The translations under genes and the position numbers were made by a program. The notes beneath the pieces were generated by a model, which saw only the letters and a list, made by a program, of their open reading frames with translations, did no database searches and was not told where the DNA came from. Of a stretch of DNA of 64,000 nt, positions 1 through 64,000 are shown piece by piece; the stretch's first letter is position 1, and the number at the start of each line of letters is the position of its first letter. Source of the DNA: Isoetes taiwanensis (Eukaryota; Streptophyta; Lycopodiopsida; Isoetales; Isoetaceae). Where the stretch lies: NCBI GenBank assembly GCA_021234155.1, contig JAJEKV010000057.1, forward strand, positions 7,164,623-7,228,622. The letters are read 5' to 3'.

Positions 1-2110
1 ATAGGGAGTATATTATATTCAAAGAAAAATATGGAGAAGAATTGAAGAAACCAAGCAAAATCTCTAGAACTAAAGGAAGCGTGTCTTTGTGGAGTCTTTG
101 CCTCAAATATGACGAGGCTAACAAAAGGGGTCTCTCATACCACATGACAACTGGTTTCAATTAGCCTTCAGAGGAGGCGGAGTAAGTTTCTTTTGTATTC
201 GGAATACCCCCGCAACCATCCCATCGACATTGCTTGTTCTCTTGCAGATATGGGACACGCAAAAGCGAAATATTTAGCATGTTTGAACGTGGTGAACTGA
301 AAAGTAAAGGAAAGGTCGCCGAGAAGAAAAAGGGTTCTGACGTCCCTAAAAAGGAAATGACCATAACTGTGTGGAGAGAAATGCAGGGCTTTACAGACCT
401 CGACATACTCGAAAGGCTTCTGCAGAAGGTTGTGGACAAAGAATTCACGCTTGAAGAAATGTCAAAAGAGCTGCACAAGTAAGAACTACAAAACATTCTT
501 TCCCGCTTTTGTTAGTTTGGACGTAGTGTATTCCAGAATACACTACGTCTTAATTTGTAAAACAAAGTGTATTCCGGAATACACTTTGGCTTCGGAGTGT
601 TAGCCAAAGTGTATTCCGGAATACACTTTAGCTTCAAGGAGGCAACCAAAGTGTATTCCGGAATACACTTTGGCCTTGGATTGTTAGTTAAAGTGTATTC
701 CGGAATACACTTTAGCTTCGAAGGGTCAACCAAAGTGTATTCCGGAATACACTTTGGCTTGCATGCCTCGGCCACAGCGTATTCTCGAATACCCTTTGTT
801 TACAAAATTTGAGATGCGTGTTCCAGTAAACCGTACTTCCTGTCGAGATGTTTCTTTTCCATGTTTTCGCCCTAATTTAACGTTTTTCTAATGTGGTTTT
901 GTTTTACAGCCAAAAAAATGTCATCACATGTCAAACATGCTTGATGGAACAACTTAACGTTGACAGCTGGGACAGATGTAAAGAACTTTACCCCATCGCA
1001 ACCTCGAACGAAAGGATAGTACAATACGCTCCTAATTTTGAAATTTGGGTAAGTTTAAGAGTTTCTTGTTTTTGGGTTTCTTGTGTTACAAAGGCGATTG
1101 TTTTCGCGAGTAAAAAGAAAAATAAGGACTGGGAGGGCTTCATGCATCTTGTCGGGACGGTAGCGTGAGGAGAGGGCGGCTCTTGGACAAAGGCGTGTTT
1201 TGGACAATGAGCCCTCCGAAGTACGAACACTTTACAATGTTTGATCAAAACAACATGTTACAGTATAGTACACGGTGGATCGCACCAAACCGGGTAAAAC
1301 AATAAAGCCCCAAGATTTTACGTTGGTAGTAGCTGACCTTCCTTACGGTTCAAGCTCAAAGGCGGCCCTTCTGACGACCAGCCTTTTAAGAACTCGAGTT
1401 TAATGCATTCGTCGGCGGCATAAAGAAGATTACCACGGCAAAACATTGGAGGTTGGTTGTATTTCACTCCGGCATGCAGGCGGCCTTGTGGAAGCCAATT
1501 TCAAGACTCATTTTGGTTCCCCACGCAAATTTGGTTATGAAAACATGGTTTGGTAAGCAATTATTCGGAAAACGTTTTCTATACGGAATATGTTAGGAGT
1601 TTCTATTCCGGAATACGTTTCTTTTCTGGCGTACTTAAACCCTCTCTTATGTTTTTGTTCTTAAGGTACAAAACAAACATAAATTACCATGGCGGAGGCC
1701 CTAGGCATTGAGTAAGGTCGAATATCTCCACATTCGCTTCTTGGAGTTTTGATGGAAAGCGTGCAATGGAACACTTCAACACGGCGGCGTGCGGAACTTT
1801 TCGAGCGTGTTGGAGTTTCCGGCGGTTTTTTGCGAAGCTGCGGGACCCTAGTGCGCAGGGAAGAATAGTGAATCACTATCGAAGCCCACGAAGTTGATTA
1901 ACCATCTTCTGGACATGTTCTCACGTCCAGGAGATTGGGTGCTCGACGCATTTTCTGGCTCTGGTACAACTATTGCTTGTGCACTTAAGAAGGGCCATGA
2001 ATTGTGTTGCCATTGATATTGATAAAGGATTTTGTCGGTTTCATCAAAATGAGGCTTTACGCTTTACCAACTCTACGGGGCGAGAATCAAGAGTTTGGGG
2101 CAAAGTCTAA
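1..2110 (+). pseudogene. Decayed beta-class DNA amino-methyltransferase-like gene (N6/N4 MTase fold), 3' part
   Basis: Exon-like blocks with GT-AG borders are visible: up to 181, 248-478, 910-1048, about 1090-1552 and about 1664-2110. The 248-478 and 910-1048 blocks join in frame. The catalytic-type motif DLPYG lies at 1335-1349 and the cofactor-binding motif FSGSGTT at 1951-1971, preceded by GDWVLDA. Catalytic motif before cofactor motif is the permuted order of beta-class N4-cytosine/N6-adenine methyltransferases. Frameshifts near 140 and 1999, plus in-frame stops between the two motifs, make it a pseudogene in this reading. The 5' end is outside the window. The family normally transfers methyl from AdoMet to an exocyclic amino group of DNA bases. 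Substrate cannot be read here, and an RNA-directed relative is not excluded. Confidence 0.6.
521..797. repeat. 42-bp tandem array of palindromes inside an intron
   Basis: Seven units. Palindromes start at 521, 564, 606, 648, 690, 732 and about 774, so spacing is 43 then exactly 42 bp. Units 2-6 share a perfect 24-bp inverted repeat centred on GTGTATTCCGGAATACAC, separated by 18-bp spacers that vary. The first unit has different outer arms (ACGTAGTGTATTC and its complement, 2-nt centre) and the last is degenerate. The array lies in the intron 479-909 of the methyltransferase-like pseudogene. Confidence 0.95.
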
Positions 2111-3247
2111 TTCTGATTTTGCTAAGATGACATCTTGAATCTGACCTCCTTCACAAGCTCCTTGGATGCCGAAGCTACTTTTTGAGTGAAAGAAGTAGCT
2201 CTTGCTGCCTTACGAGAATCAACTACCGACGACAGCGAGAAGCCTAAGTCACGAGGAAAAAGGTGAAAAGATAGCAAATGAGACCAAGCAGAGAGCAGTA
2301 AGAAAAATGAAGAAGACTACAATTTAGATCTTTGACAGACCTTATGCTATGGTTAAGCCACTGATATTTATTATTGATTACCATTTTTGATGTAACACAA
2401 AAATAGTAAAGAAATTATTATTGTTATTTTTTCTAAATTTGTGCTTTTTGTACATCCACCTACAAATAATTTTGTACTCAAATCTCACTTTTGCTATTTC
2501 CACGTGCTTCACTCCAAAAAACCAAAGTCGTGTCCACAAAATACCCCAAAAATAAGCCCAAAAAAAACCTGATACTCCTCAAACTTTCAACCTCTCTTAA
2601 AAAAGGCCATTTTTTAAAATGACGTGATTTTTTTAAAGGAATCTTTGAAACGGGAGTGCTGCAACACTCCCGTTTAATTTGCAACCTTGTTATGATGCAA
2701 TGCTATCACATCTATGAAAAACAACGTTAACCATTTATTGCCTTAACCATTTTTCTTGTCACGTAAACAACGTAAAGGGTGAACAAACAACACCAACAAA
2801 AAGGGCCAAATGTACCACTAAGAAACCACTAACAAGCAATAGAATTTCAACTCTTAAAACATGCTCAAAACGTCCTAAAACAACTACACCAATTAAAACC
2901 AAATCTCCCCTTCTAACCAAACTTCCCCAATGTTATATGGCAACCAAACCACTGGACGACTATGTCACGAAATACCTAACATTCAAATTCACGAGCACAT
3001 GCAACTCTAGCAAGCAAAACCCAAGACCAAATTAGAGAAGAAACCTTCAAAATCTCACGCCCTAACTCTTAGTTAGGTTATAACATTATCCCACTTCTAA
3101 AAAATGTTGGTTGCTTGGTTGGTTTGTTGCCAAATCTTATGTTTTACTCATTCCTCGACGTTGTTTCAGTAACCAAAAACAAATCCAATACGTAATCTGT
3201 CTTTTTATAGACTATACAGTGCCTTGTGAACACAGATTTAACATTAA
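2111..3247. other. No gene recognised
   Basis: AT-rich sequence. Short ORFs only, none resembling a known family or framed by convincing signals. No long repeat partner was noticed elsewhere in the window. Confidence 0.6.
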
Positions 3248-4298
3248 CTTGTAACGATTGCCCGGCATTGCCGGGCATAAATACAAATATAAGTTAATGC
3301 GTGTGGTTTGATTGAATAGTTGATGTCAGATTGAATGAGCAAATTAGATATTGAAAGGTATAATATTCAAGTTCGAACATACCATATGAAGATGATATTA
3401 CCTATTATCTGTTATATATGGAAAGATAAGATTTGGCTATGTGCATCGAACTGTAAATTCTAAGTTGAGGCTCTATGGGATGGCATGGTGCCATGTAGAT
3501 GTTGTTGTGGATGTAGATGTGTGAATTTGAAAGTTTGAATGGTTCGGGGACTGCCTTTTTAGACACATTATGGCTGAAGTGTATGAATAATTGTTCACAT
3601 CATGGTCAATTTCTACTTGTTTTTCTAGTGAGGACACACATATTGGCAATGGTATTTTCATCAAGGATTGCTAAGTGGCATTCTCATGTAGCACAAAAAG
3701 ATGCATTGATTTTTACAGAAACAATAATATGGCATATTCCCTAAAAGTTTTTCATGAACTTGTTTTGGATGGGTGTACAATGAGCAATGAGCAAAGCTAG
3801 TGTTAGCATGACCATAACTAGTATACTCATGCACTACCACATCTCACCACAAATAGTATACTCTTACACTATAGAGATGAGAAAGCTCCAAGGAAAACAT
3901 GTTTCTTAAAAAATAAAGCAAGATAATTATCATAAATTTTGTTGCACTACCTGGAAAAAGATGGAAAGTAGGTATCTAATGAGCTAAAATAAATTATTGT
4001 TTTAGCGTGTGGTTATTTTTGTGGTGGGAGAGTCTTTATAGTCATGCCAAAGCACCATTTATGGTGCAACATTTAAGATAAGATAAGATAAATTTTTACG
4101 TCCACGGGAGACATGTATGCATGTATGTATTACGAACAAAAGTGTCGAGTCCAAATAGACAATGAGCACATTCTTGAGCTAAGAAAATGACAACCTACAT
4201 TCATATCATTTACACGACTCCACACAAACAAGATCCAACACATGAAAACACACTTTCGAGCTACCAGAGGGCAACCCGTCGTGCGCAGCACCTTGTTT
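3248..4298 (-). mobile_element. Possible Helitron-like element or fragment, minus strand
   Basis: On the minus strand the hairpin GCCCGGCAATGCCGGGC (3260-3276) is followed eight bases later by CAAG and then TT. This resembles a Helitron 3' end (hairpin, short spacer, CTRR, T) with one base changed. The other end is suggested by the motif AAGGTGCTGCGCACG read on the minus strand near 4275-4295, which recurs near 53860. No coding capacity. Low confidence because the left and right ends are not proven to belong together. Confidence 0.3.
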
Positions 4299-4498
4299 AG
4301 CTTTTGTTCATGGAAAGAGAAGTTCCTCTTGCTCTACCAACAAACAGAAGTTTTCCAGAAGTTTTTTACTGTCAAATTTTGCCATCAAAAATAAATTTCG
4401 AAATGCTAATTAATTTACATTCCAACCAAAAGCAAAGTCTATGCACCACCAAAGAAGTAACTTCATCACCAAAAGCTCAACTGACAATCCTAAATGAG
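4299..4498. repeat. Interrupted arm of a middle-repetitive family (continues at 17388)
   Basis: The segment ending ...CTCAACTGACAATCCTAAATGAG is contiguous, in a paralogous inverted copy around 49790-49865, with the sequence that here resumes at 17388. It is therefore the left part of the insertion site of the LTR element 4499-17382. Part of it (4320-4446) also matches 45904-46024 directly. Confidence 0.85.
4494..4498. repeat. Target site duplication, left (ATGAG)
   Basis: Five bases directly before the TGTGACGG start of the 5' LTR, identical to 17383-17387 after the 3' LTR. Present once in the empty-site paralogue near 49820. Confidence 0.95.
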
Positions 4499-6036
4499 TG
4501 TGACGGTCCAGAGGAATATACGCCATAAATACGTATATTCCTGGACCATTATCCACGTGGCCTTAACCTATTGGGCACCCGCCACCCAGGACGCACCCGA
4601 TTGGTGCCACGTGGCATCCTAGGTGGACCTAACTTATATAGGCTGGAACCCTAACCCTAGGCCTCTTTCCAGCCCTAGCACCCAGAGACTCATCTACTGC
4701 GTTGAAACCCCGTTTGAACATCGCGTCTAACGTGGCATAGGACCGGTGCGGCGGCCCGTAGGGTAGACTTCGTTCTTGGAGCAAGAGCAGCATCCGTGAG
4801 TCGAAGACCATGGAGGCACCGGATCGGAGGGAGAGCATCGGGAGGCGGTATGTAGAGTAGTAGTTGTGATAGCTCATCCGGAATTAGCATTCCGGATGTG
4901 CTAGTATCTTGTATCTAGAGTAGAGCCATCCTAGAACCCGTATTCAACATCTTGAACCCTAATCAATGAACCCTAACCATTAGTTAGATTTGTATGATTA
5001 GGTTAAGATGTTCTTCTCATGATCATACTTAGGATATGATGATTATGTGATGTTGGTTGATCATGTTTGCTCCTCTTGTATTGGGAAGGGGGGTAGAGAC
5101 CTAGGGCCATATGTAGTATGCTCCTAGAGTAGATCCCTTAGTTCCTATTAGTTGCGGCCTGTGCATAGGAGCCCACCAGGCTATCGAGGCTATGACGAGA
5201 CTCAGCACCACATAACGGGGCTAGATGGAATGTGGAGGGAGGATCCCTGCCGAGTGGGGGCTTCGGGGGATCCCATAGTGGGCTAGGCTTATGGTCGGTC
5301 ACTTCGTGTGGGCCGAGCATGGGTCTGACACCTCCTGGGGCAATGGTGACGCCCTGCCTCTCGAGAGCTGCAAGTGTTGGCTTGGCTCTCATTTTGGGGG
5401 GTTAAATCGGGTACGAATCGTGTGTCGCCCGCGATTCTCTAGCCGCCACGGAACCTCTAGACCACTGGGAAGGGGAGATGCAACCCTTCTCCCTCATCGG
5501 ACCGAGGGAGATGCAACACTGGAGTAGTCAGATGGGTGATGCCATGGGATTTGCGTGTCCGGAAGGCTAGAGTCATGCGAGCCTGATTTAGCCCATCCGC
5601 AAAGTATGCACAGGAGGTGCGGATGGAGTGGTCAACCCTAGCCATTGTTCTATGCCGACCCCGCCATTGCCATGACTCGGTGCGCTCTATCTTGAGGCCC
5701 TAGCGGTCGGGTCATCCTCCTTATGAGTCCGGGCACGGGTAGGAGCTCTCATGTTTTACGGTTTATGCTTATCATCTTTGTAGTGATATATGTGAGATGC
5801 ACTACCCTTCGAGGTAGCACTTATATGTTTGATGCTAGTTCTGACATGTTATCGCTTCCGCTGTTATAGGAGCCCATAGGGGAAGGGCGCGCAAGACACC
5901 TTCGTGTTCCCTCCCCGCACTAGGGATCACCTCAGAGTGCGGGGTAGACGAAGGGCCCGTGCGGTTGTTGAGCCGGACGGGGGATTTCCTGCCAAGTGTA
6001 CGGCTGGGCGCCGTATGTTTAGCAGGGAGCGTCACA
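4499..6036 (+). repeat. 5' LTR of the H3-bearing element
   Basis: 1538 bp, starting TGTGACGGTC and ending GTCACA. Relative to the 3' LTR it lacks 105 bp corresponding to 15784-15888. Near its start lies an 11-bp inverted repeat (AGGAATATACG and complement, 4512-4542). The small ORFs inside it, mostly antisense, have no recognisable product. Confidence 0.95.
4635..4640 (+). promoter_or_regulatory. Putative TATA box of the 5' LTR
   Basis: TATATA in the context AACTTATATAGGCTGG, conserved in the 3' LTR. Transcription would start some 30 bp downstream, near the CCCTAACCCTAGG stretch. Assigned by motif only. Confidence 0.45.
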
Positions 6037-6037
6037 A

Positions 6038-6050
6038 TGGTATCAGAGCA
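6038..6050 (+). other. Primer binding site, initiator Met-tRNA type
   Basis: TGGTATCAGAGCA one base after the 5' LTR. The first 12 bases are the usual plant PBS complementary to the 3' end of tRNA-iMet. Confidence 0.92.
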
Positions 6051-6615
6051 ATGTTCTTGGTTGACCAGGAACTAGCACTGACCATAACCATGAAAGTAGT
6101 CTAACAAGCCTATAGGAGGTGTGAAATAAACATTTCCACCATTGAACCGCGAAAATAGGGGAAAAAATTTTTTCTCCTAGGTAGTGGGTCAGGATTTAGG
6201 CTAAGTGTTAGACGAAGGAATGAGTGAGTCAAATTTATCTTCTAGTAAATTTGGAGTGGAAATTATGCATCAGCGTCAAGTTTCACCTAAAATGGGTCGA
6301 AGAATCATACCAATCGGAGACCCGAGTGAAAAATGGCGCAAATCCATAATTCACACTTCAAACCATTAGAAAATTCGAAAATTTAAGGTATAATACGAAT
6401 TAATACAGGATTAATACATACTTTAATAATTAAATAATTACTAAATATGGTGTAATTAATAAGGGAGGGCTAATAAATAGGGGTAATTATGGTGAGAGAA
6501 TATTCCTAGGGACCCTCCTTTTTAAATATCTGACACCTCATTCTCTCTCTCCAACTTTTCACCTCCACCTCTCTCTTACTCAGCCTTACTTCACCCATTT
6601 CCTGAACCGTAAGAT
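6051..6615 (+). other. Retrotransposon leader with splice-like signals
   Basis: AT-rich untranslated leader turning into a CT-rich stretch (6541-6600). A pyrimidine tract ending in CAG at 6581-6583 looks like a 3' splice site. GTAAGAT at 6609-6615 looks like a 5' splice site and abuts the ATG of the H3-like ORF. No packaging signal can be identified by eye. Confidence 0.45.
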
Positions 6616-7734
6616 ATGGCTCGCACTAAGCAAACAGCCAGGAAGTACAAAGAGCGCCCCACCCTCTCCATGGCGCAAGCGGCAGCGGGTCGACATATCA
6701 ACAAGGTCCCCGAGCACCTTCGGCCAAAGCCAGGAGATGAAGAGTCCCCCGCCAGCAGCAGCAGCAGCAGCGACGACTCCTTTCACGATGCTGAGGAGAC
6801 GTCCAACAGCAGCAGCTCTTCGTCGGCGGGCACGCAGAGAACCGACGAGTCCCGCCACTTCGGGCCCTCGGACACTGAAGTGGAAGAACAGGAGGAGGAG
6901 CAGGCGGAAGTGCAGCAGCAGCAGCACCAAACCCAGGAGGCGGGCCCTTCAGCACCCAAGAAGAAGGGCAAGGAGAAAGTTGCAGAGTGGCCGGAAGAGA
7001 AGGCTGCTAGGAAGAAGCGGGAGCGGGAGCGGGAGCGGAGGCAGCAGGAAAGGAGGACAAAGAGGAGGAACGATGGGCCTCGCCGGACCATCGTTATAGA
7101 GGAGCCTCAACAGGAAGAGGAGGCGCAGGAGGGCGGAGATGGTGAAGAGGAGGAGGAGGAGCAGCAGGGCCCCGACGCGAGACCACCTTACCCTAAGTGG
7201 CCAGAACCACCAAAGGTGGTCAAAAAGCAAAAGGTGGGAGAGCGAGAATTCATGCTCCATCAGGATCGTGAATTCTTGCGGAAAATGAAGGCGTATCAGG
7301 AGTACCTCCGTCGCTGGACGAGGTACAATGACTGGTACTGCCGTCAGGAGGTGCAGCGGGTTGTGGAGGGCGGCAGGCCGAAGAAGAACCAACCCAAGCC
7401 ACCCCCACCTAGACCGGAAAAACCCAAAAGGGTTCACCACGGGCCGAACAGCACGTACGCCCGGGTGTTTAGGGAGATAAGGCACTTCCAGATGTGCACG
7501 AATCTCCTGATAAGGAAGGCGCCCTTCGAGCGTCTCCTTAGGGAAGTAATGCAGGAGTTCCGGACAGATTATAGGGTCATCCCTCTAATGACCCGGGCCC
7601 TGCAAGAGGCCGCCGAAGCAGAGCTGGTGCAGCTCTTCGAGGAAGGGAATCTCTGTGCCATCCATGCTAAGAGAGTTACCCTTATGCCAAAGGATATTCA
7701 CTTAGCACGGAGGATTCGCAGGGAGAGGCCCTAA
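6616..7734 (+). CDS. Histone H3-like protein with long charged linker, encoded inside the LTR element
   Basis: Uninterrupted, intronless 372-residue ORF. Residues 1-10 ([10 protein letters not shown]) match canonical H3, keeping the K4 and K9 positions, but serine 10 is tyrosine. Residues 11-277 are a linker: serine/acidic tract (44-100), basic KR/ER-rich block (115-157), second acidic block (162-187), aromatic Tyr/Trp-rich helix-like stretch (205-250), proline-rich segment (254-270). Residues 278-372 are an H3 histone fold aligning without gaps to H3 49-135 (offset 237). H3-H3' and DNA-contact positions R49, R63, R69, R83, C110, H113, R116, T118 and D123 are kept; K56 is M, Q68 is E, F84 is V. 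EIRHFQ, TNLLI, APF, ALQEAAE and RVTLM recall plant CENH3, but loop 1 has H3 length. ATG context is good (G at -3 and +4). Probably a nuclear, H4-pairing histone variant; role unknown. Confidence 0.93.
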
Positions 7735-7968
7735 GCCTCAAATTTTGTAAATTTTGTAGAAAAGTTAAAATTTTCATGTAACTGTATTTTCTTATTAATA
7801 TAAAAGTTATTTCCCTCTGTAATTAGAAAATGTTGGATGCTTGAAATCTAGGAAATAGAACCCAATTGTAGTAGAATTCTTCATAGCACGCTTAAGAATA
7901 CCTTAGAAATCATGACTACAACGAAATTTTGGCAAAAAAATCATCAAAAAAAGCAAAAATCGAGGCAA

Positions 7969-8034
7969 CCGGGTGAGACCGCGCTAATGGCCTCTGCGTC
8001 CGCGACGCGGGCGCGTTTCACGCGGATTCACCCG
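7969..8034 (+). repeat. GC-rich hairpin element, copy 1
   Basis: CCGGGTGAGACCGCG on the left and CGCGGATTCACCCG on the right form an imperfect stem. The interior contains the palindrome CCGCGACGCGG. The same arrangement recurs at 8171-8230. Confidence 0.8.
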
Positions 8035-8170
8035 ACTGCCCCAAAAGCATGCTTTTAGATGTCTGTTTTGCTCAAAATAAGTTGCTAGTTAGGTTAGAAT
8101 CGGCCCAATTAGCCATGTTAGCATCTTTAAACTCCCAAAAATGACCAAAAATGGCTCCAAAATAGGCTAA

Positions 8171-8230
8171 CCGGGTGAGACCGCGGCAAACGCGTCCGCG
8201 ACGCGGAGGCCATCCGCGCGGATTCACCCG
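8171..8230 (+). repeat. GC-rich hairpin element, copy 2
   Basis: Same left arm, CCGCGACGCGG core and right arm as 7969-8034. The sequence between arms and core differs, so the stems and the core are what is shared. Confidence 0.8.
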
Positions 8231-8530
8231 TGTCAGCCCATTTTTGACCTAAATTAGCCAAATTTGATCCAACAAATTGCCATGTAGTGTTTCTTGCTTT
8301 GTTTTGCTTAAGTTTGCACTTCATGGTAGCTCAATTGGACACCCAGAGCCATAGAACCAAGGCCTTCCTAGGTAGGTACCTTTTTGCACGAACCCCGAGG
8401 TCAACCATAGTCTATAAAAAGAGGTCTCATTTGCCATTTTTTCTTCTACAGAACTGCTCCCAGCCCCTTAGGCGATTTTCTGATCCTTCACTGATCTTTG
8501 CAAGCCATTTTTTGCACCCTTTACTACTCA

Positions 8531-10300
8531 ATGGCGCCCAGCAACTTTGAAAGATGGTACAATGCTGCAAACCATATCCATCAGCTTCCTGTAGATCAAG
8601 CCTTCTCTGTGTTCGACCACTTGTTTGATCTTCATGCAACTCTGACTAGAACACCATACTACACAGACATTATGTGCCAATATGACCAGCAGGTCCTGCC
8701 TTGGGAAGTTAGACTGCCCCCTAGGGGAGGGAATTGGGTTTCTCTTGAGACACTCACCCAAGCCTTAGGTCGAGAGTTGGTAGGATCCAAAGGCAAGAAG
8801 CAGCTATGGGATAGGACCAGGACCATGCCCGATTACATGACCTGCAGACACAATAGGCATAGGTACCTTTTGTCTCAGACAACCCTTGCCCTTTTCATGC
8901 ACTATAAGTCAATCAACAAAGTAGGGGAACCTTCTGTTCAGCCCTTAGACTTAGCACCACTTGATACCCGTAGGGCCCAGGATCAAATCCTGAATATAGA
9001 GTCCTCTGCCTATGAATACCATGGCACGATGTCAGGGGCACCAGTTCTGCAGATCCATGAAGACTACGAGTAGTTAAAGGAGCAAAACCCAGAATGGGAG
9101 AGCAGGGAGGCAACAAGGATGCAGAGATACATGTCGAGACACGATGACGACATCAGAAGAGCTACCGAGCCACCGGTCGGCATCACAGCTCTGTCGCCGA
9201 TAGTCATCGACGGGGAGGAGTACATTTTTGCAAACGACATCCTCAACTTGTCGTATTGCCAGGAACAGGGTCTTCAAATTGACGAACTCTTAGGCATGAT
9301 AGCACATGGGAAGAGCGCAGACTTCATCGACTATTCATACCAGGAGATTCCAAGGGAGCTGGCGGAGAGACACTCTTATGCTGGGGAGACAATGTCGGAT
9401 ATAGCCGCCTATCAGTAGATAAGGGAGATCTATCGACAGCAAGAACCTATCATTTCAAAGGAGGAGTTCCAGCAGATACAGAGCACACTCTACAAACCAG
9501 GGAGGGGCCCAAGCTCCAGCCGAACAGTTCGAGCCAGGAGCATGAGGGAAGGGTCTAGCAGCATCAACTTAGACAACGCAACCAGCATGTGGAGAGATCA
9601 CGAAGATCTTATGGCAGTAGATGCCTACGGCGAAGCAGCTCAAAGGAAGGGCACTGGATCGCGAGGCACAGGGAAGGGCACGGCACTTCGCTACTATCTT
9701 CCAGCCCTTAGCCAAGGGCAAATGATAGTCTTCCACAAGGAGTTCAGCCCAAGGGGGGAAGAATCCGTGGCACTTCTCATAGCACTCTCGGGCTTCGGGC
9801 AGCACTCGAAGATATCCCGGGGGATTCACCTTTGATCAGCGTATAACCCATGAGAGTTCAACGGAGGGGTGTTTTTTGGACCATTTGCGTACGTATACTT
9901 AGGGGTGTTTTTAGGCACTAATTTGGAGCAATATCTATACACAGAGGGATCAAGTTGCCTTTTAAAATTGCGTATACAAGGGGGGTTTTTTGCTACCCTA
10001 TGAACGCAGATGCCATACCCCCCTTATGTATAAGTGCATCCCCCGGGGAAGATATACGCCCATGCAGACCACATCATCCTTTTCAACAGGGCCGTCGCGC
10101 TCCATTGCCTCGACTTTGCGAGGGGGCACCTTAGGGACGCAACACTTTCAGTGGTAGCAGCAACGGCACCAGAACTCCCGGAACCAGAAATGACCCGAGC
10201 ACTTGAAGGAAGATCGACAAGGAACATCTTGCGCAACCTCGGCAAAGGCCTGCGATTAAGGGATGTCAAGAACTTCTTCAAGCTTTCAGGAGGCCATTGA
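8531..10300 (+). pseudogene. Unknown ORF2 of the H3-bearing element, two amber codons and a MITE insertion
   Basis: One reading frame runs from the ATG at 8531 to the TGA at 10298-10300. It is broken only by TAG codons at 9071 and 9416 and by a 232-bp MITE plus 8-bp target duplication (240 bp together, so frame is preserved on both sides). Without the insertion it would span about 509 codons. There are no frameshifts, unlike in gag-pol downstream. The product is hydrophilic with no membrane segment, zinc knuckle or enzyme motif that I recognise. The first third is rich in aromatic residues and histidine; the middle contains acidic DDD and EE clusters. It is not the gag, which lies downstream. 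Both stops are TAG, as expected from C-to-T change at CAG. Confidence 0.7.
9816..10047 (+). mobile_element. 232-bp MITE inserted in ORF2 (8-bp TSD)
   Basis: Terminal inverted repeats CCCGGGGGAT(T/G)CAC are flanked by GAAGATAT on both sides (9808-9815 and 10048-10055). The 8-bp duplication fits hAT-type transposition. Related copies lie at 17872-18079 (inverted), about 49134-49345 (direct) and, diverged, about 28965-29130. No coding capacity. Confidence 0.9.
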
Positions 10301-10623
10301 ATAGTTGTAAAATTTTCTTAAGTTTTGTGCTAAATGTTTTCTTGTACCCCATTGTGCTAAGACATATCTACTCTAGCATGTAATCTTTATGTATTAATGA
10401 CTATTAACTGTTTTATAAATGCAAGGCCTTGTATGGTTTCCTTTATAACTAAAGATAATTCAATTACAAGTAAGATTGATCAACATCTAACCCAAATAAC
10501 ATGTATTGATGATCAATCCTTGCAGCAAGGAACTCAAGTGCAAGATCCCAAGACCAGCACCGACAACGCAATTGGGTACCAAGGAATTTGTTTGGCAGAG
10601 AACAAGAAGACTTTGAGCAGGAT
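10301..10623 (+). other. Spacer between ORF2 and gag
   Basis: T-rich stretch after the ORF2 stop, then sequence with acceptor-like TCCTTGCAG (about 10517-10525) and TTTGGCAG before the gag start. No ORF of note. Confidence 0.5.
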
Positions 10624-11875
10624 ATGTCACCAGAGGCAATCAACGCAAGGCTGATGCAGATGAGGAACCAGATGCAACACTTGATCAACTGGGCGACACC
10701 TCTGATGAATGAGCAGGAAGATGGTCCTCTACCTCCACCTCCACCTTGTCTTAGGGTGGTGGCCTAAGTCCCTCGCCGGGAAGGGGAGGGCACTAAGGGG
10801 AACGTCGGGGATAGGAGAAGGAAGAGGAGAACCAGGAGCCCATCGTCATCTAGCTCCAGCTCATCGAGGCGGTTCTTCCGGTGAGGACAGCTCTAGCTCG
10901 GCCAATCGGTCAGATACACCTAGAGCAAGGAAAAAAGCAAGCAAGAAAGGCGGATGACTATCGAGAAAAAGGTGGATAGTGCTATGAGCAGCATTATGGA
11001 AGACAAGGAAGGCGGGCGGTTCTCGGGAAAGATAGATCGGGCATGGAGGTGAAGCATGGCTTGATGAAATGGAAGAATTTGGCAACTCCTACGGTATGAA
11101 AGACAAGGACATAGGGAAAGTTGCTGACTAACCTTATTGGATCGGCAAGGATCCGGTGGAAGGGATATGCTAAGTCTAACAAGTGAAGAGGAACAATTGC
11201 AGATTTAAGACCTTGACAAGGCTTTCCGTAAGCACTATGTGCCAAGGTCTCATACTAGTATGTGATCCCAGTTTTACAAGGTTGAATGTGGTAGCTTGTC
11301 AAGAGCTAAGTATAAAGAAGAATTCATGAGTCTCGTGCTCCATGTTCCCCGAGTCTCGAAGGCCAGAAGTGGATACCTACATTGAGGGATTGAACAACAA
11401 TATCAAGAGGCTTGTTAGAGCAATCAACCCAAGGTGGATTCAAGAGAGGCCTAAGATAAAGCTATAAGTTTGGAGGAGGCACCAAAGCAACTCCAGCAGA
11501 GAAGCAAATCAACCTTCAGGGGGTAAGAGTTGAGGCGTGATCGGGGGCAATATCGGGGTAAGCAATCAGCAGCTACACCATCAGGAGGCCGGCAACAAGG
11601 TAAGAGTCGAACAAAGCTTTTTGGGGACCGTAAGCCACGAGGAATGCATCAGGAGGCAATGCTCTTAAGCCGTCTCCTAGACCGATGCCGAAGGAGAAGA
11701 GACAGAATGCATTGAGAAAAAAAACTATGCTTCAGTGCTTCGGCCCGTGGCAATCAACGCATGATTGCCCATTCGTCATGCAGGCAGACCTTGGCCGGTA
11801 ACTTGTGGATTGGGATTCCCCAAACGAAGCCGGGCGAGGCGGCGACCACCTCGCCAGGAGGCCGGGACTTCATAG
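10624..11875 (+). pseudogene. gag pseudogene of the H3-bearing element
   Basis: Begins MSPEAINARLMQMRNQ at 10624. Frame-shifting fragments typical of plant gypsy gag follow: EAWLDEMEEFGNSYG (about 11052), a capsid-like FYKVECGSLSRAKYKEEF (about 11275) and NNNIKRLVRAINPRW (about 11395). A degenerate cysteine/histidine knuckle follows near 11730 (CF..W...HDCP). Many frameshifts and stops, so no capsid could be made from this copy. Confidence 0.75.
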
Positions 11876-12397
11876 ATGGTGAGTGCCACATATGTGCAAA
11901 CATTGAGTCGTGATATTGAGAATCACGACCGATCATTATCAGCGGCTGATGGGATCATAGATAGTAATCCATATGTAGTCCTCATAGATACAGGTAGCTC
12001 TCACAATTTTGCATCTCCTAGGTTGGCTGCCCTAATGAAGAACAAGGTATTGAAGTCTAAGCCAAGGCCAGTGGCTATGGCAAATGGCGCCATTCGGCAC
12101 ACTAAGGGGAGGAGGATCATCTTTGACATAGACCTTAGTGGGGCTAAGTGGCCGATGGGGGCGGAAGTCATGGATATCGGAAGATATGATCTTATAGTGG
12201 GGATGGAATTCTTGAAGCCAGCTAAAGCCATGATTGATTGCGACCGGAACGAAGTCACCATGACGGCACCAGACGGCAGCAAATTGATAGTGAAAGGTAA
12301 GAAGGTAGATTCTCTCATACAGTGTATCTCTTTGAAGCAGTTAAGGAAGAGTATAGAAAGGAATAAGGTGGTACATCTTGAGGATGGAATCAGTTGA
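11876..12397 (+). pseudogene. Retropepsin-like aspartic protease domain
   Basis: ORF of 173 codons with the catalytic triad in VVLIDTGSSHNF (Asp at 11987) and the downstream flap and hydrophobic-Gly pattern YDLIVGMEF. This domain would cleave Gag-Pol. It is locally intact but separated from RT by a frameshift at about 12395 and from gag upstream, so it is classed as part of a broken pol. Confidence 0.85.
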
Positions 12398-13244
12398 GCC
12401 AGGCAAGCAGAATGGAAGTGACCCAAAGGGGGAATCAATTGCCCAGGCAGATAGCAAGGCTTATTTCAGAGTTCAAGGATGTATTTCCAGATGAAATCCG
12501 CAGCTGCCACCTTATAGGGGTGTGGAATGTGAGATCACATTGGCTCCAGATGCGAAGCCTACCAGTAAGGCGCCATATAGAATGAGCACCCCAGAATTGA
12601 TTGAGCTCAAGAAGTAGCTTCAGGAATTGCTCGAGCTTGGGTTTATAAGAGCAAGTGTGTCTCCTTTCGGAGCACCTATACTCTTTGTGAAGAAGAAAGA
12701 TGGGAGCTTAAGAATGTGCATAGACTATCGCCAGCTCAATAAGCAGACGATAAAGAACAAATATGCATTGCCAAGGGCAGATGACCTAATGCACCAGTTA
12801 CAAGGAGCAAAGGTATTCTCTAAAATTGATTTGAGGTCAGGATACCACCAGATAAGAATAAAAGAAGAGGATATCTATAAGACCGCTTTTAGAACGCGGT
12901 ATGGTCACTTTGAGTTTACAGTAATGCCCTTTGGATTGTCGAACGCTCCAGAAACATTTATGCGCCTCATGAACGACATCTTCAGAGACTTCTTGGATGA
13001 GTTTGTTATTGTCTTCTTCGACGACATTCTAATCTACAGCAAGTCCATTGAGGAACATTGTCAGCATCTCAGGAAAGTGTTGGAAAAGTTGAGACGTCAT
13101 CGGTTGTATGGGAAGCTCTCCAAATGCCACTTTGCAACAGGCCGAGTGGAATATTTGGGCCATGTAGTAACATCCGAGGGAATCTCCACAGATCCATCTA
13201 AGATTGAGGCAATAGTTGATTGGCCAGCTCCAAGGAATGTGTAA
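12394..13244 (+). pseudogene. Reverse transcriptase domain
   Basis: An upstream linker (FKDVFPDEI, about 12470) is out of frame with the main block 12627-13244. The main block carries the RT landmarks [31 protein letters not shown] (first catalytic Asp at 12828), [12 protein letters not shown] and FFDDILIYS (catalytic DD at about 13020). It ends at a premature stop after the thumb-start motif [10 protein letters not shown]. Catalytic residues are intact but the polyprotein frame is not. Typical Ty3/gypsy RT, closely similar to the fragment at 45130-45480. Confidence 0.93.
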
Positions 13245-13820
13245 GTAAAGAAGCTTTCTTTCGGGTTGGCATGGATATTACGTAAAGTTCGTGGAAGGAC
13301 TTTTGCTAAGTGGGCATCCCTCCGGCTCGGACCTCACCAAGACCAAGAAGATTAAGGATTGGACTAGCCATTGGTTAGAGAAAGTCCAAGCTTCCTTCGA
13401 AGCTTAAGGAGGCCTTTAACAACGGCACCATTGCTTGTTCTCCGGATCCGAGTAAAGATAAGTTGGTAGCAGCGGATGCAGCAAGATAGCAACAGAGCAG
13501 ATCTTGATGCAAGAAGGAAGGGTAGTTGCCTACGACTCGGCTAAGAAGAAGATGAACGACGCCGAAAGCAACGCTACCCAACCCATGATCGGGGAGCTGC
13601 TAGCCATTGTCGTATGCTAAGGATATGGAGGCATTATTTCTTTCGGGAGGAAGTTTCAATTAGATAACCGATCACCGAGTCTTCAGTATCTTTTCACCCA
13701 GCCACTCCTCAACTTAAGGCAAAGGAGGTGGATGGAATTCCTTGAGGAGTATGATTTTGATATTATATATAAGCCCGGCAAGCTTAATGTTGTAGCAGAT
13801 GCCCTCTCCAGGAGACCATT
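13245..13820 (+). pseudogene. RNase H domain, decayed
   Basis: Pieces in shifting frames match gypsy RNase H and its connection: DLTKTKKIKDW (about 13338), ACSPDPSKDKLV (about 13433), ITDHRSLQYLFTQP (about 13666) and the end motif KPGKLNVVADALSRRP (13770-13818). Numerous frameshifts. Confidence 0.8.
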
Positions 13821-14240
13821 TCAGACAAGGACGCATTGTAATGCGATTTCCACTCTTTCGAGTGAGTTTGGCAAGAAGATTGAGGAGTCCTTGCCAACGG
13901 ATGTGGACTTCAAGGAGGTGTGGGAAAGCCTCTCCAAGGAAGCCAGAACAGATAAAGAGCGGGAAGCCTTCAAGCATTATAAGAAGGAAGGCAACCTGTT
14001 GTATCATAAGCATAAGTTGTGTGTGCCCGAATCATCAGGAGTAAGGAAGTTAATTCTCCATGACACACATAACAGCCCAATAGCAGGGCATGCCGGCTTC
14101 ATGAAGACCTATTTCAAGATTCGAAGTAGTTACTTCTGGCCAGGAATGAAGAGGCAGATAGCTGCATATATTTTGGGGATTGTCAGTTATGCCAGCAGAC
14201 CAAAGCGGAGCAACTTCGGATTCCAGGTGCTTTAGAGCCA
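13821..14240 (+). pseudogene. Integrase N-terminal zinc-binding region
   Basis: The block HDTHNSPIAGHAGFMKT and YFWPGMK (about 14060-14150) is the His-His half of the HHCC integrase domain. The Cys-Cys half is lost: the expected C-x-x-C after AAYI reads GIVSYAS. A frameshift separates it from the catalytic core. Confidence 0.8.
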
Positions 14241-15027
14241 TTGGGGGTGCCAAATGCGAAGTGGGAGGTCATAAGCATGGATTTCATCACAGATCTCCCT
14301 AGAACTCTTCGAGGCAAGGATGCATTGATGGTTGTCGTAGATAAGTTATCTAAGATGGCACATTTTGTGCCTTGCAAGACTACTGACACCGCATTAGACA
14401 CTGCCAAGTTATTTGTAAGGGAGATTTTTAGACTCCATGGCATGCCTCGGGAGATAATATCTGATAGAGATTCTAAGTTTATGAGTGCCTTTTGGCAGGA
14501 TCTCTTTAGCTCTCCATGAGCATGGCATATCATCCCCAAACAGATGGCCAGACGGAGAGGACGAATCGGATCATTGAAGACATGCTTCGAAGTTATGTGT
14601 GGAACAAGCAGTCCAAGTGGGATGAGTACATCCACTTGGTGGAATTCGCCTACAATAGTGCCAAGCAAGAGTCATCGCAGATGTCTCCTTTCATGGTAAA
14701 TTACGGGTACCAGTGCCTAACCCCGGACACCTGGCACAATCCTGTGTCGAAGGTGGAAGTATCCCAGCAGATGTTAGGGGATATGCAGCAGTTAGTGGAG
14801 GAAGTAAGGGTTACTTATTGGCAGCAAGAAGTCGGCAGAAGAGTGTAGCCGACAAGCACAGGACCGTAAGAGAGTTCAAGGTAAGCGATAGCGTTTGGTT
14901 GAAGATCAAGGTGAAGCAAGCCAAGCTTCGGATTGGGAGTTGTAAGAAGCTTGCCCCTAGGTGGGCGGGATACGCCTTTAAGGCATTCTCTAGGCCACAC
15001 GCACCAAGAGGTGCGCATGACCATTAG
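14241..15027 (+). pseudogene. Integrase catalytic core and C-terminal region
   Basis: First Asp in MDFITDLP (about 14280), second Asp in IISDRDSKF (about 14463) and Glu in TDGQTERTN (about 14555) make the DDE triad with family-like spacing. A break at 14516 costs a few residues, and frames change again near 14848. The last part VSDSVWLKIK...KLAPRWAGY is the usual C-terminal DNA-binding region. No chromodomain is readable downstream. Confidence 0.88.
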
Positions 15028-15723
15028 GGTCATGTGAGTGAGGAATGAGGCATGGTGGGCGATGATGGGACATCGATCGGATGATCTCTATGCCACGATG
15101 CGGGGGACGCACACCTGGCCGTAGGAGGGTCATGGTGAAGGTTAAAGTGATCATGCGTGATGATGGGATCGTGAGACGTTCCCTAGCTTCAAACCCTTGG
15201 GGCATGATGCACTAGGGGTACTCGGCACCGGGTAACCGAGTACAAGGTAGCACTCGATCATGGGCAATGATGGGAGCATCTTAAATGATCCTTAAGCTCA
15301 AATCCAAAAGGGCCATGATCTTGGGCAAGGTAGTAGGATAACCTTGAGCCAGTAGTTCGGCTCAAGGAGGTAAGGGGGGTGGTCCCCTAAAACCACAAAT
15401 TATTAACTAAACTAACGTAATGTGCTCCTTTTGCAGGCAAGTAGAAGGTGGACTTCAACGAGGAGCGCATTACGAGAAGACAGGGAGAGCCATAATTTAG
15501 ATTATGAACCCTAATAACCCTTATAATAATATTTTGAATTGTCATAAGAAATAACGTTGTCAAGGCTATATAATTTTGTATAAGTACAAATATAGCCTAA
15601 ATTTTGACTTTAACTAATAAAACTTGATTGTTGAAGTAAACTAAAGGCTATGACATGTTGTTTCTTTTGCAGGCATAAGATAGGTTCGTCACTTTAGCGC
15701 AATGCTGAGGACAGCATTGTCCT
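15028..15723 (+). other. 3' untranslated region of the H3-bearing element
   Basis: Non-coding. Contains several short ATGATGGGA-type repeats (15060-15270) and two acceptor-like TTTTGCAG sites (about 15430 and 15665). Confidence 0.6.
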
Positions 15724-15736
15724 AAGGGGGGGAGAA
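15724..15736 (+). other. Polypurine tract
   Basis: AAGGGGGGGAGAA directly before the TGTGACGG start of the 3' LTR; the plus-strand primer site of reverse transcription. Confidence 0.93.
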
Positions 15737-17382
15737 TGTGACGGTCTAGAGGAATATACGCCATAAATACGTATATTCCTGGATCCGTCACTATACAAGT
15801 CTATCTTCATAGCCTTGTATACCATAGATTGTGGCACTAGGGGGCATGGCCAAGTTATTCACATAACTTAGCCAACCATAGGTTAAGACCATTATCCACG
15901 TGGCCTTAACCTATTGGGCACCCGCCACCCAGGACGCACCTGATTGGTGCCACGTGGCATCCTAATTGGACCTAACTTATATAGGCTGGAACCCTAACCC
16001 TAGGCCTCTTTCCAGCCCTAGCACCCAGAGACTCATCTACTCGTTCGAAACCCTGTTTCGAACATCGTTTGCTGTGGCATAGACTGGTGCAGCAGCCCCC
16101 GTAGGGTAGACTCGTTCTTGGAGCAAGAGCAGCATCACGTGAGTCGAAAACCATGGAGGCACACGGATCTAGAGGGAGAGCATCAGGGGCAGGTATGTAG
16201 AGTAGTAGTTGTGATAGCTCATCTGGAATTAGCATTCCAGATGTGCTAGTATCTTGTATCTAGAGTAGAGCCATCCTAGAACCCGTATTCAACATCTTGA
16301 ACCCTAGTCAATGAACCCTAACCATTAGTTAGATTTGTATGATTAGGTTAAGATGTTCTTCTCATGATCATACTTAGGATATGATGATTATGTGATGTTG
16401 GTTGATCATGTTTGCTCCTCTTGTATTGGGAAGGGGGGTAGAGACCTAGGGCCATATGTAGTATGCTCCTAGAGTAGATCCCTTAGTTCCTATTAGTTGC
16501 GGCCTGTGCATAGGAGCCCACCAGGCTATCGAGGCTATGACGAGACTCAGCACCACATAATGGGGCTAGAGGGAATGTGGAGGGAGGATCCCCGCCGAAA
16601 GTGGGGGCCGGGGGGATCCCATAGTGGGCTAGGGCTTATGGTCGGTCACTGCGGTGGGCCGAGCATGGGTCCGACACCTCCCGGGCAATGGTGACGCCGC
16701 CTCTCGAGAGCTGCAAGTGTTGGCTTGGCTCGCTTTGGGGGGTTAAGTCGGGCACGAATCGCGGTGTCGCCACGATTCTCTAGCCGCCCACGGAATCTCT
16801 AGACCTGGGGAAGGGAGATGCAACCCTTCCCCGCCTCATCCGGACCGGGGAGATGCAACACCGAGTAGTCCCGGATGGGTGATGCCATGGGATTATGCGT
16901 GTCAGGAAGGCTAGAGTCATGCCGAGCCTCGATTTAGCCCATCCGCAAAGTATGCATGTGGAGGGGCGGATGGAGTGGTCAACCCTAGCCATTGTTCTAT
17001 GCCAGCCCTCGCCATTGCCATGACTCGGTCTGCTCTATCTTGAGGCCTAGCCAGTCAGTCATCCTCCTTATGAGTCTGAGCCTAGGTAGGAGCTCTCATG
17101 TTTTACGGTTTATGCTTATCATCTTTGTAGTGATATATGTGAGATGCACTACCCTTCGAGGTAGCACTTATATGTTTGATGCTAGTTCTGACATGTTATC
17201 GCTTCCGCTGTTATAGGAGCCCATAGGGGAAGGGCGCGCAAGACACCTTCGTGTTCCCTCCCCGCACTAGGGATCACCTCAGAGTGCGGGGTAGACGAAG
17301 GGTCCGTGCGGTTGTTGAGCCGGACGGGGGATTTCCTGCCAAGTGTACGGCTGGCGCCGTATGTTTAGCAGGGAGCGTCACA
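15737..17382 (+). repeat. 3' LTR of the H3-bearing element
   Basis: 1646 bp, starting TGTGACGGTC and ending GTCACA; includes 105 bp missing from the 5' copy. Differences from the 5' LTR are concentrated in GC-rich tracts (5200-5600 versus 16550-16950) and include many 1-3 bp indels. Confidence 0.95.
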
Positions 17383-17387
17383 ATGAG
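17383..17387. repeat. Target site duplication, right (ATGAG)
   Basis: Identical to 4494-4498; continues into the host repeat. Confidence 0.95.
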
Positions 17388-19747
17388 TCCGCCAAGGAAT
17401 ATCAAATAAGTCATTAAAGAACGTGAACAACCCAAAGGATATGTAAGATGCAAAAGGGCATTGTCGATATTTTCTTGAGCCGGTGTTTAGTTCTACCTGG
17501 TGTTCAAAATGCCCTTAAAATTTTCCTAGATTTCATCAGTTCAAGTGAATTTCTCAAGATTCCCTAGGATTCTATAATATTCCATGAAGATTCCTTGAGA
17601 CCTCTAAAGATTCCATATATTCCCTTAAATCCCTTGAAAATCCTAAGTTTCCTTCATAATCTGTCAAACTCTCTTCAGATTCTCTAAGGTTCTCTCATGA
17701 TGTCGCAATGTTCTAATACGACAAAGTGATGCCAAATAATACTCAATTTGTAAGCATTAAATGGAATCGTAATTACTATATTACGTGTCATTCAAGCTTA
17801 AAAAATGTGATAACTCTTTTAAATGTTACTCTTTTATTTTTCTTAACATATGTTATAAAAGTGGTGCCATGCCTCGAGGAATGCACTTATACATAAGGAG
17901 CATATGGCATTTGTGTTTGAAAGGTAGCAAAAGATCTCCTCCCTATACAGAATTTGCATTAGACCAGTGCTTAAAAGCATCCCTAACCCCTAAGTACACA
18001 TACAAAAAATGGTCTCAAAACAATCCCATCCCTTGAGCTCTCTTGAATTATACGCCAAATAAAGGTGAATCCCTCGAAGATTATATATCAATATTAACGT
18101 GAGCACTCCAAATAGACTATCATGTGACAACTCTCATGTTAAGATAGCACATGGCAATTGAGACCTAAATGCCAATTTGTTGAAGGTAGTGCAATAACAA
18201 GCAACCACATTATTTGTAGCCTATTTGCTTTAGGCATAACAATATTCTAATGACTGCGCAAGCAACCACAAGATATGCATACCCTAACCAAACATGCCAA
18301 AAAGCTTTAAGAACCTTGGAGTTCCAGACTAGATATGGCTAATCCACATTCTTTTATTGGACAATACTTACTCCAAGCAATTTCCACAACTGCACCTCTC
18401 ATTGCCATGCCAAACAAAAATATGAAATGTGGCAATGTTCCTTTTTTAAGTTTTGTGATGCTGAAATTAATGTACACAGTTGATATAGATTAGGTATGAG
18501 CAACTTTACCTAGTGATTAGTTGGTTCTAGATTTTATCTAGTAGTAGTACAGACAGATGTTCATGAACTCGATGAGGGCCAGCTTGATGTTGTAGTACAA
18601 CTGAGGTTTGATCTAGCAAGTCATAACGCCTCTATGAATTTATGTCTAAATACAAATATCTAGCATTAATAACAGGGGATCCCTTTGTATTTTGTATACT
18701 TTTCAATATGACTTTTGCTACGATTTAGTGGTGTATTCGAGTTTTTATACTAATGCATACATCAAAAGTGAGCACTGTAGTTCATGTTAAAATTCCACTT
18801 TCCTAATGGTTTAGCCTCATGTTTGCATAGCTTGTTGCATCTTTAAGTTCTTAATCAAGAGGCTCACATGCATATGCCGAGCTCTTACTTTCTAGAGTAA
18901 GGCTTATAAACTATAGGGCCTATAAACTATCCAGTTTCATTCTTTGATTCACAGAAGGAGAAGCTCTGATTGGTAGGGAAGCGGCACAAGAAAATTTATT
19001 TGGAGCTTCGAATCTCCTTCCCTGATGGTCGGTCGCGTAGTGAGAGTTCTATTTAACCGTCCTATGAACAAGCAGCAGTGGTATGCATATATATTGGGCA
19101 ATTATTTTTGCCTCTACAGAAAGCAAGTGCATCATTACTGAAAATTACAAGCAATACCAGCTTAAGCATCCAAAGTGGAACGAAACAACATTGCCTTAAT
19201 ACCAATAATAATTCTAGACCCAGTTTGAGTCGTGCCTAGCGGGCTTTTCCAAACGAAGAATATCAGAATTTATTGCTTTTTGCAGGGTAAGTAGTGCTAA
19301 CAGGTTAGAGCCTAGATTTGTACTTTTTGATATTCAATTGGAGCTTTCCATTATGTGCTTAAACCGTGAACATATATTCTATGCATAGTTGGGTCGACCT
19401 ACCAACCTAAATGTGGATTTCTTGCCGACCTACCGACCCATTCTGCCAAAATCCAAATTTGTAGTTTAATGCAGATAGTTCATAAACAACCTTCAATACA
19501 TCTATAACGACTACTACTCCTGATTAAACAGAAAATAGATGAACTTAAACTAAGCAACTTATAGTGTTACGAACAGAATTACAGGTGCATGAATTAGAAC
19601 ATGGCATAAAAGGGAATGAAGAGATACGTAACTACAAGAAAAAAAAGGGGGCAGAATGAAATATGCTATTAAGAATTAAAAGATAAGGCAAATAAGATGT
19701 TCTCAAGAATTAATATTTGCACTCGAATTTATAGTGCATGCTGCAGG
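17383..19747. repeat. Middle-repetitive family, arm A (inverted partner 47455-49870)
   Basis: Matches the reverse complement of 47455-49870 over its whole length with scattered differences. Segment 17480-17790 also matches 30440-30750 and 50500-50747/52911-52980 in direct orientation. Contains a copy of the 0.2-kb MITE at 17872-18079. No coding sequence recognised. Confidence 0.85.
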
Positions 19748-20257
19748 TGTTGGATATCGGGCAGTATCTAAGCAAGCCCATCATGCATTTCACCTGCACT
19801 TATGAGGTCTCCCCAAAGCGGCCCAAGCTCAGAAATGGCGCCTACTCGGGTCCCCCGAGATATCTATCAAAGTCCACCTCTACAAAGACTCCACCGATTT
19901 TCTTTGTGCACCCGGATGTCGGCACTCCACCGGATGCTAAGATCTTCCCTCTCGCTGACGCTATAATCCAGAAGCCTTCTGATTCAGAGATCTTCACTCA
20001 GATGCTCTATCTCTCTCTGCTTTATCTTCTGTGAATCGCTGAAGAAATCTTTCGATCTACCCGCTGCCCAACTTCCGATAGCCTCAATCTGAGCTTTGAG
20101 CTTCCCCTAAATGATTCTTTGCCTCCACCTCCTGTCTCCCGATCGCTGCCAAGGAACTCCCTTTTATATCCTTCTGTTACACGCTTTCCAGAAGCATGTT
20201 TTTTGCTTCAGGATGCCACGTATTTTGTAAAGGCTACATATGCCATGTATTCCAACA
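19748..20257 (-). repeat. 3' LTR of the copia element (minus orientation)
   Basis: 510 bp, similar to 24292-24792 with several small indels; follows the polypurine tract on the minus strand. Confidence 0.93.
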
Positions 20258-20291
20258 CTCCCCCTTAGCCTTTACAATCCACGACTCCTAC

Positions 20292-20560
20292 TTAACTTTT
20301 GGCACTCAACAGCTTGGGTCCAGAAAGGACTTTTGTAAACATATCAGCTTGTTGCAATTTTGTGGGAATATATGCCACATTTATTTCTCCTTTTTCTACC
20401 TCATCTCGTATGAAATGATGGTGTATTTCAATGTGCTTACTTCGAGAATGATGGACTGGATTCTTGGTCATTGCCACTCCACTTTTATTATCACAATATA
20501 GAATGGTAGCGCTTGTCAGCTGACATCCCAACTCTTTGAGCATTCTACGCAGCCAAATTA
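20292..20560 (-). pseudogene. Copia RNase H, C-terminal part
   Basis: Minus-strand reading WLRRMLKELG, then ILYCDNKSGVAMTKNPVHHSR, SKHIEIHHHFIRDE and QQADMFTKVL are hallmarks of the copia RNase H end. It is cut from the rest of the domain by the insertion 20564-21375. Confidence 0.9.
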
Positions 20561-20563
20561 TTT

Positions 20564-21375
20564 GAGCATTCTATGCAGCCATACCTCTGTGGGGTTGCAG
20601 CACCTTGCTTGAGGAAGATGGAAGGCAATATCTTCTGGAAACGAAGAGGCCCCTCCCATAGTAGTTGTGGTTGTAGAGAAGTATGCGATATTTTTCTTCT
20701 TAGCCTGTACTTGGAACTAGGTGCACGAACTGTAGTACTCTTGCCTTAATGAAGAGGTTGAGGCTGCTATTGTAATGGAGTATGGGACTACTATATATCG
20801 GTGGAACTCTGGTTTGATCCTCCATAGTACTGAGTTTGTGGGAAGAAGCGGAGTACAGACTCTTTCGGTTTGAACTTCAGGGTGGTGGTACTATCCTCTG
20901 GAAAAGGATCATAGCTGCTGTAGTACTATGAGCAGCGGAAGAGGATGGATCAGCTGGACCTCCTACCTAGTATGGACTTCCATTGTCTATGACGAGACTA
21001 CTTCTCTAGGTAAATCATTCGGGCTGTTCTTCATGATCAAGAGTAGTAGCTTTGATGGGCTCCATAGTCATAAGCAGCTTTCCATAGTAGTTGAAGCATG
21101 TGGGAAGATGGTAACGCCTTACAGTACTGTGGAGGTTGAGAAGGGGCTGCCCATCTATCTGCAATTACGGTGAAGAGGTTGAGGGAGCTTGCCATAGTAC
21201 ACAGTTATGGCTCTACATCGACCTCTAGCATTGTGTTTGCTTTGCATCGTGTGCTAATTCTTCCGATCTAGTGACCAAGAGCATTGTATACTTCCTATCT
21301 GGCCTATTGTGGAGCCCACAAGAAGGTTGTGTACCTTGTTTTTATATTAATCAAAAAATTCTTACCCTCAAAAAA
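20564..21375 (+). mobile_element. Non-LTR-type (LINE or SINE-like) insertion in the copia RNase H
   Basis: Flanked by AAATTATTT on both sides (20555-20563 and 21376-21384). The plus-strand 3' end, TTTTTATATTAATCAAAA then CTTACCCTC and an A-run, resembles plant L1-type 3' tails. The body has repeated CCATAGTA(C/G) and GTAGTACT motifs and no recognisable ORF. The first ~20 bp repeat the adjacent target sequence, so the exact 5' edge is uncertain. Confidence 0.6.
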
Positions 21376-22309
21376 AAATTATTTCAGAGGCTGCCTGCGA
21401 TACCGCCACATATTCTGCTTCAGCGCTACATTCGGCTACACCCATATTTTTCGGGCACATCTTACTACAGATTTTCATACCTGGTGCAATGGGCGTTGTC
21501 GATATATTGCAATCCATCATCCTAAATCGAATCAAAGCTTTCTTAATATTTTGCTCTTGTGTCAAAAAAAGCTCCCCTTTTCTCCTATCTCTCATAACCT
21601 CCATACCCAACAATTTCTTAAGCTCACCCAGTTCGGACATTTGAAATCGTCCTTTCAAGGACGCTTGACATCTTTCCAGATACAATTTGTCATTACTAGC
21701 CATCACACAATCATCAACATAAAGTGCCATGATTAAGCACTTGTCTCCTTCTTCCCACATGTATAAATTGCCTTCCGTCTTCAATTTTCTAAATCCTATG
21801 GAAAGTAAAAAGTTATTCATGCATATGTACCATTGTCTAGATGCTTGTCTTAGGCCATAAACTGCTTTTCTCAATCTACAGACCATATTCTTTCCTTGCT
21901 CGTATCCTTCAAGCTGCTCCATATAAATTTCTTCTTCTAAGTCTCCATTCAAGAATGTTGTCTTCACATCCCTGTGCTCTATTTCCATATCATTTTGAAC
22001 TGCTAATGCTATCAAGGTTCTCAGACTAGTCACCTTGACTATAAATGAGAATGTATTTGTATAGTCTACTCCTGCTTCCTGAGTATACCCTTTTGCCACT
22101 AGACATGCTTTATACCTTTCTATCGAACCATCAGCATTCCTCTTTATTTTAAATAGCCATTTACTCCCTACCACATTCTTGCACTTAGGGCGTGGTACTA
22201 GCTCGTAGGTTCCTGTTTCTTTAAAGGACTTCAACTCGTTTTCCATAGCCTCCTTCCATTTTAGAGAATCTGGTCCCATCATGGCTTGCTCCACTGTCCT
22301 GGGCTCCAC
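21368..22309 (-). pseudogene. Copia reverse transcriptase and start of RNase H
   Basis: 313-codon minus-strand ORF with copia RT motifs: WKEAMENELKSF, GSKWLFKIKRNADGSIERYK, AVYGLRQASRQWY and the catalytic YVDD in IMALYVDDCVMAS. It ends in the RNase H piece CSAEAEYVAVSQAASEI, where the insertion interrupts it. Catalytic residues kept, but the Pol frame is broken on both sides. Confidence 0.93.
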
Positions 22310-22862
22310 TATGCAAGATATTATCTTTGGCTTTGGAACTCTTTTTGTTCTACCATAAAGTTCTAAGTTCGGCTTTAAGACGCTCTATCTCATTGCGACG
22401 TGCATATCTTCCCCTTGCTCCACTTTCAATATCTTCTTGCATTCTCTGATGTGCATCGTCTTGCCCTTCAATTGGCGCACTATCGGCTTCTGAAGTTTCA
22501 TGCATCTCCTCCCGCTCTATGCGGCGCACTATTGACTTCTATGGTCTCATGCACCTCATTCGGTTCATCATCTGTGTCAACATCTATTACTATGTCTGGT
22601 TTCTCTACTATCTTCTCATTTTCGTTCTCCGCATTGTCTCCAAGAAAGTCTGTCGGTATCCATTATTCTTCTTCTTGCTTTGTCAATGTCTTCCTGTCTT
22701 TATACAATAATTTCTCGTCAAATTCAACGTCTCTGCTATGTAAATTTTGTGTGTCACCGGGTCATACAACCTATAGCCATTCGTTTCCTCGTCATATCCT
22801 ACTAAGAAAGTGGGGATACTGTGATCACCCAGCTTTCCTCGCAGCTCCTCTGGCACCAACAT

Positions 22863-23480
22863 TTAGGCTAAGCATCCATAAACCCTCAATCGATGGACAG
22901 ACTGTCTTTTTCTAGACCATGTCTCTTCAGGAACGGCTCCCTTTAATGCAGATGTCGGCAACCTATTCTGCACATAGCAAGCAGTGGCTACTGCTTCTCC
23001 CCACAAAAAATTGGGTAATCCTGCATGCTTCAGCATGCATCTGGCCGCATCCATAATGTTGCGATTTTTACGCTCTGCCACACCGTTTTGTTGAGGTGTA
23101 TATCGACACGTGTACTACCTCTTGATTCCATGCATCTGATAGAATTTTATAAATTCTCCTGACCTATATTCACCTCCAAAGTCTGTCCTTAAAGGTTTTA
23201 CTCGTGAAAACGTCTCACGTTCCACCTCTGCAATATAAAGTCGGAAAGCATCGAACACCTGAACTTTTGAGCGGAGATAATAACATTTGGTGCGCCTGCT
23301 AAAATTATCTATAAAAGTAGCAAAATAGGATTTGCCCCCAAGACTCTGTACTTGCATGGGTCCACACACGTCAGAGTGCACCAATTCAAGCAACTCAGTC
23401 ACTCGTCGTCCTTTATTTTTAAAAGGAAGTCTAGTTTGCTTTCCTAGCATACAAGCCTCACACATGCTCTTCATCATCAA
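22863..23480 (-). pseudogene. Copia integrase
   Basis: Two blocks in different frames. 23480-23115 has CEACMLGKQTRLPF (zinc Cys pair), VHSDVCGPM (first Asp) and LRTDFGGEY (second Asp). 23081-22863 has MAERKNRNIMDAARCML (Glu) and VYGCLA. The frame is broken near 23110. The interval 22310-22862 holds the remaining, stop-rich integrase C-terminal linker. Confidence 0.9.
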
Positions 23481-23991
23481 ATGTCAACCCATCTAACAAT
23501 TTATGTTTTTTTGCAATTTTAATACTGTTGTAATTTACATGTGCCATCCTAAGGTGCCAAATATGCAGATCATTCATGATCAAAACTTTGTTAATAGTAT
23601 CTACGTTCAATTCAAACAAATTTCCATTTTTTTGAGCCTCAAAGGTTTTCATACCCTCTTTTATAAATTTGCATCCAGTCTTGTGAAATCTCAACTCAAA
23701 ACCATCATCCACTAAATTGGCAACAGAAATGAGATTGAATGACATACCCAGCGCATATAACACATTTGGCACATTAAGAATTGCTTTACCTTCCTTTACC
23801 AGTTCCAGAGTTCCACGTCCATGAACTTCTTGAAGAACTCCATTTCCCATCTGGACCACTCCAGGGTTTTCGTCATTTTTAACCTGCCGCAACATCTCAG
23901 GTGTGCTTACCACAGAAACCTCGGCTCCAGAATCTATGGTTAATACACCATTGTTCCTTCGACAATTAGCAATTGCTCCAATCGCCCCCAA
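23458..23991 (-). pseudogene. Copia protease and pre-integrase domain
   Basis: 177-codon ORF with the protease motif VLTIDSGAEVSVVS and the pre-integrase motif LWHLRMAH-type (IWHLRMAHVNYNSIKI). Belongs to the same Pol as the domains downstream on the minus strand. Confidence 0.9.
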
Positions 23992-24278
23992 TTTCTCCTC
24001 CTCAATTACTAGTTTCTTTTAATTATATTTAAACACCTGCCGTTTAGAATCACGGCTCCACCTTTTCTCTCTTACATGCAATAATAACGCACTTTGCATG
24101 CTTGCTATGTTGAATGCTCCCTGTACTGTGCCAATCAGCTATCTCTTAACTTCAGCAAATCCGGAATGTCAAAATCCGACCAAAACTTTTGTCTACTCCT
24201 TTCCACTAATTCGCACTTCCTTGCAGAATAAGTTCCCGAATCTGAACCGATACGTTGCACCAGCCCAGATCGATTTCA

Positions 24279-24290
24279 GCTCTGATACCA
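24279..24290 (-). other. Primer binding site of the copia element
   Basis: Reverse complement reads TGGTATCAGAGC, one base from the LTR; tRNA-iMet type. Confidence 0.9.
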
Positions 24291-24291
24291 C

Positions 24292-24792
24292 TGTTGGATA
24301 TCAAGCTGTATCTAAGCAAGCCAATCATGCATTTCACCTGCTCTTATGAGGTCTCCCGATAGCCCAAGCTCTGCAACAGACAGCTACTCTGGTCCCCGAT
24401 ATCTATCAAAGTCCACCTCTACAGCACTCACTGATTCTGTTGTACCAGATGTCGGCACTCCACCAGATGCTAAGATCTTCCCTCTCTGCCAGACGCTATA
24501 ATCCAGAAGCCTTCTGATTCAGAGATCTTCACTCAGATGCTCTGTCTCTCTCTGCTTTATCTTCTGTGAATCGCTGAAGAAATCTTTCGATCTACCCGCT
24601 GCCCAACTTCCGATAGGCTCAATCTGAGCTTTGAGCTTCCCCTAAATGATTCTTTGCCTCCACCTCCTGTCTCTCGACCACTGCCAGGGAACCCCCTTTT
24701 ATATCCTTATGTTACACGCTTTTCGGAAGCACGTTTTTTGCTTCAGGATGCCACGTATTTTGTAAAGGCTATATATGCCATGTATTCCAACA
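24292..24792 (-). repeat. 5' LTR of the copia element (minus orientation)
   Basis: 501 bp, pairs with 19748-20257; adjoined by the PBS on its inner side. Confidence 0.93.
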
Positions 24793-27700
24793 ACCGGTTA
24801 TTGATTTATCTCTACGGAAGATGTTATTGATTTATCTCTATGGAGGATGTAGAAGAAACAACAGTTCATATTATTTTTCAAGATCTTAACTAGTAGGTTA
24901 TATAAATCTATGTAGCAAATTAAGTATAGCACATCGAGACTAGAATAGGAAATGCTTCTTAACAATACAAAGATAATGCAAAGAGGGCAAAAAAAATTGG
25001 GATCAGGGTCTCATGGCCTTTGGTAAAAATAAGTGTGCAATCGAGCTAAGAATAGAACTCTATTCTAAATAGCATATAGAGTTTTTTGGATTGCACACTG
25101 TTTAGGGGCAATTTGTTAGGGAGAGGGTGGCTTTGGGCATCTTTAAGCATATCTAATAATCTAACGGCTACAATTCCTAGTTCTTTTCTTGGCATCTTAT
25201 ATTATAATGTTTTAGTGCAAGTAATGGACCACGCCCTAGATCCAGCGGCTGAAATTGAATCACTAAGTCTATGGTTGAGATTCGATGTGGTTGAGTTTAG
25301 GGCTATGGCGACCGATGGCTCTTACAAAAAGCAGCGGGCGGGATCGCCCTAGATCCAGCGGCTGAAATTGAATCACTAAGTCTATGGTTGAGATTCGATG
25401 TGGTTGAGTTTAGGGCTACGGCGGCCGATGGTTCTTACAAAAAGCAGCGGGCGGGAAACCATCTGGATTGTTTGGCTTTTGATTTATGGATTTTAGAACC
25501 GGGCTCATGTCGGTCCCATTGATTTTGAGAGGCATGGCATAGGCTTTCTAGATGTAAGCATGTTAATAATCATCGTTGTAGATTAATTTTCGAAGGATGA
25601 TTAGGGTTTGGCGCTTGGAGTCCGGATGTAAGCATGTTAATGGAGTCCGGATGTAAGCATGTTAATAATCATCATTGTAGATTAATTTTCGAGGGATGAT
25701 TAGGGTTCGACGCATGGAGTCCGACGTTCTTTATGACATGGCAGTAATCTTTGGTGTAGATGTATAGTAGCAGTAGCAGCGGGTCTGGATCGGATGCATG
25801 GGCTATGATGTTGTGCAGAACTGGGGCAGTCAAAAAATTTGAAGCTGGATTCTACTAAGTTAGGTTCAACGGAAATTTTGAAGCTGGGTTCTACTAGGTT
25901 TAGCGAAAATACAGGGCCATGGAAAATCCGGGACAACATGTGGAATCTCCGGGGCAATTGATCTGGGCTGTTTCTTAACCAAGGATGTAAAGCACTGGGC
26001 AGAGCAGAGAACCGGTGATGGCTCCAACAGCTTCTTTGTGACAATCTCAAGATCCATCAGCCACAAGCTGCATGTTCATTTTGCCCTAATTTCGTTTTCA
26101 GTAGGCTCTCCTTGCTATGCCATATTTTTTTCATTCTTGAGTCATCTGCATATAAAAAGCAAGCAAAAGATGCAACCACAAAGGAAGCGACCTACATATC
26201 CTCTTGGACAAAGTTGACAAAAGATGCACAGTTTAATGAGTTGGACGGTAAGATGATTTGCTTGGAAGGTTTTATTTAGAACTGTGCCAAGGCTGTATCC
26301 ACCATCAAGTTTTATTATGAGAGCTTATTTTGGGTTCGAGGTACCTCCTACTTTGCTTAAAGAAATTCACAAAAGGAGCTCCTTGCAACGAAGAGAGCCA
26401 TATCTTTAGTAAAAGGTACATTGCTTTAACCAAAGGATCTGCTTTTTGGAATGACTTGATAATTAGAAAGTCAAAGACACTTATAAACTATGAATAATCG
26501 CTTATTGTAAACTGTTGATGTGATCACAGGGCATGCGAATAACTGCTGCTTTATCCTTGCATCAAGGAGGAGCATATCTTTAGTAAAAGGTATCATGCTT
26601 TAACAAATAGATTATTTTCGAAATGTATTTGTATTTAAAAATTCGAAGGCTCTTATAGATTGTATAAATGCTCATTGTAACTGTTTGATTTTCATACTTC
26701 TGCGTCAAAATTTGTGTAAATGTTTGCAAGCATGGGGAGAGGTCAGTTTGTCTTCTTTTCAAGCATCCTATATAGCGGAATTTCATAGACGGTTAAAGTG
26801 CAGTTCCAACAATGAACGAAAAAGCATTTTATACAATTTTTTTCTTTCTGGCAGTTAGGGTGCTTGCACTGTTTTCTTAGCAATGAGCGTCAATTGTTTT
26901 TGGAGCATCCGGCATGCATTAGGTTACATGTGAGAAGCCAGAAGGCTTGATTCTTCCAATCCAAAGTTGAGTGGCTGATATGCTCCCCTTCTACTTTTGC
27001 ATTTTTGCTAAGTTGCATTTGCATTTTTATCAGTTGCGTCTGTATTTCCATGCATTTCGATTTCAGAATCTTTAACCACGCAAATTTTAATTTGGGTTGT
27101 GGCATATGTAGGGCATTACTGGCAGCAGTAGTCCCATAATAACCTATGTAAACGACATTTATTCCTAGCCTTTATCTTCGGGGCAACATCGACATTTTTT
27201 CTCTCACGATCAAGGTAAAGAAGTCCATTTTGGTTGCACTAGCTTTGTTATTGGGCTTATTTTGGATTAAAAGATAGATCACATCTTGCCTTTGGGCTGC
27301 TCATTTATTATCTTTCCTGCAATTTCAAAATGGTGTGTTGCATTTATTGTTTATCAGAAATAGAGCCCATCCAATTATTATTGTTCCACCATGATTTTAT
27401 TCTTCTCATGGGAGAGAGTTGCTATAGCCAGCAAGAGTAGATGATGAAGAAGGCATCTGCATCGATTTTAGACGAACTTAGTAAGCATTTTGAGAACAAA
27501 AGACTGTGTATAGCAGTTGTCTTAACAATTGGATAAAGTACAATATCAGGTCCAGTTTTTCAATTTTGGCAGCACCGAACTACACACCGAACTACAGGAA
27601 AATATTTTGGAAACTCCATTCATGCAGATCTTAAATTGCTAAGTCGTGCATCAACAACATAGCATGCAATTTTGATTAGGGCTAAGACAACATTGGCGTC

Positions 27701-29319
27701 CATGACATTAGAGACTGAAGTTGAAAATTGTTTGATTTTACTCTTTTAACCAAAAGCGTGGGCGATGAATAGTATTTACTGTTATGTGGAATTACTGTTC
27801 ATTTGTTTGAATTATAGCAGTATGAATGTCGTTGAACTTATGCATGATATTGCGGGTTTTAGATGCAGGAATAAATGCAGCCAAAGTTGAATAAAAAGCT
27901 GGTGATCAGGATATCTACACAAGCAACTTTTCTGAGATGCATTATGGCCAGTTGATAAGCTGAGATTTATTGAAACATCCATTCAAGCTAAAATAGCTAA
28001 GGCAACCTTGAGCTTGAAAATTTTCCTCTTATGTTTTTACTTCAATGGCGTTTCTTATTCTTGCAACTGCCTATTGCAGACAATGGCATTGCACGTCAAT
28101 GGAGCTTGATTGGGTTCTCAACTAAGCAAATTGAAGCATACAAGCAAATTAAAGCATACATGTCATTAACAGGTTTTTAGTTAACTATTTGGAGATATAT
28201 GGGTCTCTTGGATTATGACAAAGCTTTCTACTACTAATATCTTTACTAGCTAAGCTCTGGGACGTACAAGCCATTTTTAAAAATCTGTATAGGTTATTAG
28301 ATAGGCAAATTCATGGATGTATTCATGGTTCAATTCTACCAACTTATTTATGTAGAGTGTTAGTTTCAGACAAATAATGGCCCAAGTTTGGCGATATATA
28401 CAAATCTTGATATATACAAATCCTGATAAGGGCAAAGCATATGCAACATTTGTGGCCAAATCACGTCCAAATCATAGAAACAAAATCTGATACATACACC
28501 CATGGAATACAACATCCTCATGTATTGCTTCATATGAGGAACTTTTGGAATTGGAGGTACGAAGGAGGAACATTTTTGTATGGACATAATATTGCATTTG
28601 TGTAGTTGCAATTTTAAAAAATAATGAGTAATGGTGAATCATACCACGATACATTTTGCAATAGCATGGATTATGATGGCAAGTAAAATATGTAGTATGA
28701 AAGCATGCTTTATGTTGACATGAAACTAACCATGGGGTATTTTTGCATGGATTATTGTAGCAAATAAATATATTTGGTGAGAATTTTATTTCAGAGATAT
28801 ATACATGGTAATATTGGATGGGCAATGGCAGTGAATTATTAAAAATTATTTATTTCAAGATTGCTTTGGTTCATGTGTTATAAGTTCCACACTCTCACCA
28901 CTAGCGGGTGCAAAGTGGGTTGAGGTAACCAAGACACCAACATGTACAAGACACCAACATGTACAGCTTCCTTTAAAAGCATGTTTGACAATGGAATTTG
29001 CACTAGGCAAGTGCCAAAAAGCTCCCCTAAACCTTAAGTATACATATGGAATGGATTGAAAAACCCCATGCTGGTCACTTAAGTGGTTTCTATGCCTTCC
29101 CTATGAATCTCCACTGGAGCCTAAGGTTCATCGTTAATTATTCCACGGGATTAATACCTCTCTAGAAGGAATCTGACAACCTTGCCATGAGAATATTCAT
29201 GAGCAACTGCAATACATTATTCGATGTTCAACGCAGCACTTAGTTTCTTCAAAACAAAGACCTTTGTAACTCCCAAAATAACACAAGCTATATTGCCACT
29301 TAATAGGATCAGACCATTA
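24793..29319. repeat. Non-coding repeat mosaic with short tandem duplications
   Basis: 24797-25180 continues arm A and matches 46370-46422 and 47140-47460 inverted. Internal tandem duplications: a 113-bp unit at 25234-25459 (also related to 62110-62230), a roughly 95-bp unit at 25548-25740 and a diverged ~185-bp unit at 26390-26690. A diverged copy of the 0.2-kb MITE lies near 28965-29130. No coding region recognised; ORFs are short and unsupported. Confidence 0.7.
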
Positions 29320-29347
29320 GCCCAGCAACGCTGGGCACCCTAACTAG
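29320..29347 (+). mobile_element. Helitron-like 3' terminus
   Basis: Hairpin GCCCAGC-AAC-GCTGGGC at 29320-29336, then ACCCTAA and CTAG (29344-29347) followed by T. This is the canonical Helitron 3' end. The element body would lie to the left; its 5' end was not identified. Confidence 0.65.
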
Positions 29348-29349
29348 TT

Positions 29350-31346
29350 GTATAATAATTTGTAAGTTTTTATTGCCCAACGGGGCAAGCCCTTGTTTGA
29401 TGGTGTAATATGGGGGACTAGGAATATTCCCTAGATTGCGTCAAGGGAAGTTCATAGGGTGTACCCAGTATTTTCCAACCATCGATTTCATTTTTTTTGG
29501 CTTCATGTATTCTTACATTTTACATCATGTGGCTGTTGAACTGACCTATTTTTCAATTATTTGACAGGCAGCATGTTTGACAGGCGAGTCCTTTTTGTTA
29601 TCTAGAAAAACATCATTATTGGTGAGAGGTTTTCCGTCCTTGTCATTCGAGAGAGTTTTTCCAGATTTTGGCATATGACATATGTACCCGATTCTTTTTC
29701 AATGCAAATGATGTGTGGCAGCTGGATATCCCTCACAATAGTCGGGTCGTGCATGGAGAAGCAAAACCTCGATTATTATTTGATAGGCATGTTTGTAAAG
29801 TAGTCCTTTTTGTTATCTAGAAAAACATTATTATCGGTGAGAGGTTTTTCGTCCTTGTCATTCGAGAGAGTTTTTCCAGATTTTGGCATGTACCCGATTC
29901 TTTTTCATTGCAAATGATGTGTGGCAGCTGGATATCCCTCACAATAGTCGGGTCGTGCATGGAGAAGCCAAACCTCTCTTTTTCTAATCGATCACAACTA
30001 AAGGTGGTCAATACCTCTCTATTCAATAGGCCAAATGTTCTTCATTGATGATAAAATTCCAATTCTATTCTATTCTATATTCACAACAGTTTGAGTATCA
30101 ACCACATGCTTTTGCCTTGATTAGAGTCATTGAAGAAACCCCTCTTTTGCTATGAAATCGACATGGTGATAATAAGGACGAGCTCTGCAGATCATTTTGA
30201 GATCTGAAAATGTAATATGTTAAGAATGCCAATTGCATTTATATGCTACGTCATGAGGCTGGATCGATAAGAGATAATGTTCCAAGAAAGCTTTAGTTAA
30301 CAATATGATAACGATAACAAACACCTCTCTTTACCAACTCACTTATTGGTTTGATTTGTATCGGTTCCAAAACAGTGCAAAAGACATCCTTAAACACATG
30401 AGATTTCAATTGTCGTGTTTTGGTGATATTTTGTCGAGCTAGTGTCTAGTTCTACCTGGTGTTCAAATGCCCTAAAAATTTTCTTAGATTTCATCAGTTC
30501 AAGTGGATTTCTCAAGATTCTCTAGGATTCTATGATATTCCATGAAGTTTCCTCGAGACCTCTAAAGATTCTTTATATTCCCTCAAATCCCTTGAAAATC
30601 CTAAGTTTCCTTCATAATCTGTTAGACTTTCTTCAGATTCTCTAAGGTTCTCTAAACCATGATGCCGCGATGTTCCAATACGATAAAGCGATGCCAAATA
30701 ATACCCACTTTGTAATCATTAAATGCAATCGTAATTACTATTCATTTGTGAGAAGATTGGAAGGATGTGCAACCTCAGTCATATTTCTCTCTCACTGGCA
30801 TGCGTCTTCAGTAGCTCTCAACGATTCAGAATAAAGTCCTCGAGCTCAATGTTTTAGCTCTTTTAGTTTCTAATGACATTCTCTAACATATAAGCTTTAT
30901 GTTCTCTTCATCATGTGCAATTAATTCTGACGTATCTTATATATTGATGGTAAGCTTATGTTTCTCCTCTAAATATTGCAGGCTACAGCATATATCTACT
31001 TTTCAACGATGGAGAATACCTCCTAGGGGTTTCCCAAATGGAGGGTTTCTAGAGTGTTTAAGTAGTAACACGCCTTTAGATATCCTATTTACCTTCGTTT
31101 TCAATGAATAGATGGTAAATGGACTTCTAGAGCTAAGGGACAAGTGTCTCGGGCAGTTAGCAACTGCTGGGATCTTGCCCTATTTGTAGCTTAGCTTACA
31201 CGTTCCTTGCATCAGCGTTGTTGTGTGCATCTCCACACTGGAATTTTCCTGAGCTATCTTCCCCTCCCCCTCCCCCCGCCCCCTTTCTTTTTTCCTGTTT
31301 CTGCTGATACATTAGAGTCTTGCTCCAATTTTCCTGCTTGAGCTTG
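29350..31346. repeat. Middle-repetitive family, copy C
   Basis: 29350-29670 matches 46030-46330 inverted. 29880-31066 matches 49870-50747 and 52911-53255 directly. An internal ~205-bp tandem duplication covers about 29570-29990 (CGAGAGAGTTTTTCCAG appears twice). No coding sequence recognised. Confidence 0.8.
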
Positions 31347-31806
31347 CCTGTCTGACCTTTTTTTGGTTATTACTAAATTGATCGATATGTTTATGGAGCC
31401 TTGGTGGCTTATATCGATATGGGATTGTTGGCTTATGGTTTTATAGCCTTGGTGGCTTGTTCATGGTTGAAAGCCTTGGTGGCTGTTTTATGGTTTTAAA
31501 GCCTTGGTGGCTTATGTTTGTAGCCTTGGTGCCGGTGGGCCCAGGGTCTTGTCTTACTCGTGTTATTCTTTTGCAGCCGGTCTGACCTACTTTGGTTTTT
31601 ACTAAATTGATCGATATGGTTATGGAGCCTTGGTGGCTTGTATTGATATGGGACTGTTGGCTTATGGTTTTACAGCCTTGGTGGCTTGTTTATGGTTGAA
31701 AGCCTTGGTGGCTCTTTTATGGTTTTTAAGCCTTGATGGCTTATGTTTGTAGCCTTTGGTGCCAGTGGGCCCGGGGTCTTGTCTTACTCGTGTTATTCTT
31801 TTGCAG
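31347..31806 (+). repeat. 230-bp tandem duplication rich in GCCTTGGTGGCTT
   Basis: Units 31347-31576 and 31577-31806 are nearly identical. Each holds several GCCTTGGTGGCTT boxes and ends TTATTCTTTTGCAG, a good 3' splice-site-like sequence. This block is absent from the paralogue at 53255, which jumps from the equivalent of 31066 to 32235. Confidence 0.9.
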
Positions 31807-32087
31807 GATGACGCAGTTGAGTTTGCAGTTTTGGATGGTATAAATACCCCTTTCGATCGAGTTCTGATATAGTTGGCAGTTCACATCTGCATGTGGCTTT
31901 CCTTTTTCAACGTATCTGTAAACCCAAAAAGGCCTGTAGGCATGAGGGTTCTTTTTCTTTTCTACTGTGTATAACATCTCTTAGATGGTTGTTTATCTTT
32001 AGGGTTTCCTTCAAAACTCGAAAGGGCGAGGTTTTCATCCCGGGGATAAGCTTCTCTCTTAGAGCATGTTACATGAGCATGAGCATA

Positions 32088-32213
32088 TGTTTCAGCGTGT
32101 TTCTGTTTATGGAGATGCCCACAAGGCCATGTTTCTGTTTATGGAGATGCCCACAAGGGCCATTTTGTCAGCATGTTTCTGTTTATGGAGATGCCCACAA
32201 GGGCCATTTTGTC
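32088..32213 (+). repeat. Three-copy short tandem repeat
   Basis: The unit containing TGTTTCTGTTTATGGAGATG and CCCACAAGG occurs three times with 35-47 bp spacing. ORFs across it simply translate the repeat. Confidence 0.85.
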
Positions 32214-32234
32214 CATCTTGTCGCTATAGCTCTA

Positions 32235-32657
32235 GAAATACTGGATTTGGAGTATTATACTAGTGGGAACTCTTTTTGAGTTGTCTGGCCTTTCTTTTGT
32301 AAATTTGGTCTAAGTATGTCAGTAGATGGTTAAAACGTAGTAAAGTCACCAAAGAAACTACAAGTAGTTTCATAATTTTACCCCAAACTTGTTCAAAACA
32401 CTAAATTTGACACTGCACCAGTCTCAAAAGCACATTGCTACAGAATGATGGTGGCATCAGGAAATGCAATATCTATTGTATTCCTAGGAATCATAGTAGA
32501 GATCTTGGCACTAGAACCCCTCCCCCACCCCCTTCCAAAATATAATGTTAATAAATGTGGAATGATTAAGAACGAAGGCGGTCTTCATCAATTGCTATAA
32601 CCAATCAATGTTATGATTTCAGCAGCCAACATACAATTAATTATCAAAGGTAACTCC
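32235..32657. repeat. Middle-repetitive family, copy C continued
   Basis: Matches 53258-53705. Interrupted after AACTCC by the LTR element 32658-44874 and resumes at 44875. Confidence 0.85.
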
Positions 32658-35093
32658 TGTTGCCCCTTTTTGGGCAACATGGACCAACATGATACTTAGA
32701 GTTTCAAGATTGGAAGATATTTGTTGAAGTTTGGAAGACATGTGGTTAGCTTTTGAGGTTTCATCTTAAGTTATTTCCTATCACTCATGGGGTAAGAGTT
32801 AGTGCTATTTTGATCCTGCTAGAGTTTGGAAGAAATTTGTCCAAGATTGGAAGACCCTTGGGATCTTGCTTATATAGCCTAATTCTTTCCTTTGAGGAAG
32901 TTTTTCTAAGTTACATTTTTATTTCTTGAAGACCAGGCAAAGGATATAGCAAGTTATACAAGGAGCTACAAAGCATTTTGCTCAAATTCATTTATATGGA
33001 GCTTAATTGAGTTGCACCAATGGTTTAGGAGTCACACTTATGAAGATGGTCACTCGGGAATTGATATTTGCTCTTATATTGGCCTTGAAGTTTGGAAGAT
33101 TTTTTTTAGAAGATTGGAAGACCCTTAGGCCTTGAGCAAAACTATGTTCATCATAAGGTATGATTTGAGCTTTTGAGATAAGATCATGTGCTCTGAGGGG
33201 GTTTCCATCCTTCATCTATTCCACCTTTCCATACCTCACTTCCACCTTTTCATACCCTCTTCCATTACTTCACTACCTATATTTTTATTGGCCTCACCAT
33301 CACTTGTAAATTGCTCTCAAAAGATCATAAAAACCTCAAGAGCAATGGAGTTTGATTTTTACCATCATCTCATCCTTCTAAACCCCACCATAGCTTTTTC
33401 CACCATTTTTCCATTTGTTTTATGATTTTTTTCCACCATTTCCAAGTTTGAAAATCCATTGACCAAGGTCAAAAGGGCCAAAATTTCGAGTATTTCAGTT
33501 TGACACGGAAACCCTCAGATTTGAAGCTTGACCAAAATGAGCTAAATTGGCTTTTTAAAAATCAAAAAAAAAGACCTTGGGAAGCCTCTCAAAATTTATT
33601 TCTTGGGATCGTGCGGAGAAATATAAAAATAAAACCTATTCTAGCCTATATCTACCCTATCACTATTTTCCACCTCGGCTTAAATTCCACCTCAGCCCCC
33701 ATTGGTCCCGTGGCGGCGTGCGGGGCCTCGAACACGGTGGCACAACCCTTACTGCGTGTACGCAAATTCAATAAAGGCGACTCGGACTTTTCAATTTATA
33801 TCCTTATCTTCGGAACTATTTAGGCACGTGGGATATATCGAGCCTTGCAAAAACCCTAAACTTACGGAACACGCTAAATCGGCTGATTGGTGCCCAAATC
33901 GATTGAATCCGCCCTTTTGCTCGATTCATCCTCCTAGACCTTTTCGAAACCCACGGAACTCTCGTGGCACTTGATCTATAGAAACTTGCTCAAATTTGGT
34001 AGGAAATCACTCAATAGAAATTTGGTTTTGGGAAGGGCGATTTTTAATCCAAGAATGCGAGATCATTTTTTTACCCCCTCGGAGATATACCTACGTGATG
34101 CGGGGCGATTTCTATATTCACGATATTCTCTTGATACATTTCTACCTCAAATTACGCTAATCCTGCTTTCGAGATTGAAGATTGATTTGTATTTTGATTG
34201 AAGACAGACTACTGTTGTGGCTTATTTGATATCAAAACTCCTCTTGCTACTCAAATTATCTTATTATTTTCTCTTTTCGATAATTTTTGGGTTTTTGAAG
34301 TTGACAATGCCTTGGGATCTGTTCTCAAGCATTATCACAGGTATTACTTGGCGAGAATTCTAAACTCTGTGATATCTTATGATTTGAATGCATATTCATT
34401 TACTGGACAAATAGTGTTTCCATCTTCTTTTGTTTCAAGTTGTTACTTTTGTCTAAACTAATAGAAACCAGATATTTAAAGTAGAATCCAAATTAAATAG
34501 TCGTGTCCCATTCTTTAAAAGGTTTGAGTATTGCTTATATGTAAAGAAAACAAAGAAAAATAGTTTTTCCATAAGCTGTCATAAAGCTGTGATGTAAATC
34601 GAGACTTTGGCCCATCTCATTAAATATCATAGTGTTTGCTTGTCAAGAAAACCTTATGCACATGATCTAGAGTTTATTTTGAATTTGTTTATACAAATTC
34701 CAACTCAAGATTCATCACCAAACTATATTTGCAAATTTTGGCTCTCTGTTTTGGCATTGACCAATTTTTTCTTGAACTTTGACATAGATTTTCTTGGCCT
34801 TCCTCTATCCAAATCGAGTCGGACTTTCACCGGTAGCTTCCTCCACTTGTCTATAAACCATACCAAAAATCAAAACTCAAAAATCTTAAAGGGTGTGACT
34901 GCTAAACTGATTTTTTGTTCGGCGATTTTTTGCTTGAGGGGATTTGTAGTGATTTTGAGAAATCTAGCATTTCAAATTGAGTTCTTTTGCTTTATATGAT
35001 GAGGATTGATCACCCTAAGTGATCTGGAGGTCTGACCAGGTTTGTTTGCACTTCCTTTGAGGTTAGACTAAAATTCCAGGTTTTAGGCTAACA
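32658..35093 (+). repeat. 5' LTR of the Tat-like element
   Basis: 2436 bp, pairs with 42438-44874. Starts with the inverted repeat TTGCCC..GGGCAA. A candidate PBS starting TGGAAGGTCC lies at 35097; its tRNA was not identified. Confidence 0.93.
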
Positions 35094-35204
35094 TTTTGGA
35101 AGGTCCTACAGAGATTTTTACACGGAAATTGAACTCAATGGCACCAAGGAAGATTTGAGTCTGCTGAACCACGAGGAGACAAATCAACCAGATTTGGTAG
35201 GAGT

Positions 35205-36480
35205 AAGCATGAGTGGCTACCGGATCTACCACTAATGCTACAAATACTCCCAACTTGCCTATTCCTCCACCGGCTCCTCTCTATCGGTCTACAAATATTA
35301 CAAATATTTCCTCTGTGCCCTCTTCTTCACAAATTCATAAACTTTTTGAACGGATCAACACCTTTCGGTCTGTTCCTCCATCAGCACCTTATCATTTTGA
35401 GTTGACTATACTGTTTCCCCCCTTGCTATGATTCTTCCATGAATGCCAACCATTTTCTAAAAACTTTGAAGACTATTATGAAGAACATGGGAGAAAGAAG
35501 GGTTCCAGGTTTGCAGAATTCATCAAATGCATGAAGGGTGATGAGGCCAGATCTTGGCTCGATTTTGAGCTGTCTATAGGTACCAAAGGGGATGAATTGG
35601 AACACAAGTTTCTATCAAGGTTTGGTAAGGCTACTTCACCCCAGGATCTTGTCTTTGAACTCAACTCATTTTCCATTAGACACGGTGAGAGTGTAAAAGC
35701 GGTATGTGGAGAGATTTAATTCTTATTTGCTAGTGTGTAACAGGGAATCGGGTTACTCATCAACATTGCACCTAGTTGCTTCCTTTATCGGAGGTTTGAT
35801 GTCTAGACCTAGGATCTATAGGAAGTTATTAAAATTACAAAAATTTGGTGAGTTGGATTCTATCCATAAAACATTTGTAAAAAATTTGTAGATCTGGCGG
35901 AACTATTAAGCTATCTTTCGATGAAGAGATCGAGAGATCCATTTTATCCTCCTCATCATGGAACTGAACATGATTTACATTTTGCTAATCTTTGCTCCTG
36001 TTTATGCGGTAAAAAAAGAAGAAGAAGTCAAGGCTGAAGAATTGGATCCTCATGTTTCGGAGATGAAATCGAGATCGATAAAAGTGTCCGAGGCACTTTT
36101 GGAAGTTACCAAACAACTTCTTGAATTAAAAAGCAGTAAAGATGCCCCACCTCACGAATGCACAAAGCTGTGGTAAACCTTACCATAGATTTGGCGGTGT
36201 TTTGCAAGGCAATGTCCTAAGTGTCATAGAAGAGGTCACTTTGGTAGAGAATGTCTGTTTGCTCTTTTTGCAAGGAAATAGGTCATGAGGAGAAGTATTG
36301 CGGTGTTAAGGCTTATTTTGAAAAACAAGATAAAGGTAAACAAATGTCAAATATAAGTTTTATTGAGACTTGTGCGGGGAGAACAGGGAAGAGCAAGATG
36401 TTATGGTTGTGCGGAGACCGTGCGAGCTCATCCAAATGCATCTACAGGTTACATTTCCACCTCATAAGGTAACATTTCAA
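35205..36480 (+). pseudogene. gag of the Tat-like element with two zinc knuckles
   Basis: Fragments in shifting frames include FIKCMKGDEARSWLDFEL and ELEHKFLSRFGKATSP (about 35515-35640), a typical gag helix block. Two CCHC knuckles follow: CPKCHRRGHFGREC (36213-36254) and CSFCKEIGHEEKYC (about 36260-36301), in different frames. Confidence 0.8.
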
Positions 36481-36689
36481 TCAGATCCTCGAGAATATAG
36501 CTCCTCCCTCTGCTCAAAGGTATAAGCAGAAAGATTACGAGTTGGATGAATTTGAATTACTTATGAAAAATTCTAAGGTTCTTGTGGATTTATTAACTCT
36601 GCTGAGAATTGCACCATCATACGAGGGGAAAAGTTGATCAAAAGCACTCCGGATATTGAAGAGGTTTTTGCTTGAAACACGCAACAATA

Positions 36690-37150
36690 TTTACGTGGCT
36701 TTGCACGAGCAAAGCCCGAAGATCAGTGCTTTTACTTGTAGTGCTACTATAGGAACTTCCCATCTAGACAAAGTTTTTCTTTGGATGGAGGTTCTTCTCT
36801 TAATGTTATGCCTTATCATGTTATGAAGGCCTTTGGATCTCAAGGTAGAAGATAATACTTCCATTGTTCTAAAATCTTTTTCAAATGCTAAAAGTTGTGC
36901 CTAAGGGAATAGTAAGAAATGTATCTCGTGAATACTGGGGGAATCATTGTCTTTGGCCACATTTGTGGTTGTTGATTTTGAAAATGTTAATCAAGCTAAT
37001 ATCTATGATCTATTATTAGGAAGGAGATGGATGAAAGCAGTGGATGCGGACACTGTATGGTGCGAAGGCACTTGCACCATTTCAATGGAGCAACTTACGT
37101 CAAGCGGCAAAACAAAGCTGATCCATCTGCTAACATTAGGTTCATAGATG
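36690..37150 (+). pseudogene. Aspartic protease, active site altered
   Basis: SLDGGSSLNVMPYHVMKAFG (about 36780) is the protease signature, but the D-S/T-G triad reads D-G-G. Downstream, IYDLLLGRRWMKAV matches the conserved hydrophobic-Gly region. Frameshifts present. Confidence 0.75.
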
Positions 37151-37259
37151 TGGACATACTCTGAGGAAGAAGATTTGGGTGTTTACAATTTAGGCCTGGA
37201 TGCTAGTATACATGAAGAGGTTGTCAACTTTGCTTACATGCATGTTGAATCTCGATCCG

Positions 37260-37640
37260 AAGGCAAAAAAAGCCTATCTACGGTTTGATGGAGGTATGTC
37301 AAAAAGCGGGGATTGCTTCTTCTGCTGCTATTTTGAAGGATCTGATTTTAAGTTGATGACTAAGATAGGGAGAATTCACCCTAATATTTCTTCTAATCGT
37401 GAGAATACAAAGCCCTCATTGCGGGGTTTACAAGAAGCAAGGTGTATGAGTATTTCTCATATTGTTATTTATGGAGACTCACAACTTGTTTGTAGACAAA
37501 TCTTGGGAGAATATCGAACTAAACATCAAGACATGGAGGATCACGAGTGCTCAAGCAGAGAATTATTAACTTTTTTGATCATTGGGAGATTTTACATATT
37601 CCTAGATCTAAAAATTTTGAAAAGTGACTCATTGTCTTGA
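37260..37640 (+). pseudogene. RNase H-like domain located before RT
   Basis: AYLRFDGGMSKSG, then GLQEAR, IVIYGDSQLVCRQILGEYRT and, after a frameshift, DHWEILHIPRSKNFE. This is the D...GDSQLV...(R/K)xKN(x)AD pattern of a second, archaeal-type RNase H as carried by Tat elements. Here it lies between protease and RT, whereas Tat elements usually have it after the standard RNase H. Confidence 0.7.
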
Positions 37641-38039
37641 GAAAAACCCTTATGGAGTATTTGTGCGAAGGAGCTATTCAAGAGGATGTCTTAGATGAAG
37701 AGGAGCTTTCCCAATTCCATCCCATCTTAACTATCAACCTAGCACAAGAGGAATCACTTAAAGAGCTTGAAGTGCATAAAGGAGGTATATCTAGGACCAC
37801 TGCAAATGGGAGACTTATATAATGAAGGTGATCAAGGTAAAATGGTTGAGTTATTTGAGGATTGGGTGGATGTTTTTGCTTGGGAGTATTGAGGCTGAAA
37901 GGGGTTGATAAAAAAATTTGTGAGTTTGAAATTAAGGTTCGAGAAGATGCCAAAACTGTTATTATCGAGAAGTTGAGAAGAATTAATTCTTCACTTTTGG
38001 ATCTTATCAAACAAGAGCTGTTTAAAATGCGAGGGAATC

Positions 38040-38620
38040 GAGGTTTGGTAGTGCCTATTGTGAATCCTTCACGGGTTTCATGCATTGTTCGATATTAAAA
38101 AAATGGTTCTTTGAGAATTTGTGTAGATTATAGAGATCTTAATAAGGCTACTATTAAAGATTGTTATCCCTTGCCTTTTTAGAAGAAATCATTTATGCGA
38201 TGGTGGTAAATCCATGTACTCATTTTTGGGCCGGTTTCTCTGGATTTAATCGGATAAGCATCAAGCGGGGAAGATCAGCCCAAAACATCTTTCATCACTC
38301 CATGGGGAACATTTGCAATGAAAAGGATGCCTTTTGGTTTGATGAATGCCCCTGCTACATTTGAGAGGGTTATGGACATTGTTTTTGCAAGCATGACTCG
38401 AGAACAATTTAGAGTTTTTGGATGATTTATGCTTAGGTGCTTGAAGTAAGTGACCATATTTCAGAACTAACAAGGATATTTATATTGTCTTGGGGCGAGC
38501 TGGAGTTAATCTAAATCCCAAGAAGTGCATCTTTTTATCATCTAAAAGGCCAAGCTGTTAGGCCATGAAGTCTCTGCCGGGGGTCTTCAAGTAGGCTGAA
38601 GAAAAAATCATTGCCTTAAA
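38040..38620 (+). pseudogene. Reverse transcriptase of the Tat-like element
   Basis: RICVDYRDLNKATIKDCYPLP (about 38110-38180), [20 protein letters not shown] (about 38300) and LLGHEVSAGGLQV (about 38560). The catalytic DD region after REQFRVF is destroyed by a stop. Confidence 0.85.
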
Positions 38621-38839
38621 AAAGCTTGAGGGTTCCTAAGACACTTAGAGATGTCAAAGAATTTATGGGGATGACTTCTTTTTGAGAATTTATGTGCCTA
38701 ATTTCTCTCACCATGTTAGTCCTATTTCCAAACTAACGAGTAGGCCATGTTAGTAAAAAGAAAGTAAATACAAAGGCTGTTGTTTGGGTGATGAATGTGA
38801 GAAAGCCTTTGTGCAGATTATAGAAGCTATTTGCCATGC

Positions 38840-39260
38840 CACTCGTTTAAAACTCGGATCTCTCCTTTGCCATTCACAGTCTATATTACTGTTACCAAAA
38901 AAGCTGTTGGAATTGCTATTTTGCAGGAAAAGCACCCCATTGCCTTTGCAAGCAAACAATGGTCTCAAACTGAAGAAAGGTATGCCAAGATTGAAAGAAG
39001 TGCAGCTGCTCTTATTTTTTGATAGAAAAGCAGGGGACATCTTACGCAAAAATCTCGGACCACTTTGTCTACATCTTGTGAGAATCCCATGCCTTTTTTG
39101 TATGGTAAGAAATTGGAAAAACCCAAGCTTCATAGGTGGGCTTGTAGGCTCCAATCTTATGATTTAAAAGTAAAGGTCATCCATGTCTTAAACAACCCGA
39201 GTTTGTATTTACCTGCTGCTTATTTTGAACATGAGGAAGTAGTACAAGAGGAAGAAATGA
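38840..39260 (+). pseudogene. Standard gypsy RNase H
   Basis: Blocks PLPFTVYITVTKKAVGIAIL, HPIAFASKQWSQTEERY and HRWACRLQSYDLKVKVIH in two frames. The first catalytic Asp position is no longer visible. Confidence 0.8.
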
Positions 39261-39464
39261 CCAACCTTGTTGTAAATGGGCAAGACTTTTCAGATAAACA
39301 GGCTCAAGGTTGGCAGCAACCTATTAGAAGATTCCTCCAATATCAAGAGATACCTCCTGAATTTTCTAAAAGCCAAGCTTACAAGTTTAGACTAAAATGT
39401 TTGACTTACTCTTTGGTTGGAGATATTTTGTGCAAGGTAAACAGGGATGGTGTTCTTCTAAGGT

Positions 39465-40500
39465 GTGTTGATGAAGATGAGGCTGCCACGGTACTTCTTT
39501 GAGAATCATAAAGGTGTTTGTGGTGGTCATTTTGCAGCAGACACAACTGCCAAGAAGATATTAAGGTCTGGATATTTCTGGCCTCATCTATTTAGAGATT
39601 GTTATCATGTCATAAAAACTTGTCACCAATGCCAAATATTTGGTAAGAAAATTTTGCATCCTGCCCCTCTTACTGGAATTGTGTCCCCAGGTCCATTTCA
39701 AGTTTGGGGACTAGATTATGTTGGCCCTATAAATCCCCATCTTATTGACATGAATACATTGTTGTAGCCACAGATCTATTTACCAAATGGTCGAAGGAAG
39801 CGGCACCTTTGAGAAAAGCAAATGCATATACCCTTTGCTTGATTTTTACATGAAAACATTTGCTCTAGGTTTGGCATCCCTTTTAAAATTTTGGTGATAG
39901 AGGCTCTACTTTTATTAATGAGGTTATTAATTTTTCGTCTCAAGTCTCAAAATCGGGGCATGTGAAAAGCTCGACCCTATTATCCTCAAGGAAATGGCCA
40001 AAGTGAGTCTACTAACAAAGTGCTTAAGGGTATTTGCGGAAGGCGGTTTGCCAAAACCAAAAGATTGGCATTTGAAATTATATGATGCCCTTTGGGCTCA
40101 TAGAATCTTTGCTAAAAGCTGCTACTAATGCTTCTCCTTTCGGTTTGGTTTATGGAGTTGAAGCAGTTATTCTGTTGAGTTGGAAATTCCCTCATTGAGG
40201 ATGGCACTCAAATTGGACACGGAGTTTCTTGAAGCATTAAAACACAGGTATGAAGTTTTGCTAAAATTGGATGAGGATAGATTTGATGCGAGAAAATCTC
40301 AATCTACTTAAGAAAGCTAGGAGTGCGGCTGACTTTTAAAGGCAGACTCACAAGCTCCAAGATAAATTTTTCTCCATTAGAGCTGGTGCTCAAATGGAAT
40401 CTTTGCAGAATGAAGGTAAGCTATCTAAATTTGAAAATCCTTGGGAAGGTCCTTATCAGATTCTAGGAGGTTTGGCTGCTCATCTTATAGGGTGATTGAT
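39465..40500 (+). pseudogene. Integrase of the Tat-like element
   Basis: HHCC zinc domain intact: H..GGHFAADTTAKKI, YFWPHLFRDC and CHQCQ (39500-39640). The core has VWGLDYVGP (Asp), a destroyed second-Asp region near 39890 and YYPQGNGQSESTNKVL (Glu, about 40000). The C-terminal piece resembles W-x-GPYQI (about 40450). Frameshifts throughout the core. Confidence 0.85.
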
Positions 40501-42437
40501 CTTAATCTGAGGTTTAGATTTGCCAAATCCTATTAACATTCAGCATCTTAAGAGATATTGGCCTCAGCATGCATGCTTGAGCCTATTTGCTTCCACATAA
40601 TTATCTATTTTGGCTTAAATTAGGCTAATTAGTTGAAACTTTAAATTTCTTTTGAATAGATTTGCATATTTGTGGTTATGTTCTTTGGATTTGAATTGGT
40701 TTCTAGTTGTAATTCTTACTTAGGAGTTTGCTAGTGTGGTTGTATTGAAATCTCTTATAACTGTGCCATCAAGATAATTTTTCTTTGAGGTTGACTAATG
40801 TGTATTCTTTTGAAGTAAAGCCATGCTCACCAGATTAGACAAGTTTCAAAAAAAGAAGACCAGAGATTTTTCATTGATCAAAAATAAAAACATTACACAT
40901 GTTACATTTCGGATGAGTCTTTAAAAGGCTAGATCTTTTCATCAAGCCCCAATGCTATCGGTTTGGCTTTGAATGAATGGTAGGTATCTGTTTGAAGGAT
41001 CGACATCGTAGCATCAAAAGACTATTGAACTGGTAAAAAGCTTTTCATGGTGCCAAATACATAGTGTTCTTCATCCCAAAGGTTCTCTTTGAGAAGTTTA
41101 AAATGCATTTCTTTTATCATAAGAAGCATCGAGAGAGCCATAGTTATCGCTAGCATCTGTGAGAGTAAAATAATTGCCTATATCATCAAAGCCGAGCATC
41201 TGTCGACTCATGGTGGTGCTTACATAAGAAGTAGTGTATATGTAGCATCTGTATGCATTCCCTTGAAAAAATTCTGGCCCAAAGAGCCTTTGTGTCCCGA
41301 TATTGTTGAATTTGTTAGTTTTTCACGATAAGTTTTTTGTCCAAGAAAAAGCACACATTGCATGGTGCTCATGGTTCATGTCTTCTTTGAAGAGTTCTTT
41401 TTGAATCGGGGAAGCTTGTGTCAAAATTCTTACCCTCTATTATGCCTTTGTCTCGGATATGCATGTACCTTGAGTAAATTTGGCGTGGAAGAGGTTCTTC
41501 ATTAATTAAGACATTGTCCCATTCTGCATCTGTATTTACTTCTTGCACAGGTCTGATCACTCCATAAGGAATGGGAATACCTGTGGCTGGATCAATCTCA
41601 GGGAACACTCCTAAATTGTTTGGTTCAGCTGTTACATTGTCCCAGATGGGTGTGTGGTAGGAAAAAGGAGCCATGATCGGGGAAAGGAGCTCGAGATTCT
41701 TGAGCTCGAGCGAGAGAAAAAGCTGATTAGGTTTTCGATTCTCGATGGTATGAATTTTTGAAAAATTCAAATGGTTGTATGAGTAAGATTTTGAAAAAAA
41801 AAAAAATTTCCAATGGTTCTATGAGTAAGATTTTTGAATAGTTGAGGTCTAGTTAAATATGGTAGAGATTTGCTATGCTTTAACAAGTTGAGTGTTGTCA
41901 TTTCAGGTCCATCTGCTTACCACTTTCATTTGTCTTGAGTTGGCCTCTTTCCATCTAGCCTTGTTTCCTTGTGCAATCCCAAGAGTGCTAATCCTATATT
42001 GCTATTCACCTTTTATTTGCTTTTCGGGCTAATTTGCTTCTCATTGTCATATATGCGAGGTTCACTTGTTCTAAATTCTCACTTGTCTTAAGTTGACTTG
42101 CCTTCCATTTAGCCTTTGCTCCCTAATGAACTCTCAAGAGTGCTAATCCTATATTGTTATTCATCCTCTAATTAGCACTCATGCTAACTTGGTTATTATT
42201 GTCATATGTAGGTTCATCCACTTTTTCTCCATCTTCACTGTCTTGAGTTGACCTACCCTCCATTTGATCTTCTTCTCCTATCATTCACTTCATCACCCTA
42301 TGCTCTGCCCCATATTTTCCATCACTGCTTGAGTAAATCTACCCCCTCACCACCACTTGATGATATTTGAAGACCCTTGAGTTAGCATTTTTTCCTTTGA
42401 GGTGAGGGGACCAGCCTCATTCTTTCCTTTGAGGAGA
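40501..42437. other. 3' region of the Tat-like element
   Basis: Long non-coding region in the sense direction. It contains the antisense ORF described separately. From 41860 on it has TC-rich text and ends in purine-rich GAGGTGAGGGGA (about 42401) and TTTGAGGAGA just before the 3' LTR, the likely polypurine tract. Confidence 0.6.
41369..41770 (-). CDS. Antisense ORF near the 3' LTR of the Tat-like element, unknown product
   Basis: 133-codon open frame on the minus strand; an internal start MAPFSYHTPIWDN at about 41674 is equally possible. Product hydrophilic, Pro/Asp/Glu-rich, no known motif recognised. Further coding-like minus-strand segments follow to about 40880 (MIKEMHFKLLKENLWDEEHY and SILQTDTYHSFKAKPIALG) with acceptor-like TTTACTCTCACAG near 41160, so the gene may be spliced. 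Antisense ORFs between integrase and 3' LTR are known in Tat-lineage elements. It is open while the sense genes are broken. Confidence 0.45.
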   Translation of the reverse strand: MNFSKIHTIENRKPNQLFLSLELKNLELLSPIMAPFSYHTPIWDNVTAEPNNLGVFPEIDPATGIPIPYGVIRPVQEVNTDAEWDNVLINEEPLPRQIYSRYMHIRDKGIIEGKNFDTSFPDSKRTLQRRHEP

Positions 42438-44874
42438 TGTTGCCCCTTTTTGGGCAACATGGACCAACTTTATGATACTTAGAGTTTCAAGATTGGAAGA
42501 TATTTGTTGAAGTTTGGAAGACATGTGGTTAGCTTTTGAGGTTTCATCTTAAGTTATTTCCTATCACTCATGGGGTAAGAGTTAGTGCTATTTTGATCTG
42601 CTAGAGTTTGGAAGAAATTTGTCCAAGATTGGAAGACCCTTGGGATCTTGCTTATATAGCCTAATTCTTTCCTTTGAGGAAGTTTTTCTAAGTTACATTT
42701 TTTATTTCTTGAAGACCCGGGCAAAGGATATAGCAAGTTATACAAGGAGCTACAAAGCATTTTGCTCAAATTCATTTATATGGAGCTTAATTGAGTTGCA
42801 CCAATGGTTTAGGAGTCACACTTATGAAGATGGTCACTTGGGAATTGATATTTGCTCTTATATTGGCCTTGAAGTTTGGAAGATTTTTTTAGAAGATTGG
42901 AAGACCCTTAGGCCTTGAGCAAAACTATGTTCATCATAAGGTATGATTTGAGCTTTTGAGATAAGATCATGTGCTCTGAGGGGTTTCCATCCTTCATCTA
43001 TTCCACCTTTCCATACCTCACTTCCACCTTTTCATACCCTCTTCCATTACTTCACTACCTATATTTTTATTGGCCTCACCATCACTTGTAAATTGCTCTC
43101 AAAAGATCATAAAAAACCTCAAGAGCAATGGAGTTTGATTTTTACCATCATCTCATCCTTCTAAACCCCACCATAGCTTTTTCCACCATTTTTTCCATTT
43201 GTTTTATGATTTTTTTTTTCCACCATTTCCAAGTTTGAAAATCCATTGACCAAGGTCAAAAGGGCCAAAATTTCGAGTATTTCAGTTTGACACGGAAACC
43301 CTCAGATTTGAAGCTTGACCAAAATGAGCTAAATTGGCTTTTAAAAAATCAAAAAAAGACCTTGGGAAGCCTCTCAAAATTTATTTCTTGGGATCGTGCG
43401 GAGAAAATAAAAAATAAAAACCTATTCTAGCCTATATCTACCCTATCACTATTTTCCACCTCGACTTAAATTCCACCTCAGCCCCCCATTGGTCCCGTGG
43501 CGCCAGGCGGGGCCTCGAACACAGTGGCACAACCCTTCAAGCGTGTACGCCAAATTCAATAAAGGCTGACTCGGACTTTTCAATTTATATCCTTATCTTC
43601 GAACTATTTAGGCTGTGGGATATATCGAGCCTTGCAAAAACCCTAAACTTACGGAACACCTAAATCGGCTGATTGGTGCCCAAATCGATTGAATCCGCCC
43701 TTTTGCTCTCGATTCATCCTCCTAGACCTTTTCGAAACCCCTGGAACTCTCTGTGGCACTTGATCTATAGAAACTTGCTCAAATTTGGCGGAAATCACTC
43801 AACAGAAGCTGGTTTTGGGAAGGGCGATTTTTTAATCAAGAATGCGAGATCATTTTTTTACCCCCTCGGAGATATACCTCGTGATGCAGGCGATTTCTAT
43901 ATTCACGATATTCTCTTGATGCGATTTCTACCTCAAATTACGCTAATCACGCTTTCGAGATTGAAGATTGATTTGTATTTTGATTGAAGGCCAGGCTTCT
44001 GTTGTGGCTTATTTGATATCAAAACTCCCTTGCTACTCAAATTATCTTATTATTTTCTCTTTTCGATAATTTTTGGGTTTTGAAGTTGACAATGCCTTGG
44101 GATCTGTTCTCAAGCATTATCACAGGTATTACTTGGCGAGAATTCTAAACTCTGTGATATCTTATGATTTGAATGCATATTCATTGCACGGACAAATAGT
44201 GTTTCCATCTTCTTTTGTTTCAAGTTGTTACTTTGTCTAAACTAATAGAAACCGGATATTTAAAGTAGAATCCAAATTAAATAGTGGTGTCCCATTCTTT
44301 AAAAGGTTTGAGTATTGCTTATATGTAAAGAAAACAAAGAAAAATAGTTTTTCCATAACTGTCATAAAGCTGTGTGAAATCGAGACTTTGGCCCATCTCA
44401 TTAAATATCATAGTGTTTGCTTGTCAAGAAAACCTTATGCACATGATCTAGAGTTTATTTTGAAGTTTGTTTATACAAATTCCAACTCAAGATTCATCAC
44501 CAAACTATATTTGCAAATTTTGGCTCTCTGTTTTGGCATTGACCAATTTTTCTTGAACTTTGACATAGATTTTCTTGGCCTTCCTCTATCAAATCGAGTC
44601 GGACTTTCACCGATAGCTTCCTCCACTTGTCTATAAACCATACCGAAAATCAAAACTCAAAAATCTTAAAGGGTGTGACTGCTAAACTGATTTTTGTTCT
44701 GACAGTTTTTTTTGCTTCAGGGACTGTAGTGATTTTGAGAAATCTAGCATTTCAAATTGAGTTCTTTTGCTTTATATGATCGAGGATTGATCACCCTAAG
44801 TGATCTGGAGGTCCTGACCAGTTTGTTTGCACTTCCTTTGAGGTTAGACTAAAATTCCAGGTTTTAGGCTAACA
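42438..44874 (+). repeat. 3' LTR of the Tat-like element
   Basis: 2437 bp, pairs with 32658-35093; many 1-2 bp indels between the copies, few larger changes. Confidence 0.93.
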
Positions 44875-45129
44875 ACTCCAGGTGTTGCATTGTTGTCTTC
44901 AGCAGTTGTTCCATTCCATAAAAGAGGGCGATGAAATTACAATTAGTGATTTTGAAGAGATCAAATGCAGAGGCGACGATATAATCTGAAATTCCAGAAG
45001 CCATTAAAATGTTTTTAGTATAATCGGAGAGGATTCCTCGCAAGCTGCCAAGGAAAGATGCGGAATGGAAAATAATTTTGGCATCAGATGCGAAGCCCAT
45101 GGTAAAGCTTAACCAAAGGGCTTATTGGA
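44875..45129. repeat. Middle-repetitive family, copy C end
   Basis: Starts with the ACTCC duplication and matches 53703-53780 for its first part. Confidence 0.75.
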
Positions 45130-45480
45130 AGCATTCTTCAATAAGGCCATTCTTTTGCGCTCCAATGCTTAGAATGTGCATCGACTATATAGAAGGTCCA
45201 AGAAAGACACTATTAATAATAAGTATCCATTTCCCAGAGCGGATGACCTTGATCAGTTACAAGGTGCCAAGGTATTCTCCAAAATAGAGCTGAAGTCGGG
45301 ATACCATTAAATCGGCATAAAAGAGGGGAACATACAATATTTAGAACTCGCTATGAGCGTCATGAGTTTATGTTGATGCCGTTTGGGTTGTGCAACGCAC
45401 CCATGACATTCTTCATGAATGACATATTCAAAGAATTTATGGACAAGGTCGTGATAGTGTCCTAATATACTCAAAATCCA
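45130..45480 (+). pseudogene. Gypsy reverse transcriptase fragment
   Basis: Frame-shifting remains of [56 protein letters not shown] and a trailing VVIVS. It is close to the RT of the H3-bearing element over the same stretch. No LTRs or other domains next to it: an isolated fragment. Confidence 0.8.
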
Positions 45481-46369
45481 GTATGCTGAGTCTAGGGTAG
45501 GCTTTTTCGATTATCTTCGGGCACACTAAGCTTATCCGTCCCTAATTGAGAGGCACTCAAAAAAACAGAGCCCAGGTATGTTTTTCTGGCTTCGCCGAAC
45601 TAGTTATTCCTTGCAAGCAATCAACCGAAGTAGCTAATGCCTGGGCAAAAAAATTTCAAGCTCTCACTGCACCTTAGTACAAAAACAGAGAATTTTTTTG
45701 TCCAAACAGGCTAATCTTTTAGTCTAGTACCTCTTAGGCAAGAAATCAAGGATTCGAGGTGTTAGGAAGCTTGGACATGACTGCATTGTTTTGATATGGC
45801 TGAAGATGCCGATTTTCCTCATTTGATCAATTCCAGGAGAAGATTGTAATGGCGCCACCGGTTAGCCAGTTTCCAAAGCAGCTGCCCAACAACAGCAACC
45901 ACCGCTAGTTTTCTTGCTCTACCAACAAACAACTATTCCAGAAGTTTTGTACTGTCAAATTTTGCCATCAAAACTTATTTAGAAATGCTAGTTAATTTAC
46001 ATTCCAACCAAAAGTAAAGTCTATGCAAAAACCTCTCTCGAATGACAAGGACGGAAAACCTCTCATCAATAATGATGCTTTTCTAGATAACAAAAAAGAC
46101 TCGCCTGTCAAACATGCTGCCTGCCAAATAATCGAAAAATAGGTCAGTTCAACAGGCACATGATGTAAAATGTAAGAATACATGAAGCCAAAAAAATTGA
46201 AATCGTTGGTTGGAAAATACTGGGTACACCCTATGAATTGCCCTTGACTTGCAATCTAGGAAATATGCCTAGTCCCCCATATTACACTATCAAATAAGGG
46301 CTTGCCCCGTTTTGCAATAAAAACTTACAAATTATTTTACAATGCTGAGAAAAGAACTAGGAATTGTAG
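45481..46369. repeat. Repeat patchwork
   Basis: 45481-45900 has no recognised feature. 45904-46024 matches 4320-4446 directly. 46030-46330 matches 29350-29670 inverted. Confidence 0.7.
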
Positions 46370-49300
46370 CCGTTAGATTATTAGATATGCCTAAAGATGC
46401 CCAAAGCCATCCTCTCCTTAACAATATAGAAGTTGGGTCCGTTATTTTTAGTGGCGTGCATTTTGGTGCCGACGCGTGGCATTAGCCAATAACGCAGAAT
46501 GGAAGTTGGCTTCACGCATTCCGACTGACCGGCTGCACCGGTTAGGGCTTCGTTAGGTTTTATTTTAGGTTTACAGTCGCCGCCATCGCCAGTTCTTCCC
46601 AGATCGCTTAGGTTTTGTTTTAGGTTTACCGGAGTGCTTGCCATCGCCACTTCTTCACAGATCGAGACGGAGTTCTTACTGCGCTTGCCATCGCCATAAC
46701 AGAGCATTTTGAAGCTCGTAATAGGCTCTGTTTTTGATCCAACGCCCAATTTTTCAGAAGAAATGCTTGCCATGGCCTCGGTCTTCAGCCCAATGCCTGC
46801 TCTTCGACCTAGTTTGCATGTATTTTTTACTTCTGCACAGCTAGCAGATCTTTCAAGGTTCGAAAAATCGCAGGTTTATCGCCGGATCCGTTCAAGGGAC
46901 GAAAAATATTCATGAAACCTCGTCGGATCTTGTAAGAATGCTGTAAGTCTGCTGTAAGAATGCCCTATAAATTTGCTGGATCTGCAGAAAGGAAAATAAA
47001 CGTCCCCAACTTCTATATTGTACGGGAATGGAGGTTGGGGCCTCCATTCCGATTTCCAGGTGACCCGCCCCCGGCTAACGCCGGTCGCAGGACCCCACTT
47101 GAAAACCCGGAATGGAGGCCCCAACCTCCATCCCCTATACAAATTGTCCCTAAACAGTGGGCAATCCAAAAAATTCTATGTGCTATTTAGAATAGAGTTT
47201 TATTATTAGCTCGATCGCACACTTATTTTTACCAAAGGCCATGAGACCATGATCCCAATTTTTTCTGCCCTCTTTGCATTATCTTTCTATTGTTAAGAAG
47301 CATTTCCTATTCTAGTTTTGATATGCTATAATTAATTTGCTACATAAATTTTAAATAACCTACTAGTTAAGATCTTGAAAAAAAATATGAACTGTTGTTT
47401 CTTCTAAATCCTCCATAGAGATAAATCAATAACATCTTCCGTAGAGATAAATCAATAACCTGCAGCATGCACTATAAATTCGACTGCAAATATTAATTCT
47501 TGAGAACATCTTATTTGCCTTATCTTTTAATTCTTAATAGAATATTTCATTCTGCCCCCTTTTCTTCTTGTAGCTATATATGCCATGTTTTAACTCATGC
47601 ACCTGTAATTCTCTTCGTAACCCTATAAGTTGCTTAGTTTAAGTTCATCTATTTGCTATTTAATTAGGAATAGTAGTCGTTATAGATGTATTGAAGGTTG
47701 TTTATGAACTATCTGCATTAAACTACAAATTTGGATTTTGGCAGAATTGGTCGGTAGGTCGGCCTGAAATCCACACCTAGGTCAGCCTTCTCCGACCTAG
47801 GTCGGTAGGTCGACAAGGTCGATAGGTCGGCCCAACTATGCATAGAATATATGTTCACGGTTTAAGCACATAATGGAAAGCTCCAATTGAAGATCAAAAA
47901 GTACAAATCTAGGCTCTAACCTGTTAGCGCTACTTACCCTGCAAAAAGTAATAAATTCTGATATTCTTCGTCTGGAAAAGATTGCTAGGCAAGACCCAAA
48001 CTGGGTTTAGAATTATTATTGGTATTAAGGCAATGTTGTTTCATTCCACTTTGGATACTTAAGCTGCTATTGCTTGTAATTTTCAGTAATGATGCCTTGC
48101 TTTCTGTAGAGGCAAAAATAATTGCCCAATATGTACGCATAACACTGCTGCTTGTTCATAGGAAGGTTGAATAGAACCCTCACAAAGCGAACGACCATCA
48201 GGAAAGAAGATTCGAAGCTCCAAATAAATTCTCTTGTGCCGCTTCCCTACCAATCAGAGCTCCTCCTTTTGTGAATCAAAGAACGAAACCGGAAAAATTG
48301 TAGGCCCTATAATTTATAAGCCTTACTCTAGAAAGTAAGAGCTTGACATATGCATGTGGGCCTCTTGATTAAGAACTTAAAGAGGCAACAAGCTATGCAA
48401 ACATGGGGCAAAACCATTAGAAAAGTGGAATTTTAACATAGACTACAGTGCTCACTCTAGATGTATGCATTAGTATAAAAACACGAATACACCAATAAAT
48501 CATAGCAAAAGTCATATTGAAAGCATACAAAAATACAAAGGGATCCCCAGTTATTAATGCTAGACATAAATTCATAGAGGGTTTATGACTTGCTAGATCA
48601 AACCTCAGTTGTACTACAGCTTCAAGGTGGCCCTCATCGAGTTCATGAACACCTGTCTGTACTCCTACTAGATAAAAGCTAGAACCAACTAATGACTAGG
48701 TAAATGTTGCTCATACCTAATCTATATCAACTGTGTACATTAATTTCAGCATCCCAAAACTTAGAAAAGGAACATTGCCACATTTCATATTTTTGTTTGG
48801 CATGGCAATGAGAGGTGCATGAGTGGAAATTGCTTGGAGTAAGTTTATTTGTCCAATAAAAGAATGTGGATTAGCCATATCTATTCTGGAACTCCAAGGT
48901 TGTTAAAGCTTTTTGGCATGTTTGGTTAGGGTATGCATATCTTGTGGTTGCTTGCGGAGTCATTAGAATATTGTTATGCCTAAAGCAAATAGGCTACACA
49001 TAATGTGGTTGCTTGCTATTGCACTACCTTCAACAAATTGGCATTTAGGTCTCAATTGCCATGTGCTATCTTAACATGAGAGTTGTCACATGATGGTCTA
49101 TTTGGATTGCTCACTTTAATATTGATACATAATCTTCGAGGGATTCACCTTTATTCGGCGTATAATCCAAGAGAGCTCAAGGGATGGGATTTTTTTGAGA
49201 CCATTTTTTGTATGTGTACTTAAGGGTTAGGGATGCTTTTAAGCACTAGTCTAGTGCAAATTCTGTACAGGGAGGAGATCTTTTGCTACCTTTCAAACAC

Positions 49301-49870
49301 AAATGCTATATGCTCCTTATGTATAAGTGCATTCCTTGGGGCAGGGCACCACTTTTATAACATATGTTAAGAAAAATAAAAGAGTAACATTTAAAAAAGT
49401 TATCACATTTTTTAAGCTTGAATGACATGTAATATAGTAATTATGATTGCATTTAATGCTTACAAACTGAGTATTATTTGGCATCACTTTGTCGTATTAG
49501 AACATTGGGACATCGTGAGAGAGCCATAGAGAATCTGAAGAGGGTTTGACAGATTATGAAGGAAACTTAGGATTTTCAAGGGATTTGAGGGAATATAAGG
49601 AATCTTCAAATGTCTCAAGGAATCTTCATGGAATATTATAGAATCCTAGGAAATCTTGAGAAATCCACTTGAACTGATGAAATCTAGGAAAAATTTAAGG
49701 GCATTTGAACACGAGGTAGAAGTAGACACTGGCTCAAGAAATTATGGACAATGCGCTTTTGCATCTTCCATATCCTTTGGGTTACTCAAGTTCTTTGATG
49801 ACACATTTGACATTCCTTGGCTGACTCATTTAGGATTGCCAGTTGAGCTTTTGGTGATGAAGTTTTGACA
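46370..49870. repeat. Middle-repetitive family, arm B (inverted copy of arm A)
   Basis: Reverse complement of 25180-24797 then 19747-17383 and 4498-4460, without the copia element and the H3-bearing element. It therefore supplies the empty sites of both. It carries its own insertion at about 46423-47136 and the MITE copy at about 49134-49345. No coding region recognised. Confidence 0.85.
46423..47136. mobile_element. Insertion with foldback-like ends in arm B
   Basis: The paralogue at 25100-25125 lacks this ~0.7-kb segment. ATATAGAAGTTGGG at its left end is inverted near 47007-47020 (CCCAACTTCTATAT). It is followed by two hairpins, one built on GGAATGGAGG/CCTCCATTCC (47028-47053) and one on ATGGAGG/CCTCCAT (about 47113-47132). 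Family unknown; exact ends and target duplication not resolved. Confidence 0.5.
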
Positions 49871-50747
49871 TGTGTACCCGATAGAGTCTTTTGCATGGCA
49901 AATGATGTGTGGCAACTGGACATCCCTCACAATAGTCGGGACGTGCATGGAGAAGCCAAACCTCTCTTTTTCTAATCGATCACAACTAAAGGCGGTCAAC
50001 ACCTCTATTCAATAGGCCAATTGGTCTTCGCGGATGATAAAAATCCAATTCTATTCTATTCTATTCTATATTCACAACAATTTGAGTATCATCCACATGC
50101 TTTTGCTTTGATTAGAATCATTGAAGAAACCCCTCTTTTGCTATGAAATCAAGATGGTATTAATACGGACGAGCTCTGCAGACCATTTTGAGATCTGAAA
50201 ATGTAACATGTTAAAGTCCTATATGTTGTAGATGGAACAATCTATCTATTTAAGGTCCTATATATTGTCCTGCTAATCTTTTAATGCCGACTGCATTTAT
50301 ATGCTACGTCATCATGAGGTCGGATCGATGAGAGATAATGTTCCAAGAAAACTATAGTTAACAATATGATAACGATAACAAACATCTCTCTTTACCGACT
50401 CACTTATTGGTTTAATTTGTATTTGTTCCAAAATAGTGCAAAAGACATCCTTAAACACATGAGATTTTAATTGTCGTGCTTTGGTGATATTTTCTCGAGC
50501 TGGTGTCTAGTTCTACCTCGTGTTCAAATGCCCTTAAAATTTTCTTAGATTTCATTAGTTTAAGTGGATTTCTCAAGATTCTCTAGGATTCTATGATATT
50601 CCATGAAATTTCCTCGAGATCTCTGAAGATTCCTTATATTCCCTCAAATCCCTTGAAAATCCTAAGTTTCCTTCATAATCTGTCAGACTTTCTTCAGATT
50701 CTCTAAGGTTTTCTAAACCATGATGCCGCGATGTTTGAATACGACAA
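49871..50747. repeat. Middle-repetitive family, copy D
   Basis: Direct match to about 29880-30690. Interrupted at 50748 by the hAT-like element and resumes at 52911. Confidence 0.85.
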
Positions 50748-52910
50748 CAGGGTTGGAAATTGAAGGGCTGCCCTTACCTTTTTTTTAAGGTCACCCTAAA
50801 AAGTGGACTTTCAAATTGCATGGCATAATATAAATTAGACTTTCATTTGCATTGTTAGCATAAAAGTAACAATGCGCGACCTTAATTTTTTTTTCTCCTT
50901 AAAATACTTAGATGTAACAATGCACTCGAAATATTTAACACATAAAGATTGTATGAACATTAATAAATTTCAGCTCTTCCCGGACTCAACTTACAGTTCT
51001 GAAATTTCATTTTTCAGCAAGAAGCATTGTCTTGTATTCTAGCTGCCTAAGTCGATTCAAAGTTTCTGTATTCGAGTTTGTTTCATGCATTTTGGCTGCT
51101 CAAATGGATTCAGTTGATCCAATCCTGTTGATTCGGGGCATGATTTGACGGATTCGGGGCATGATCTAATGATTCGGGACACAATTTAGAGCCGCACAGT
51201 GATCGACGTTAGAAGTATCGGAGAAAGAAAAGAGGAAAATGTTTTTTCCCAATATCATAAAGCAAGCAAATGAAATTTTTTAGAATCCAAATTTCGGTTG
51301 GCAATATTACTTGCCGCCATGCCAAACCATAATTATAATGCTATAATGTAAATGATGAATTTATTACTATTTATATATATTATTCCTTACTTCTTTCTTT
51401 GATTTCTCCAATTTTTATTTCTCTAGTATATATGGTATCTATATCGTAATAGTACATCCTATATTCGCTACATCCTATATTCGCTACATCCTAGCCATCC
51501 AAATTTGGCATATACCCAAGCACATGCCATGCCACAAAAGCACAACCGTCCAAGCAAAGTCAAGATGGGGTCAAAACCCCATTTCCACGTCAGCCTAAGG
51601 TTGATGAGCAAGTATTCCATTCAAGTCAAGTCCACAAATACACACAAGTAATAACTATAGAAGCCTGTATCACATACAGTTCCAGCAGCACAGCCGCCCT
51701 GAAGCACACCTGTGTTACTACCAAAGGAAAACAGAGAAGGACGTACCCAGATCAAGGGGAAAACCAACCCTGTTCACAAACTGCAGAACAGATTGCTGCA
51801 CCTGCCACAACAGCTCCACAACCTGTGTTACTACCAAAGGAAAATAGAGAAGGACGTACCCAAATGAAGAGAAAAACCAACCCTATTCACAAACTGCAGA
51901 ACACATTGCTGCACCTGCTACAGCAGCTCCACAACACAATAAACAAAAAAATAATATACTGAAGCACGGGGAGTTGAACCTCCTGCCCAAAAGGCAGTTC
52001 CACAAAACCTCAAGATGAAAACCTTAAGCCATGACCTCTTGAAGCCAAATAGAAACACATGTAAGCAGCTGGGAAAAAACGGCTTAAGGAAAAAACGACT
52101 TTATCAGAGCAAGCAGATCAGATTGAAGATTTCGGCTATGGCGGGAACTCCCACTGCCACACAAAAAGCCATAATCCAGAACTCACTACACCTAAACCTC
52201 TGCAAAAACCAAAATGAGAAGAAAGAATGCTTCTGAAGAAAGAAAATAAGGGCTTTTGAGTCTGCCCTGTCGGATTTTGCATGAGTCCTTCTGCCTCTCT
52301 GCCCTGAACCGCCTCTGTGCCTCTCTCCGATTTTGCATGAACTGCTTCTGCCTCTGTGCCAGATTAACTCCGCCAGTGGGTTATGGCCAAGCAGTCAAGC
52401 ATCGCCAAGCAGCCGCCCATCGAAAGCAACTGCCCCTGCATCCGCTCCACGCGCACGGCAGCCCATCGCCACGACTCTACTTCTAAAAATTAACCCTTTG
52501 CCCAAAAAAACCAATACATCCCGTTCGACCATTGCCAAACCAAAACCCAATTTCTGAGTCAGAAAAATACCATTTCTGGATACGAATACATGCCTTAACC
52601 ATGCAAAACCTTAGGTTACACGGTTCCCAAACAACATTTTGGGAACCTAATATATGGTATCTATATCGTAATAGTACAATGGTTGGTTGATACATAATAC
52701 GTATATAATACATATATTTAAAATAGGGGTATAAATGCATGGCTATGCCAAAAGTAGACTTTTTGTTGCATGGCAAATTTTTTTTTGACTTTCATTTTGC
52801 AAGGCTACGGAAAATGTAGACTTGTTTTTTAAGGTCTACTTTTTTTTGGACTTTATTTTGCATGGTTTTTGGGGTCTTGCAAGGTTTGCAACCTTCAAAT
52901 TCCAACCCTG
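50748..52910. mobile_element. hAT-like non-autonomous DNA transposon, 2163 bp
   Basis: Terminal inverted repeats CAGGGTTGGAANTTGAAGG start at 50748 and end at 52910. The CAGGG terminus is typical of hAT elements. The flanking direct repeat CGACAA (50742-50747 and 52911-52916) is 6 bp, shorter than the usual 8. The uninterrupted site ATACGACAAAGTGATGCC exists at 17716-17733. No transposase ORF. An internal ~124-bp tandem duplication lies at about 51708-51955. Confidence 0.85.
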
Positions 52911-53785
52911 CGACAAAGTGATGCCAAATAATACTTAGTTTGTAAGCATTAAATGCAATCGTAATTACTATTTACTTGTGAGAAGCTTGGAAGGATGTGC
53001 AACCTCAATAGCTCTCAATGATTCGGAACAAAGGCCTCGAGCTCAATGTTTTAGCTCTCTTAGTTTCTAACGACATTCTCTAAGATATAGGCTTTTAAGT
53101 TCTCTTCATTGTGTGCAATTAATTCTGACGTATTCTTATATATTGATTGTAAGCTTATGTTTTTCCTCTAAATGTTGCAGGCTAGAACATATATCTACTT
53201 TTCTACGATGGAGAATACCTCCTAGGGGGCTTTCCTAATGGAGGGTTTCTAGAGTGTTTAAGTAGATATACTGGATTTGGGGTATTATACTGGTGGGAAC
53301 TCTTTTTGAGTTGTCTGACCTTTCTTTTGTAAATTTGGTCTAAGTATGTCAGTAGATGGTTAAAAAGTAGTAAACTCCCCAACGAAACTACAAGTAGTTT
53401 CATAAATTTGCCCCAAACTTGTTCAAAACACTAAATTTGAGACTGCACCAGTCTCAACAGCACGTTCCTACAGAATGATGGTGGCATCAGGAAAAGCAAT
53501 ATCTATTGTATTCCTAGGAATCATAGTAGAGATCTTGGCACTAGAACCCCTCCCCCTCCCCCATCCCATCCTCCCCTTCCAAAATATAATGTTAATAAAT
53601 ATGGAATGGTTAAGAACGAAGGCGGTCTTCATCAATTGTTATAACCAGTCAATGTTATTATTTCATCAGCCAACATACAATTAATTATCAAGGTACACAT
53701 TTAACTCCAGGTGTTGCATTGCTGTCTTCGGCAGTTGTTCCATTCCATAAAAGAGGGCAATGAAATTACAATTAGTGAGATTTTA
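52911..53785. repeat. Middle-repetitive family, copy D continued
   Basis: Matches 30700-31066, 32235-32657 and 44875-44955 in direct orientation, without the 31067-32234 block and without the Tat-like element. Confidence 0.85.
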
Positions 53786-55021
53786 TAGGTCCAGTCTATC
53801 GACATCTGAATGTCTATGATAAAAGTTTGAGTCTATCTATATATATGTAAATAACAAGGTGCTGCGCACGGAGGGTTGCCCTCCGATGTCCTGAGGGGAT
53901 GTTTGTATAGTCTCTGATGCATAGTGCTCTAAACGCAATCATGAAGTTGCAAGTGCAAAAAGTAGATTTTATTGTGACGTAAAATCAATCCCTCCAAGTT
54001 GAGAATATACAAACCTATTACTCTCGGTGCAACAGTTTTTTGTAGAATTTTTTTTCTCCAAAACAAAAAAACAAAGGAAAATAGCTTTTCTGCCAAGCGC
54101 AGTGTTTGCTCCATTTTTCCCTGGGTGACATTTTAAGCAGATAATGGTTGGGTTTTCAGGGGTGTTTATTCCCTTCTTCATTGACTATAGAGTCATTGAT
54201 TTGTAAAATGCTAATGGTTATCTGAATGGATATTGCTTGAATGGACTTAAATAACATAGAAAGGCGTACAAAATAGATGGCCATCAAGATAATTTATTAT
54301 ATGCACTCCTCAAAGCCTTGCAATCTAGTGCAAAATAAGTATTCTCTCTATTATCTATGTCCTCCTTCCAGGTTCTAGGCTATCAGATCTTATGTTCTAA
54401 AGATTCTAAATGGATGGTGGGTAGTGGCATAATCATGACAGTTGGTTATTCTAGGGGATGGAATCACCAACCGTTGGGATTGCAATCAAATTGACAAGGG
54501 CAACTTTATTTCTAAATGGAAGAGAGCCATTATGGTAAACCTAGGGTTGTAACATCGTTGCAGGAAGTAGCATCTCTTGATCTCAACACAGCATCTATCT
54601 GCTTGTAACTAATATATGCGCTTTAAAAGGAAATAAATCCTCATTGCCGGATCTTGGATAGATTTGGTGAGGATGGGCCTTCACCAATTTCAAAGATAGG
54701 TTCATAAGTTGCCAAGTTTTAAAATTTCAAAACACGATGCAAGGTATTAGACTCCACGCTTACGTGGATATAATGATCATTACGAATTATTACATTTCAT
54801 CCTCATAGGTCATGTATTTAATGATGAAGCCTAGAATAAACAGCAAGTTGAGAAGGCTGCTAAAAGATTCCAACGAAATACTAGGACTGCAGCCTGAAGA
54901 TTATTCAGAACCATATGGACAATTCATTAGAAACTATACATATACACAAAAACTGCAATATAATACATGCTTTGACAAAATGTATGCATAGAACATGGAA
55001 AGCAAATTTGCAAGAAAAAGG
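53786..55021. other. No gene recognised
   Basis: A motif AAGGTGCTGCGCAC with a GGAGGG/CCCTCC hairpin at about 53858-53888 recurs inverted near 4265-4295 and may be a transposon terminus. Otherwise nothing recognised. Confidence 0.5.
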
Positions 55022-55288
55022 CTACATGTGCCCAGCATTTATCTTCTGAGACAGATCTATGATTTCACCCCTTGCCTTGAGAAGGGCTTCTGTAGTCCTA
55101 TACAACTCTCTCCTTTGCTCTTCATACTTACTCTCCAACTTTTTCAGCTTCTCATCTTTCTCTTCACAAATTCCTTCTAATTTCTTCAACATCTCATTTT
55201 TCTCTTCACAAATTCCTTCTAATTTCTTTAACATCTCGTCTTTCTCTTTACACATTTCTTCTAGCCCTTTTAGACAACTGCGACGCTA
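55022..55288 (-). CDS. Coiled-coil exon, unknown gene
   Basis: After the acceptor-like TTAATTATGTAG, an open frame of about 88 codons runs to a stop at 55022. It has heptad-type repeats: the unit KLEGICEEK(D/N)E(M/K)LK occurs about three times, then ESKYEEQRRELYR. Strongly predicted coiled coil. It looks like a last exon. Upstream exons could be those of the unknown gene near 56150-57138 or of the thymidylate kinase; not resolved. Confidence 0.4.
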
Positions 55289-55539
55289 CATAATTAAAGA
55301 GCAAGAGATGTAAGTGAAAACATTGGCCCTAAAAACGTCCCTCTGGTCTAAATAAAAAAATAGTGAGTGCCCCATAAAAGATCATTCTATTTTAGCTAAG
55401 ACAAACCCAAAACAGAACCATGCAAACACGTTCTTTCTTTACAGTTGTATAAGTCAGCATATCAGGGAAAAGGTTTAACAGCTGGGTGCACATTGTTAAA
55501 CGTTATAGAGAGCAAAGTACATATTGCAGGGTCTTTCAA

Positions 55540-55990
55540 TTACACACAAGCAAAACTTGCATTCTCCCACAAACTTGATAGTGGAAGTCCATTTTGGCAC
55601 ATGCTGACAACCTTCAAGGACGTCTCTTTCATGGCATTGTGAACATCTTCCGCAGTCCCTCTGGCATCAATATCCTGTTTATGACACACAAGCAATTTAC
55701 ACGATTTGCTATTCCAATACCAGCAGTAAGAAGCATACCATCCACTTTGGCTCATGCAATTGTTGATATTTATCCGCAACCATCTTCTGAAACTCCAATC
55801 GTTCATAACATTCATTTCCATAATCTCCTCTGCTAGCTGCAACCTGAAAGATCATAATATTTAAGTAATCTGCTTTGGCTGATATGAAGCAGCATGAAAC
55901 ACCATTATTTTTTAAATTACCTCTGGTGGAATGTTGAGATAAAAAATCAAGTCTGGCTCTGGAAGTCCAACCTCAGGTGCCTGCCCATAA
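55540..55990 (-). CDS. Thymidylate (dTMP) kinase, last three exons
   Basis: Minus-strand exons 55990-55921, 55843-55739 and 55674-55540 have GT-AG borders and join in frame. They read APEVGLPEPDLIFYLNIPPE, then RGDYGNECYERLEFQKMV and HEPKWM, then DIDARGTAEDVHNAM, ending LPLSSLWEN and a stop at 55540. This matches the thymidylate kinase C-terminal half: the GLP-PDL motif, the RG-YG-E-YE lid and the DA motif before the last helix. The enzyme phosphorylates dTMP to dTDP for DNA synthesis. The P-loop exons were not found upstream within the window, so this is probably a truncated fragment or a gene with very distant exons. Confidence 0.65.
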
Positions 55991-56149
55991 CTGTAGTAAA
56001 ATACATAAGATGGCATTTCACCAACTACACATGCGCCTAGCAGTGGTAAACCATCTTTCCTCCTTTTAAAGAAATATCCTAACAAACTAAGAATTATCTC
56101 AAGCATGTTATGGAATTATAATGACAAGCATTACCATCAATGACAACAT

Positions 56150-57138
56150 TCAGTCAGTGGCCAAATCGATTTTAATAGATGAATATGTCTTGATTATAAA
56201 CTCGATGAGACTGCATGCAATAGGGCTTGGAGATCTCCTGAGCAAATCCTGAAATAGCTTCTTAGACAATATTTTGAAGTCATTATCAACTGCAAAATCT
56301 GGTTCAGCTTTAGGGTGTTTTAGTTTTGAATCTGCTGCTTCTGATTCATCATCGCTACTAACATAGACAACTTCACTCTTAGCAACTTCACTCTTACAAG
56401 TCAAAGGCGGTTTAGCAGAAAGTTCTTCCTTGACAACATATTTTTCCTTCTCAAAGCTGCTATATTGTTCTTGCTTTACAGACAAAGGGCTAAGTGCATT
56501 CTCTGAAACAAAAGTCCTCTGTTTTTCCTCTGATTTCAAAGAAATGCATGCTTTTCCTAAAAATGCCTGTGCACTATACTCCAAAATCATACTAAGGTAG
56601 TTAGCATACTTACATTCGAATGATTTAAGCTGCTTGATGGCCCTGATTTCATCTTGCATTTTGTCACAGATATATGCAGACCAGTTGAACTTATTGCCAG
56701 TTGAACTTATTGCCTGCGACTTTGATTCTAAACCCAGCTAAGCAGAGGGCAGTAGGGAGACGAAGCATCTGAGATGATTTGATCACTATCCGATCAAATA
56801 TAAATGAAAGCAGCTCTTTGAAAACAGGATCCTGTGCTAGGGAAATATCATAACCAGTTTTTGTGCCTTTGCGAGCAGAAGGCAAAAAGCAAGAATCAAG
56901 GCCCTTAGTGTGAGACTCGCGAGCAGAAGAAATTTCGTAGCCTTCTGCCAGTTACCCAGTCCAGAACATCCTTGATCCACAACGCAACTGACCGTGCATT
57001 TACAGGGAACAAAGGGTTTTTAGCAGTCATCAACATATACTGCAACATATACTCAGTATATCCCACAAACCCACATAAACGAGGGTTTGCCCCCCCGGGG
57101 CAACCCAAAAATGTGCAATAAATAATGGACTTCAACAT
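56150..57138 (-). pseudogene. Unrecognised protein with SUMO-type motifs, frame-broken
   Basis: Three minus-strand blocks (57138-56905, 56885-56691, 56659-56150) read as one protein if small breaks are allowed. The N-terminal block contains NPLFPVNARSVALWIKDVLDW, the middle YDISLAQDPVFKELLSFIF. The C-terminal block has VKQE, VKEE and LKSE (SUMO-acceptor type psi-K-x-E) and VVYVSSDDESE, a classical SUMO-interacting motif followed by acidic residues. I do not recognise the family. Direct evidence of expression is lacking; the breaks may be introns. Confidence 0.35.
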
Positions 57139-59237
57139 TCGTCCTGCACTCGTACCTAAATAAAACGATTGTCTCTATTTGCCTTGTGAGGGAAAAAAGG
57201 ATGCCAAAGATGTCGTGCAATAACAAGCTCCAACCTCGATTGCTTGCGCAGCATTCATTCAATAGAGTAATGGTAATAGTTTGAAAGGGTTCTGATTCTC
57301 TGGCTAGCATGTTCCTATATGAAAATGAAACCCATACCCCTTATTACTCAATTCAACTATCTTCTTTTTTATACCATCAATTCCAGGACACTATATGGAG
57401 GCACATTCCCTGTTTGGAAGCATGAACAATGGAAGTTATAGCATTATTTGAGCCAATATGAACAGCGCTTAAACCTGCAACACTAGTAGGCCAGCAATCT
57501 AAGCAACATAGGTTGCACAAACAGTAGCAGCCACATCTGTGGCAACATTAGCATTGAAAGTTGTAAAAGAGGTGGTTCAATTATATCAAAAAAGAAATGA
57601 CACTTACCTTCATTTCACGAAAGATTAGATAAATAAGGCTCTAGAACTTGCAGGCCCCTAGTGCCTTTTTTGTTCATCTTTCTTATTTAAACAGGAAGCA
57701 GGTTGAGAACACATTTCAATCTGGTCGAACATGTCATACTCTAGTCACAAGATGAAGATCAATAGAGAAGGCACATTAGATGACTGTTAAAGATAAATAA
57801 AAGCACACATCTTCTAATCCGTAATAGGAATCTTAAACCTACCATCCAGTTCACTCCCATGTCTTTACTGGATGGTTTCAAATGCCATATGGTTTCAAAT
57901 AATAGCAGAATCTGACTTGTTATCTCCCATATATATGTTGGGAACGTGCTTAGTTTTCTCGTAGAAATATCCCTCGACTGTCCCTGCATGAGCTGCAGCA
58001 GACAGAATCCAGCTCAATTTTTGTGTGGCCAACATGGATACAAGGGATTAACAGTGCACCATTTCTCAAAGCATGCTCCAGCAGAATAATAAGACTGTTT
58101 CTAGATGTAAATTGTCATGCAATCAGCTAATAATTTGTGGTTTACTGAAAACAAACAAGTTCAATAAACAACTGTTTCTTGACCATTCACATTACCAAAA
58201 GCACATGTGATGCTGCATTGATGGGTAATCCAAAAGAAAATAAACAACAAACATTTACTTCAGCTTGACGGAACTTATGATCTAGGCTAGAACCAACAGC
58301 AAGAAACAAGAGAGAAACAGAGACGGAGTGAAAACTCAAAAAGTGAAAGATAATGGATTGGATGTTTTCTTTCGGTGCTACAAAAGATAGTCACATATGT
58401 GACATGTAGAGCATAGCACGTGATTACCTTAACATGCTAACTATATCCTAACCTAGTCAGCTAGAGGCATACATAAACGTATGCGAAAACATTTAAACCA
58501 GGGTCCTATGTAATAGGCTGGCACGTCAGCACATATGTTTGCTTATAACTCTTGAGAGTTATATTCTGTCACAGCTAGTTCTTTGGTTAAAGAAGACCAA
58601 ACACTGCTAAAATTATCATAGAGTAAGATTTATTATAGGATGGTGTTAGGTAAATCTCCACAACTGATTTAACATTTAGCTTCATAGTTGTAATTGCTAC
58701 AAAAGACAATGTGGATGCTTACATATCACATGTTCGCTTATAATAATTCGATTCAGCAATGCAAGAGACAAGACATAAACATCTTATATCAGACCTATAA
58801 TAAAAAATACTTACTCGTATAAACATTTGTAAAATACATTCTTACCTGGAAGGCAAGGAACTGCACATGTGCTCCAAGCTTTACTCATGCCTACACAAGA
58901 ACAAAAATGCTATTATTGATTCCACATTTTGATTAACATCTAAACGTACTGCCAAGATATTCTGATGTCTACGAAGAGCAAACATTGCTGACAAAATTTG
59001 ACATATATAATAAGAACATGCAAAGACATAACCTAGAACTTACTTTGAAAAAACTTAAGAACTGCAGGTTATAGCTGTAATCCATGTGGATGGCATCCGC
59101 CATGTAGCTGCCAAGAAGTTGCCATTGTCGAAAAGGAGCAGACAGCGCTGAACAAGATCAAATATTTTTTTTTCAAACCTCTGTTTATAAGGAGCCATTC
59201 CAAAGGAGAAGGCATTGTAATTTGAGCGAGAAAAGCT
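57139..59237. other. No complete gene; isolated exon-like segments on the minus strand
   Basis: Minus-strand exon-like pieces at about 58905-58850 (MSKAWSTCAVPCLPG between AG and GT) and about 59115-59045 (GSYMADAIHMDYSYNLQFL before GTAAGT) have splice-like borders but no recognised family. Confidence 0.35.
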
Positions 59238-59780
59238 ATGTCTTGCCTAGAAATCAAGGTACTCTACTTCAGCATCAACAACAGCCACAGTTTGGGAGAA
59301 TACCCAAATTCTTTAGCAGTTAGAATATGTCGAGGTGAAGCAGTGCAGCTGAATGGAACAGAGGTTCCTTGTTCAGAAGAAGCTGTGTTGAATATGAGGC
59401 TAGATCAAGCTGATGAAGAGATGCAGAGCATCACATATGTGGGCACAGATCATGTTAGTGTAAAAGGATCATTTCAACTACAGATCCAACACCAAAAGGA
59501 GCTCCTGATGAGTGCTAGCATTCAAGAGCATGGGTCAGGTTGGAGAATAAATTGCGAAGGGGGAACAGGGGCATGGAGCTCAATGTTGAGCATGGAATTC
59601 GGCATAGTGGGAAACTCGCTTGGAGCGTCTGTAATTCTGAGCGAGACTGTAGAGGTAGTGAGAAAGAGAAGTAGAAAATCATTAGCCAAGATTGAAGAGG
59701 AAGAGCAAGAAGAAGAGCAGCGTCCAAAGCAGAGGAAGTGGAAAGGGAAGCTCCGGCAGTTGCTTAGATGGAGGCATTGA
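59238..59780 (+). CDS. Uncharacterised plant protein, At1g01500-like family
   Basis: Single open frame of 180 codons starting MSCLEIKVLYFSIN. The pattern (LEIKVLYFSI, then RGEAVQLNGTEV, MRLDQADEEMQSITYVGTDHVSVKGSFQLQI, GWRINCEGG, and a late GASVILSETVEV) follows the plant family of At1g01500, whose biochemical role is not established. The C-terminus adds an acidic-basic tail (EEEEQEEEQ, then KQRKWKGKLRQ), which may be lineage-specific. No signal peptide or membrane segment. Shorter than the usual family length, with the N-terminus apparently trimmed, so it may be a partial copy or have an upstream exon. Confidence 0.55.
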   Translation: MSCLEIKVLYFSINNSHSLGEYPNSLAVRICRGEAVQLNGTEVPCSEEAVLNMRLDQADEEMQSITYVGTDHVSVKGSFQLQIQHQKELLMSASIQEHGSGWRINCEGGTGAWSSMLSMEFGIVGNSLGASVILSETVEVVRKRSRKSLAKIEEEEQEEEQRPKQRKWKGKLRQLLRWRH

Positions 59781-59967
59781 TTTTGAAGTTATATCACTTT
59801 TCTCAGATCTCACAGGCCGCCATTGCATCGCCGTCCTCAATCCCTTGTCGCCACATTTTCAGGCGGAAAAATGGACTGAAAAATGGAGTGCTTTTAACTG
59901 GTTAACAAAATGAGCCAGCCATTGTATATCGACTAAAATCAATGCTTAACACTACCAATATGTTGAA

Positions 59968-59991
59968 CTAGTAATGGTACCCAGCCTTGCT
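59968..59991 (-). mobile_element. Helitron-like 3' terminus, minus strand
   Basis: Reverse complement reads GCCCAGCAAGGCTGGGT, then ACCATTA, CTAG and TT. Same layout as 29320-29347. The body would extend rightward, through the pyrimidine tract; its 5' end was not found. Confidence 0.6.
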
Positions 59992-60009
59992 GGGCATAAA
60001 TTAGGAACC

Positions 60010-61862
60010 TTTAATTTCTTTCTTTTTTATTCTCCCTTTTTTTTTCTAACCCCCTTCTCCCTCCCTTTGCCTTCCCTTTCCCCTTCCCCTTTTTTTCTTT
60101 CTCTTTTTCTTATCAGCTTTTTCCCTTCCTTTTTATCTTTCCCCGCTCTTCCCATTTTTCCACTACTCTCTTTCCCTTTCCTTTTCCCCTTCCTCTTCCT
60201 TTTCCTTTTCCTTTTCTCTTTCCCGTTTCTCATGCATTTTTTTCGTTCTCTTTTGCTTACCTTTTCATGTGCCCTTTTCTTCCTTTCCCCACCCTCTTCC
60301 TCTTGATCATGTGCCCTTTTCCCCATCTCTTTTCCCATTTCTCTCTCCTCTTTTCCTCATGCTCTTTTTGCTTTCCCTTCTCCTTTTTCCGCTTCCCTTT
60401 TCCTTTCAACTTTTCATTCCTTTTTCATACTTTCCCAACCCTTTTGCTTTGCGATGTTCCCTTTTTCCCTTTCCTTTCTCTTTCCCCTTCCTTTACATTT
60501 TCCTTTCCGGATTTCCTTTCGCTTTTCATATGCCTCTTTCCGTTTCCCTTTTCTCACGCCTTTTTATGTACCCTTTTCCTTCTTTCCCCATCCTCTTCCC
60601 TTTTTCCCTTTCCACTTTATCCTTTTCTTGTTTCTTTTTTTCTTTTCCCTTTCCTATACTCTTTTCCCTTTCTTTTTCTATTTCCTCACCCCTTTCCCTC
60701 TTCCCTTTTTTTCGTGCCCTTTTCTCCTTCCTCTTTTCCTCTTCCTATTCCTTGCTCCCTACCCTTTGTCTATTCTACTTTCCCCCACTATTTTTTCCTC
60801 ATTTTCCATCCCTTTCCCTCTTCCTTTTCTCGATGCTCTTTTTTGCTTTCCTTTTTCTCTTTCTTCACCCTTTCTCTTTTCCCTTTTTTCCGCCCTTTCC
60901 TTTTTTCTCTTTTTCGTTCCCTTTTCCCAAGTTCTCTTTTTCCTTTTCCCCCTCTCTTTTCTTTTTTACTTTTCTTTTCCCATAGACTTTGCAACCTTTT
61001 CTTATTTTCCCTTACCTTTTTCTCCTTTTCTCACCTTTACTTCTCACCCTTCTCATGGTGCTCTTTTTAGTTCCTTTCCCCTCGCCTATTCTATTCCTTT
61101 TTCTATTTTTCTTTAAACTTTCCATTTTCCTTTTCTCCTTCTCTTTCCTTTTTCCTCTTACCTTTCTTTTTTATTCCTTTTCCCTTTTTTCCTTTTTCCC
61201 TTTCATCGTTTTTCCTTTTCCCTCCCCTCTTCCTTTTCCCTTTTCCTTTTTCCCTTTCATCGTTTTCCTTTTCCCTTCCCTCTTCCTTTTTCCCTTTTTC
61301 CTTTCATCGTTTTTCCTTTTCCTTCCCCTCTTCCTTTTCCCTTTTCCCTTTTCCCTTTCATCGTTTTCCTTTTCCCTTCCCCTTTTCCTTTTTTCTTTTC
61401 CCTTTTACCTTTTCCCTTTTTCCTTTTCCCTTTCATCGTTTTTCCTTTTCCCTTCCCCTTTTCCTTTTTCCTTTTCCCTTTTCCTTTTCCCTTTTCCCTT
61501 TCATCATTTTCCTTTTCCCTTCCCCTTTTCGTTTCCCTTTTCCCTTTTTCCCTTTCATCATTTTTCCTTTTCCCGTCCCCTTTTCCTTTTCCGTTTTCCC
61601 TTTTTAGTTTTCCCTTTTCCCCTTTCATTTTTTCCTTTTCCCTTCCCTTTTTCCTTTTCCCTTTTCCCTTTCATCGTTTTCCCTTTTCCCTTTTCCCTTT
61701 CATCGTTTTTTCCTTTTCCTTCCCCTTTTCCGTTTCCTTTTTTCCCTTTCATCGTTTTCTTTTTCCCTTCCCCTTCCCTTCCCTTCCCTTCCCCTTTTCC
61801 CTTTTCCATTTTCCCTTTTCCCTTTTCCCTTTTCCTTTTCCTTTTTCCTTTTCCCTTTCATA
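60010..61862. repeat. 1.85-kb polypyrimidine tract with minisatellite structure
   Basis: Nearly pure C/T on the plus strand (runs of CCCTTTTCC type). From about 61190 to 61862 the motif CCCTTTCATCGTTTTCC recurs roughly every 45-75 bp. All long ORFs here, on either strand, are translations of the repeat (Phe/Leu/Pro/Ser or Lys/Gly/Glu-rich). Confidence 0.97.
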
Positions 61863-62737
61863 TTGAAGCCATAGTCAAGATGAAATTTTAGTTGAAGACA
61901 CGCACACATCATCTCCACCATTGGTCAATCAAATCCTCGACCGTCCGATTTAGGGTGCGGTCCATTACACAACATTATAATATAAGATACTTGTGAATGA
62001 AATTTTAACCTCCCATTGGACTAATATCTACCTTGTTGATTTGGGATTTTCTGGTGTGTTGAGAATGTTTTTGGAATATTTCTAAAGCATGATCTTATTT
62101 ATAATGTTTTTAGTGCATGTAATGGACCCGCCATAAATCAACGGTGAGATTTGATCACTAATTCTATGGTTGAGATTCAATGTGGTTGAGTTTGAGACTT
62201 CTGGCCGGATGGCTCTTACAAAAAGCGTGAGGCGACCATGCGGAAGGGGCCTACCACGGTAACCAGCGGTTCGAAAGCTTTGTTTGGCTTTTGATTTATG
62301 GATTTTAAATCGGGCTCACAGCCGGTGCGGATCGGGTGCGTGAAACGTGATGTTGTGAACCTAGTAGAAGCTGGGGCGGTGGGTTCTACTAGGGTTCGAC
62401 AAAAATCTGAGGCGGTGGAAAATCCGGGACATCATGTGGAAACTCAAGGTAGTGGGCGCCATCGAGCAAAAAGCGGCGGGCTATGTGAGCTAGGGCAAGG
62501 ATTTGCAATCGACTATGGAAAGCATAAGCAGTTAGGTAGCTGATTTCATGCTTTGAGGAGTTGGGTCCAAGATTTGAACAACTTTCATGGCGTTATCCAT
62601 AGGAAGCGGCGTTCTGATTGACTATGGTTTCTTTGGCGTTATCCATAGGAAGTAGGGTCTATGGTTTGGCTGTGATCCCTGCTTTTGAACATCGTATTGT
62701 TTTATGTAACAATGAGGACTTGCAGGACCAGATTGAA
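61863..62737. repeat. Non-coding, partly related to 25200-26050
   Basis: 62090-62230 resembles the tandem unit at 25234-25459 (TCTATGGTTGAGATTC, GTGGTTGAGTTT). A short duplication TGGCGTTATCCATAGGAAG occurs at about 62589 and 62633. No gene recognised. Confidence 0.6.
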
Positions 62738-63053
62738 ATTGGATAAAAGCATGCTACGGTGTACCACTTTTGGAACCCTCAAAAGTACCTACACTGGGTA
62801 CTTTTAAAGCGGTACTTTTCTGTTTTATTCTTTCCATTAAAATCAATCAAAAAAATTTGAATTGAGGGTCAATAATATGACAATCTATAGTACTAAAGGA
62901 TAACAATAAAAATAAATAAATTAACTCTCAAACATATTGTTTATTGCGGCATTTATGCAAGTTCCCAATACCCAGTGCTGGGTACTTTTCTGGGAGTTTC
63001 GCACTCCCTAAAAAGTACTTTAGATGGTACACCCTAGCATGCTTTTACCCAAT
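62738..63053. mobile_element. 316-bp MITE-like element
   Basis: Terminal inverted repeats of about 29 bp (ATTGGATAAAAGCATGCT then ACGGTGTACCA; ATTGGGTAAAAGCATGCT then AGGGTGTACCA on the other strand). Subterminal GGGTACTTTT motifs. Target duplication not clear. Confidence 0.75.
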
Positions 63054-63619
63054 TGTAGAAGAGCGAGTCCTTTTTTTTTTTGGCACATGGGTTGAACATT
63101 GATTCTATAGAGTGCATAAAGTTGTGCGAGAATGAGATCTGTTTAAATAAGGACAGCCCCAATTCGGAAAACAAGGGGTATTGTTTCAGGGCTCCTTGGC
63201 GCAAACTCTCAGTCTTTTTGTTGATTTGGCTTGCTTTTTTTTACGGTTCAGGTACTGAAGGGCACTAAGAATAACAAGGTAAATCTAAAATTCTTTGTTG
63301 ATTTAAGACATATGTTAATGGGTGTGTTTTTATTAAGGTACTCAACTTTTTATGTGGGCGGCGCTTGTCTTTGGTGGTCTTTGGACCCGATTTTCGTCAT
63401 AGCACTTCACCCGCCATTTCCTCTGGCGTCAAATTACGTTGGTCGATCGAAGCCGGAAAGTGCCACCGACAATCCGTGCGGGTTGTTGATCCGTCTTCTT
63501 GATGCGAGGTGATGGCGCTTTGTTTGGCAAGCAATTTGAAAGTAAATTTGGCGGTTTTGAAGTTCTTGAGTATAAATACCATGAATTTCTTTCTTTGCTA
63601 GATTTCTCCAATTACGTCT
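63054..63619 (+). other. Upstream region of a putative gene
   Basis: No gene recognised up to about 63500. TTTGGCGG near 63547 matches the E2F consensus TTTSSCGS. TATAAATA at 63571-63578 lies 42 bp before the ATG at 63620. Confidence 0.4.
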
Positions 63620-63842
63620 ATGGCGGAATGGGAAGCTTTCGTGCATCGTGTGCAAGAATCAAGTTAATTTTGATGTTGCAAAGCTGCTATCTAGCCTCCA
63701 AGTTTTTCAGTCGGTGAAAATTTTTTGGCGGTTGTTCCGAATTGCGATGCAATTTGTCGACCAATCGCAAGTCTTGATTCAAAACGAGCCAACAAGTTCG
63801 GTAGAATGCAAGCGAATTTGTGCTAGATATTTACCATGGTAA
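63620..63842 (+). pseudogene. Putative first exon, possibly frame-broken
   Basis: ATGGCGGAATGGGAAGC starts MAEWEAFVHRVQES. A second frame continues NFDVAKLLSSLQVF to RYLPW, where GTAATT at about 63838 could be a donor. Joining the two needs a one- or two-base shift. No family recognised; the gene may continue beyond the window. Confidence 0.3.
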
Positions 63843-64000
63843 TTGAGGATCATGATGCATTTCATTTTCATGTATCTTTGAAATGCATATTAATCTATGA
63901 GTTTGCTTTGAGCTGAAAGAAATTTGGACAAGATCGGTTACATATGGCTACATCAATTCCTATAGATTCGGGTAATTTTGAACTTACATATTTGTTGTTG

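Follow-up and report, generated by a model that had tools for sequence, protein, structure and literature searches.

The window analysed here, a stretch of 64,000 nucleotides from Isoetes taiwanensis, holds a single Ty3/gypsy LTR retrotransposon at positions 4499-17382, bordered by the 5-bp duplication ATGAG (Table 1). The element shows the features that define this class, namely LTRs, a target site duplication, a primer binding site (PBS), a polypurine tract (PPT) and pol domains, and its parts follow each other in the order 5' LTR, PBS, ORF1, ORF2, gag, protease, reverse transcriptase (RT), RNase H remnant, integrase, PPT and 3' LTR. The PBS is presumably of the tRNA-Met type. A preliminary description of this DNA had reported exact LTRs, PPT and target duplication; the boundaries, the PPT and the ATGAG duplication stand, but the LTRs differ from one another in sequence. 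They are alike at 1402 of 1524 aligned bases (K2P 0.085), a divergence which indicates that the window insertion is old. ORF2, gag and pol are all disrupted in this copy, while ORF1 is open.

Table 1. Coordinates of the element's features in the window
Feature	Position	Strand	Basis or remark
Target site duplication ATGAG, left	4494..4498	.	read directly; repeats at 17383-17387
5' LTR	4499..6036	+	starts TGTGACGG, ends GCGTCACA
Primer binding site TGGTATCAGAGC	6038..6049	+	exact in 18/20 related loci; the remaining two have 1 and 3 mismatches
ORF1, 372 aa: H3 tail, charged linker, H3 fold	6616..7734	+	at least 110 genome matches
Codons for tail A1-K9 (ARTKQTARK)	6619..6645	+	ORF1 translation
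Histone fold, H3 residue 47 to C-terminus, no gaps versus H3	7465..7731	+	Pfam and PDB matches, alignment
ORF2, 509 aa where open (L011)	8531..10300	+	interrupted here by stops and an insert
gag region, broken	10513..11870	+	extent by eye; Retrotrans_gag in relative L010
Aspartic protease piece	11876..12397	+	Pfam RVP_2, E 2.2e-09
Reverse transcriptase piece	12618..13244	+	Pfam RVT_1, E 1.1e-39
RNase H remnant and integrase pieces, broken	13621..15027	+	Integrase_H2C2, E 1.4e-13; RNase H by eye
Polypurine tract AAGGGGGGGAGAA	15724..15736	+	read from sequence
3' LTR	15737..17382	+	boundaries read from sequence
Target site duplication ATGAG, right	17383..17387	.	read from sequence

The 3' LTR carries about 105 extra bases at 15786-15886 that are missing from the 5' LTR. 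An insert at about 9816-10047 in ORF2, absent from the open copy L011, is flanked by the 8-bp duplication GAAGATAT and has the short inverted ends CCCGGGGGAT and ATCCCCCGGG; in these features it resembles a small non-autonomous DNA transposon. Elsewhere in the window, positions 513-798 consist of 42-bp tandem units, each with an inverted repeat around GTGTATTCCGGAATACAC, and open pieces on the minus strand at 21368-23991 look, by eye, like a Ty1/copia polyprotein.

ORF1 is the intact 372-codon H3-like frame that had been placed between the PBS and gag, and it was found as claimed; the earlier layout needs one correction, a second additional frame, ORF2, lying between ORF1 and gag. Its product begins as histone H3 does, residues 2-10 being exactly ARTKQTARK, and ends in a histone fold (residues 258-368; Pfam Histone PF00125, E 3e-28) for which H3 chains are matched in PDB at E about 1e-30. 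The gap-free fold claimed earlier holds over 89 columns against host H3, and the best match of this C-terminal part is H3; six folds of family A, the family of the window element, are 66-68% identical to host H3. Tail and fold are separated by a long linker of about 270 residues, with acidic and basic stretches, which is unlike anything in canonical H3, and two single-sequence structure predictions were of low confidence.

The contact residues named in the preliminary description also proved to be kept within the family: R49, R63, R69, R83, C110, H113, R116 and T118 occur in all 17 intact A copies, and D123 in 16 of them. We take these residues to be H3-H3' interface or DNA contacts. When two further families of element folds, B and C (described below), are added, R49, R69, R72, R83, C110, H113, K115, R116, T118 and K122 are invariant in 17 A, 9 B and 2 C folds, and D123 is present in all B and C folds. 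Other H3 positions have changed, K56 to M or Q and K79 to R or V in family A, and R63 to P and R129 to Y in family C.

Genomic copies of ORF1 and selection on its protein

A search of the genome (1,658,258,908 bases in 1,110 contigs) with ORF1 gave at least 110 matches, the weakest listed having an E value of 8.3e-170, and about 79 of them lack an internal stop by eye. Twenty loci were fetched with 10 kb of context, and in 20 of 20 an LTR end is followed by the PBS and then by ORF1, which lies 545-568 bases on, or 621 in L027, where the match begins at residue 23; the aligned LTR parts are 79-96% identical to the window LTR. Because these loci were picked by ORF1, they show the place of ORF1 and not its presence in every LTR copy. 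Among the best 40 LTR/PBS matches, a listed ORF1 follows at the usual distance (about 320 bases on) in 15 and lies 4-5 kb on in two, while for the remaining 23 there is none among the 110 ORF1 matches listed; four of these 23 have ORF2 at the usual distance (by eye). ORF2 itself has at least 150 genome matches, and at least 29 of the 110 listed ORF1 matches have an ORF2 match just 3' on the same strand (by eye). The 509-aa ORF2 product, encoded by the open frame at 6892-8418 of L011, gave no match in Pfam or PDB.

The dN/dS ratio (NG86) was computed across 17 of 24 A copies, leaving out L004, L007 and L008 (stops), L006 and L022 (changed 3' frame) and L027 and L028 (start lost or broken). It is 0.102 for the whole frame, 0.141 for residues 1-12, 0.113 for the linker (residues 41-190) and 0.071 for the fold, at a mean dS of 0.86. 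In tail codons 2-10 of these copies the sole amino-acid change is A7 to Y, in four copies, despite a pS of 0.51; in a set of 23 A copies that takes in broken ones as well, the exact ARTKQTARK is present in 17, Y7 in four and I6 in one, and the start is lost in one. For family B, nine copies were used (L032, with a frameshift, and L044-L048, short pieces, being left out), and the values are 0.112 for the whole frame, 0.086 for the N-terminal domain, 0.264 for the linker and 0.035 for the fold. The check across copies that had been proposed thus gives ratios far below 1 in both families, the fold being the slowest-evolving part in each. These results show that purifying selection holds both ends of the protein, tail and fold.

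These data bear on whether ORF1 could be a functionless retrocopy of host H3, inserted once or passively carried along. Host H3 would indeed lend itself to this: with a canonical H3 query, 15 full-length host genes are recovered (96-98% identity), each matched as a single uninterrupted stretch, so that uptake of a processed copy would be easy. However, ORF1 has at least 110 related copies, lies at one and the same place in 20 of 20 loci, occurs in several families and has a dN/dS of about 0.1 at a mean dS of 0.86, all of which speaks against it; on copy number, shared position and dN/dS we reject the one-off retrocopy and leave passive carriage next to no probability. The observations support the view that the element carries the H3-like ORF as a resident gene, as the preliminary description had supposed.

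Related families and the source of the fold

The same H3 query returned at least 135 further matches at 71-86% identity, many in long open frames of up to 567 aa, and all those fetched belong to one family, B. The B protein, of about 410 aa, has a new N-terminal domain (MA.TKS...) in place of any H3 tail, followed by a near-canonical fold (84-89% identity to host H3 in nine copies). The genome contains at least 150 matches to the N-terminal domain, whose residues 1-225 (L033, L035 and other copies) gave no PDB match and no Pfam match above cut-off, and in the whole protein Histone is the one Pfam model that exceeds it. Two B elements were inspected; their LTRs are 93.5 and 94.7% identical, they have the same PBS as family A, and they contain RT, RNase H, integrase and chromodomain pieces. 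The window RT is 80% identical to a B RT.

A third family, C, was met by sampling places in the genome that encode the tail, and combines the exact tail and a charged linker with a strongly diverged fold (about 50% identity to host H3, Pfam E 4.9e-21, at least 150 fold matches). A degenerate ten-residue coding pattern for the exact tail occurs at 1,051 places (516 + 535), as against the 15 full-length canonical host H3 genes, and at 2,321 places when up to two mismatches are allowed; the reversed control gave 0 in both cases. Eight of eight sampled exact-tail places, chosen by the tail, lead into a related ORF, which is broken in several cases. Starting from the fold, eight C matches (contigs C1-C906, the query's own excluded) divide by eye into four with the exact tail upstream and four without, and three of the latter contain stops; L062, also picked by its fold, has the exact tail. 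The canonical N-terminal tail is thus represented by an exact A1-K9 in A and C, but with the remainder missing, and by nothing in B. On contig C217, at 120970-132589 on the minus strand, three exact-tail places follow one another at intervals of about 5.8 kb and may form a tandem array.

The comparison of core histones took in H3 and H4: an H4 query gave 69 candidates and, among them, 43 matches, of which 16 are full-length at 99-100% identity and the others shorter or decayed. H4 is not amplified, which, as far as these two histones go, speaks against an amplification of histone genes in general. An assembly artefact or contamination is unlikely, the copies being diverged and spread over many contigs.

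As for the origin of the fold, a tree of 28 element folds (17 A, 9 B, 2 C) with host, Arabidopsis and yeast H3 groups A, B and C together at 82/69 and A with C at 94/91, neither grouping being firm on its 89 columns. When two CENH3 sequences are added, in a tree from which six rows (four A, two others) are missing, A and C fall beside CENH3 at 88/85 and B falls apart. The folds would accord with one capture of H3 or with two. A and C share with CENH3 a diverged H3 fold and this position in one tree, and we take their EIRHFQ and LIP motifs to resemble those of plant CENH3. They differ from it in loop 1, which has no extra residues relative to H3 in any of the 28 element folds, and in identity, A being 66-68% identical to host H3 as against 50-59% to the two CENH3. 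CENH3 is therefore not established as the source, the tree support being weak and perhaps due to long-branch attraction. A CENH3 query of the genome singled out no host CENH3, and no relatives were confirmed in viral contigs.

The retention of the tail in families whose fold and linker have strongly diverged, as A and C have, is what might be expected of a soluble decoy, whose tail would titrate or recruit the writers and readers of K4 and K9 without needing to enter a nucleosome, the fold serving H4 or chaperone binding, or stability. We nevertheless regard such a decoy as unlikely, though deserving of some weight, given that the fold is the slowest part in A and B, that DNA-contact residues are kept and that B has no H3 tail at all.

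The chromodomain integrase and possible functions of the protein

In relatives of the window element the integrase ends in a chromodomain, with Pfam Chromo at E 3.8e-11 in family A (L040) and 2.7e-09 in family B. This C-terminal chromodomain defines chromoviruses; it is unreadable in the broken window copy. Judged by their domains, A and B are chromoviruses, while C is known here from ORF1 alone. By eye, and compared with HP1, the chromodomain looks group II-like, the first and third aromatic residues of the cage being absent. In the Tcn1 clade, as described in PMC6317226, the majority of elements have no tRNA PBS and the chromodomain has its aromatic cage; membership in this clade was rejected, the elements here having a PBS and lacking the two aromatics.

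The presence of this chromodomain in A and B raises the possibility of an integration guide, in which the ORF1 protein, lying on target chromatin or on the cDNA, would be bound by the element's own chromodomain integrase and would steer insertion. Chromodomains of other chromoviruses bind H3K9me, according to PMC3350952, which favours such a role. On the other hand, the domain looks group II-like, and the binding partners of that group are not known according to PMC3350952 and PMC6317226, so that it would be a guess to say that the integrase reads the ORF1 tail directly; B, moreover, has no K9 tail to be read. We hold steering of this kind to be rather improbable.

The place of ORF1 just 5' of ORF2 and gag, together with its many basic and acidic stretches, would suit an accessory of Gag, a basic histone-fold protein that would coat the element's RNA or its cDNA within particles or pre-integration complexes. 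Such a packaging aid would leave the near-invariant ARTKQT.RK tail and the retained H3-H3' residues unexplained, and Gag already carries a zinc-knuckle motif, although the zinc-knuckle models stay below cut-off; to us it appears decidedly improbable.

Taking into consideration that (i) the fold and its contacts are retained under selection, and (ii) the tail is kept in A and C and replaced in B, we give about an even chance to the following explanation. A Ty3/gypsy chromovirus lineage would have acquired an H3 gene from its host as the first of its ORFs and maintained it as a working protein. This protein would fold as H3, pair with host H4 and enter nucleosomes, whether on the DNA of the element itself or at its targets. 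The tail on display would thereby be changed, A and C showing a K4/K9 tail and B withholding it and showing another domain instead. The likeliest benefit would be an altered silencing state of the element, and the docking of tail readers, possibly including the chromodomain integrase, may be part of it.

Entry of the variant into nucleosomes would explain the retention of fold and contacts, whereas decoy and integration guide explain the tail better than the fold; that H4 is not amplified is expected if the protein uses host H4. Against nucleosome entry stand the absence of K56 and K79 in A, the linker of about 270 residues, the low confidence of both structure predictions and the exact tail in only four of eight C-fold matches. 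It is least sure for C, which has lost R63 and R129 and is about 50% identical to host H3.

A further-reaching proposal, which we make tentatively and hold to be possible but doubtful, is that the element runs a chromatin system of its own. The H3 variant with its K4/K9 tail and the chromodomain integrase would lay down and read the element's own nucleosomal mark, escaping silencing or steering insertion, and one ancient capture would have given rise to at least three architectures and probably more than 1,000 copies.

Transposon silencing acts largely through marks on the H3 tail, and an H3 made by the element would act on exactly the substrate that this control uses. The families differ at this very point, with the first nine residues in A and C and none in B. 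They offer a natural experiment on which features of H3 benefit a transposon, on how far the fold can drift and on the uptake of H3 without H4.

Comparison with known systems

No retrotransposon encoding a core histone was found in the open full-text literature (PMC), subscription papers lying outside the scope of that search. A captured core histone in a chromovirus thus has no precedent in the literature searched, although the capture of host genes by Ty3/gypsy elements is already known. Histones are also encoded by viruses: bracoviruses carry H4, and Marseillevirus and Medusavirus have histones. The likeness lies in a mobile or viral genome with its own histone; the difference is that those are DNA viruses, whereas here an LTR retrotransposon carries H3.

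From the published I. taiwanensis repeat library, as PMC8566536 states, repeats with BLASTx matches to plant proteins were purged; H3-bearing elements would have been dropped in this way, and ORF1 may be annotated as host histone genes. In the main text of the I. sinensis genome paper the word histone is absent.

With plant chromoviruses the elements share LTRs, PBS, PPT, gag, protease, RT and an integrase ending in SH3-like and Chromo domains; they differ in having two additional ORFs before gag, the first of which is H3. For SM-Tcn1, a chromovirus of lycophytes, PMC2864245 describes gag and pol only. The nearest precedent is found in orchids, where Ty3/gypsy elements carry an ORF for an AlkB-type m6A RNA demethylase, according to a review (PMC12786077). 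Both cases concern a plant Ty3/gypsy lineage with a captured host gene for epigenetic or epitranscriptomic control; the orchid gene encodes an enzyme acting on RNA, while the one described here encodes a structural protein of chromatin.
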